From the NCBI GenBank assembly GCA_021297895.1, contig JAJTHN010000046.1:1-36411 (forward strand): DNA of 36,411 nt. The letters run 5' to 3'. Origin of the DNA: Phycisphaeraceae bacterium. GTDB taxonomy: Bacteria > Planctomycetota > Phycisphaerae > Phycisphaerales > UBA1924. How positions within the stretch are numbered: the first letter of the stretch is position 1; every line of letters begins with the position of its first letter. The notes under the pieces are model-generated. The model did no database searches. It worked only from the letters and a program-made list of their open reading frames with translations, and was not told the origin of the DNA. This document shows positions 1 through 36,411 of this stretch, in pieces. A program made the translations under genes and the position numbers.

Positions 1-100
1 GAAGATGTTCAAGATCTCCGGGTGAACGCTCGCGGATGTCCATGCTCGGCCTCCGTACCGAGACAACTATGCCACCGATTCACCCCGGCGCAACCCGATC

Positions 101-451
101 ATGCGCCGTACGCGCACGAGATTCGACGGCGATCCGTATAACACCGGCATCTTCCGCCCTGCAGGCCATGAGTCGGTTTGGCTGTTCATCACGGAGCAGA
201 AGACCTCGGACCGCACGCCGTATGAAGACCAGCTCAGCGGTGAGGATTTGTACTTTGAGGGCCAGACTCAGGGCAGAACCGATGCTCTGGTCCGCGAACA
301 TCGCGACCGGGGACTCGAGTTGCTTCTCTTCTACCGCCATCGGAAGGACGAGCGGCCCGACTATTCGTTCCTGTACGAGGGCGTCTTCGAGTACGTCTCC
401 AGCGAGTCAGGTCCGCCGACTCGCTTCCATCTTCGGCGGCAGGGCACGTAG
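101..451 (+). CDS. DUF3427-like protein, probably a partial or degraded host gene
   Basis: The 116 residues resemble the C-terminal DUF3427 domain found in helicase-nuclease and HNH-type proteins. The recognisable order is a nucleotide-side segment (WLFITEQKT), a YED triad, a G-T-D-A-L stretch, a hydrophobic LLLFYRH strand and a final YEGVFEYVS strand followed by FHLRR. That family match is from memory and by eye. The reading frame stays open upstream of the ATG only back to base 26, with a stop at 23-25, so any larger parent protein would have to be frameshifted or truncated. It lies outside the prophage, left of the tRNA-Gly remnant, so it belongs to the host chromosome. No good ribosome site is visible before the ATG. 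It could also be a small stand-alone modified-base-binding domain. The open frame is seen; the family is a moderate call. Confidence 0.5.
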   Translation: MRRTRTRFDGDPYNTGIFRPAGHESVWLFITEQKTSDRTPYEDQLSGEDLYFEGQTQGRTDALVREHRDRGLELLLFYRHRKDERPDYSFLYEGVFEYVSSESGPPTRFHLRRQGT

Positions 452-664
452 ACATCTGCGTTCACGCACCGGAACCTCGCGCCGAAGCGGTCGAATCTCG
501 GCGCGATCCGGCGGCCTCATGCCGCCACACCTTGCACACGCGCTTGCACAAGCGAGCGTCCACCCAGGTCATTCCCCGTCATCGTCCGGCTGTTGGCCCC
601 GATCCGCTCGCCCCCGCACACGTCGCCAGAACTCGCGAAATCTGCGGGGTTTGTCAACGAAAAG
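452..664. other. Host intergenic stretch without a supported gene
   Basis: No convincing gene is seen here on either strand; open frames present are GC-driven shadows without codon logic or ribosome sites. The stretch contains a short perfect palindrome (CGCTTG-CA-CAAGCG, 541-554) and a short repeat of CTTGCACA around 534-550. It ends at the tRNA terminator hairpin. Confidence 0.6.
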
Positions 665-695
665 CCGCCGGTGTCATCGTGTGACATCGGCGGCA
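665..695 (-). terminator. Rho-independent terminator of the tRNA-Gly gene (minus strand)
   Basis: A 13-bp stem (665-677 with 683-695, one G-T pair) closes a 5-base loop. Read on the minus strand it is followed by TTTT (bases 664-661). It sits just past the 3' end of the tRNA-Gly remnant, on the host side, where the terminator of the original tRNA gene should be. This supports the assignment of host DNA to the left. Confidence 0.8.
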
Positions 696-701
696 GACAA
701 A

Positions 702-748
702 GCGGGCGAGGAGGATCGAACTCCCGACATTCAGCTTGGGAATCTGAG
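702..748 (-). other. attL core: displaced 3' half of tRNA-Gly(CCC)
   Basis: On the minus strand this reads as the 3' half of a tRNA. It has an anticodon arm with loop TTCCCAA (bases 743-737, anticodon CCC) and a 5-base variable loop (731-727). The T arm has loop TTCGATC (721-715) and a 5-bp stem. The acceptor 3' strand is CGCCCGC plus discriminator T (709-702). There is no D arm and no matching GCGGGCG 5' strand, so it is not a working tRNA. The pair nearest the anticodon loop is broken (A against G), which places the host-phage changeover at about 743/744. Tyrosine recombinases commonly integrate in tRNA 3' halves, restoring the gene at one end and leaving such a fragment at the other. With the tRNA read leftward, the fragment marks the left prophage end and the intact gene should lie at the right end, outside the window. 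Confidence 0.8.
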
Positions 749-762
749 CGCCGTTGTCTGAT
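743..762 (+). repeat. Direct repeat copy 1, at the edge of the att core
   Basis: A 20-base sequence (ATCTGAGCGCCG-T-TGTCTGA) that recurs with one mismatch at 1949-1968. It begins exactly where the tRNA-like sequence stops matching, on the phage side of the crossover. The position suggests an integrase or excisionase arm-type site, or a remnant of a previous integration; the function is inferred. Confidence 0.65.
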
Positions 763-836
763 CCTCAGCGTCACGAGGCTGCCAGCCGTGGCCATCGCCG
801 CGCCCGCACATACTACCAGCCTCGATCTTCTCGGGC

Positions 837-864
837 TTGACAGCGGGCCGCGGAAACGTAAAGT
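837..864 (+). promoter_or_regulatory. Integrase promoter, TTGACA-N16-TAAAGT
   Basis: A consensus -35 hexamer TTGACA (837-842) is followed after 16 bases by TAAAGT (859-864, four of six consensus positions). It lies about 90 bases upstream of the integrase ATG. It argues against starting the integrase frame at the TTG that forms part of the -35 box. Confidence 0.55.
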
Positions 865-956
865 GGTGTCGCCGAGCCTTAGCAACTCGGCCGCCGCCGG
901 AGCCCGCGCGAGGCCCAGACGACGAACTCAGTCTCGCGCGACATCGAGGCACCCCC

Positions 957-1889
957 ATGCCCTCAAAGCAATGCACGCCGCTCAAGCGGCTCGTCGTGAC
1001 GTACTGCGCGCACGCCGAGAAGTACTACCGCCGCGCCGATGGCTCACCGACCGGCGAGGCCGCGAACATTCGAAGCACCATGCGAGCCCTGCTCGAGAGC
1101 TTCGGCGACAAGGCCGCGGCCGAGGACATCACGGCCAAGGCGCTCAAGGCCTGGCGAGATGAACAGATCACGAAGCGCGACTGGTCGCACGGCTACACGA
1201 ACCAGCAGACGCTCCGAGTCCAGCGCATGCTCCGCTGGGCCGTTGAGCGCGAGATCATGACCGCCGCCGACGCGGCTTCGGCGCTGAGCGTCCTGCCCCT
1301 CGCCGCCAGGGAGAGCGCCGCCAGGAAGCCGGCGGAGAAGAACGTCCCGAGCCTCCAGCAGATCCGCCGCCTGGTCGGGCTGATGCCCAAGCACCACGCC
1401 GACGTCGTCGCGGTCATGGCGGCGACGGGCTGCAGGGTCGGCGAAGTGCTCACGCTCCGCCGCGACGAGCTGCACCTGGGCCGCCAGGCGTACATCGCCA
1501 AGAGGCAGCACAAAAACGCCCACCGGGGGCACACGCGCCTCATCCCCCTCGTCGGGCCGGCGCTGACGGCCGTCAGGCGAGCACTCCGAACCAGCGGAGG
1601 CGAGTATGTGTTCCGCCCGTTGAACCCTCGCGGGCAGAAGCGGAGCCGCCAGTGGCTGCAGCGGGCGATCGACTCGGCATGCGCGAAGGCCGGTGTTGAG
1701 CGATTCTCGACGCACGCGATCCGACACGCCGCGGCCAGGGCCGTGCGCCCGAAGGCGGGCCTCGATGCGGCTGCGGCACTGCTGGGACATCGCAGCAGCC
1801 GCACGACCGAGCTCTACGCGCCGGTCCCGAGCGATGACGCCTTCGAAGCCGCGCGAGTCTTGGCGAGCACGCGAGCCGCCGCCTCCTGA
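957..1889 (+). CDS. int: Tyrosine recombinase / phage integrase
   Basis: This site-specific recombinase would insert and excise the prophage at the tRNA-Gly att site. The 310-residue protein has a helical core-binding domain at about 10-115 and a catalytic domain from about 130. The catalytic set is visible: Arg160 in the TGCRVGE motif, Lys186 in the beta-hairpin, His253-x-x-Arg256, His278 in LLGHRS, and the nucleophile Tyr287 in TTELYAPV. The length matches compact phage integrases. The frame is open further upstream, but the ATG at 957 has a GAGG eight bases before it and lies downstream of the predicted promoter. The gene is the first in the prophage, next to the tRNA fragment, and a hairpin terminator isolates it from the early operon. 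No excisionase is recognised nearby; the small unknown genes that follow are candidates. Family and catalysis are secure; the start is likely. Confidence 0.95.
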   Translation: MPSKQCTPLKRLVVTYCAHAEKYYRRADGSPTGEAANIRSTMRALLESFGDKAAAEDITAKALKAWRDEQITKRDWSHGYTNQQTLRVQRMLRWAVEREIMTAADAASALSVLPLAARESAARKPAEKNVPSLQQIRRLVGLMPKHHADVVAVMAATGCRVGEVLTLRRDELHLGRQAYIAKRQHKNAHRGHTRLIPLVGPALTAVRRALRTSGGEYVFRPLNPRGQKRSRQWLQRAIDSACAKAGVERFSTHAIRHAAARAVRPKAGLDAAAALLGHRSSRTTELYAPVPSDDAFEAARVLASTRAAAS

Positions 1890-1901
1890 TGCATGACCAC
1901 G

Positions 1902-1929
1902 AGCCCCGGCGGTTCTCGCCGGGGCTTTC
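1902..1929 (+). terminator. Integrase terminator
   Basis: A perfect 10-bp GC-rich stem (1902-1911 with 1917-1926) with a 5-base loop ends in a short T run (1926-1929 TTTC). It starts 12 bases after the integrase stop codon. Confidence 0.75.
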
Positions 1930-1948
1930 GACCACCAACGCCGCCGCG

Positions 1949-1968
1949 ATCTGAGCGCCGGTGTCTGA
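1949..1968 (+). repeat. Direct repeat copy 2, downstream of the integrase terminator
   Basis: Second copy of the 20-base repeat at 743-762, 19 of 20 bases identical. The two copies bracket the integrase gene and its terminator. An integrase arm-site role or a duplicated module edge is inferred. Confidence 0.65.
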
Positions 1969-2021
1969 GTGTCGCCCTCCCCACTCCCACACACCCCAAA
2001 CCGACCCCGCGAGGCCCAACC

Positions 2022-2324
2022 TTGTACAGCCTCTCTGACCCCACCACGCCCTCACCCACGCAGTTATCGGTCGCCGCGCCGCCGATGCCGGCCAGCGCGC
2101 CGGAGCCGACGTCGATCGAGATGGTCCTGGCCGAGGCCGTCCTCGACGAGCAGGAGCTCGAGCCGGCCTACGCCCGCGCCACCGCCGACCTTGCCGCGTT
2201 CGTCGCCTTCGCCAGGGCGCACTGGCACGCCGACGCCTGGAAGCCCGGCAACCACCACTCAATCAGCCTCGCGATCGCCGCACTCGGCGACCCCACCGCA
2301 CCTCACAACGGAGACAACCGATGA
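2022..2324 (+). CDS. Small hypothetical protein, first gene of the early operon
   Basis: I do not recognise this protein. A TTG start at 2022 is preferred because GAGG lies seven bases upstream. An in-frame ATG at 2085 would give a 79-residue protein but has no ribosome site. From the TTG the product has 100 residues: a Pro/Ser/Thr-rich N-terminus to about residue 35, then an acidic helical part. It ends in a segment with His, Trp and Asn (AHWHADAW, GNHHS) that looks conserved and folded. The stop overlaps the next ATG by four bases, which supports it as a real translationally coupled gene. Its position right after integrase would suit an excisionase or accessory factor, but no HTH is visible. 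Confidence 0.55.
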   Translation: MYSLSDPTTPSPTQLSVAAPPMPASAPEPTSIEMVLAEAVLDEQELEPAYARATADLAAFVAFARAHWHADAWKPGNHHSISLAIAALGDPTAPHNGDNR

Positions 2325-2620
2325 TGCCGAACCTCGAACCCCTGCTCATCTTCTTCGCAGTCAGCGGCGTGCTGGCCGCCAGCTTCGGAGTCGGGTACAC
2401 GCTCGGCTGGTTCCGGGGAGCCGGCGAGCTTGAAGCGACGCGCCGTGAGCTTGCTGAACTGCAGGCCGACGCGCTCGAGAGCGTCAACAAGCTCGAGCAG
2501 CAGGTGCGCCAGATCCAAGCTGAGAGCGACGCGCGAGCCCGCACCGCACAGATGCAGGCCGATCGTCTCCTCTACCTGACACGCGAGCTTGAGACCGCCC
2601 AGGCCCGCCGGGCGAGCTGA
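2321..2620 (+). CDS. Small membrane-anchored coiled-coil protein
   Basis: The 99-residue product has one hydrophobic span at about residues 7-31 and then a charged, heptad-rich helix from about 36 to 95 (LEATRRELAELQ onward). It is probably an inner-membrane protein with the coiled coil exposed on one side. A GGAG site precedes the ATGATG start, and the start overlaps the stop of the preceding gene. Lambdoid early regions often carry such small membrane proteins with exclusion or host-modifying roles, but I cannot assign one. A holin is unlikely from the early position. Confidence 0.6.
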   Translation: MMPNLEPLLIFFAVSGVLAASFGVGYTLGWFRGAGELEATRRELAELQADALESVNKLEQQVRQIQAESDARARTAQMQADRLLYLTRELETAQARRAS

Positions 2621-2668
2621 GCGCCCGCTGCGACACCACCCCACAACGCCACGAGACCAGGAGCACCG

Positions 2669-4168
2669 ATGACGTACGTCTTCAAGCCCGCACAGAAGTC
2701 TCAGCGCCTGCTCCGCATGGTGCTGTCGGGCGCGACCAACAGCGGCAAGACCTACTCCGCCCTGCGGATCGCCACGGGCATCTCGGAGGCGATCGGCAAG
2801 CCGATCGCGTTCATCGACACCGAGAACTACTCGTCTTCGCTCTACGCCGACAGGTTCAAGTTTGACCAGGTCAACCTCACCTCATTCAGCCCGAGCGAGT
2901 ACTGCAAGGCGATCGAGGCCGCGGAGGCCGCGGGATACGGTGTGATCATCATCGACTCCGCCACGCACGCCTGGTCGGGCAAGGACGGAGCGCTCGACCG
3001 CGTCGATCGAGCCCGGACCAAGAGCGGCGACCCGAAGGGCTTCACCGCCTGGCGCGAGGTCACGCCGCTGCACAACCAGTTCGTCGAGACCATGCTCCGT
3101 TGCAAGTGCCACCTGCTGGTCACGCTGCGAGAGAAGATGGAGCACGTCCAGGAGGTCGTCGACGGCAAGACCACCGTGCGTCGGCTTGGCATGGCTCCGA
3201 TCCAGCGCGACGGCATGGAGTACGAGTTCGACATCGGCGTCAAGATGGACGGGGCCATCATGACGGTGACGAAGACACGCTGGAGCGATCTGCACAACGA
3301 AATGATGGAGAAGCCCGACGAGGCGTTCGGCCGGCGGCTGATCGGCTGGCTGAGGGACGGAGCCGAGGTCATCGACCCCGCCCCTCGCCCGGTCGGGGTG
3401 GACGATCGGCTGCTCCCAGCGCCACGACTCGTCCAGGCGGTCAAGCAGTGGGCCGGGCAGATGCCAGGCACGGTGGACGAGATCAACGCCGAGGTCCGCC
3501 GAATCGTCCACTGCCTGGGCGCACAGATCGGCATCGACCTGACCGCGCGCAAAGCGGAGCCTGACGAGTGCCTCCGCATGATCGAGCTGCTTCAGCAGCA
3601 CCAGGCCGCGGGCCGCAAGCCCGCGGACCTGCCGGCCCCGAAGCCCGCCGCCAAGGCCTCCGCCACCACGACCGCCCCCGTCGCCGAGACCCCCACCCGT
3701 GGTGAGTCGGCTCCGGCTGCATCTACACCGCCTCCGCCCCCCACTCCGCAACCCCCGACCGCGCAGCCCGGCCGGGAGACACCAGCAGCGCCGACGAAGC
3801 CCAAGCCCACGCGTGCCCGAGGCTCCGCCGCCGATGCCGCCGACGCCGCCGCGAGGGCCGAGCGCCAGCGCGATGAACAGCCGGCCGCCAAGAAGGGCGA
3901 GCAGACGGGCATCCTCACCGTGATGGAGGTCCAAGCCGTGAAGAACGGCACGACGGCGAAAGGGCAGGCCTGGGTGCTCTTCAAGGTCAGAACCGAGGCC
4001 GGTGACATGTTCACCTTCAGCACCTCGATCGAGTCGTTCAAGGGCAAACGCATCTCAGCCCGCTGGGGCATAAGGGACGGCCGCCGCGAGCTGCTCGACT
4101 TCGCCGAGCACACCGCGTTTACCGCGCCGACCAACACAACTCAGCAACCGACGGCCGCCAAGGCCTGA
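2669..4168 (+). CDS. RecA-fold phage nucleotide-binding protein (AAA_24 / Sak4-like)
   Basis: This is a P-loop ATPase of the kind many phages encode next to recombination genes, where it is thought to help single-strand annealing or strand exchange. Walker A is GATNSGKT at residues 21-28. A FIDTEN strand follows at 48-53, and Walker B is VIIID at 92-96. A central helical part follows to about 250. Residues 300-410 are low-complexity Ala/Pro/Thr/Lys. The last 80 residues (about 415-480, starting GILTVMEVQAV) form beta strands suggestive of an OB-like domain. The start ATG has CAGGAG upstream. With the RecU-like resolvase further on it suggests phage recombination functions. The linker and OB-like tail make it longer than the usual 220-300 residues of the family. 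The ATPase call is firm; the exact recombination role is inferred. Confidence 0.75.
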   Translation: MTYVFKPAQKSQRLLRMVLSGATNSGKTYSALRIATGISEAIGKPIAFIDTENYSSSLYADRFKFDQVNLTSFSPSEYCKAIEAAEAAGYGVIIIDSATHAWSGKDGALDRVDRARTKSGDPKGFTAWREVTPLHNQFVETMLRCKCHLLVTLREKMEHVQEVVDGKTTVRRLGMAPIQRDGMEYEFDIGVKMDGAIMTVTKTRWSDLHNEMMEKPDEAFGRRLIGWLRDGAEVIDPAPRPVGVDDRLLPAPRLVQAVKQWAGQMPGTVDEINAEVRRIVHCLGAQIGIDLTARKAEPDECLRMIELLQQHQAAGRKPADLPAPKPAAKASATTTAPVAETPTRGESAPAASTPPPPPTPQPPTAQPGRETPAAPTKPKPTRARGSAADAADAAARAERQRDEQPAAKKGEQTGILTVMEVQAVKNGTTAKGQAWVLFKVRTEAGDMFTFSTSIESFKGKRISARWGIRDGRRELLDFAEHTAFTAPTNTTQQPTAAKA

Positions 4169-4172
4169 CGCA

Positions 4173-4192
4173 CGCCGGCCGTGCGGCCGGCG
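4173..4192 (+). other. Intergenic RNA hairpin 1 of the early operon
   Basis: A perfect 8-bp GC stem (4173-4180 with 4185-4192) with loop GTGC, between the ATPase gene and the next gene. No T run follows, so it is not a classical terminator. It could protect or process the transcript. Confidence 0.5.
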
Positions 4193-4220
4193 ACACACCA
4201 CACCGAGCAGGAACCACGCA

Positions 4221-5441
4221 ATGGCTTTCGACGCAACCACGACGATCCGCATCATCACCCTTCGCGACGGAGTGAAGGCCAGCCAGGCCCGCGTCGCCGA
4301 GATGGAGGAGGACTGGAACCAGGCAAAGGGCGCGGTGAAGGACCGCGAGGAGACGCTGAGCAAGTCGCTCGACGAGCTCCCCGAGGAGAAGGACGCCCAC
4401 GCAGACCCCGCACTCCTCGAGCGCGTCGCCGGCATCGCGATGGACCTCCGCCGCGCAAAGGCAACGTTCACGAACCTCGATCGCCAGCGCCGATCCGAAC
4501 TCGACCTGACGAAGAAGATGACGCAGGACCTGTTCGACCTGGTCGATCGTGCGTGCGATGGAGGGCTCGCCGACGGCTTCAAGCCCGACCCCCGGGCGTG
4601 GGAGGCCGTTGAGCTGCGAGACCTGATGGGCGAGATGTACTCGGCCGCATGGCTGAAAGTCGGCATGCGCACCGTCAAAGAGGCCATGGACCAGCACGAG
4701 GGCCAGGCCGTCAAGCAGGCCATGCTCGCCGGCGAGATCACGCCGGAGCAACTCGACCACCTACGCGACTGCCTCGCGGACTTCTGCGCTCGCCGCGGCA
4801 TCGCGACGGACATCAAGGGCGGCGACATCCGCCTGCCGGCGATCGAAAAGCCGAAGCAGACTGACGACGACGACGACGCCGATAGCCAGGGCGCCGCGCC
4901 TGACGCAGACCCGACCGCCGAGGTCTGGCTCGGCGATGAGCTCGCAGAGGCGGGGTTCGATCACGCCTGGTTGACCGTGCCCTGGACCGCGAGCGTGGGG
5001 CCGGCCGCGATCAACAACATCGACGAGGACGATGTCCAGGAGGCGCTCGACCAGCTTGCGAGCTGGGGCCTGGGCACGCCCGACCGCCTGATCCGCAAGC
5101 TCCGCCATGTGTTCGAGACCAGTGCCGATGCGCCGGCGATCCTCACCAGTCTCCCCGATCTGCACTCGGAGGTCTGGGGCCACCTCGGCTCCATCATCGC
5201 CGAACGCCTGCGCCTCTCCGGAGGCGAGCGGATGTGGAACGCCCTGTTGCGCATCTTCGCCCGCAACCAGGACGCGTTCGAGACGCTCTTCGGAGTCGCC
5301 GAGCTTCACATCATGATGGGCTGGCCCGAGGATCGCCGCGTGCCCTTCACGCCTGCCGCGGAGCCCGAGGCCTCGCCCACCGAGAAGCCCAAGAAGCCGG
5401 CCAAGAAGAAGGCCGCGAAGAAGCCCGCCAAGTCCCGCTGA
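4221..5441 (+). CDS. Hypothetical protein with coiled coil and basic tail
   Basis: I do not recognise the 406-residue protein. Residues 5-100 are predicted helical and coiled coil, rich in Glu, Arg and Lys with regular hydrophobic spacing. An acidic linker (DDDDDADS) follows at about 214-221. A globular, Trp- and Leu-rich region covers about 235-375. The C-terminal 30 residues are a Lys/Pro/Ala-rich tail (KKPAKKKAAKKPAKSR), like nucleic-acid-binding histone-H1-type tails. The start ATG has CAGGAA 8-13 bases before it. Between the recombination ATPase and the ParB-like gene it probably works on DNA, but this rests only on the basic tail and the neighbourhood. Confidence 0.7.
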   Translation: MAFDATTTIRIITLRDGVKASQARVAEMEEDWNQAKGAVKDREETLSKSLDELPEEKDAHADPALLERVAGIAMDLRRAKATFTNLDRQRRSELDLTKKMTQDLFDLVDRACDGGLADGFKPDPRAWEAVELRDLMGEMYSAAWLKVGMRTVKEAMDQHEGQAVKQAMLAGEITPEQLDHLRDCLADFCARRGIATDIKGGDIRLPAIEKPKQTDDDDDADSQGAAPDADPTAEVWLGDELAEAGFDHAWLTVPWTASVGPAAINNIDEDDVQEALDQLASWGLGTPDRLIRKLRHVFETSADAPAILTSLPDLHSEVWGHLGSIIAERLRLSGGERMWNALLRIFARNQDAFETLFGVAELHIMMGWPEDRRVPFTPAAEPEASPTEKPKKPAKKKAAKKPAKSR

Positions 5442-5452
5442 TCTCTCTCTCC

Positions 5453-5484
5453 TCCCCGCCGCAGGCGAAAGCCCGCGGCGAGGG
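5453..5484 (+). other. Intergenic RNA hairpin 2, GAAA tetraloop
   Basis: A long hairpin whose apex is a GAAA (GNRA-type) tetraloop at 5467-5470, closed by 3 bp, one A-C mismatch and 6 further bp (5457-5462 with 5475-5480). A few weaker pairs extend outward. It lies in the 84-base gap before the next gene. No T run follows. Confidence 0.5.
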
Positions 5485-5525
5485 ATTCGGCGGCGCGTGG
5501 CCGCAAGCACACTCAGGAGTAGCAC

Positions 5526-5924
5526 ATGCCAGAGCAGAACGCAGAGCAGAGCAGCATCTTCAGCAAGCGGGAGGTTTCGACAGGCCGGATCGTCCTCGTC
5601 TTCGGGGCCGAGTGGGAAGGGCCGCGGCCGGGCGTCGTCATCAGCAGCAGCGGGCCGCACATCGGCCCGGAGGGCGAGTACAGGAAGGTCGTTGTTCACA
5701 CGTGGCTCGACACGACCCAGCCGCACGAAGCCGCGATCATGCGAGCGAGCTCGAACACGTTCGAGATCCCGCTGTGCGAGGCCCTGACCGATGAGCAGCG
5801 CAGCCACATGGGCGAGCGTGGCATCGGGTACTGGGCCGAGTGGCCGGACTTGACCAAGCCGCTCGGCGCGTTTTCTGAGCGTCGCAATCCTGCCAACCCG
5901 ACCCTCACCGACGCTCCCCGCTGA
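5526..5924 (+). CDS. Hypothetical protein, 132 residues
   Basis: I do not recognise this protein. The product is soluble, with a beta-rich N-terminal half (TGRIVLVFGAEW, PGVVIS) and a Trp-containing C-terminal half (GIGYWAEWPDL). An AGGAG site lies seven bases before the ATG. It is flanked by two hairpin-bearing gaps and precedes the ParB-like gene, in line with it on the plus strand. No catalytic motif, membrane segment or Cys cluster is visible. Confidence 0.65.
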   Translation: MPEQNAEQSSIFSKREVSTGRIVLVFGAEWEGPRPGVVISSSGPHIGPEGEYRKVVVHTWLDTTQPHEAAIMRASSNTFEIPLCEALTDEQRSHMGERGIGYWAEWPDLTKPLGAFSERRNPANPTLTDAPR

Positions 5925-5932
5925 CCACACCT

Positions 5933-5958
5933 CGCCGGCGTCCGCAAGGCCGCCGGCG
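5933..5958 (+). other. Intergenic RNA hairpin 3 of the early operon
   Basis: CGCCGGCG at 5933-5940 can pair with the identical, self-complementary CGCCGGCG at 5951-5958 across a 10-base loop. It lies in the gap before the ParB-like gene. It is the third GC hairpin in three consecutive gaps of this operon and is not followed by T residues. Confidence 0.45.
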
Positions 5959-5989
5959 GGATTCGCCCCCACACCCACAGGAGCCCCGC

Positions 5990-7783
5990 ATGCCGAAGAC
6001 CGCCACAAAGCCCGAGCCCGCCGCCGCCGCACTGCCGCCGAGCATCCCTTACGCCGGCGGATACCGCACCGCCGAGCCCGCGTCGATCGCGATCGCCGAC
6101 ATCATCGTCGATGAGATGAAGAACGACCGCGACGCCAGGTCGTACGACACGCCGCAGGGAGCGACGGCGCTGAATGAACTGGCCGAGACCATGCACCGCC
6201 TGGGCCAGCTTCAGCCCGTCGGGGTTCGCCGCCTGCCCGACGACAAGCGCAAGACCCAGGGCGGAGCACTCGCCTCATACGAGCTCGTCTTCGGGTTCCG
6301 CCGCATGCGGGCCGCGAACATGCTGAAGTGGACGCACATCAACGCCGTCGTCGTGCCGGCGGACGTTTCGGACGCGGACGCGAGGCTCACCGAGAACCTC
6401 CACCGCGAGGCGCTGAGCGACATAGAGAAAGCAGACGCGGTATGCGAGCTCTACGACAGAAACCCCGACCTGGTCCCCGACGATGAGCGGGTCGCCGCGA
6501 TCGCCGCCAGGCTCGGCCAGAGCGAGCGCTGGGTCCGAGACCACCTGTACATCGCGCGGATGAGCAAGCCGATCCGCGAGCTGATCCGCTCGGGCCAATT
6601 GCCGGCGACGCACGCCCGGGTGATCGCCAGGCTCGCCGATGCGAAGGTTCGCGAGGACATCGCTCGCCAGGCCGCGGCCGAGGAGCCCGGACGCCTGCCG
6701 ATGGAGCTCGACCAGGTCAAGGACCTGGTGACGCGCCGCATGCTCAGCCTCGCCGACGTCGCCTGGGACAAGGCCGTGAACGTGCCCGGGGTTCAAGCCC
6801 CCGCGTGCAACACCTGCCCGGCCAACAGCGCCAACGACATGCAGCTGTTCGGAGGCAAGGGCGAACTGCCAGCCGCCGGCGACCTGTACGACAAGATGGA
6901 CGGCGGGACAGGCAGGCGCTCGAAGGACGACGACGGGCCGTACTGCGGGAACCCGACGTGCTACAAGGCGAAAGCCGCCGCGGCGGAGAAGGCCCTGAAG
7001 ACCGCGGCGACGGCGATCGTCAACGCGGTCGAGAAGACCGAGGCCCCGCTGAACATCAAGATGCTGCAGGAGAGCCGTCTAGTCCCCGCGGGCGTCAGCG
7101 CCGAGGCCGCACTCTCCGCCGCCAGGATCCGACGCGCCGAAAAGAGCGTCAAGGCCGCAGAACGTTCGGCCGATCGCTCGGAGACGAACTACCTGCCCGA
7201 GTACGAGGTCAACTACCGCGTCAATGACGCGATCAGGAATGCGAACCACGAGCGCGTCGAGCAGTACATGCCGTACGTCGAGGCCGCTCTGACGGCACGG
7301 CCGGAGGTCGCGACCGCGATGACGGTGATGCTCTTCGAGAGCAGCTTCTCCGACACCTTGCTGGCGAAGAAGCCCAAGTACAACAGGTACGCACCCCTGA
7401 GCCAAGCCCACTGGCAGCAACGCCTCCGGCTGATCGCGGAGCCGGACATCGGCGAGCTGGGCAAAATCGCGATGAAGGCCAAGTCGACGACCTCCAGCCC
7501 GGAGAGCATCGTGGAGGCGATCGCAGAACTGCTCGCCGACACAGACAACGCTTTCGACAAGCGCGACGCCCTCCGCAAGGCCCTGAACATCGCCGCGCCG
7601 CTCCCGCCGGCGGTGGACGAGAAGGTCATCCGCCAGGCCACGCTCCAGAAGCTGATCGACTCCAAGAAGATCGCCAGGCCGAAGGGCTGGGTGGATGCCC
7701 CCACCGCCGCCGAGCCCGCACAGGCTCCCGCCGCCAAGGCCGCCAAGCCCGCGAAGCCGGTGAAGGGCAAGGTGCGCAAGTGA
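5990..7783 (+). CDS. ParB/Spo0J-family protein with a zinc-type Cys cluster
   Basis: ParB proteins bind DNA sites and act as CTP-dependent clamps in partition or as transcription factors. The N-terminal ParB domain (about 30-160) has the box-II-like GFRRMRAA at 102-109 and the box-III-like ENLHRE at 135-140. A KorB-type HTH follows at about 165-230 (AARLGQSERWVRDHLYIAR, then GQLPATHAR). Residues 273-324 hold four cysteines (C273, C276, C319, C324) in a likely zinc site that ordinary chromosomal ParB lacks. A long helical region and a Lys/Ala/Pro tail complete the 597 residues, about twice the usual length. No ParA is visible, so classical partition is doubtful. A role in phage transcription or replication, as for many phage ParB-like proteins, is more likely. 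AGGAG precedes the ATG. The domain call is firm; the role is inferred. Confidence 0.85.
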   Translation: MPKTATKPEPAAAALPPSIPYAGGYRTAEPASIAIADIIVDEMKNDRDARSYDTPQGATALNELAETMHRLGQLQPVGVRRLPDDKRKTQGGALASYELVFGFRRMRAANMLKWTHINAVVVPADVSDADARLTENLHREALSDIEKADAVCELYDRNPDLVPDDERVAAIAARLGQSERWVRDHLYIARMSKPIRELIRSGQLPATHARVIARLADAKVREDIARQAAAEEPGRLPMELDQVKDLVTRRMLSLADVAWDKAVNVPGVQAPACNTCPANSANDMQLFGGKGELPAAGDLYDKMDGGTGRRSKDDDGPYCGNPTCYKAKAAAAEKALKTAATAIVNAVEKTEAPLNIKMLQESRLVPAGVSAEAALSAARIRRAEKSVKAAERSADRSETNYLPEYEVNYRVNDAIRNANHERVEQYMPYVEAALTARPEVATAMTVMLFESSFSDTLLAKKPKYNRYAPLSQAHWQQRLRLIAEPDIGELGKIAMKAKSTTSSPESIVEAIAELLADTDNAFDKRDALRKALNIAAPLPPAVDEKVIRQATLQKLIDSKKIARPKGWVDAPTAAEPAQAPAAKAAKPAKPVKGKVRK

Positions 7784-8187
7784 GCATGGAGCACCGCCAG
7801 GAGCACATCCGCATCGGCGCAGAGCTCCGCACGCTTCGCGAGCAGTGCGGCTTCACTCTCGAGCAGGCCGCGAGGCTGTTGGAGATCCGCGAGGCGAGGC
7901 TCTCAGCGATCGAAGATAACGCCAACGGCCGCCACGCGGACCCAGCGCTGGAGTCCAAGATCCGCGAGCTGTACGGCCTGCACCGCCAGACAAGCCTGAG
8001 CGTCACGGTCAGCGCCGGGGATCCGGTCGAGATCACCATCAGCGCGAAGGACATGGCCGCGCTTGCCGAGGCCGGAACCAAGAAGACGCTCGTCGTGCGT
8101 TGGTGGCCCAAGGGCAAGGCCGGCAAGGTGCGGATCGAGGCACCGCTGGCGTTCGCGGTCAAGAGGGCCGCAGGAGCAACCTCATGA
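7780..8187 (+). CDS. XRE-type HTH regulator
   Basis: The 135-residue protein has an XRE/Cro helix-turn-helix at about residues 10-65 (LRTLREQCGFTLEQAARLLEI, with the turn and recognition helix following). A C-terminal beta-rich part (85-130) may mediate dimer formation. The GTG start at 7780 overlaps the preceding stop by four bases; an ATG six bases later is the alternative. Embedded in the early operon, it could be an early transcriptional regulator or Cro-like protein. Confidence 0.75.
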   Translation: MSMEHRQEHIRIGAELRTLREQCGFTLEQAARLLEIREARLSAIEDNANGRHADPALESKIRELYGLHRQTSLSVTVSAGDPVEITISAKDMAALAEAGTKKTLVVRWWPKGKAGKVRIEAPLAFAVKRAAGATS

Positions 8188-8831
8188 ACGGACCGCGATT
8201 CGATGCCGACTATCTCCGCAAGGTCGATAACCACCTCCGCGGCACGCTCGGGCTTCGCGAGCTGACTCCAGACGCCGAGGGCGGCGCTGCCATGGTCGCG
8301 ACGGTCGGCAGTCTCCGCCGCGGCCTCCCGGTGGCCGGCGACCTCGACTACATCGCGCCCAGGCCGGCGCTCGACGCCCAGGGCAGGCCCATGGAGGCTG
8401 ACGCGCTGTACGCCGTGCTCAGCGAGCACTTCTACCCCGCGGAGGAACCAGCACGAGACACGAGGCTGGGCACGGCCGTCAAGGGCCTCAAGCCCGGCTT
8501 CGGCATGTGCAACCTCTTGCTCGAGCTCAAGAGCCCCAAGCCGGCGCTGCTGCCGATCCAGATCCACCGATTCTGGCCAGGACCGCAGGGCAACCGCGGC
8601 TGGATCGAGCTGATCAGGACGGGGCCGGCGGAGTTCGGCAAGGCCGCGATGTTCCGCCTGCAGAACCGAGGCCTCAAGAGCCGCGAGGGGTTTCCGCACG
8701 ACCGCCGCGGGGTTCGGATCGCCGTGCCGAGCGAGGCCGTCGCGTTCGACCTCCTGGGCCTGCCGTATCTCGAGCCCGCACACCGACACGAGGACCGCGT
8801 TTACAGCGCCAACCGCGAGGACCGCCGATGA
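8184..8831 (+). CDS. DNA polymerase X-like nucleotidyltransferase
   Basis: The 215-residue product looks like the palm and thumb of a pol-beta/PolX enzyme. It has the nucleotidyltransferase signature VGSLRRG...GDLDYI (Gly42-Ser43, Asp53 and Asp55). It also has the thumb motif RTGPAEFGKAAMFRLQNRGLK (145-165), which matches the family pattern TGS-x-x-x-N...GLK. The third catalytic Asp of the family, in the strand just before that motif, appears replaced by Gln126 (PIQIHRF). The lyase 8-kDa domain and the PHP exonuclease domain of cellular PolX are absent. The ATG at 8184 has AGGAG upstream and overlaps the previous stop. It could act in gap filling with the neighbouring HD and RecU-like enzymes, or be a non-catalytic relative. 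The family is secure by motif; activity is uncertain. Confidence 0.8.
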   Translation: MNGPRFDADYLRKVDNHLRGTLGLRELTPDAEGGAAMVATVGSLRRGLPVAGDLDYIAPRPALDAQGRPMEADALYAVLSEHFYPAEEPARDTRLGTAVKGLKPGFGMCNLLLELKSPKPALLPIQIHRFWPGPQGNRGWIELIRTGPAEFGKAAMFRLQNRGLKSREGFPHDRRGVRIAVPSEAVAFDLLGLPYLEPAHRHEDRVYSANREDRR

Positions 8832-9520
8832 GCATCAACAAAGAAGCAGGACCGATCCAGACCTTCACCGGACGCATGGTGCACGTCGACGCTTTCAATC
8901 GCGACGATGCGAACCTTCAGGACATCGCCACGAGCCTCAGCAGGCTGGCGAGGTTCAACGGGCACACGCGCTACTTCTACTCGGTCGCGCAGCACAGCGC
9001 CATCGTGGCCCTCGTCGCTGCGGACCTGGCATTCGGCACGACCGCCAACGACACCCCCGCGCTCGCCCTGAAGGCCGCGCGCTGGGGACTGCTTCACGAC
9101 GCGCACGAGGCCTGGCTCGGCGATGTACCTGGCCCGCTCAAGGCGATGACCGAGAAGCTGAACGACCACACGTTCAACATCGACCGAGTCGTCCGCCAGG
9201 CCTTCGGACTTCCCGAGTACACCGACACCGACGTCGCTGTGCTCGTCACCGAAGCCGACCGCCTCGTGCTCGCCCGCGAGGCCAGCGACCTGCTCCGGCA
9301 CGACACCGGGTGGAGCAAGGGCCTGAAGCGCTGGGAGCGAGGCGTCATCGACCGGCCGATGGAGCACGATGAGGCTCGAGACAAGTACCTGCACGTCTGG
9401 GGCGAGCTCTTCGGCGTGCACGCACAGCTGACGCAGGCGCTCATGCCGGATCAGGTCGCGGCGCTATTGACTGTCCTCGGCGTCAAGCTCATCCCTCAGA
9501 ACGCGGAGGGCCAGCCATGA
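8828..9520 (+). CDS. HD-domain phosphohydrolase (YfbR-like nucleotidase)
   Basis: The 230-residue enzyme has the metal-binding HD-domain residues: His56 in YSVAQHS, His90-Asp91 in LLHDAHEA, and Asp144 in TEADRL. The HEAWLGDVPGPLK segment is typical of phage HD proteins related to 5'-deoxynucleotidase YfbR, which dephosphorylate deoxynucleoside monophosphates. Its likely role is adjusting the dNTP pool during phage DNA synthesis. The start codon overlaps the preceding stop by four bases. The family is clear; the substrate is inferred. Confidence 0.9.
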   Translation: MSINKEAGPIQTFTGRMVHVDAFNRDDANLQDIATSLSRLARFNGHTRYFYSVAQHSAIVALVAADLAFGTTANDTPALALKAARWGLLHDAHEAWLGDVPGPLKAMTEKLNDHTFNIDRVVRQAFGLPEYTDTDVAVLVTEADRLVLAREASDLLRHDTGWSKGLKRWERGVIDRPMEHDEARDKYLHVWGELFGVHAQLTQALMPDQVAALLTVLGVKLIPQNAEGQP

Positions 9521-10167
9521 ACGAGCGACTCACCGCGGAGCAGTTCCGAGCGCTGCACCCTGACCAGGCGAGCGCCGAGAAGGCGAGGCTCGAGCGGTCC
9601 ATCGCCGGCAAGCGCGCGACGGCCGCCGGCAAGTACTTTGAGCGGGAGCTCGCCAGCGTCCATGCAGGCTGGGAGCGCAGCCTGGTCGCTCGGATTCGCA
9701 TGCTGCCGGTGCCGACGGTGCCGGTGAAGACGGCCGGACGCGGGTTCACAGGTTTGAGGAAGCTCTCAGAGCGCCAGGACGTGGACTTCCTCGGCGTCAT
9801 GGGACCATCCGCAGACCTTCTCGGTGACAAGCGGCTGCCGATGCTCCAAGGCCGCATGATCGCGCTCGAGGTCAAAGCGACCACGGAGCACGCGAACAGG
9901 CTGAAGGTCGTAGCGCCGGGAAAGGGCTACGGAGGCCTTCGAGCACACCAGCTGAACGCGCTCATCGATCTGCACAACTGGTACGCCGCCGTCGTCGCGG
10001 TCCTCTGGAAGAACGAAGACCGCATCGGCGTGCTCACAGGGCGGCAGATGGTGAACCGATACCCGGACCGCGCCAAGCCGCCGACGTCGTTCGAGTGGGC
10101 CGACTTCGAGCAGATCGACCGTCTGGACCAATGGCTGCTGGTCGCGGCGAGGGGGGCACTGTCATGA
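9517..10167 (+). CDS. RecU-like Holliday junction resolvase
   Basis: The 216-residue protein shows the PD-(D/E)xK pattern of the RecU family. It has an N-terminal helix with AAGKYFE (Glu42), then DVDFLGV (Asp88 and Asp90), GRMIALEVKAT (Glu118 and Lys120), and a later helix LRAHQLNAL with Gln145. RecU-type enzymes cut Holliday junctions in the cytoplasm, and phage versions process recombination and replication intermediates. The stop/start overlap with the HD gene and the upstream RecA-fold ATPase give a recombination context. The beta-stalk that RecU inserts into junctions may correspond to residues 62-84 but cannot be confirmed by eye. Confidence 0.75.
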   Translation: MNERLTAEQFRALHPDQASAEKARLERSIAGKRATAAGKYFERELASVHAGWERSLVARIRMLPVPTVPVKTAGRGFTGLRKLSERQDVDFLGVMGPSADLLGDKRLPMLQGRMIALEVKATTEHANRLKVVAPGKGYGGLRAHQLNALIDLHNWYAAVVAVLWKNEDRIGVLTGRQMVNRYPDRAKPPTSFEWADFEQIDRLDQWLLVAARGALS

Positions 10168-10499
10168 TGCCGCTCGAGGACTCACGAGTACTGCTGTTGG
10201 CTATCGCGATGGCCCTGGCCCTGCCCATCATCCTGCTTGCATGTCGGCCTGCGAAGCGCCGACTGAGGAACCCGGTTCGTTCACCTTGGAACGGGCCTCC
10301 GGTATCCCAGACGCTCCCCGATCGCACCTCGGACCATCCGGCTTTTCTGCCGTGGCCCGAGGGGGCAAAACGACGCGAGCTCGATCGCCGGCTAAACGCC
10401 CTCGCGGAACGCGCCGACGCGGCCGAGCGTCGCATTGAGGCGCTCGAGCGCCGCGTCGACGACCTCATGTGGGGCGGAGAGAGGGGCGTGCGAGAATGA
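10164..10499 (+). CDS. Small membrane protein with coiled coil
   Basis: The 111-residue product has one hydrophobic segment (about 9-27, ending LLAC) and a C-terminal coiled coil (about 70-105, ELDRRLNALAERADAAERR). A lipobox reading of LLAC is possible, but the N-terminus lacks the usual run of positive charge, so a plain membrane anchor is preferred. It starts with ATGATG inside the overlap with the RecU-like gene. It resembles the protein at 2321-2620 in architecture. Function unknown. Confidence 0.6.
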   Translation: MMPLEDSRVLLLAIAMALALPIILLACRPAKRRLRNPVRSPWNGPPVSQTLPDRTSDHPAFLPWPEGAKRRELDRRLNALAERADAAERRIEALERRVDDLMWGGERGVRE

Positions 10500-10849
10500 C
10501 CGACACCGCTGCTCACCTCTGGGACGGGCTCGAGCTCCGCCGAATCGGATACCGCACGTCGCGTGCAGCGCCGGCCACGAGCCGCATCGCGGCGCTGACC
10601 GCCAACGCGACCGAGCGCCCCACGCTGCTGGCCCGCCAGGCCTTGGCTTTCGTCCACGACGCCGGCGAGCACGGGGCCACGCTCGACGAGTGGCTCGCCG
10701 CCGCCCACCTGCCCCAATCGCACAGCGGCCGGTTCACGAGCCTCAAGCACGCCGGAGCGATCGTCGACAGCGGGCGCCGCAGGCCGACCAGGACGGGGCG
10801 CATGGCCACGGTGTACGTCATCGCCGCGGATGAAGGAGCCCAGCCATGA
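10496..10849 (+). CDS. Winged-helix-like hypothetical protein
   Basis: The 117-residue protein has a segment (about 45-110) with the helix-helix-helix-wing order of winged-helix DNA-binding domains: RQALAFVHDAGEHG, then DEWLAAA, then SGRFTSLKHAGAIV, then a basic wing RRRPTRTGR and a final YVI strand. It could be an early transcription or replication factor. Four-base overlaps link it to both neighbours. Confidence 0.6.
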   Translation: MTDTAAHLWDGLELRRIGYRTSRAAPATSRIAALTANATERPTLLARQALAFVHDAGEHGATLDEWLAAAHLPQSHSGRFTSLKHAGAIVDSGRRRPTRTGRMATVYVIAADEGAQP

Positions 10850-11418
10850 TCACCCTCGACGAGCTGATGCACGCCGCCTGCCGGCAGTACTCGCACGGGG
10901 TCTACGCGGTCACCACGCCCTTCGTCTTGAACGGCTGGGAGTACGCGACGGACCTGGCCCTCTGCATCCGCCGGCGGACCGACACCAGGGACAGCAAGCC
11001 AGGAGCGGGTGAGCGATTCCCGAACGTCGAGTCGCTCAACTGGTCGGTCAACACACAGCCCGCATCCCCGATCGTCTTCGACCAGGTTCCGCCAGTGCGG
11101 ACGCTCGGGCCGTCGGAAGATCCCGACGACAACGAGAGTCCTCGCCGCAAAGTGGCTGTGCGTCATCTGTGTTTCAACCAGGATTATCTCCAAGCCCTGA
11201 CGCTCGCAGGCGGCGTCATTCACGAGCCACAAAGGATCGCAGAGAAACTCGGGCTCTGGGGCATCACCGTCGTGGGCTCCGGCTGGCAGGCGATCTGCAT
11301 GCGAACCAACCCTCCGGGCGACCCCCGGTATCCGGATGTGATCAGCGCCGTCGTCCCCCTACGCCGCCTGATTCGTCGGCACCTCGACTCCCAGGCCGCG
11401 AAGGGGGCCGAGCGATGA
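10846..11418 (+). CDS. Hypothetical protein, 190 residues
   Basis: I do not recognise this protein. It has two apparently folded parts, about 1-60 and 100-185, joined by an acidic, Pro-rich linker (about 75-102). The C-terminal part contains the hydrophobic strand GLWGITVVGSGWQAIC and ends in an Arg-rich helix (LRRLIRRHL). No catalytic motif stands out. The AAGGAGCCCAGCC run before the ATG gives a ribosome site. It is coupled to both neighbours by 4-base overlaps. Confidence 0.6.
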   Translation: MITLDELMHAACRQYSHGVYAVTTPFVLNGWEYATDLALCIRRRTDTRDSKPGAGERFPNVESLNWSVNTQPASPIVFDQVPPVRTLGPSEDPDDNESPRRKVAVRHLCFNQDYLQALTLAGGVIHEPQRIAEKLGLWGITVVGSGWQAICMRTNPPGDPRYPDVISAVVPLRRLIRRHLDSQAAKGAER

Positions 11419-11735
11419 CCGCCGACCAGGGCAAACAGAGCCGGCTCCGCGCCCGTGACCTGCGGATGCAGGCCGATCGGCTCACTCGCCAGGCCCGCGT
11501 CGTCGGCCGGTTCCTCGACTTGACGCAGACCGAGCTCGCACAGACCAAGGCCGCCGGCGCTCTCGCCCAGGGCACGCTCGCGATCGCCGCCGCGGCCGAG
11601 CGACTCTGCGACCGCCTCCAGCAGCAGCAGGCCATCGACATGCATGCCTTGGCAGACCTTCAGCGACTCGTGATCGAACACCGAGCGGCCCTCGCCGAGG
11701 ACCGCGCCGTCCGCAACACAGGAGCATCAGCGTGA
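11415..11735 (+). CDS. Small helical hypothetical protein
   Basis: The 106-residue product is almost entirely helical, rich in Ala, Arg, Gln and Leu, with likely coiled coils at about 10-50 and 55-95. No enzyme motif or membrane segment is visible. It precedes the J-domain gene and overlaps it by four bases. Function unknown; it might be a scaffold or cofactor in the replication operon. Confidence 0.55.
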   Translation: MTADQGKQSRLRARDLRMQADRLTRQARVVGRFLDLTQTELAQTKAAGALAQGTLAIAAAAERLCDRLQQQQAIDMHALADLQRLVIEHRAALAEDRAVRNTGASA

Positions 11736-12376
11736 GACGCACACAGCAGCCGCCAATCAGGACGGAGCTCATCGCACGGGCCTGGGCCGAGCCGATCAAG
11801 GGCCAGGGCAAGAAGAGCCCCTACCGAGCCGGGTGGACGTCGATCGCGGCCATGCTTCGCCACGAGCTCGCGGCGCTCGAGGTCCGCCAGGCGATCGTCG
11901 AGATGAACGTCGCCGAGAACGACATCCGTAACGACGGCTGGATCCGCTCCACCGCCAGGCCGCGATCGCCGGGCGTGCGCCTGTTCTTCGATTCGAAGTA
12001 CGGCCCGCTCCGCTACGAGTGCGCGACGTGGGCAGACTGGGAGCACAACGTCTTTGCGATCGCCCGGACGCTCCGCGCCCAACGGATGATCGCCCGCGAC
12101 GGCGCAGTGAAGGGTGACCAGGTGTACGCCGGCTGGAAGGCCCTGCCCTCGACGCCGGCGACGCCAGCGGCCGAGTTCGCCAGCGTGCGCGACGCCATGA
12201 GATGGCTGAGCAGCATCGGCAAGGGCGACATCGTCAGCGAGCTCCCGACGGATCTGCAGGCGGTCTATCGCGCCGCCGCCAGGAAGGCACACCCCGACGC
12301 CGGCGGGAGCGATGAGCTCATGGCCAAGGTCAACCGGGCACGGGACTTCGTCGAGCGGGTGGGAGGTGCAGCGTGA
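11732..12376 (+). CDS. J-domain-containing phage protein
   Basis: The 214-residue protein ends in a J-domain-like segment (about 170-212): the helix LQAVYRAAARKA, the invariant HPD motif at 187-189, the GGSDELMAKVN loop-helix and a final helix. J domains stimulate the ATPase of Hsp70 (DnaK). The N-terminal 165 residues are not recognised and may be the substrate-binding part. The GTG start overlaps the previous stop. It stands two genes upstream of a DnaA-like gene and three upstream of the origin-bearing gene. In lambda, host DnaJ, DnaK and GrpE remodel the O-P-DnaB complex at the origin. A phage-borne J protein here could recruit DnaK for that step, which is inference. The HPD motif itself is plain. 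Confidence 0.75.
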   Translation: MRRTQQPPIRTELIARAWAEPIKGQGKKSPYRAGWTSIAAMLRHELAALEVRQAIVEMNVAENDIRNDGWIRSTARPRSPGVRLFFDSKYGPLRYECATWADWEHNVFAIARTLRAQRMIARDGAVKGDQVYAGWKALPSTPATPAAEFASVRDAMRWLSSIGKGDIVSELPTDLQAVYRAAARKAHPDAGGSDELMAKVNRARDFVERVGGAA

Positions 12377-12756
12377 GCGAGACCACACCCAACCCCAACG
12401 CAGGCCGCATCGTCAACTGCGATCGCTGCGCCGTCAGGTGCCGGATCGCCGCGACGTCGAACGACCAGGCCCGGCTCCTCAAGCACGCGAAGGACCGAGG
12501 CTTCTGCCCGAACTGCGCCATCACCGCCTGGCTCCGCCGCTTCATCGAGAGCCCGCACATGAAGGCCGCGCTCGCGTGCAATCCCAGCGGCGAAAAGCCG
12601 CCGGAGTGCTTCAGGCTCCCTCACCTGCAGGAGCAGATCGGCAGGGTGCTCGCCGCAGGCCAGGCGGACCTGCCAGCCGAGGCGCTCGACTGGGATGAGA
12701 TCATCGCGAACTGGGACCTGCCATTCCCCGGACAGATCGAGCCGCTCTTCCCATGA
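12373..12756 (+). CDS. Zinc-finger-like hypothetical protein
   Basis: The 127-residue protein has a probable treble-clef or ribbon site: CDRCAVRC near residues 16-23 and CPNC near 45-48. The helix AWLRRFIESPHMK follows. The rest (85-127) is acidic and Trp-rich. The start GTG overlaps the J-domain stop. It is probably a DNA- or protein-binding accessory factor of the replication operon; the exact family is not recognised. Confidence 0.6.
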   Translation: MSETTPNPNAGRIVNCDRCAVRCRIAATSNDQARLLKHAKDRGFCPNCAITAWLRRFIESPHMKAALACNPSGEKPPECFRLPHLQEQIGRVLAAGQADLPAEALDWDEIIANWDLPFPGQIEPLFP

Positions 12757-13103
12757 ACTTACCGCCCCCCATCCTCGACGACCTGATCGAGCCCGCCGCC
12801 AGGGCGCTCGGCGTGCCCGTCGATCTGCTCCTTGACGACAGCCGAGGCGCAGCGACGATCGAGGCCCGCCGGGTCATCGTGCTCCTGGCCCGCCAGTACA
12901 TCGGAGCGTCGTACCCCGAAATCCGCCGGCGGCTGCGCCCACGCTCAGCAGGACACACCAGCGTCCTGGAGATGCACACCGCCGCCCGGGAGCTCATGAG
13001 AGACCCCGACTTCGCACGCCGCGTCGAAATCGCCGAGCAGGCCTTCTGGGCCGCCTGGCAGGCTCGCGCCATCCGCTACACCACCGCCAGGAGAGCCTCG
13101 TGA
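12753..13103 (+). CDS. DnaA domain-IV-like DNA-binding protein
   Basis: The 116-residue protein resembles the C-terminal DNA-binding domain of DnaA without the AAA+ part. It has VDLLLDDSRGAATIEARRVIVLLAR (about 23-47), then YPEIRRRL (54-61), then AGHTSVLEMHTAARELM (66-82), where GHTSV replaces the DnaA signature DHTTV. This domain reads DnaA boxes in double-stranded DNA. It lies directly before the gene holding the candidate origin, so it may bind there or compete with host DnaA. No ATP-binding motif is present. The start overlaps the preceding stop. The similarity is motif-based and fairly strong; the target is inferred. Confidence 0.75.
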   Translation: MNLPPPILDDLIEPAARALGVPVDLLLDDSRGAATIEARRVIVLLARQYIGASYPEIRRRLRPRSAGHTSVLEMHTAARELMRDPDFARRVEIAEQAFWAAWQARAIRYTTARRAS

Positions 13104-14020
13104 ACCGCTCAGCCCTTATCACAACCCTCGCCGAACTCCTCGCCGACGTGCTCGACGAGGCACAGAAGCTGCGCCGCGAGCGCCGGCGAGCCCGCGGCGA
13201 CGCCCAGGCGAGCCCGGAGCCGAGCCAGGCCTCCGAGCAGCCCGCGCCGCCGCCGGCGGCTGTGGGCCGATCGTCAGCCCCCCAGACCGACTCGGACGCA
13301 CGCCGGCGAGCCCTCGCCGCCGAGCGAGCCCGACGGTACCGAGCGAGCCTTCGGGCCATCGCAGACCCTAACAGATCGGCCGCGAGCGCGCGTGACGCGT
13401 CACGCTCAAGCGTGACGCAGCGTGACGGTCAGCGTGACGGCAGCGTGACGGAGCGTGACGCACTCGCGCGCGGTTTTGGTTCTTCTTCCGGTCTCTTTCC
13501 TGCTGAAGAGGCTGATAAATACCAAGACAATACACAAAAACCCGCGCGTGACGCACAGCGTGACGCGTCACGCTCCGTCACGCTGCAGCGTGACGCCAAT
13601 CCGTTAGGGTCCAGCCGGTCGGAGGCCGCGGCGAAGGCGAACGCGACCAGAGCCGCCAAGGCGCTCGAGGCACTGCCAGCCGAGCTCCGCGAGCCCGACC
13701 TGCCCGAGGCCGTCCGCCGGGCCTGGGCACGTTGGCTCGACCAGCGGGCGAGGGCTGGATGGCGGAACCCGGCGACGGCAGACAAGATCGCCGCGGCGCT
13801 CGAGGCGGTCCGAACCGAGATGTCCGCAGGGGGCGAGGCCGCGGCCGTGCGAGCGATCGACGCGGCCTGGGCCTCGGGCTGGCAGATGGTCTTCGCCAGG
13901 CGAGCGCCGGAACGCCAGGCACCGCAGAGGCTCAGCGTGAAGGACGCGACGAACTGGGCGGCATGGCGAGCCGCGAATGGCGAAGAGGCAACCACCACGA
14001 CCATGAGGAGCACAGCATGA
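13100..14020 (+). CDS. Replication initiator-like protein containing the origin
   Basis: The 306-residue protein probably plays the role of lambda O. Residues 1-95 are helical and Arg/Ala-rich. Residues 96-170 are a low-complexity stretch of repeated (Q/E)RD and RDA units, produced by the iteron DNA. Residues 175-275 are the conserved part: LPEAVRRAWARWLDQRARAG, a helical middle, then GWQMVF. This resembles the W-W-R and GWQGLF ending of many phage replication proteins found next to DnaC-like loaders. The GTG start overlaps the DnaA-like gene and the stop overlaps the loader ATG. Codon and base use change sharply in the 70-base AT-richer segment inside the gene. The role in initiation is inferred from the origin, the position and the C-terminal motif. 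No N-terminal HTH is obvious to me. Confidence 0.65.
   Translation: MNRSALITTLAELLADVLDEAQKLRRERRRARGDAQASPEPSQASEQPAPPPAAVGRSSAPQTDSDARRRALAAERARRYRASLRAIADPNRSAASARDASRSSVTQRDGQRDGSVTERDALARGFGSSSGLFPAEEADKYQDNTQKPARDAQRDASRSVTLQRDANPLGSSRSEAAAKANATRAAKALEALPAELREPDLPEAVRRAWARWLDQRARAGWRNPATADKIAAALEAVRTEMSAGGEAAAVRAIDAAWASGWQMVFARRAPERQAPQRLSVKDATNWAAWRAANGEEATTTTMRSTA
13390..13460 (+). repeat. Left iteron cluster of the candidate phage origin
   Basis: Seven copies of GCGTGACG: 13390-13397, 13398-13405 (inverted, forming a perfect 16-bp palindrome with the first), 13410-13417, 13420-13427, 13432-13439, 13443-13450 and 13453-13460. The five direct copies start 10, 12, 11 and 10 bases apart, close to one helical turn, so a protein bound to each would sit on the same face of the DNA. 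Confidence 0.85.
13471..13540 (+). other. AT-richer candidate DNA-unwinding element
   Basis: These 70 bases contain 29 G or C (41%), far below the surrounding sequence; 13511-13540 is only 30% GC. It starts pyrimidine-rich (TTCTTCTTCC) and becomes A-rich (GATAAATACC, ACAAAAA). It lies between the two iteron clusters and inside a coding frame, as expected for the melting region of a theta-type origin. Confidence 0.65.
13546..13595 (+). repeat. Right iteron cluster of the candidate phage origin
   Basis: Five further copies of the same 8-mer: 13546-13553 and 13558-13565 direct, 13566-13573 inverted (a second perfect 16-bp palindrome with its neighbour), 13576-13583 inverted, and 13588-13595 direct. 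It mirrors the left cluster on the other side of the AT-richer segment. Confidence 0.85.
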
Positions 14021-14691
14021 GGCAGATGACCGCGGAGCAGGCGAACCGAGCGCGGGAGGCGAGAGCAGCGAAGGACCAGATCGACCGCCAGACCGCACAG
14101 AGCCTCGCCGCGCAACGAGTCGAGAGCAAGCGCCAGTATGCCTGCATCAGCCCGAGACACAAAGCGGTCCTTGAAGGAGGGCTGAAGTGGCCTGACCAGG
14201 GCGCACTTGCGCGAGCCGTTCTCAAGGCTGCTCTGGCGGGCCGATGCGTCGTCCTTCTCGGCGAGCGGGGCATTGGCAAGACCCAGCTGCTGACCCAGGT
14301 CGCCTGGGAGGCCTGCGCCGAGCCTTCCCTGTCGATGGTGCGGATGTGGGAAGGCGCAGAGATCATCGAGCACATCAGCACCAAGGCCTTCGGCGAGCGA
14401 ACGCCGCGAGCCACGGTGATTGACCAGCTGTGCAAGATGCAGTCGCTGATGCTGATCGACGACCTCCACCGCCGCCGGCACACGCCGGAGGAGATGCTCA
14501 TCCTCGGCGAGCTGCTGAACGCGCGGTACCAGATGAAGGCAGGCACGATCATCGCCGCGAACTACACGCCAGATGCCTTGGTCGAGTCGCTCGGCGCGGA
14601 CGTGATGAGCCGCATCGGGGAATGGGGCGAGGTCTTCGTCATGGCCCGTTGGGAGAGCAGACGCCCGCAGGTGAAGATCAACCTGGTCTAA
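14017..14691 (+). CDS. DnaC-like helicase loader ATPase
   Basis: The 224-residue protein is an AAA+ ATPase of the DnaC/IstB type, which would load the host replicative helicase at the phage origin. Walker A is GERGIGKT (82-89). Walker B is LMLIDD (144-149). Sensor 1 lies in TIIAANYTP, and an arginine is placed at MSRI (Arg199) as a candidate finger. The N-terminal 45 residues are helical and charged, the usual helicase-contact region. Unlike typical DnaC it lacks a long N-terminal domain. It follows the origin-bearing gene with a 4-base overlap, the O-P-like order of lambdoid phages. It is the last gene of the long coupled operon. Confidence 0.85.
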   Translation: MRQMTAEQANRAREARAAKDQIDRQTAQSLAAQRVESKRQYACISPRHKAVLEGGLKWPDQGALARAVLKAALAGRCVVLLGERGIGKTQLLTQVAWEACAEPSLSMVRMWEGAEIIEHISTKAFGERTPRATVIDQLCKMQSLMLIDDLHRRRHTPEEMLILGELLNARYQMKAGTIIAANYTPDALVESLGADVMSRIGEWGEVFVMARWESRRPQVKINLV

Positions 14692-14883
14692 ACAACGGAA
14701 CGCCGCGGTGCTCCGAGGAAGAACCGGGTGCGGATTATTCACTTTGGTATTCAGACGGAGCCCAAGACGCCCCCCACCCCCCCCGGGTTTGGGTCCTTCT
14801 AGGGGTAAGTGTGGACGTTTGCAGCCTCCGGAACTGCCGCCTTCCAAGGTAGTCTTTCTTTCCTTGGGAAGTTCGGAGAGCGG
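14692..14883 (+). other. Intergenic gap with C-tracts and possible hairpin
   Basis: This gap ends the replication operon. It has lower GC in its flanks and a striking pyrimidine tract: six C (14770-14775), A, eight C (14777-14784), then GGG, TTT, GGG. CCCAA (14761-14765) can pair with TTGGG (14789-14793) across the tract, followed by TCCTTCT, so it may act as a terminator or attenuator. The minus strand is G-rich enough to form a G-quadruplex in principle. No gene or good promoter is seen. Confidence 0.45.
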
Positions 14884-16290
14884 GTGGAGCAGATCCAACG
14901 GTGGCCGGTCGCAAAAGTGCGGCCTTTTCAGCGGAATCCTCGCGACAACGAGGGGGCGGTTGACGCGTGCGCGGCCTCGATCGCCGCGTTCGGGTTCCGA
15001 TTCCCGATCCTCGTCGACGCCGAGGGCGTGATCATCGCCGGGCACACGCGGCTCAAGGCTGCGCTGAAGCTCGGGCTGGCCGACGTGCCGGTGATCGTCG
15101 CCGCGGACCTGACGCCGGACCAGGTCCGAGCGCTGCGCATCGCCGACAACAAGGTCGGCGAGCTCGCCGAGTGGAACGAGGACCTCCTCCGCGGCGAGCT
15201 GGAGGCGATCGGAGCCGCGATCGACATGACGCTCCTCGGCTTCACGCGCGGCGACATCGACCGCATCCTGGCCGGCGGGTACCAGGAGCGGGGCGTTGAC
15301 CCTGACGACGTGCCGGCCGTGCCCGCGGTCGCGACGACGAAGCGCGGCCAGCTGATCAAGCTTGGTCGCCACCTCCTGCTGTGCGGAGACTCGGCGAGCA
15401 CCGAGGATGTCGACCGGCTCGTCGCCCGATCGCCGATCCATCTCGTTCACACCGACCCGCCGTACAACGTAGCGGTCCAGCCGCGGAGCAAGCCGAAGGC
15501 CAAGGGCGAGAAGAAGACGGAGCGCGCCCGCGATCGCGTGATCATGAACGACGACCACAGCCCCGCCGAGTACGAGCGGCTCGTGCTCGCCTGGTTCGGA
15601 CAGATGGCTCGAGTGCTCGTGCCGGGCGGCGCGGTCTACGCCTGGGGCGGGTACGTCTCGCCCGAGCCCTACTCGCTGGCGTTCCGGAGGAACAACCTGC
15701 ACCTGGCCCAGGCGATCATCTGGATCAAGGAGCACCCGACGCTCAGCCGGCGAGATTTCATGGGCAACCACGAGTGGTGCTTCTACGGCTGGAGAGCGGG
15801 TGCGGCGCATCGGTTCTTCGGGCAAGCCAACGTTTCAGACACCTGGGAGATTCGCCGCGGAGGAAGGGCGCCGCGCGGGGTCAAGCTCGGCCAGGGCGTG
15901 AGGATCAAGGCCGGCGACGCCAGCGTCGACGTGCTGCCGGCGAGCTCCGGACGCAAGGGGCTCGCGGAGGTCGAGCTCGGCGACGATCAGGCCGCGATCG
16001 TCCACGCCGACGCGCCGAGCGACGTGTGGCGAGTGAAGAAGGTCAGCCCGCAGGCGATGGTCCACCTCACGGAGAAGCCCGTCGAGCTGGCCCGCCGGGC
16101 GATTGAGTACAGCACGCTCCCGGGCGAGAACGTCCTCGACCTCTTCGGCGGGAGCGGGATGACGCTTATCGCCGCGGAGATGACCGGACGCCGCGCGTTC
16201 CTGATGGAGCTCGACCCACTGTACTGCGACGTGATCATCGCCCGATGGGAGGCCTTCGCGGGAAAGGCCGCGGAGCGGATCGATGGATGA
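14884..16290 (+). CDS. ParB-like / DNA adenine methyltransferase fusion
   Basis: The 468-residue enzyme joins an N-terminal ParB/sulfiredoxin-type domain (about 8-115) to an N6-adenine or N4-cytosine methyltransferase. The ParB part includes GVIIAGHTRLKAALKLG and IADNKVGELAEW. The methyltransferase has motif IV DPPY at 191-194 and the S-adenosylmethionine motif FGGSG at 421-425. Motif IV precedes motif I, the beta-class order, with the target-recognition region between. That region carries an extra stretch of about 60 residues (starting KLGQGVRIKAGDASV). The GTG at 14884 has GGAGAG before it; the frame is open further upstream in the C-tract gap but without a ribosome site. Such phage enzymes usually protect phage DNA from host restriction or mark origins. 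No partner nuclease is visible, so it is probably an orphan methylase. Confidence 0.85.
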   Translation: MEQIQRWPVAKVRPFQRNPRDNEGAVDACAASIAAFGFRFPILVDAEGVIIAGHTRLKAALKLGLADVPVIVAADLTPDQVRALRIADNKVGELAEWNEDLLRGELEAIGAAIDMTLLGFTRGDIDRILAGGYQERGVDPDDVPAVPAVATTKRGQLIKLGRHLLLCGDSASTEDVDRLVARSPIHLVHTDPPYNVAVQPRSKPKAKGEKKTERARDRVIMNDDHSPAEYERLVLAWFGQMARVLVPGGAVYAWGGYVSPEPYSLAFRRNNLHLAQAIIWIKEHPTLSRRDFMGNHEWCFYGWRAGAAHRFFGQANVSDTWEIRRGGRAPRGVKLGQGVRIKAGDASVDVLPASSGRKGLAEVELGDDQAAIVHADAPSDVWRVKKVSPQAMVHLTEKPVELARRAIEYSTLPGENVLDLFGGSGMTLIAAEMTGRRAFLMELDPLYCDVIIARWEAFAGKAAERIDG

Positions 16291-16927
16291 CCTCGACGAG
16301 ATCCTCGGCGTGACGCGATCGCCGGAGCGCGAGAGCCGCGCCAAGGCCAAGCCCATCCCGCTCGAAGGAACACCGCTGCTCAAGCGCACCGCCGCGGGGC
16401 GGAAGACGATCGACCTGACTAGGGCCGACGTCGCGGCTCACGCGCTCGGGGGCCTGCCGGCGGACAACGAGTCCTGGCACGGCCTCATGAGCGGGGCCTG
16501 GGACGGATACGACCTCGTCGATGCGATCCTGATCCACGCGAGCCCGGCGCGAATCGCCGACCTCTGGCTCGCGACGCTCGGCTTCAACGCCGCCAACGCC
16601 CAGCGCCTTCTCAGCGCGATGGATGCCGGCGTGATCGGGCCGACCAGGCTTCTGGTCTCCCACTTCTACGAGTCGGACTACAACGAGGCCGACGTCTGCA
16701 ACCGCCTTCGCGCCGAGCTCCCCGCCCGCGGGGGCTGGTACTGCGCGACACGGACGCACGCGAAGATCATCGCCGCCAGGCTGACCGACGGCCGAGCGTT
16801 CGTCGTCGAGTCCTCGGCCAACCTGCGGACCTGCCGCGCGATCGAGCAGTTCACGCTGACGCAAAGCGCCGACCTGCTGAGGTTTCACGCGCGATGGATG
16901 GAGGAGGCGCATGCCCGCGACGCCTGA
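16283..16927 (+). CDS. PLD-superfamily-like phage protein
   Basis: The 214-residue protein carries one HKD-type motif: His159-x-Lys161, then Asp169 and ESSANL with Asn180. This is the pattern of phospholipase D-like phosphodiesterases and nucleases. Only one motif is present, so activity would need a dimer. The hydrophobic strand RLLVSHFY at about 122-129 fits the family's core sheet. Single-HKD proteins occur close to phage terminases, and this one is followed directly by the probable small terminase. A role in DNA end processing or defence is possible but not shown. The ATG overlaps the methylase by eight bases. Confidence 0.6.
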   Translation: MDDLDEILGVTRSPERESRAKAKPIPLEGTPLLKRTAAGRKTIDLTRADVAAHALGGLPADNESWHGLMSGAWDGYDLVDAILIHASPARIADLWLATLGFNAANAQRLLSAMDAGVIGPTRLLVSHFYESDYNEADVCNRLRAELPARGGWYCATRTHAKIIAARLTDGRAFVVESSANLRTCRAIEQFTLTQSADLLRFHARWMEEAHARDA

Positions 16928-17378
16928 CCAGGGCCACGTCGAGAAGCTCATCCTCCTCAGCGTCAGCGGGCTTAGCCCGACCGATCTGAAGAACGCCGCG
17001 CTGGCGAAGATCGGCGTGCCGGCGGACGCGCTCGAGGAGACCATGGCCGAGGTCCACCGCCGGATCATTCTGGCCGGCGACGCGAGCCGAGCGGTCGAGC
17101 GGGGCAAGGCCGTCGTTCGGTTCGAGGACATCTACCGCCGCGCGCTGCAGGGGCAGGACAACCGCACCGCCCTCCGCGCCCAGGCCGAGCTCGTCAAGCT
17201 GATGCGCCTCGACGCGCCCACGGAGACCCCGGCGCACGCCGCCGATGACGAAAGCAGCCTCGAACTCGCCGCCGTTCGCGAGCACCTGGAACCCCTGAGA
17301 CTCGGGCCGAAGGGCTATCCCGTCAGCGAGCTGGCCAGGCTCGCGGCCGCCGCGATCGCGGCCGCGAAACGCCGCTGA
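16911..17378 (+). CDS. Probable terminase small subunit
   Basis: The 155-residue helical protein has a plausible N-terminal HTH (about 8-45: HVEKLILLSVSGLSPTDLKNAALAKIGV). The next part reads RALQGQDNRTALRAQAELVKLMRLDAP, a layout common in phage small terminase-like DNA-recognition proteins. The last 25 residues are Ala/Arg-rich and basic. GGAGGAGG lies just before the ATG, an unusually strong ribosome site. The large terminase is about 1.4 kb downstream, separated by an inserted small-gene cassette. The small-terminase call rests on position and general character rather than on a diagnostic motif. Confidence 0.5.
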   Translation: MPATPDQGHVEKLILLSVSGLSPTDLKNAALAKIGVPADALEETMAEVHRRIILAGDASRAVERGKAVVRFEDIYRRALQGQDNRTALRAQAELVKLMRLDAPTETPAHAADDESSLELAAVREHLEPLRLGPKGYPVSELARLAAAAIAAAKRR

Positions 17379-17424
17379 GATCTTTGCAATTCTGCTCTTC
17401 TTTTCTCGCATTGCGCTGGCATTG

Positions 17425-17442
17425 ATTAGCACGGGTGCTAAT
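17425..17442 (+). promoter_or_regulatory. Palindromic operator ATTAGCAC-GG-GTGCTAAT
   Basis: A perfect 8-bp inverted repeat with a 2-base spacer, in an AT-richer gap between two gene blocks. It lies 21 bases before the next ATG and overlaps any plausible -10 region; TTGCGC at 17411 could be a -35 with a long spacer. It is a likely operator for one of the phage HTH regulators. Confidence 0.65.
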
Positions 17443-17463
17443 GTGTGAGAACAGGAGCAAGCA

Positions 17464-17757
17464 ATGAGCAGCAGCAAGATCAGCCTCGACGCGACCGCAA
17501 AGACCAACGCCATGAGCGCCGCGATGGAGGCCGCGAGGACCAACCTTGAACTCGAAACGCTCGCGACCCGCGGGCGCGACCACCTGGACTTCCACGACCT
17601 CTCGGTCGCCACGCTCCGCGAGGTGATCGCCGCGGCCTTCGAGGCCGGCTACTCCGCAGGACTGAGCACCGGCTACCGCCAGGGCCGCGGCGATGCCTGC
17701 CGAGAGGCCCGCGGCATGAACGCGCAGAGCAAGCCCCGCAACCCCATCACGAAGTAA
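17464..17757 (+). CDS. DUF6900-like small protein
   Basis: The 97-residue protein contains LETLATRGRDHLDFHDLSVA followed by a helix (REVIAAAFEAGYSAGL). This closely resembles the small DUF6900 domain found in phages and plasmids; the match is from memory. Function is unknown. CAGGAG lies eight bases upstream of the ATG. It is the first gene of the small-gene cassette controlled by the palindromic operator. Confidence 0.6.
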   Translation: MSSSKISLDATAKTNAMSAAMEAARTNLELETLATRGRDHLDFHDLSVATLREVIAAAFEAGYSAGLSTGYRQGRGDACREARGMNAQSKPRNPITK

Positions 17758-17768
17758 GGAGCACGACC

Positions 17769-18002
17769 ATGTCCGCAACCGCCGCCCAGACCTACGCCGC
17801 TCGCCGCAACGACATCGCCCGCCTGATGGATGTGCTGCAGATGGAGCTCGACCGGCACGACGCCGAGCAGAAGGCCGAACCGAAGAACTGGGGCCACGCC
17901 GGAGACCTCGGCAAGATCCGCGAAGACCTGATCAACCTGGTCGGATTCATCAGCAGCCAAGAGCCAGAAGAGGTCGAGGCCTTCCTGAACGACGCCGAAT
18001 GA
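17769..18002 (+). CDS. Small helical phage protein, 77 residues
   Basis: A short, acidic, mostly helical protein with no recognised domain (RRNDIARLMDVLQMELDRH, then GDLGKIREDLINLVGFIS). AAGGAG is placed well for the ATG. It is the second gene of the cassette between the two terminase genes. Confidence 0.6.
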   Translation: MSATAAQTYAARRNDIARLMDVLQMELDRHDAEQKAEPKNWGHAGDLGKIREDLINLVGFISSQEPEEVEAFLNDAE

Positions 18003-18024
18003 AACGCCCCAAAGGAGCACCCCC

Positions 18025-18270
18025 ATGAAGATCACGAACAAGCTCGCGCCCGAGTCCCGCCGCCAGACCACCGCCCTGCAGATGCTCAAGCTGCTGACCG
18101 GGATCGAGGCCGCGATCGAGGCCGGCGACAAGCGCGCCCGCAGAATGCCAGCGACCGCACGCGACGTCGCGAAGAATGAGCGAGTCCTCTCACACCTGAT
18201 CGTCTCCCTCTCGGTGCTGACCGGGAGGGACCCGCTCGAGATCCGCCAGACTCTCCAGGAGCACGCATGA
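18025..18270 (+). CDS. Small helical protein, 81 residues
   Basis: An unrecognised small helical protein. A basic middle (DKRARRMPATARD) lies between two amphipathic helices. AAAGGAG precedes the ATG. The stop overlaps the next gene, an XRE regulator, by four bases, so the two are probably made together; a partner role is possible. Confidence 0.6.
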   Translation: MKITNKLAPESRRQTTALQMLKLLTGIEAAIEAGDKRARRMPATARDVAKNERVLSHLIVSLSVLTGRDPLEIRQTLQEHA

Positions 18271-18515
18271 TCCGCGAACAACTGACACCACTGATCAACG
18301 AGTACGGCCAGGCCCGCTGCGCCGCGGAGATCGGCATCCACGCCCCATCGCTGAACGCCTACATGGCCGGCCGTCGGGAACTGCCGGTGAAGCACATCGA
18401 GGCGATCGTCAAGGCCCTCGGCGCAACGCTGATCATCAAACCACCGCGCCGATCACGCGCGACGCCGCGGGCGAGCAGCGGGACGAGCGGCCGGCCGAGC
18501 GCCCGCCGAGGCTGA
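18267..18515 (+). CDS. XRE-type HTH regulator, plus-strand paralogue
   Basis: The 82-residue protein has a compact Cro/XRE helix-turn-helix at about 3-58 (REQLTPLINEYGQARCAAEIG, then SLNAYMAGRR, then the HIEAIVKAL helix) and a basic, low-complexity tail. It is clearly similar to the protein encoded on the opposite strand at 18453-18704: both start L/I-R-E-Q-L-x-P and share the GI-x-x-P recognition turn, A/LGxR-type helix end, ALG strand and basic tail. The two genes overlap tail to tail by 63 bases. CAGGAG precedes the ATG. Confidence 0.8.
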   Translation: MIREQLTPLINEYGQARCAAEIGIHAPSLNAYMAGRRELPVKHIEAIVKALGATLIIKPPRRSRATPRASSGTSGRPSARRG

Positions 18516-18704
18516 CTTCGTCCGGCGGATGACGATCTCAAAGCCGAGCGCCGTCGCCATCTTGGTGAGGTTCTCCTCACGCATGCTCCGCTTGCCATGA
18601 AGGAACTCGGAGATGTTCGGGCCGCGGATGCCGGTCGCATCCGCCAACCTGCCGACGCCGAACGCGCGGATGTGGGGCTCGAGTTGCTCGCGGAGACTTG
18701 GCAT
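18453..18704 (-). CDS. XRE-type HTH regulator, minus-strand paralogue
   Basis: This is the only minus-strand gene I can support in the prophage. The 83-residue product starts at the ATG whose complement is 18702-18704; the frame is open further upstream, but residues before that Met show no similarity to the paralogue. Its HTH (about 4-57: LREQLEPHIRAFGVGRLADATG, ISEFLHGKRS, MREENLTKMATALG) parallels the plus-strand regulator. The C-terminal tail is a low-complexity Ala/Arg/Pro stretch. It is divergent from the large terminase gene, with an 85-base region between, so it may repress or time late genes, or serve as a small immunity repressor. No strong ribosome site is visible (AAAGG about 12 bases upstream). 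Confidence 0.75.
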   Translation of the reverse strand: MPSLREQLEPHIRAFGVGRLADATGIRGPNISEFLHGKRSMREENLTKMATALGFEIVIRRTKSASAGARPAARPAARPRRRA

Positions 18705-18710
18705 GCACTG

Positions 18711-18732
18711 ACGATACCTTTCCCGATACGAT
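18711..18732. promoter_or_regulatory. Candidate operator between the minus-strand regulator and large terminase
   Basis: The sequence CGATAC occurs twice in direct orientation in the short divergent region (ACGATACCTTTCCCGATACG). It lies just upstream of the minus-strand regulator start and about 60 bases upstream of the terminase start, where a regulator binding site would be expected. No consensus promoter is clear on either strand. Confidence 0.35.
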
Positions 18733-18789
18733 TGAGCCACCCCACCGGCAGGACGCCACGAAATGGCGGGGAGCCCCCGAGACCCATAA

Positions 18790-20886
18790 GTGCCAAAGGC
18801 CGGCAAGGGAGCGAGTTATCAGCGCAAGCTCAAGTCTGCAGGTGCGCGTGAGCAGCGCATCTCGCGGGAGGGCCGTGACATCGGCCGCATCCCCAGGGTC
18901 GCACGGCCGGCACGAAAGCACCGCTGCCTCGCGAGCCTGGAGACGTTCTGCCGAACGTACTTCCCGGCGACCTTCGCGCTGACATTCAGCAAAGCACACC
19001 TGCGAGTGATCGAAGTCCTGGAGGCCGTCATCCGCCAGGGCGGAGGGTTCGCCGTCGGCATGCCACGCGGCTCGGGAAAGACCAAGCTCTGCGAGGCCGC
19101 CACGCTCTGGGCCGCATTGAACGGGGTGCCGTACATCCTGTTCGTCGGCGCGTCAGAGAAGAAGGCGGAGCAGTCGATCGCGACGCTGAAGACTTGGCTG
19201 GAGACATCGGTCGAACTCGCCGCCGACTTCCCGGAGGTCTGCTATCCGATCGCGGCGCTCGAGGGCGAGCCGCGGCGATGTGCGGGCCAGCTGCACCACG
19301 GCCGGCGCACGCACATGCAATGGGGTGACGGAGTCATCGTGCTCCCGGACATCCCGGGCTCCAAGGCCGCGGGCTGCATCATCGAGGCGGTCGGTCTCGA
19401 GTCGGGCTTCCGCGGGCTGAATCACCAGCGCCGCGACGGCCGTTCCGTCAGGCCGGAGCTCGTCATCGCCGACGACCCGCAGACCGACGCGTCGGCGCGG
19501 AGCCCGGCCCAGGTCGTCTCTCGGCAACGCACGCTCGAGTCCGGCCTGCAGGGCCTGCAGGGACCGACGCGGCCCCTCGCGACGGTCGTCCCCTGCACGG
19601 TCATTGAGCATGACGACCTCGCCGACCGGCTGCTCGACCGCGAGAAGAGCCCGCAATGGTCGGGCGAGCGGTTCCGCGCGATGATCACCATGCCCGAGCG
19701 GCTCGACCTTTGGCGAGGTCAGTACCTCGAGCTGCTCCGCGCGGCGACCCTCCGGAAGGACTTCGGCGAGGTCAACGCGTTCTACAAGCGACACCGCAAG
19801 CAGCTGGACCACGGCGCTGAGGTCTATTGGCCGGAGCGAATCGAGCCCGGATGCGTGAGCGCCGTGCAGAGCCTCATGCACATCTACCTCCTGCGCCCGC
19901 AGATGTTCGCCAGCGAGTATCAGCTGGAGCCGCTTCGCGATGAGACGGAGGCCAAGCTCCTCAGCGCCGCCGATCTCGCCGCCAGGCTGAGCGGTCTCCC
20001 GCGCGGCCGCGTGCCCCTCTACGCGAGCCACCTCACCGGCTTCGTCGACGTGCAGGGCGAGGCGCTGTGGTACGTGATCTGCGCTTGGGGCGAGCGGATG
20101 CGCGGGAGCGTGATCGCTTATGGCACCTGGCCGGGCCAAGCCGACGCCTACTTCAGCAACCGCGACATCCGCGAGACACTGAGCAAGCGCTACCCCGGGC
20201 ACGACCAGCAGGCCCGGCTCCGCCAGGGCCTGATTGATCTGACCAACGACCTCTGCGGCCGCACGTGGCTGCGAGAGGACGGCGCAGAGATGCTGCTGAG
20301 CCGGCTGCTGATCGACTCCAACTGGAACGTCAGCACCGAGATCGTCCACGAGATCGCCAGGATCAGCCCACACAAAGCGATCATCACGCCGAGTGCCGGC
20401 GTCGGCATCACCGCGGCGAAGTCCCCGATGAGCACCTGGAAGATCAGACCAGGCGAGCGCCGCGGCCTGCACTGGCTGCTCACCTCGCCCAAGGCCGCAC
20501 GAGCGACGAGGCTCCTCCAGATTGACGTGAACTACTGGAAGACGTTCGTCGCCGATCGCCTCCGCACCGCACCGGGTGACCCGGGCGCGCTGACCTTCTA
20601 CGGCCAGCTCGACGCGAACGCGGACCTGCACCGCATGCTCATTGACCACATCCGCTCCGAGCGGCCGACGCGCACGGTCGGCCACGGCCGGCGGCTCGAC
20701 GAATGGGGCGGAGCCGCGGGCCGCGACAACCACTGGTGGGACGGCCTCGTCGGCTGCGCCGCGGCCGCGAGCATGGAAGGCCTGACCTTGTGGCCGACCG
20801 CGACCAGCGACGAAGGCAGCGAATTCGTCGACCTCGCCAGGCTGTGGCAGGTCGGCAGTCAACCCGGGAGTTCCGCATGGGGCTGA
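18790..20886 (+). CDS. Terminase large subunit
   Basis: The motor-nuclease that packages DNA into the prohead. The 698-residue protein has Walker A GMPRGSGKT (90-98) and Walker B ELVIADD (223-229). An adenine- and coupling-region follows. From about residue 415 there is an RNase H-like nuclease region starting LTGFVDVQGEALWYVICAW. The C-terminal DNHWWDGLVGCAAAASM motif is typical of gpA-like terminases. The length suits a lambda-GpA-type large subunit, and the following gpW-like, portal and protease-capsid order is lambda-like too. The GTG start is the first in frame after the divergent control region; the nearest ribosome-site-like run (GGGGAG) is rather far upstream, so the start is less certain than the identity. 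Confidence 0.9.
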   Translation: MPKAGKGASYQRKLKSAGAREQRISREGRDIGRIPRVARPARKHRCLASLETFCRTYFPATFALTFSKAHLRVIEVLEAVIRQGGGFAVGMPRGSGKTKLCEAATLWAALNGVPYILFVGASEKKAEQSIATLKTWLETSVELAADFPEVCYPIAALEGEPRRCAGQLHHGRRTHMQWGDGVIVLPDIPGSKAAGCIIEAVGLESGFRGLNHQRRDGRSVRPELVIADDPQTDASARSPAQVVSRQRTLESGLQGLQGPTRPLATVVPCTVIEHDDLADRLLDREKSPQWSGERFRAMITMPERLDLWRGQYLELLRAATLRKDFGEVNAFYKRHRKQLDHGAEVYWPERIEPGCVSAVQSLMHIYLLRPQMFASEYQLEPLRDETEAKLLSAADLAARLSGLPRGRVPLYASHLTGFVDVQGEALWYVICAWGERMRGSVIAYGTWPGQADAYFSNRDIRETLSKRYPGHDQQARLRQGLIDLTNDLCGRTWLREDGAEMLLSRLLIDSNWNVSTEIVHEIARISPHKAIITPSAGVGITAAKSPMSTWKIRPGERRGLHWLLTSPKAARATRLLQIDVNYWKTFVADRLRTAPGDPGALTFYGQLDANADLHRMLIDHIRSERPTRTVGHGRRLDEWGGAAGRDNHWWDGLVGCAAAASMEGLTLWPTATSDEGSEFVDLARLWQVGSQPGSSAWG

Positions 20887-21182
20887 GCGACAAAGGCAAG
20901 AAGGGTCCACCACCCGCGCGTCCAGCCGGCGGAGCTCCGCCGCCGACACCCGCGTCCGCAGATGCCACCTCGGGGCCGGCAGCGCCGAGCGGGCCATACG
21001 CCGCGCTCGACCCCGCGTACCAGCCGAGCGGAGATCCGATCCGCTGCCCAAAGTGTGGCTGCAACGCGAGCGTGAAGACCAGCCGGTTCCGCGAGACCAA
21101 CGTGGGGGCGAACTTTCGCCAGCGCTGGCGCGAGTGCGACTACTGCAAGCACGTCTTCTGCACCATCGAACAAATTTTGTGA
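20877..21182 (+). CDS. Zinc-ribbon (Com/Ogr-like) protein
   Basis: The 101-residue protein begins with a Pro/Ala/Gly-rich stretch of about 50 residues. It ends in a zinc ribbon: CPKCGC near 57-62, an Arg-rich middle (VKTSRFRET), then CDYCKHVFC near 88-96. This matches the pattern of phage Com and Ogr/Delta zinc-ribbon regulators (CPxC...R-x-R...CxxC-x-x-F). It overlaps the end of the terminase gene by ten bases and has GGGAG before its ATG. It may be a translational or transcriptional regulator of late genes, or a packaging accessory. Right after its stop comes the first of the two paired hairpins. Confidence 0.7.
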   Translation: MGLSDKGKKGPPPARPAGGAPPPTPASADATSGPAAPSGPYAALDPAYQPSGDPIRCPKCGCNASVKTSRFRETNVGANFRQRWRECDYCKHVFCTIEQIL

Positions 21183-21207
21183 GAACGTCCCAGCGTCTGG
21201 GACGTTC
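21183..21207 (+). terminator. Hairpin A, left boundary of the tailspike cassette
   Basis: A perfect 11-bp stem (21183-21193 with 21197-21207) with loop CGT, starting at the base after the zinc-ribbon stop codon. The T run is poor (GTTCCG), so termination would be weak. Its core is the exact reverse complement of hairpin B at 23744-23766. Confidence 0.65.
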
Positions 21208-21219
21208 CGCCGCCGCCCA

Positions 21220-21248
21220 TTGATCCCCTCAGCGTGAGCTGGTAGGAC
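21220..21248 (+). promoter_or_regulatory. Promoter-like element A before the tailspike cassette
   Basis: TTGATC (21220-21225), 17 bases, then TAGGAC (21243-21248), starting 13 bases after hairpin A. The GGTAG-R-AC part and the 17-base spacing recur after hairpin B at 23780-23808. Confidence 0.45.
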
Positions 21249-21299
21249 TTCCGCGACGACAGCCACACGTCGCGTGCGAGATCCCCACCGGAGCCGCTC

Positions 21300-21602
21300 A
21301 TGAGTCTGCCCTTCAACTCGGTCACCATCGCCAGCGGAGCCACCAACGAAGTCTTCAACGGCGACTTCGGCGCGCCCTATCGGTCCGTCCTGGTGACCTG
21401 CGAGTTCGCGAGCCCCACGGCAGTCGAGGTCAACGCGCCGGAGATTCACGGAGCCACCTGGCACAAGGTCAGCCCCGGGACGTCCGTCGAGTTTCGGAAG
21501 GAGCGCGAGCTTGGAACCGGCGGCAAGCTGGCAGGCCTCAAGACACTGCGACTCCGCGCCGTCGGCGGCAACGCGATCGCCTCTGTCATCCCCACGGAGT
21601 AA
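21300..21602 (+). CDS. Hypothetical beta-rich structural protein
   Basis: The 100-residue protein is predicted to be mostly beta strands (FNSVTIASG, RSVLVTCEF, AVEVNAPEI, KTLRLRAV). No catalytic motif or membrane segment is visible. It sits four bases upstream of the tailspike gene within the hairpin-bounded cassette. It may be a head or tail decoration, or an adaptor for the spike. CGGAGCC precedes the ATG. Not recognised as a family. Confidence 0.6.
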   Translation: MSLPFNSVTIASGATNEVFNGDFGAPYRSVLVTCEFASPTAVEVNAPEIHGATWHKVSPGTSVEFRKERELGTGGKLAGLKTLRLRAVGGNAIASVIPTE

Positions 21603-21605
21603 GCC

Positions 21606-23738
21606 ATGCCCTTCCTGCTCGACAGCCAGGGACCGCTTCCTGCGCCCGGCACTCGCGCCGAGCTTCTGTGGATCAAGGCCGGCGCTCAACTCCTGCTGAG
21701 CCTGTGCCCGATCCAGCGGCAAAACTCGATCTACATCGAGTTCAACGCGAACGGGTCGGCGACCGGTGCCGTGACTGGTGCCAATCCAGCCAGGAACGGG
21801 ACGACACCGGCACTGGCCTTCGGCGCTCGGCACACGGCCGACCTCGCCGCGATCATCGCCGCGAACGCACAAGCGAACACGACGATCTATCTCCGCCGCG
21901 GCGATGTGTTCCGTTGCGACCCCGCCAACCTGGCGGGCTCGCAGACCAACATCAACCTGAACAACATCACCATCACCGGGTATCGAGGCACAGCGACAGC
22001 GGGCGCTGACGACGTGGGCTCGCTCCAACGAGCGCCGCAGATCCTGGGCTTTCTCGCCCCCTTTGCCGGCGGGTGGACGCTCGCGAGCACGCTCGGCGGC
22101 GGGTACGCCGGACTGCCGGGCAACGTCTGGTTCCGCTCCGTCACGCAGACCGTGTATCACACGCGTTTCGCCGAGGATGATCCGCGCGACGGAGCGGCGG
22201 GAGGCATGGGTCGGCAGACGATCGCCTGGGGTGGTCGGCTCACCGCGGCGACAAGCCCGACGATCACCGCGCAGCTGGCGACGCTCGCGGCCCTCGACCA
22301 GGACAGCGCGGTTTATGACCCGACGAACCAGCGACTCTTCCACGTTTCGCGGTCCGCGAGGAACGCGATCCAGAACACCACAGGCCGGATCGAAGCCCAG
22401 ATCGCGACGACACGGGGTATCAGCGTCGGCGACGTCACGGGCTTCCGAAGTAGCGGCCTCGTCGTTGCGGGCTGGGGCATGAACTCCGACGTCGGCGTCA
22501 GCCAGGCGTACTGCATTCATCTGACCCACGAGGGCAACAAGTACGCCGTCATCGACAACTGCGTGGTCGGCTATAGCGGTCACCACGCGTACGGCCACCT
22601 CGTCACAGCCCTGAACGCGACGGGCGGGACGACGCTCTACTGGCGAAACTCGGCGGGCTTCACGCAGGGAGACAACCTCGGAAACTCGACGGTTCACGTG
22701 GACTACGCGCAAGGCGGCGGCAACGAGTTCTTGGTCATCGGGGATCGGCTGATCGGTGGAAACCTTCGGTCGCTCAACCTGGGTACCAACGGAACGGGCA
22801 CGACGATTACGAGCACGCCCCGTGGCGTGTGCCAGGGCTGGTACGGTCACGCGGGTGCGAACCAGCCGCCACCGGCGTTGGCCATCATCATGGACTGCGA
22901 GATCGACGAGGACGCAGTCGCCGACGGTGGGAGCGTCGTCTTCATCGGCGGCGCTGACGGCCGCGGCGATGGCCAGAGCCAGCCCAACGCCGAGCTTGCC
23001 ACCTCGTGGGGGCGATCGCGCGTCATCCTCTGCCGACAGCCGCTCGGACGGCTCGGAGCCCTCTCGCTGTCGATGGACACCTCGTACCTCGGGTGCGATG
23101 TCCAGATCCCGTGGACGTCGGGCTCGGGCGCAGTCGTCGCGTTGAACGCTTCGAACAACAACCTGCTCTTCATGGGAAGCCGCTTCGAGATCGACGCCCG
23201 ATCGCTCGCCGGGAATAGCACGACCTACTGGACGATCTTCGCCACGAACACGGGCTCGACGCCCGTCATCGCCATGGCCAACTCGCAGTTCACGATCAAG
23301 TCTGCGCCGAACCAGATGGCCGAGTTCCTCGCTCGATTCAGGTCGACGGAGTTCTCGAAGAGCTTCGGCGTCAACAGCCGCCTCACCTTCCTTGGGGGCG
23401 CGCCGGTCAGCGGCACCGACAAGAACGTCGTTGGATTCCGCAACGGAGCACCCGCGGCCGGCGGCACCGGAGGCATGGCCGGCTGCGAGTTCTTCGGTGT
23501 TCGTGAAGTCCCACGCGACTTCGGCGGAGGCAACGTCGTGCCCGGCGTGAACCTCACCGACTCGCCGACGTTCCTCGACTCGCCCTTTGCCCTGGCGTCG
23601 GCGACGCCGCGAGTGCAGCCACACCTGGACTGGCTGAGGCCCGAGTACGACCTCAACGGCCGGGAGCTCGCCCTTGCGGTGCTCGGTCCGCTCGACGCCC
23701 TCGCTCCCCCCATCGGCGGTCCGCGACGACTGAATTGA
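21606..23738 (+). CDS. Tailspike / beta-helix receptor-binding protein
   Basis: The 710-residue protein has the composition and rhythm of a right-handed parallel beta-helix. It contains many Gly, Asn, Thr and Val residues and short strand-turn repeats from about 75 to 600 (NINLNNITITGYRG, IIMDCEIDEDAV, LLFMGSRFEID). An N-terminal part of about 70 residues could be the particle-binding domain. Tailspikes of this type bind and often cut host surface polysaccharide; no catalytic residues can be assigned by eye. GGAG lies eight bases before the ATG. The position is odd: between the terminase and portal modules, in a hairpin- and promoter-bounded cassette, rather than after the tail genes. That suggests acquisition or exchange as a unit. 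Confidence 0.65.
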   Translation: MPFLLDSQGPLPAPGTRAELLWIKAGAQLLLSLCPIQRQNSIYIEFNANGSATGAVTGANPARNGTTPALAFGARHTADLAAIIAANAQANTTIYLRRGDVFRCDPANLAGSQTNINLNNITITGYRGTATAGADDVGSLQRAPQILGFLAPFAGGWTLASTLGGGYAGLPGNVWFRSVTQTVYHTRFAEDDPRDGAAGGMGRQTIAWGGRLTAATSPTITAQLATLAALDQDSAVYDPTNQRLFHVSRSARNAIQNTTGRIEAQIATTRGISVGDVTGFRSSGLVVAGWGMNSDVGVSQAYCIHLTHEGNKYAVIDNCVVGYSGHHAYGHLVTALNATGGTTLYWRNSAGFTQGDNLGNSTVHVDYAQGGGNEFLVIGDRLIGGNLRSLNLGTNGTGTTITSTPRGVCQGWYGHAGANQPPPALAIIMDCEIDEDAVADGGSVVFIGGADGRGDGQSQPNAELATSWGRSRVILCRQPLGRLGALSLSMDTSYLGCDVQIPWTSGSGAVVALNASNNNLLFMGSRFEIDARSLAGNSTTYWTIFATNTGSTPVIAMANSQFTIKSAPNQMAEFLARFRSTEFSKSFGVNSRLTFLGGAPVSGTDKNVVGFRNGAPAAGGTGGMAGCEFFGVREVPRDFGGGNVVPGVNLTDSPTFLDSPFALASATPRVQPHLDWLRPEYDLNGRELALAVLGPLDALAPPIGGPRRLN

Positions 23739-23743
23739 CACGG

Positions 23744-23768
23744 AACGTCCCAGACGCTGGGACGTTTT
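23744..23768 (+). terminator. Hairpin B, tailspike terminator
   Basis: A perfect 10-bp stem (23744-23753 with 23757-23766) with loop ACG, followed by a T tract (23765-23768). It begins five bases after the tailspike stop. The 23-base core is the exact reverse complement of hairpin A; the two differ only in the loop. Confidence 0.8.
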
Positions 23769-23779
23769 CCCCCGAGCCC

Positions 23780-23808
23780 TTGCCCGAAGGTGGACCAGTC
23801 GGTAGAAC
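23780..23808 (+). promoter_or_regulatory. Promoter-like element B before the head-tail operon
   Basis: TTGCCC (23780-23785), 17 bases, then TAGAAC (23803-23808), starting 12 bases after hairpin B. Spacing and the GGTAG-R-AC sequence match element A. It would restart transcription for the gpW-like, portal and capsid genes. Confidence 0.45.
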
Positions 23809-23831
23809 CAAGCGGACCAGGAGCCCTTGCA

Positions 23832-24035
23832 ATGGCTGACGAGCTGAAGACGAAAATCGAGGAGCGAGCCAAAGAGGGCGTGCGCTCGACGACGTCGGAT
23901 GGCCAGTCGGTCACCCTCGACAGCGTGACCGAGACGATCGAGGCACGCCGAGAGATCCAGCGGGCAAGCGTCTCAAGCAACCCACTCAGCGCGATCGGCT
24001 TCGTCAAGATCATCCCCCAGCCCCCCGGAACATGA
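23832..24035 (+). CDS. gpW-like head-tail joining protein
   Basis: The 67-residue protein has the length and pattern of the lambda gpW family: a charged N-terminal helix (ELKTKIEERAKEG), a short beta hairpin (VRSTTSDGQSVTLDS), and a second helix (VTETIEARREIQRA). In lambda, gpW sits between the large terminase and portal genes, the same order as here apart from the inserted cassette, and binds the portal after DNA packaging. CAGGAG is 10 bases before the ATG. The stop overlaps the portal ATG by four bases. Confidence 0.6.
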   Translation: MADELKTKIEERAKEGVRSTTSDGQSVTLDSVTETIEARREIQRASVSSNPLSAIGFVKIIPQPPGT

Positions 24036-25570
24036 TCTACGTAGACCTTCCAACCGGTGTCCAGGCCTCGCCGCCCGCCATGGCTGCTTCTGCTGAGCCT
24101 GCGCGAGTCGAGGCCACGCGGTACGACATCGCGCGGAACACCCCGGAGATCGCGCGTCACTTCCTGCAGACGGCCGACGACCGCTCGGCGATCGCGAGCC
24201 TGGTACCCCAGGTCCGCCGCATCGCCCGCGAGCGCTGCCGCGCCGAAGCCGCCAACAACGCCGTCCTGGCGGGCATGGTGCAGACGCTCACCATCGACAC
24301 GATCGGCCGCGGGCCGACGCTGCAACTTGACCTTCCGATGGGCGAACAGCCCGACGACGACCTCCGCGCCGAGATCGACGAGTTCGAGGTTCTCTTCCAG
24401 AAGTGGGCGCGAGCGATCGCACTGCGCCGCAAGCTCTCCGTCATGGTCCGCGCTGAGGCGATCGACGGCGAGGCCTTCGGCGTCATGCTCCACAACCCGA
24501 AGATCAAGCACCCGATCCAGCTGGATCTTCGCCTCCTCGAAGCCGACCAGGTCGAAAGCTCCCCGTTTGTCTTCGAGTCGCCGGAGCATGTCTCGGGCAT
24601 CGATTACGACACCTTCGGCAACCCCATCCGCTACCACGTGCGGGTCGATCACCCCGGCGAGGTGAACGGCCTGGGCGCGTCGCTCGAGACGACGCCGGTC
24701 GACGCCGAGGACATGCTGCACCTATTCGACTGGCAGCGCCCAGGCCAGCGAAGAGGCTTCCCCGCGATCGCCGCGGCCATCCCGCTGCTCGCCAACCTTC
24801 GCCGGTTCGGCCTGGCGACGGTTGCCCAGGCCGAGACGAACGCCAACTTCGCCGTGTTCTTCAAGACCGACACGCCGCCGGACGGCCAGACTGCCAAGGT
24901 CGCGACCGGTCTGACGCTCCCGCTCGCCAACCGCATGGCGGTCACGCTGCCGGCAGGCTGGGAAGCGCAGATGCTGCAGCCCGGCCACGGCGGCGCAACG
25001 TATGGCGAGTACTACAAGTCGGTCGTCACGGAGGCGGCGCGTGCGGTGCTGATGCCGTACTGCATCGCGTTTGGCGACAGCAGCGGGCACTCGTACGCGA
25101 GCGCCCGACTGGACTTCCAGTCGTACAACCTGGCCACGCAGGACCGGCAGATGCGGATCGAGGAGCTCGTGATCGCCCCGCTCCTGGACAAGTACCTCTG
25201 GTACGCCGTCAAGAGCGACCAGCTGTGGGCGGCGCGAGCAGGCGAAGGCAAGTTCTCCTATCGGCTCCGATCGCTGCTGCTGCGACTGCAGGCCTTCTGG
25301 GCCTGGCCGATCCGGCCGCACGTCGACGTTGAAAAGACGATGAACGCCGACATCGAAGCGGTGCGCCACGGACTGAAGACGTGGGGCGACTGCGTCCGCC
25401 AGTACAGCACGCGCGACCCGCGCAGCCAAGCGAGCATGATCCGCAGCGAACGCGCGATGCTCGGGGGCACGCAGCTCGAGTTCATGCAGCCCAAGGCCTC
25501 GCAGCCGGCATCATCGACCGCGAGCGGCCAGGGCAGCGCCGACAACAACCTGCAGGAGGCCGCCCAGTGA
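24032..25570 (+). CDS. Portal protein, lambda family
   Basis: The 512-residue protein forms the dodecameric ring through which DNA enters the head. Typical lambda-family features are the early R-x-x-x-R-N-x-x-A basic helix region (AANNAVLAGMVQTL) and the GEAFGVML strand. Others are the HLFDWQRPGQRRGFP motif at about 230-245 and the GHSYASARLD region near 350. The C-terminus is Gln/Ala/Ser-rich and probably disordered. Length fits gpB-type portals. Coupled by four bases to the gpW-like gene upstream and to the protease-capsid gene downstream. Confidence 0.9.
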   Translation: MIYVDLPTGVQASPPAMAASAEPARVEATRYDIARNTPEIARHFLQTADDRSAIASLVPQVRRIARERCRAEAANNAVLAGMVQTLTIDTIGRGPTLQLDLPMGEQPDDDLRAEIDEFEVLFQKWARAIALRRKLSVMVRAEAIDGEAFGVMLHNPKIKHPIQLDLRLLEADQVESSPFVFESPEHVSGIDYDTFGNPIRYHVRVDHPGEVNGLGASLETTPVDAEDMLHLFDWQRPGQRRGFPAIAAAIPLLANLRRFGLATVAQAETNANFAVFFKTDTPPDGQTAKVATGLTLPLANRMAVTLPAGWEAQMLQPGHGGATYGEYYKSVVTEAARAVLMPYCIAFGDSSGHSYASARLDFQSYNLATQDRQMRIEELVIAPLLDKYLWYAVKSDQLWAARAGEGKFSYRLRSLLLRLQAFWAWPIRPHVDVEKTMNADIEAVRHGLKTWGDCVRQYSTRDPRSQASMIRSERAMLGGTQLEFMQPKASQPASSTASGQGSADNNLQEAAQ

Positions 25571-27708
25571 AGACCCGCCGACTCAACCTCAACGTTTCGC
25601 GCACGCGCCAGATTCGGCTCGCCTCCTCGGGCGGCAGCATGAAGTTTCAGAACGCGGACGGCACGAAGCTCCCGCGGTTCGAGAGTCTCGCCTACACAGG
25701 CAGCCGCATCGAGCATCCCGGTTTCTGGGATGGGGTCGTCGTCGACTTGGCGGGGATCGACCTCCGCGAGGGCAAGCCTCGCTCATTCCTGCGTCAGCAC
25801 GACGAGTCCAAGATCCTCGGTCATCTTGAGTCGGCGCGTGTCGACACCGGCCAGCTCTATGTCGCGGCCGTGGTGTCCGCGATTGGGTACCCGGAGGCCG
25901 ACCTTGTCGTCGCGATGGCCAAAAACGGCTATTCGTGGGAGGCCTCGATTGGAATCGATGTCATCGAGACAAGGGAATTGAGAGCGGGAGAAAAGACCGT
26001 GGTCAACGGCCGCGAGGTCGTTGGCCCTGTTGAAATCGTCACCACGTCACGGCTCCGCGAAGTGTCGCTTGTGGCGGCGGGCGCGGACCCGGACACGGAA
26101 ACCAGGCTCGCCGCCCAGCGCGCGGGCGAAACAAAGGAGAAACGCATGGGCTTCGAGGCATGGGTGAAGGCGAAGGGCAAGGTCCTGGCGGACCTGACGG
26201 ACGACGAGATGACCACGTTGCAGGCGGAGTACGACGCCGAGCAGGCCGACGCGGCCAAGGCCGGCGAGGCGGCTGCCGCTGGCTCCGGCGCGGCGACCGG
26301 CGTTCAGGCCGCGAGCCGAGGGCGGCTGGCCGCGGCGAACAGCCGATCGACGATCCAGGCCAGCGATGAGGAGCTCGCGCAGAACCTCGAGCGTCAGAGC
26401 AAGATCCTGGAGATCTGCGGCACCACCCACCTCGAGCTGGCCGCGAAGGCCATCAGGAACAAGTGGACCGCCGAAAAGGTCGAACTCGAAGTGTTCAAGC
26501 TCAAGGCGTCCAGCGCGCCCGCCGCGCACATCAACAGCGGCACCACGCCCGGGACCATCGGCCTCTGCCTGGCGGCCGGCCTCACCGCAGGAGTCATGAA
26601 GGACGATGACCGCATCCGCCGCTTCGGCGCACAGGCGGTCGAGCAGGGCGATCGCCTGAGCCTCGGTTCGTCGCTTCAGAAGACCGTCCGCCAGTTCCTG
26701 GCCGCTCACGGCGAGTACTCGGTCAACATGTCGCACACCGATGAGCTCCGGGCCGCGAAGGCACTGGACTTGCAGCTTCGTGCTCAGGCGAAGCGCACGA
26801 TCCAAGCCGCCTCGGCGAGCACCATTCCCCTGGCCAGCGTGTTCAACTCGTATGTTGACGCTCGCCTTCGGGAACAGTGGCAGCGGCAGCCCATGACCTG
26901 GAGGCAGTTCTGCAGCGTGCGGCCCGTCGCCAACTTCCAGCCGAGCAAGTCGTATCAGATCGATCTCTTGGGGACGATGCGCGAAGTCGCCAAGGACGGC
27001 ACGATTCAGGACGTGAGCCTCCAGGAGAGCGAGTTCACGACGCAGGCGAAGCAGATTGCCGGCATCGTGAACATCACCGAGGTCATGTACATCAACGACC
27101 ACCTCGGCGCGCTCGATCGCCTGCCCGGGATGTTCGCCGTGCACGCCGCGCAGCAGATTGAAATTGATGCGTACAAGGTGCTCTTCTCCATGCTCGGCAC
27201 GGAGATCAGCGCCGCCAGGAAGAACTACATCGAGGGTGCGGACTCGGCCTTCTCGATCGAATCGATCAGCGCCCTCGAGCGGCTGCTGATGGATCAGGTC
27301 GACGCGAACGGTCTGCCGATCCTCCTTCAGCCGACCAAGGTGCTGGTCACGACGAAGAACAAGACCGCCGCGGATCTGCTGTACAAGGCCCAGCAGGTCA
27401 ACGAGACGACGACCGCCAACAAGCCCAAGCTGGCCGACAACCCGCACCAGGGCAAGCTCACGCCGATCTGCAGCCCGTTCATGTCCTTGACGAAGTTCGT
27501 CCCTGGCAGCCAGGAGGACAACTTCGCCATCCTCGGCGATTCGGTCATGCCCGTGGACATGGTCTTTGTCCAGGGCAATCAGGACGTCACGGTCGAGGCC
27601 GTCGACGCTCCGGCAGACGTCCTGGGCTTCTCGATCCGTGCGTATGCCCGCTACGGCGCTGGCAAGGGCGATGGCCGCGGGCTCGCCTGGTCCAAGGGCA
27701 AGGCCTGA
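25567..27708 (+). CDS. Fused prohead protease and major capsid protein
   Basis: The 713-residue protein begins with a prohead-protease domain (about 40-180): the LRQHDESKILG motif with His78, YSWEASIGID with Ser127, and the family ending LREVSLVAAGADPDTE. A helical, Ala/Glu-rich region (about 195-330) follows, suited to a scaffold or delta domain. Residues about 380-700 are the capsid part, with the mostly beta FLGDSVMPVDMVF-type strands near the end. Fusion of protease and capsid protein is known in some Mu- and HK97-like phages and makes cleavage of the linker necessary. The GTG start overlaps the portal stop. An internal start at 26146 would make the scaffold-capsid part alone. Protease and position are strong; the capsid identity is inferred from size, position and layout. 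Confidence 0.8.
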   Translation: MKTRRLNLNVSRTRQIRLASSGGSMKFQNADGTKLPRFESLAYTGSRIEHPGFWDGVVVDLAGIDLREGKPRSFLRQHDESKILGHLESARVDTGQLYVAAVVSAIGYPEADLVVAMAKNGYSWEASIGIDVIETRELRAGEKTVVNGREVVGPVEIVTTSRLREVSLVAAGADPDTETRLAAQRAGETKEKRMGFEAWVKAKGKVLADLTDDEMTTLQAEYDAEQADAAKAGEAAAAGSGAATGVQAASRGRLAAANSRSTIQASDEELAQNLERQSKILEICGTTHLELAAKAIRNKWTAEKVELEVFKLKASSAPAAHINSGTTPGTIGLCLAAGLTAGVMKDDDRIRRFGAQAVEQGDRLSLGSSLQKTVRQFLAAHGEYSVNMSHTDELRAAKALDLQLRAQAKRTIQAASASTIPLASVFNSYVDARLREQWQRQPMTWRQFCSVRPVANFQPSKSYQIDLLGTMREVAKDGTIQDVSLQESEFTTQAKQIAGIVNITEVMYINDHLGALDRLPGMFAVHAAQQIEIDAYKVLFSMLGTEISAARKNYIEGADSAFSIESISALERLLMDQVDANGLPILLQPTKVLVTTKNKTAADLLYKAQQVNETTTANKPKLADNPHQGKLTPICSPFMSLTKFVPGSQEDNFAILGDSVMPVDMVFVQGNQDVTVEAVDAPADVLGFSIRAYARYGAGKGDGRGLAWSKGKA
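26146..27708 (+). CDS. Nested scaffold-major capsid protein (internal start)
   Basis: An in-frame ATG at 26146 (residue 194 of the fusion) is preceded by AAAGGAGA (26133-26140), five bases upstream. This is the best ribosome site in the neighbourhood and falls exactly at the end of the protease domain. Initiation here gives a 520-residue product with the helical scaffold-like segment and the capsid domain. This would supply the many capsid copies without a protease on each, in the manner of the lambda C/Nu3 internal start. Internal initiation is inferred from the site; the domain boundary is seen. Confidence 0.65.
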   Translation: MGFEAWVKAKGKVLADLTDDEMTTLQAEYDAEQADAAKAGEAAAAGSGAATGVQAASRGRLAAANSRSTIQASDEELAQNLERQSKILEICGTTHLELAAKAIRNKWTAEKVELEVFKLKASSAPAAHINSGTTPGTIGLCLAAGLTAGVMKDDDRIRRFGAQAVEQGDRLSLGSSLQKTVRQFLAAHGEYSVNMSHTDELRAAKALDLQLRAQAKRTIQAASASTIPLASVFNSYVDARLREQWQRQPMTWRQFCSVRPVANFQPSKSYQIDLLGTMREVAKDGTIQDVSLQESEFTTQAKQIAGIVNITEVMYINDHLGALDRLPGMFAVHAAQQIEIDAYKVLFSMLGTEISAARKNYIEGADSAFSIESISALERLLMDQVDANGLPILLQPTKVLVTTKNKTAADLLYKAQQVNETTTANKPKLADNPHQGKLTPICSPFMSLTKFVPGSQEDNFAILGDSVMPVDMVFVQGNQDVTVEAVDAPADVLGFSIRAYARYGAGKGDGRGLAWSKGKA

Positions 27709-27728
27709 TCGACTCCCACTGACTTCAA

Positions 27729-27758
27729 CCAGGCCCAGGGCGAGAGCCAAGGGCCTGG
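27729..27758 (+). other. Hairpin between capsid and decoration genes
   Basis: CCAGGCCC (27729-27736) pairs perfectly with GGGCCTGG (27751-27758) across a 14-base loop in the 99-base gap after the capsid gene. No T run follows. It may protect the capsid message or tune downstream expression. Confidence 0.5.
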
Positions 27759-27807
27759 ATTCACGCTCCGCACTGGCGGGGCACACACACCCGAGCAAGG
27801 AGCACAC

Positions 27808-28509
27808 ATGCACACTCGTCGTTCTCGCGCTGACAGCATCAATCACCGGCCGGCCGCGGCCCTGGCCGCAGGCACGTTCGTGAACGTGGGCGCAGTGCGA
27901 GGCCTGGTCCCGACCCCGACCGCCGCCAACGAGCTCGTCGGCCTGCAGCTTGAGGGCATCGACGAGCTCGACAAGGCCTTGGCGACGGTCTTCGTCCCGG
28001 GCGAGCGCGCGTACATCGACCCGGCAACAGGGCTCTCGACGCGGGACATTCGCAACCTCGACACCGGCGTCGTCGTCGAGGCGGCGGGGGATGACACGAC
28101 GTCCGTCCTGGTCCGCCGCATCAACCCGGCTCAGTCGCTCATCGTGCCGGTGGACCTCGAGGATCTGGCGGCCGGTGCCGACATCGCCGACCGGCCGGTC
28201 TTTGTCGCTCCCCGCGGACACCGCGTGCTCGGCATCTACGGGCTCACGCAGGGCAACGTCGGCGGTGTCGACGCGGCCAACACGGTCGTCATCAACTTCA
28301 AGGACCAGGCGGGCAATTCGATCACGACCGCGACTTACAACAACGTGAACACCCTGCCGAACAGCGGGACCTTTTACCTGCCGGTCCCGAACCAGGCACA
28401 CGCGGCGCTGTTGCCCGACGAGCAGCTGCGGCTTGACGTCACGAATGGCGCAACCGCCAACCTGCCGGCGGTCCGGTTCTTCCTCGTGCTGCAGCCGCTC
28501 GCGGCCTGA
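27808..28509 (+). CDS. Head decoration protein, DUF2190-like
   Basis: The N-terminal 75 residues resemble the DUF2190 capsid-decoration fold: an early AGTFVNVGAVRGLV strand, the GLQLEGIDELD turn, and a TVFVPGERAYIDPATGLST strand. In this fold the protein caps the head surface. The remaining 150 residues form a second beta-rich domain (VFVAPRGHRVLGIYGLTQG, then FYLPVPNQAHAALL) that typical 110-residue DUF2190 proteins lack. It may therefore be a displayed extra domain. AAGGAG is placed before the ATG. Position right after the capsid gene supports the role. Confidence 0.65.
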   Translation: MHTRRSRADSINHRPAAALAAGTFVNVGAVRGLVPTPTAANELVGLQLEGIDELDKALATVFVPGERAYIDPATGLSTRDIRNLDTGVVVEAAGDDTTSVLVRRINPAQSLIVPVDLEDLAAGADIADRPVFVAPRGHRVLGIYGLTQGNVGGVDAANTVVINFKDQAGNSITTATYNNVNTLPNSGTFYLPVPNQAHAALLPDEQLRLDVTNGATANLPAVRFFLVLQPLAA

Positions 28510-28559
28510 TCCTGATCTCTCTCTTCCGGGCCGGCTCGCTGACAGGCGGGCTGGCCGAT

Positions 28560-28940
28560 TTGATCCTTCAGCAGGGCCAAGCCGTTCTGAACCGCGTCCG
28601 CGAGACCAGCCTCTCGCGTGAGGTGGTGTACATTCGCGCGGCGACGAACGAGCAGATCACGGTCCGGGCCATGCCAGGTCAGACCCGCGGCGAGGCCGTC
28701 ACCAACGACGACGTCGTCGTCGAGGTTCGCACCCAGGATTGGACGGTGACCGCAGCGGATCTGAGGATCGGCGCCGCGCTCTTCCGCCCCGCGGCCGGCG
28801 ACCAGATCCGCGACACGGTCGGCGGACAGACGGTCATCTATCGCGTGATCGCACGGCCCGGCCTCGACGCCTGGTCCTACCAGACCGCCGATCGAACGAG
28901 CATCCGCATCCGCACCACCGCCGCGGGAGGTGCGCTGTGA
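28560..28940 (+). CDS. Putative head-tail connector protein
   Basis: The 126-residue protein has beta-rich composition (SREVVYIRAATNEQITVRAM, then a GAALFRPAAGDQIRDTVGG strand-turn and RTSIRIRTTA ending), like head-closure proteins of long-tailed phages. The frame is open upstream without ATG or GTG. The TTG at 28560 has AGGCGGG nine bases before it and is the best start, though a CTG at 28551 is possible. It sits between the decoration protein and a second connector-like gene. No motif gives certainty; the assignment rests on position and fold character. Confidence 0.55.
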   Translation: MILQQGQAVLNRVRETSLSREVVYIRAATNEQITVRAMPGQTRGEAVTNDDVVVEVRTQDWTVTAADLRIGAALFRPAAGDQIRDTVGGQTVIYRVIARPGLDAWSYQTADRTSIRIRTTAAGGAL

Positions 28941-29413
28941 GCCGCCTCGCCCTTGATGCGCGGGTCGTCGAAGAGGTCGCCGAGCTCCTGCAGACCGCGC
29001 CGGAGACCAACGGCCTGGGCCTGATCGTCCAGACCGCCGCCGCGCCCTTGGCATCGGTGGTCCGCGACGTTCGCGACAACGACGTCATCACGCTGGTCTA
29101 CGCATCCGACTACACGATCGAGCCGGTCTCGCGCGATGGCGATCGCCACGAGATCGGCGTCGGCGTGACCGTGATCCGCCGAGCGGTGAACACCTTCGCG
29201 GAAGCCAAGGCGATGATGATCGTCGCGGCCAATGTTCGTGCTGCACTGACACGCAAGCACCTGACGCTCGGCCCCGGCATTCTCGCAGAGTGGCAGGCAA
29301 CGACGAGCGACAGGTCCATCGAGCACACCGCACTGCGGGAGACGCAGGCGGTCGCGCTCATCAACATCCTCGCACGCTACAGCGTGCACACCAGCGACCA
29401 CGACCAGGAGTGA
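28937..29413 (+). CDS. Putative tail completion / head-tail joining protein
   Basis: The 158-residue protein is mixed alpha-beta. It starts with a helix (DARVVEEVAELLQTA), continues with strands (DVITLVYASDYTIEPVSR), and ends in a helix (EAKAMMIVAANVRAALTRKH). In its place before the tail tube gene, a tail terminator or completion protein is expected, and its size fits. The GTG start overlaps the preceding stop by four bases. Not recognised by a signature motif. Confidence 0.55.
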   Translation: MSRLALDARVVEEVAELLQTAPETNGLGLIVQTAAAPLASVVRDVRDNDVITLVYASDYTIEPVSRDGDRHEIGVGVTVIRRAVNTFAEAKAMMIVAANVRAALTRKHLTLGPGILAEWQATTSDRSIEHTALRETQAVALINILARYSVHTSDHDQE

Positions 29414-29416
29414 CCC

Positions 29417-29857
29417 ATGGGAACCAAGCGAACCGGCGACTTTCACAAGGTCTATCTGATGACGGGCGATCCGCTCGCCCCCGCGCTCATCAAGAACGTC
29501 GTCTCGACGGAGCTGCAGCTGAGCGGGCAGGCGGTCGATGCGAGCAGCCGGGACTCGAAGTTCTCGCTGTACATCCCGGGCAAGATCGACATCTCGGCGT
29601 CGATAGTGCTGAACCTCGAGCCGGACGACGCGAGCTACATCGCTTTGCGAACGGCGTTCATCAATCAGACGTCGGTGCATCTGAAGTTCACCACGGACGC
29701 CATCGCCATCGTGGGCACCGTGGTCTTCGAGGCCGTATTCATGGTCGAGGGCATCAGCCAGCCCGAGCAGGCCAACACGACCGTCCAGATCACCATCACC
29801 CTGCGGCCGACGCCGCACGCGACGATCTCGCCCAACTTCTCAACCGTGACGGGCTGA
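29417..29857 (+). CDS. Major tail tube protein
   Basis: The 146-residue beta-rich protein has the features of siphovirus tail tube proteins: a SKFSLYIPGKIDISASIVLNL pair of strands, and a C-terminal FMVEGISQ...TTVQITITLRPTP ending. It would stack in hexameric rings to make the tail tube. No sheath protein is found next to it, so the tail is non-contractile. CAGGAG lies a few bases upstream. It is followed by the tail chaperone and, further on, the tape measure, the usual order. Confidence 0.75.
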   Translation: MGTKRTGDFHKVYLMTGDPLAPALIKNVVSTELQLSGQAVDASSRDSKFSLYIPGKIDISASIVLNLEPDDASYIALRTAFINQTSVHLKFTTDAIAIVGTVVFEAVFMVEGISQPEQANTTVQITITLRPTPHATISPNFSTVTG

Positions 29858-29908
29858 GTCGCCAGGTCGATCACGCTCCCACCCAGCCGCTGACCTTCGG
29901 AGAGCCAC

Positions 29909-30370
29909 ATGCAAGCCTTCGCGATCGCCAACGAGCGCTACGAGTTCCGACTGCACTTCGGCCTGCTCGATCAGATCCGGCAGGCCGGCTACGACCTCCT
30001 GGGTGCACCCGCAACGACCGTCGAAACGCTGGCCAACAGCAAGGCGGTCGTGACCATCCTCCACATCTGCTGCCAGCCGAAGTGCACCCCGGAGGAGTGG
30101 GCCGCCAAGTTCGACAGCCTCGAGCGGATCGAGGCCGGCACCGAGGTCCTGCTGGAGGCACTGGCGGATTTCGTTGGGGGCCGCGGGGCGTTCCTGCGCG
30201 CCGCGGCCAAGCAGATTCGAAAGGTGCGCCAAGCTCAGGAGAAGGCGGCGCAGAGCGCGGCGGACCAGGTTCTGAGCCTGGCCGTCGACCTTGTGCCTGG
30301 ATCAACGCCTGGCAAATCGCCGGAGCCATCGGCCTCAACAGCCTCGACGGCCTCCAGGAATGGCAGCTGA
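29909..30370 (+). CDS. Tail assembly chaperone, short form (gpG-like)
   Basis: The 153-residue product lies between the tail tube and the tape measure, where long-tailed phages encode gpG/gpGT chaperones. The conserved-looking part spans about 1-115 (FEFRLHFGLLDQIR-type start and a helical middle). The last 35 residues are low-complexity Ser/Thr/Pro, typical of the readthrough end after a frameshift site. GGAGAG precedes the ATG. The frame one base earlier (-1) continues into a folded domain, described separately. Confidence 0.65.
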   Translation: MQAFAIANERYEFRLHFGLLDQIRQAGYDLLGAPATTVETLANSKAVVTILHICCQPKCTPEEWAAKFDSLERIEAGTEVLLEALADFVGGRGAFLRAAAKQIRKVRQAQEKAAQSAADQVLSLAVDLVPGSTPGKSPEPSASTASTASRNGS

Positions 30371-30555
30371 TCGCCATGTGGGCGGGGGCCACGCAGTTCC
30401 ACTGCGGACAGACCGCACGCCTCATGAGCTTGGTGGCGAACCTCGCCGGAAACCGAACCAAGCCCTCGGACTTCATGCCTCAAACCGACGGAACCGACGA
30501 CTCTCGCGTGAGCGCCGCCGAGTTCCAGATCCTCGCTCAGAGAGCCACACTATGA
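30241..30555 (+). CDS. Tail assembly chaperone, -1 frameshift extension (gpT-like)
   Basis: In the -1 frame relative to the chaperone, the sequence encodes a folded domain: WINAWQIAGAIGLNSLDGLQ, then EWQLIAMWAGATQFHCGQ, ending before the lipoprotein start at 30552. This pattern (Trp, Ala-Gly, then LQEW and helix) resembles the T part of gpGT. No ATG, GTG or TTG occurs in this frame between 30181 and 30375, so it must be reached by a frameshift. I see no textbook slippery heptamer. A ribosome-site-like AGGAGAAGG (30237-30245) lies upstream and could stimulate shifting as in dnaX. A shift near 30290 would give about 215 residues. The start given is only an approximate left bound. Confidence 0.6.
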   Translation, partial: EGGAERGGPGSEPGRRPCAWINAWQIAGAIGLNSLDGLQEWQLIAMWAGATQFHCGQTARLMSLVANLAGNRTKPSDFMPQTDGTDDSRVSAAEFQILAQRATL

Positions 30556-31316
30556 AGAGCACCCCGATCGCCATCGTCGTCGCCGCCATCGCGCTCATCA
30601 TCGCAGGCTGCGGATTCCTCGAACCGAAGATCGAAGACCCGTACGGCTCCGGGAAGCAGGTCACCGCAACGCAGGTCCGCATCAAGTCGGACCAGATGGC
30701 CGCGGCCAAGGAAGCCGAGGCCAAGGCGCAGCAGGACGCGGCGGAGGCTCGCATCCTCGCGGCACGCGCACAGGCCGAGTTGCGGGCGTCGAAGGTCCGC
30801 CGCGATGTGGCCATTGGTGAGGCTCAGGCCAAGAGCGAGCTGGAGCAGATTGTCGTCGAAACGGAGCAGGCCGTGTCTCAGAGCGTGGCCGATGCCGCGG
30901 CGGCCAAGGCGCGGCTGGAGCAGAGTCTGACGACGATCGAGACCGTGGCAAACAACGCCCTGGCGGAGATCGAGACCAAGCGCCAGCAGAGCGCGGCAGC
31001 CCTGAAGTTCATCACTGACAACCCATACGTCCAGGCAGCTGCCGGTCAGGCCGGCGTCAACCTCAGCGGGCTCGGCACCCTGCTGGGTATCGGCGCTGCG
31101 GGCGTTGGCGCGTACGGCATCACTCGCCGCGGGCAGAAGCAAGCGGACAAGTCGTACGACGAGGGCCTGGCCGAGGGGCTGGCCCGCAAGCGCCTCGCCG
31201 ACGAGGCTTGGGACGAAGCAACCGCCGCGGCACAGAACGCGGCGCTCATGCGAGTGCTGGCGGCGATGCAGCCGCCGACATCATCTTCATCACCTGCAAC
31301 GGATCCCAAAGCATGA
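30552..31316 (+). CDS. Lipoprotein with coiled coil and C-terminal membrane segment (spanin-like)
   Basis: The 254-residue protein begins with a signal sequence ending in the lipobox IAGC, Cys20, so it should be lipidated. A long Ala/Glu/Lys-rich coiled coil runs from about 45 to 150. Residues 171-190 (LSGLGTLLGIGAAGVGAYGI) form a hydrophobic segment. It is followed by RR and a charged tail of about 60 residues, suggesting a C-terminal inner-membrane anchor. An outer-membrane lipid at one end and an inner-membrane segment at the other is the architecture of unimolecular spanins, which disrupt the outer membrane in lysis. However, it sits in the tail operon and no endolysin is seen, so a different membrane or structural role is possible. 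The ATG overlaps the chaperone extension by four bases. Confidence 0.6.
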   Translation: MKSTPIAIVVAAIALIIAGCGFLEPKIEDPYGSGKQVTATQVRIKSDQMAAAKEAEAKAQQDAAEARILAARAQAELRASKVRRDVAIGEAQAKSELEQIVVETEQAVSQSVADAAAAKARLEQSLTTIETVANNALAEIETKRQQSAAALKFITDNPYVQAAAGQAGVNLSGLGTLLGIGAAGVGAYGITRRGQKQADKSYDEGLAEGLARKRLADEAWDEATAAAQNAALMRVLAAMQPPTSSSSPATDPKA

Positions 31317-31531
31317 CTCTCGACAACGGGCTCACGCTCCTGACCATCCTGATGTCCGCGGCCGGAATCTTGATCGGCATTGGGCGTCTGATGTCGACCA
31401 TTCAGCGACTCGGCGCGGACGTGCGCGAGTTGTCCAGGACCATTGAAAAGCTCGAGGATCGTCTGCACGGCCACGAGACCCGACTGAGCCTTCTCGAAGA
31501 GCATCGCAAGCAGCACCGCGACGACCGATGA
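31313..31531 (+). CDS. Small membrane protein with coiled coil
   Basis: The 72-residue protein has one membrane helix (about 5-25, LTLLTILMSAAGILIGIG) and a following amphipathic coiled coil (30-65, GADVRELSRTIEKLEDRLHGHETRLSLLEE). It is coupled by 4-base overlaps to the spanin-like lipoprotein and to the next gene. The layout resembles XhlA-like or holin-associated proteins in size. With the lipoprotein it could form a small membrane module, which is inference. Confidence 0.6.
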   Translation: MTLDNGLTLLTILMSAAGILIGIGRLMSTIQRLGADVRELSRTIEKLEDRLHGHETRLSLLEEHRKQHRDDR

Positions 31532-32100
31532 TCACCCCGACCGCGACCATCAAGGGCATGAAGGCCGGCTTCTTCAACCGGAAGGACATCATCACGTCGA
31601 TGAACGAGGCCCGGTACCGCGCGCTGTTCGCCCTCGGCGGGAACGTGCGGCAGCAGGCCCGCAAGCTGCTGAAGACTCGGCGGAAGAAGCTCATTCGGCA
31701 GGAGATCGAGGGCGTCGTCAACTGGAGCGACGAGACCGAGTACAGCGCGCCGGGCAACCCGCCCTTCGTCCGTGATCCCAACTCGCTCCTGCGGAAGTTT
31801 GTCTTCTTCTCGTACGACCGCGCGACGGGCAGCATCATCATCGGCCCTGCCCGAACGAACAAGCCGACGGGCGCTCCAGAGGTCCTCGAGTTCGGCGGAA
31901 CGGTGCGGTTCCGAACCTTCGAACCCGGCCGCGTCAGGATTCGGTCGGACGGTTCGACGTGGCAGACCCAGGGGCGCTGGGTGAAGAAGACCAGGACCAT
32001 GGCGGCACGGCCCTTCATGCGGCCGGCGTTCGGCAAGGGCCTCGCTGGGCTTCGCCAGGCGTGGCAGGACGCGTTGCGTAAGACCGGAGATCTCCGATGA
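31528..32100 (+). CDS. HK97 gp10-like tail completion protein
   Basis: The 190-residue protein carries features of the HK97 gp10 family. It has a helical, basic N-terminus (EARYRALFALGGNVRQQARKLL) and a PGNPPFVRD stretch. The family-typical ending is ARPFMRPAF followed by a helix with a Trp. Gp10-like proteins sit at the head-tail or tail-completion interface. Here it precedes the tape measure rather than the tube, a little out of the usual order. Coupled at both ends by 4-base overlaps. Confidence 0.6.
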   Translation: MITPTATIKGMKAGFFNRKDIITSMNEARYRALFALGGNVRQQARKLLKTRRKKLIRQEIEGVVNWSDETEYSAPGNPPFVRDPNSLLRKFVFFSYDRATGSIIIGPARTNKPTGAPEVLEFGGTVRFRTFEPGRVRIRSDGSTWQTQGRWVKKTRTMAARPFMRPAFGKGLAGLRQAWQDALRKTGDLR

Positions 32101-34127
32101 GTGTGGCAGCCGCCATCCGAGCTGGGCGCGCGTTCGTGGAGCTTGGCGCACGTGACGAGAAGTTTCACCGGGCGATGTCGAACGCTGAGAAGCGACTCAA
32201 CTCCTTCGCGGCGTCGGTCGGCAAGATCGGCGGCGCGAGCATCGCTCTCGGCGGCGCAGCCCTGGGAGGCCTCGCGACCATGGCGAAGCTGTTCGCCAAC
32301 AGCGCCGATGACATCGACACCATGGCGACAAAGACGGGCATGTCCGTCGAGGCGATCAGCGAGCTGAAGCTCGGCGTCCAGCAGGCGAACCTCGAGATAA
32401 GCGACCTGACCAGCAGCGTTGCCAGGATGCAGCGTGTCCTGGCCGGCGCGATGCAGGGCGACGCCGGGTCTGTCGGAGCGCTCGAGGATCTGGGGCTGAC
32501 GATTGAGCAGCTGCAGGGCCTGCACCCAGACCGCCAGTTTGAGGTCATCGCCGACGCGATCGCCGCGATCCAGGACCCGGCGCAGAAGACCGCCGCGGCG
32601 ATGGGCATCTTCGGCCGCTCAGGCGCGAGCCTGATACCACTTCTGGACCGCGGGGCCAAGGGGCTTCAGGACATGCGGGCGCGGGCGCGGGAGCTCGGGC
32701 TGACGATGAGCACGAGCACCGCCAGGGCTGGCGCAGCGCTTGCCGACCGGTTCGATGAGCTCGAAGCCTCGATCGCTCGTACGAGCCAGAAGATCGGCGA
32801 GGCCTTCGCCCCCGCGATGACGGTCGCGCTGGAGACGATCACGCCGCTGATCGCGCAGTTCGGCAACTTCGTCTCCGCCAACCCCGCGGTCATCATGGCG
32901 CTGGGCGCAACAGCAGCGGGCGCAGTGGTCCTTGGTTCAGCACTCGTGACCTTGGCGATCGCCGCCAAGGCAGCTGCCATCGGCATCGGCCTGCTCGCGA
33001 GCCCGATCGTGCTCGTAACGGGAGCCGTTGTCGGACTGGCCGCGGCGGTCGTCTCCTTCACCGTTGGTCCGAGCGAAGCACTCCGAGCAGCGGGCGAAAT
33101 GATCGGTGATGCCTGGACAGCGACGAAGGGCGTGCTCGACGATCTCACGAAGGCGATGCAGAGCGGAGACATGGAGACGGCGGGGAAGATCGCAGCGAAT
33201 TCTCTCCAGATGGCGTTCCTGACCGCGGCAAAGAGCATCGCGCAGGCATTTCAGAACCTCTTCACCTGGATCGGCGAGACCCTCGCAAAGCTCATGGCGA
33301 GCGCGACGAGCGCCGTCGCCGCCACGATAGCGCCGGATCAGTACGGCGAGTCCGCTGGAGCCAAGGGAATCGCGGGGCTGGCCAACCGGATAGACGCTGA
33401 GTTTTTGGATGCACGGCTCGATTTGAACAAGGGAGTCGCGACGCCGCTGGTCAACGCCGCTGAGTTCGTGGGTGACTCGATCGCCGGCGCGTACTTCGCG
33501 ATCGGTGCTGGGCTTGAAGGGCTCGCGGGAATGGATCCTAGCGTTCGGTGGAACAGAGCCAGAGAAGCATTCAGTACCGACTCGTGGCTGGTACGTTGGC
33601 AAAAGCGCCACAACGCAAGTCTTGAGAACACGATCGCGGAGCGGGATCTGCGAGCGGAGGGACTGTTCGGCGACGCGGGTAGGCAGTACCTCGAGAACTA
33701 CAACGCCCAGGAGGGCTATCGCAAGCAGATGATCGAGGCGATCGGCAAGGACTTCGGGTCGATACTTCAGTCGCCAATCGACGCGTTGCAAAAGGAAATT
33801 GACGCTGCACGTGCAGGCCTAGAGGAGTCGCGAGCCAAGGCCCAGGCCGACGCGTTTGCCGCCTGGTACGAGGCCGGCGGTGCGAATCCCTTCGGCCCAG
33901 AAGCGGCAGCGCCGAAGGTCAAGGCCGCGATGGAGAGCATCGGCGAGGCCTTCGAGGCGATCTCTCAGTTCGGCGGGGTCCGCGGTGCATTCAACCTGAC
34001 CGACACGGCCCTGGCGGGCCTCCGCGGCGGACCGACCGGCCAGGTCCTCGAGCGGATCGACAGCAAGATCTCGAGCATCCAGCGAGCCGTCGAGCGGATG
34101 GAGCCCGGTTACCTGAACCTGGGATAA
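32097..34127 (+). CDS. Tail tape measure protein
   Basis: The 676-residue protein sets tail length and helps DNA enter the cell. The N-terminal 240 residues are helical and Ala/Ser-rich, with the lambda-type MATKTGMSVEAISELKLGVQQA and FGRSGASLIPLLDRG motifs seen in many tape measures. A hydrophobic stretch spans about 264-325 (VIMALGATAAGAVVLG, then AAAIGIGLLASPIVLVTGAVVG). This would be membrane-inserting. The rest is helical with coiled-coil potential. By length, a short tail of roughly 100 nm is expected. The ATG overlaps the preceding stop by four bases. Confidence 0.9.
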   Translation: MSVAAAIRAGRAFVELGARDEKFHRAMSNAEKRLNSFAASVGKIGGASIALGGAALGGLATMAKLFANSADDIDTMATKTGMSVEAISELKLGVQQANLEISDLTSSVARMQRVLAGAMQGDAGSVGALEDLGLTIEQLQGLHPDRQFEVIADAIAAIQDPAQKTAAAMGIFGRSGASLIPLLDRGAKGLQDMRARARELGLTMSTSTARAGAALADRFDELEASIARTSQKIGEAFAPAMTVALETITPLIAQFGNFVSANPAVIMALGATAAGAVVLGSALVTLAIAAKAAAIGIGLLASPIVLVTGAVVGLAAAVVSFTVGPSEALRAAGEMIGDAWTATKGVLDDLTKAMQSGDMETAGKIAANSLQMAFLTAAKSIAQAFQNLFTWIGETLAKLMASATSAVAATIAPDQYGESAGAKGIAGLANRIDAEFLDARLDLNKGVATPLVNAAEFVGDSIAGAYFAIGAGLEGLAGMDPSVRWNRAREAFSTDSWLVRWQKRHNASLENTIAERDLRAEGLFGDAGRQYLENYNAQEGYRKQMIEAIGKDFGSILQSPIDALQKEIDAARAGLEESRAKAQADAFAAWYEAGGANPFGPEAAAPKVKAAMESIGEAFEAISQFGGVRGAFNLTDTALAGLRGGPTGQVLERIDSKISSIQRAVERMEPGYLNLG

Positions 34128-34130
34128 GCC

Positions 34131-34964
34131 ATGCCCATCGAAATGATTGAGGTCGGCGGCGGGTTTGAGCAAGGCACTGCCCAACAGAGCCGGCTGTACA
34201 TTCTGCGCGGTGAAACGAACCCCGACACCGTTCTCGCACACCTGGTAGCCAACACCCCCGCCAACCTTGGGCGGCTGAGGCGAGGCGATCCGATCATCCG
34301 CCCGGTCACAGTCGGCGTCTACGAGGGCCGAGTTACCTGGGGCTCCACTTCCGGCGGTTCGATCCGCGTTCAGCCACAGACGACCGACTTCTTCCAGTCC
34401 TTCGAGACTCAGCGGAGCGAAGTCCTCCTGACCTACTCGCTCGAGCACATTGGCTCTTGGGGCAACGCGGGCGGGGTCAGCACACTGACGGGCGGCGCGC
34501 TCAACATCGACGAGAACGGCGTGCCCCAGGGCGTGTCCGTTCCAACGGGCAACGGGATCCTGACCGAGCGGGGGTTCAAGCCGGTCGGCTCCATCACAAC
34601 GGCGTGGCTCCGGACGATCAACCGGAACGCGTTCAAAGTGAACTCAGACAACTTCCGCGGCTTCGAGCCAGGCGAGGTGCTGTTCCTTGGCTCGCGCGGG
34701 GAGCCGCGAATCGCCAATGGCGACTATGAGATCGTCTCCCAGTTTGCGATCTCTGAGAACAAGGACGCATTCGTCATCAACGCTGGAGCGCCGCCAGGCG
34801 AGTTCATCAACATACCGGGAAAGAAGGGCTGGCACTATCTCTCGGTGCAGTACCGAGACGTTCCCGACGCCAGCGGCCGTCTTCGGAAGATCCCCGACCT
34901 TGCACACATCGACCGCGTGTACGACGAAGTCTCGTTTGCGGCGCTCGATCTCCCGGAGCCCTGA
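34131..34964 (+). CDS. Putative distal tail / minor tail protein
   Basis: I do not recognise the 277-residue protein. It is beta-rich with Gly-rich turns (GFEQGTAQQSRLYILRG, VYEGRVTWGSTSGGSIRV, FEPGEVLFLGSRGEP). It comes directly after the tape measure, where the distal tail protein or tail hub is encoded. The next start overlaps its stop by one base. Structural role inferred from place and composition. Confidence 0.55.
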   Translation: MPIEMIEVGGGFEQGTAQQSRLYILRGETNPDTVLAHLVANTPANLGRLRRGDPIIRPVTVGVYEGRVTWGSTSGGSIRVQPQTTDFFQSFETQRSEVLLTYSLEHIGSWGNAGGVSTLTGGALNIDENGVPQGVSVPTGNGILTERGFKPVGSITTAWLRTINRNAFKVNSDNFRGFEPGEVLFLGSRGEPRIANGDYEIVSQFAISENKDAFVINAGAPPGEFINIPGKKGWHYLSVQYRDVPDASGRLRKIPDLAHIDRVYDEVSFAALDLPEP

Positions 34965-36190
34965 TGGCCGAACGGATCTTCCAATCCGGCGAGAATGTCA
35001 GGCTCAAGGCAAGCACCCTCAACCGCTGGCAGCAAGCCGCCGCGGCCGCGGAGTCTCGCACCCTCGGCCAAACTACCGAAGACTCCACAGAGCGGCCCCG
35101 CGTGCTCGCCGCGCTCAACACCACGGCCACGCTGATCGAGAAGGGCCAGGCGATGGCACTCGGCGGCCCGTGCTGGGAGCCGGCCCGAGTCGGCGAGGAT
35201 GACCTGGTCGATCCATCGGCGAACCTGTTCCAGACCCGCCCCGTCATGAGGCTCATCGAGCCGGCGGAGACCCATGTAGGCCGCACATGCATCGCCGCCA
35301 GGCCCATCCTGCCGGGAGCGGTCGGCCCGGTCGTCGTCCACGGGATGGTCCCGGCGCTGGTGATCATCACGCGCGAGGGCCAGAGTCGTGCGAGCCTCCG
35401 CGCCGGGTCGCGCACGCTGCATGCCGGCGAGGTCGGCGAGTTCACCATCATCGCGGCGGAAGCCGGCTTCAGCGGCGACGAAGAGCCTGGGCACGGCACG
35501 CCGGAAGAACCACTCCCGCTGTGGGCCATGCTGCACCTCGGCCCCTTGCCGGCGGGGCCGATCACGATTCGTATCGACAACGCCGAGCCGTGGGAAGTGC
35601 CGGGCTCAGACCCGGCAGAGACCAGGCAGTACCGCTACCTGTATCACTTCACGCAGGTCGCCTGGGACACTGACCCCGAGAGCCCCGACTTCGGCACGTG
35701 GGTGGCGAAGCCGGGAGGGATCACCTCGGCCGACTTCCAGCCGTATCGCGCGATCAACCTGCTCGAAGCCACACACACCGACACCACGCATCGAGAGAAC
35801 GAGTGGCTCGAGCAGGTCCGACCCGGAACGATCGTGCACGCGTGGCCCCAGCGAACGACGACCGGCGAGACGCTGTTCGCGTTCGAGCGCCCGACGCCAA
35901 ACATTCTCATCGGCGAGATCACCGCGGCGAGCGCGACGGAGCCGACGGTCGTCTCGTCGGTCAACTACTCGGTGAAGATCCGCGGCACCGACCAGACCCT
36001 CACGAACGTGCGGCCGCATTGGGGGACACCGGTGATGCCCGACGGCATCATCGTGCCAGCGATCGTCGGCGCTCGCGCGCTGTGCATTCGGGACGACAAC
36101 GGCGACGGAGGCCTTGGCTGGTACCTGCTCATCCAAGAGCGGCTCGAAGTCCAGGTCTGCGAGCCTGAGCCCGCGCCGGGGCCGACATGA
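34964..36190 (+). CDS. Hypothetical structural protein, 408 residues
   Basis: The protein is not recognised. It begins with a helical, charged stretch (LKASTLNRWQQAAAAAES). It continues with repeated beta strands and several strand-turn units around MRLIEPAETHVGRTCIAARPI, GVVIHG-like and YHFTQVAWDTD segments. There is no signal peptide or membrane segment. Its position after the probable distal tail gene suggests a tail-tip or baseplate component. It is linked by overlaps to both neighbours. Confidence 0.55.
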   Translation: MAERIFQSGENVRLKASTLNRWQQAAAAAESRTLGQTTEDSTERPRVLAALNTTATLIEKGQAMALGGPCWEPARVGEDDLVDPSANLFQTRPVMRLIEPAETHVGRTCIAARPILPGAVGPVVVHGMVPALVIITREGQSRASLRAGSRTLHAGEVGEFTIIAAEAGFSGDEEPGHGTPEEPLPLWAMLHLGPLPAGPITIRIDNAEPWEVPGSDPAETRQYRYLYHFTQVAWDTDPESPDFGTWVAKPGGITSADFQPYRAINLLEATHTDTTHRENEWLEQVRPGTIVHAWPQRTTTGETLFAFERPTPNILIGEITAASATEPTVVSSVNYSVKIRGTDQTLTNVRPHWGTPVMPDGIIVPAIVGARALCIRDDNGDGGLGWYLLIQERLEVQVCEPEPAPGPT

Positions 36191-36411
36191 TCTACCAGCT
36201 CGATAACGGCAAGATCATCACGACGGCCGCGGGCAAGCTGTACACCGGCGCGTGTCCGCCGCCGCCGAACTGCTGCGGTGATGGGTGGAATGGCGAGCCG
36301 CCGTGGGGGCCGGGCGGCCCGCCGCCGTGGTTCGACCCGTCGGCACCCCGAGGTCCGGAGTATGGCACAGGTTGTCCGCTTCCATTTCAGCCGCAGGGAG
36401 AACAGATAGCC
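36187..36411 (+). CDS. Partial hypothetical protein, Cys/Pro/Gly-rich, cut by the window end
   Basis: Seventy-five codons are visible. After a short N-terminus (MIYQLDNGKIITTAAGKLYTG) comes a Cys-, Pro- and Gly-rich segment (ACPPPPNCCGDG, then WNGEPPWGPGGPPPW, later GTGCP). This suggests a disulphide- or metal-rich, extended fibre-like part. The start overlaps the preceding stop by four bases. No function can be assigned. Confidence 0.6.
   Translation, partial: MIYQLDNGKIITTAAGKLYTGACPPPPNCCGDGWNGEPPWGPGGPPPWFDPSAPRGPEYGTGCPLPFQPQGEQIA

Follow-up and report, generated by a model that had tools for sequence, protein, structure and literature searches.

The repeat array at 13390-13595 of the window (the whole analysed stretch of 36,411 nucleotides, which is contig C27 of the host draft assembly; 3.48 Mb, 84 contigs) is very probably where a temperate phage begins its replication, at an origin of the lambda type whose iterons lie inside the coding sequence of a predicted initiator. 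The wider result of the sequence comparisons is that one word, present in the window as GCGTGACG, recurs in many predicted phage initiator genes and is recoverable from a protein motif. The less expected part is the putative reader itself, a basic motif, AERARxYRxR, in a protein with no recognised winged helix, together with the return of GTGAC/TGACG by scans made with the motif only. Origins are mostly unmapped in phages known from metagenomes only. If arrays of GCGTGACG mark origins, sequence data would suffice to locate these in many unrelated phages; the protein motif would provide a short, testable candidate reader of the DNA word. The coordinates of the features are collected in Table 1.

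Table 1. Features of the candidate origin and its neighbouring genes (positions in the window)
Feature	Position	Strand
DnaA-domain-IV-like helix-turn-helix protein, 116 aa, no ATPase domain	12753..13103	+
Candidate initiator gene, 306 aa, GTG start, GTGA overlap with the preceding gene	13100..14020	+
Segment coding for the basic motif ALAAERARRYRASLRA, directly 5' of the iterons	13310..13357	+
Bracketing inverted pair, left arm GACCCTAAC	13364..13372	+
Left iteron cluster, 7 GCGTGACG copies (6 direct, 1 inverted)	13390..13460	+
16-bp palindrome GCGTGACGCGTCACGC, left	13390..13405	.
AT-rich segment, 41% GC, candidate unwinding element, left part pyrimidine-rich on the + strand	13471..13540	.
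Right iteron cluster, 5 GCGTGACG copies (3 direct, 2 inverted)	13546..13595	+
16-bp palindrome GCGTGACGCGTCACGC, right	13558..13573	.
Bracketing inverted pair, right arm (GTTAGGGTC on the + strand)	13603..13611	-
Segment coding for the C-terminal domain, with weak similarity to phrog_18589 and to C-terminal parts of initiator-like proteins	13646..13972	+
DnaC-like helicase loader (AAA+ / IstB type), ATGA overlap with the initiator gene	14017..14691	+

The earlier note had reported twelve copies of GCGTGACG, nine direct and three inverted, within 206 bp, and their exact positions were reproduced. The copies start at 13390, 13398 (-), 13410, 13420, 13432, 13443 and 13453 in the left cluster and at 13546, 13558, 13566 (-), 13576 (-) and 13588 in the right cluster. 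The whole window contains 14 copies, 12 of them in the array, against a mean of 4.5 and a largest value of 8 in whole-window shuffles. The proposed spacing of the left-cluster direct copies near one helical turn was found from 13410 onwards (10, 12, 11 and 10 bp) and not for the first step, from 13390 to 13410, which measures 20 bp. Each cluster does contain the perfect 16-bp palindrome assigned to it. Two further features, absent from the earlier note, are an A preceding 10 of the 12 copies (AGCGTGACG) and a 9-bp inverted pair, GACCCTAAC/GTTAGGGTC, that flanks the array on both sides and could provide sites for a second protein. The CCCTAAC core of this pair has no other occurrence in the window on either strand. 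The note had suggested counting the 8-mer genome-wide; in the 3.48-Mb host assembly, 13 pairs of copies in the same orientation and 0-20 bp apart were found, seven of them in the array and the remaining six spread over five other contigs. The sole other spot with two pairs, on contig C41, is a 21-bp tandem repeat at the contig end (positions 2443-2507 of L301, assembly G000) that contains GCGTGACG.

The 70-base segment of 41% GC between the two clusters, also described previously, proved to be the lowest-GC 70-mer of the window (start at 13471; next-lowest 46%, window average 67%). Duplex stability over 60 bp has its minimum in the window for the segment beginning at 13480, with -77.4 kcal/mol versus a mean of -97.5 (sd 4.3). 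By sequence composition and by predicted duplex stability, the iterons adjoin an AT-rich region of the kind found at lambda-type origins. Cumulative GC skew was without a clear switch at the array locus and was dropped as an origin test for this reason.

Synonymous resampling of the gene with the protein fixed and the codon usage of the window gave a mean of 0.85 copies of GCGTGACG and a maximum of 6 in 5,000 draws, which argues that the repeat is kept at the DNA level; permutation of the gene's own codons gave a mean of 1.29 and likewise a maximum of 6. There are 15 positions at which the protein sequence is compatible with the 8-mer, and 12 of them carry it; two of the 15 overlap with occupied positions. 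The gene would have to serve protein coding and a dense set of predicted binding sites at once. Direct copies read RD or VT and inverted copies SR or VT, the third reading phase of a direct copy being a stop (TGA). Copies occur in two codon phases per orientation, as helically phased intragenic repeats such as those of a lambda-type origin.

A search of viral contigs for three GCGTGACG copies at 1-8 bp gaps returned 59 stretches; a single control word, the 8-mer with its letters in reverse order, returned 7. This phage accounts for two of the 59, and for one of the 47 distinct arrays left after removal of identical ones. In a hand count that used the longest covering ORF, 32 of the 47 had copies in more than one orientation/phase class (among them L075, a 16-bp satellite) and 15 in a single class, eight of these with a 15-nt period. 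Pentapeptide-repeat-like ORFs, as in L023, L030, L074 and L077, yield the same 8-mer in one frame with a 15-nt period and constitute a false-positive class. These counts bear on the reading in which selection acts on the RD/VT peptides and produces the DNA repeat as a side effect. Such repeats do exist, since eight of the 47 distinct viral arrays are single-frame repeats with a 15-nt period and the chromosomal matches are mostly protein or satellite repeats. In the window, however, the copies stand in different reading phases, with a spacing that is not a multiple of three, and 0.85 copies are expected from the peptide alone, while the 32 mixed-class arrays include this phage, and we give a protein-level origin of the repeat almost no weight. 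Among the chromosomal matches listed, 118 loci were read by eye; most were ordinary protein, low-complexity or satellite repeats, and L102, L164 (Myxococcus) and L191 (Hyphomonadaceae draft genome) were initiator-like, with L165 ambiguous. The chromosome-wide pattern scan was dropped as proof of function, as most of the 118 loci were low-complexity repeats.

The idea of an origin inside a coding gene, put forward in the earlier note, is favoured by this comparison: GCGTGACG arrays recur in phage genes, and 19 of 30 repeat-bearing ORFs matched replication-initiation, primosomal, replisome organizer, DnaD-like or O-like PHROGs (E 1e-3). The 30 ORFs, scanned singly, comprised 29 viral ones (the array of L064 is shared with L027) and one from Myxococcus; named replication matches numbered 7, 8 and 4 in the three batches of ten, and 11 ORFs were without such a match. 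Another 88 ORFs were scanned, namely two window genes and 86 neighbours, taken from up to two positions on each side of 27 loci (one of 87, from L069, was left out). Five of the 88 ORFs matched DnaB-type helicases and two matched DnaC-like loader families, which the loader of the window itself matches; SSB, RecT and RusA were also represented, among the best 25 of 67 and the best 25 of 112 families.

The layout was compared in 25 other loci, 24 viral ones and L191, which were hand-picked as initiator-like; L191 was chosen without a PHROG scan. This set includes L021, L031, L032, L044, L045 and L071 despite the lack of a PHROG match and L029 despite its cut by a contig end, and it leaves out L024 (matched, cut by a contig end) and the unmatched L060, L061, L067 and L068. 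The 70 nt located 3' of the main array were GC-poorer than the gene (mean -0.078, p 3.5e-4, n=25), with no such depletion on the 5' side of the array in the same loci (p 0.94). In 20 of the 25 loci, the 60-mer with the lowest GC in the gene lay at most 80 nt from a copy (expected 11.7, p ~0.0006). The AT-rich DNA is positioned between two clusters in the window and, on average, 3' of the main cluster elsewhere. Same-orientation steps of up to 40 nt between GTGACG cores in the other loci measured 10-12 in 90 of 154 cases and 20-24 in 21 cases, 13 of them at 21; because the search required a pitch of 9-16 for three copies, the 10-12 peak is partly built in, and the information in these steps is limited to where the peak falls inside 9-16 and to the group at 21 bp. 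Initiator-like genes found via protein similarity often had short repeats of a different sequence in the corresponding linker, less pronounced than the array of the window. As judged by eye, these were GTCCGC in epsilon15 and SPN1S (close relatives), ATGCTTG in ctTUS972, GTAACGC in SAC, GGATGTTC in L294, ACGTAAC in L295 and ACGGGA in L297, and the repeats of phi297 lie in one frame; in Shipwreck, Zucker, L230, L296 and L298 no convincing linker repeats were seen. The analysis covered eight of 77 matched phage records. The occurrence of own linker repeats per initiator agrees with the portion of PMC8022706 that deals with lambda, P22 and L, in which each initiator's iterons lie inside its gene.

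The array-bearing gene had been placed between a DnaA-domain-IV-like gene and a DnaC-like loader gene, and both neighbours were matched by domain searches. The product of the upstream gene matched Bac_DnaA_C with an E-value of 4.8e-7, but with 30.1 bits versus a Pfam cut-off of 31.5, and matched DnaA sequences of the PDB with an E-value of 2.7e-4. In a Foldseek search with its AlphaFold single-sequence model (pLDDT 71.5 for the best model, 44-54 for the other four), the eight best matches were all DnaA (best E 0.014). Pfam, PDB sequences and Foldseek concur that this product is a DnaA domain IV; its HTSVL stretch corresponds to HTTVL of E. coli DnaA. The AAA+ domain of DnaA is absent from the 116-aa product, which consists of domain IV only. 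We counted four one-mismatch DnaA boxes in the window (2.8 expected) and none in the array, so that the locus contains no box cluster of the oriC type; GCGTGACG does not fit the DnaA-box consensus. On the other side, the product of 14017-14691 matched phrog_50 (E 1.5e-13), which puts a loader gene alongside the array, as in lambda-type origins. None of the 86 neighbour ORFs of the other iteron loci resembles the DnaA-IV-like protein (best E 0.35), and this neighbour is therefore a part of the layout that is unique so far. The window may add a split design, in which a separate DnaA domain IV protein is encoded beside an initiator without a winged helix.

No recognised DNA-binding domain or winged helix was found in the protein encoded by the array-bearing gene. 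Its residues 1-182 gave no Pfam or PHROG match at E 0.1, and this search found no N-terminal DNA-binding domain of the O type. The C-terminal part weakly matched phrog_18589 (E 0.0012), a family found in 5 of 294 genomes of the phylum of the host and not in the host. In L055, the N-terminal part matches initiator PHROGs, and the C-terminus matches the O-like phrog_678 as well as phrog_18589. When the 345 window ORFs were searched with a profile built from six C-termini of this kind, the window gene ranked highest (E 0.0098, with 0.2 for the runner-up), and the C-terminal comparison with hhalign gave 62.8%. The basic motif was scored with a matrix built from 18 other loci, the window being left out: the window protein scored 24.7, versus 12.0 for the next of the 345 window ORFs. 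The background consisted of 4,573 ORFs at loci that had been retrieved with the chromosomal iteron pattern and with the control word; L191, itself an iteron gene, was the only one to reach 24.7. The motif segments were hand-picked and one of the 18, L071, was misplaced (leave-one-out score -13.3); with a matrix lacking L071, the window protein scored 25.0. The weak match of the C-terminal domain and the clear match of the basic motif suggest, at the level of sequence, that the window gene is linked to the initiator class. Closer relatives were sought in several collections. The window protein had no match in phage records at 1e-5 and only identical copies in IMG/VR. A search of 101 genomes, from the host and related bacteria, gave a single further match, in G044 (E 6e-4), to a contig-end ORF without an array. 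Searches with the loader and with phrog_2509 in the phylum of the host returned distant loaders or other initiators only.

Viral contigs were then searched for the protein motif alone, with CGN arginine codons and with the DNA word forming no part of the search. The motif AERARxYRxR was found in 50 stretches, 43 of them distinct, of which 39 were analysed (L051 and three short ones were left out); CGTGA, GTGAC and TGACG were the top three enriched of 512 5-mers, in 6 of the 39 loci each, with 3 for the next. For AER[ST]RxYRxR (41 stretches, 35 distinct, 23 analysed), GTGAC was enriched in 7 loci and TGACG in 5, again with 3 for the next, and for a scrambled motif (11 stretches, 10 analysed) CGTGA, GTGAC and TGACG were enriched in none of the 10. 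The protein motif therefore retrieved, in two sets, a DNA word that was not used in the search. The codon-shuffle control of this enrichment also breaks peptide repeats, so the control alone does not separate selection on DNA from selection on protein. The pairing is loose in both directions: most motif carriers are without GTGAC repeats, and L025, L041 and L055 have the repeats and lack the motif. Most of the 43 distinct AERARxYRxR matches were unlike initiators by eye, and the motif was rejected as a sufficient marker. Eight AERARxYRxR ORFs were GTGAC-enriched, among them L051 (already known), L254 and L268. Protein similarity yielded 14 initiator-like homologues that lack the motif (scores -0.4 to 13.4; L296 was left out); among them, only phi297 was GTGAC-enriched (p 0.003), and it contains no GTGACG. 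The motif is neither necessary nor sufficient for the repeats and is found in unrelated ORFs too. In the motif-found loci L244, L249, L254, L264, L268, L272 and L283, GTGAC or CGTGA repeats directly follow the motif; by eye, L244 and L249 are initiator-like and the other five are not, L254 and L268 resembling membrane proteins.

Motif and word could occur together in part because the genes derive from a single initiator lineage. The motif carriers without an evident N-terminal domain, namely the window, L031, L032, L070, L264 and L306 (the last two as judged by eye), suggest a role of the motif itself. As a tentative proposal, which we hold to be possible and would not yet favour, AER[AST]RxYRxR may be a portable reader of CGTGACG, with reader and sites kept in one phage gene; in the window it would replace the winged helix, giving a split initiator that acts with a separate DnaA-domain-IV protein on a two-sided array. 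The motif may resemble the basic region of bZIP proteins, which read TGAC half-sites. A literature search reaching few subscription journals found no account of the motif or of the GCGTGACG repeat and, by title, none of GTGACG as a phage-origin iteron.

At an origin of the lambda type, the gene product would bind the iterons, probably via its basic AERARRYRASLR segment, or the DnaA-IV-like protein would do so, or both. The bound protein would bend or wrap both clusters and melt the segment at about 13470-13540, after which the loader would put the replicative helicase on the opened strands. If the origin is transcribed within an early operon, transcription could aid the opening, as described for lambda. 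Binding of the repeats by the gene product or the DnaA-IV-like protein might instead control the replication operon, with the origin located elsewhere. The sites do lie within the gene cluster that they would control, and some motif ORFs unlike initiators carry GTGAC or CGTGA repeats (L254, L264, L268, L272, L283), but the sites are 0.3-0.5 kb inside the gene, no sigma-70 promoter was matched at 11600-15000, the DNA enclosed by the array is the least stable in the window, and the carriers elsewhere are largely replication genes. We consider such an autoregulatory operator in place of an origin very unlikely, and an operator role is compatible with an origin role.

The repeats could also act through their secondary structure, if the clusters formed a cruciform, a single-stranded hairpin or an mRNA stem that served as a priming site or a translation brake. 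As single-stranded DNA, the strand at 13360-13615 folds into a large interrupted dyad at -86 kcal/mol, versus -54 for shuffles (z -8.6). The two 9-bp arms around the array contribute to this fold, as does a perfect inverted match of 22 bp from one cluster to the other, and L032 is similar (z -9.5). Against this, z ranged from +0.9 to -9.5 across 19 other loci, with +0.9, +0.3 and -1.8 for three single-orientation arrays, and an Rfam search gave no match. Because of this range, a hairpin is not a common feature of the arrays; it was rejected as a conserved one, and we regard the structural explanation as extremely improbable.

Since the window also encodes a phage integrase (837-1886), an AAA_24 protein, a ParB-family protein, a terminase and a capsid protein, it represents a temperate phage or prophage. 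The ParB-family protein (5990-7780, 597 aa) has a ParB_N and an HTH_ParB domain and occurs in this phage together with the integrase, and the ORF at 14809-16290 is a DNA methyltransferase fused to a ParB N-terminal domain (ParB_N). With these proteins present, the palindromes and repeats might form a partition site (centromere) that is bound by the ParB-family protein and not by the initiator, and the two 16-bp palindromes in the array would fit such a site. This assignment appears very unlikely: the integrase lessens the need for a partition role, the end of the parB-like gene is 5.6 kb from the array, and no site within 3 mismatches of the parS consensus was found. The same repeat occurs elsewhere in genes of the initiator or primosomal type, and an AT-rich flank, not expected of a centromere, counts against a partition site as well.

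An intragenic origin with phage-specific repeats, as preferred here, belongs to a class already known from lambda O and from gene 18 of P22 and L. In lambda, the loader is P, the gene of which lies directly downstream of O. The parallel with lambda drawn in the earlier note stands for the intragenic iterons, the adjoining AT-rich DNA and the downstream loader gene; it does not extend to the O-like N-terminal domain, which was not found, or to the repeats, of 8-10 bp versus 19 bp. Lambda has four repeats of ~19-20 bp that bind O dimers, whereas the window has twelve of 8-10 bp in two clusters flanking the AT-rich DNA, and the window, unlike lambda, encodes a DnaA-IV-like protein directly before the initiator gene, has a DnaC-like loader and gave no O-like N-terminal domain. 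The placement of iterons near the middle of the initiator gene, next to AT-rich DNA, is the same in both, as far as the relevant parts of PMC5043065 and PMC8022706 describe it. The former part places the lambda origin within O, with 19-bp repeats and a neighbouring 40-bp A+T-rich region that opens, and with activation by transcription; the latter reports intragenic origins with phage-specific iterons per initiator in lambda, P22 and phage L, the last with six imprecise 11-bp repeats. P22 and L gene 18 resemble the window in their intragenic phage-specific repeats, which in the same part of PMC8022706 lie in an O-like initiator gene. Unlike the window, P22 and L have a different repeat and, as a partner, a DnaB-type helicase (gp12). 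The iterons of plasmids are usually longer and located outside the rep gene. No Rep-type protein was found among the window proteins scanned, unlike in iteron plasmids. Plasmids of the RepA/RepE/pi type share with the window mostly direct helix-phased repeats adjoining AT-rich DNA, according to PMC5043065. Like bacterial oriC with DnaA, the window has a DnaA domain-IV-like protein, encoded beside the array; unlike oriC, it has no DnaA-box cluster at the locus, and its DnaA-like protein has no ATPase domain.

One IMG/VR record is 100% identical to the window over 699-36411, and a second one is identical over the parts compared. The IMG/VR record G101 (79,354 bp; L292, L293, L299, L300) consists of window 699-36411 and a second half, which encodes another terminase and a Toprim/DUF7146 primase. 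It has 44-bp identical ends and a 1.2-kb repeat at 97%, and it is two phages joined, in nature or by assembly.
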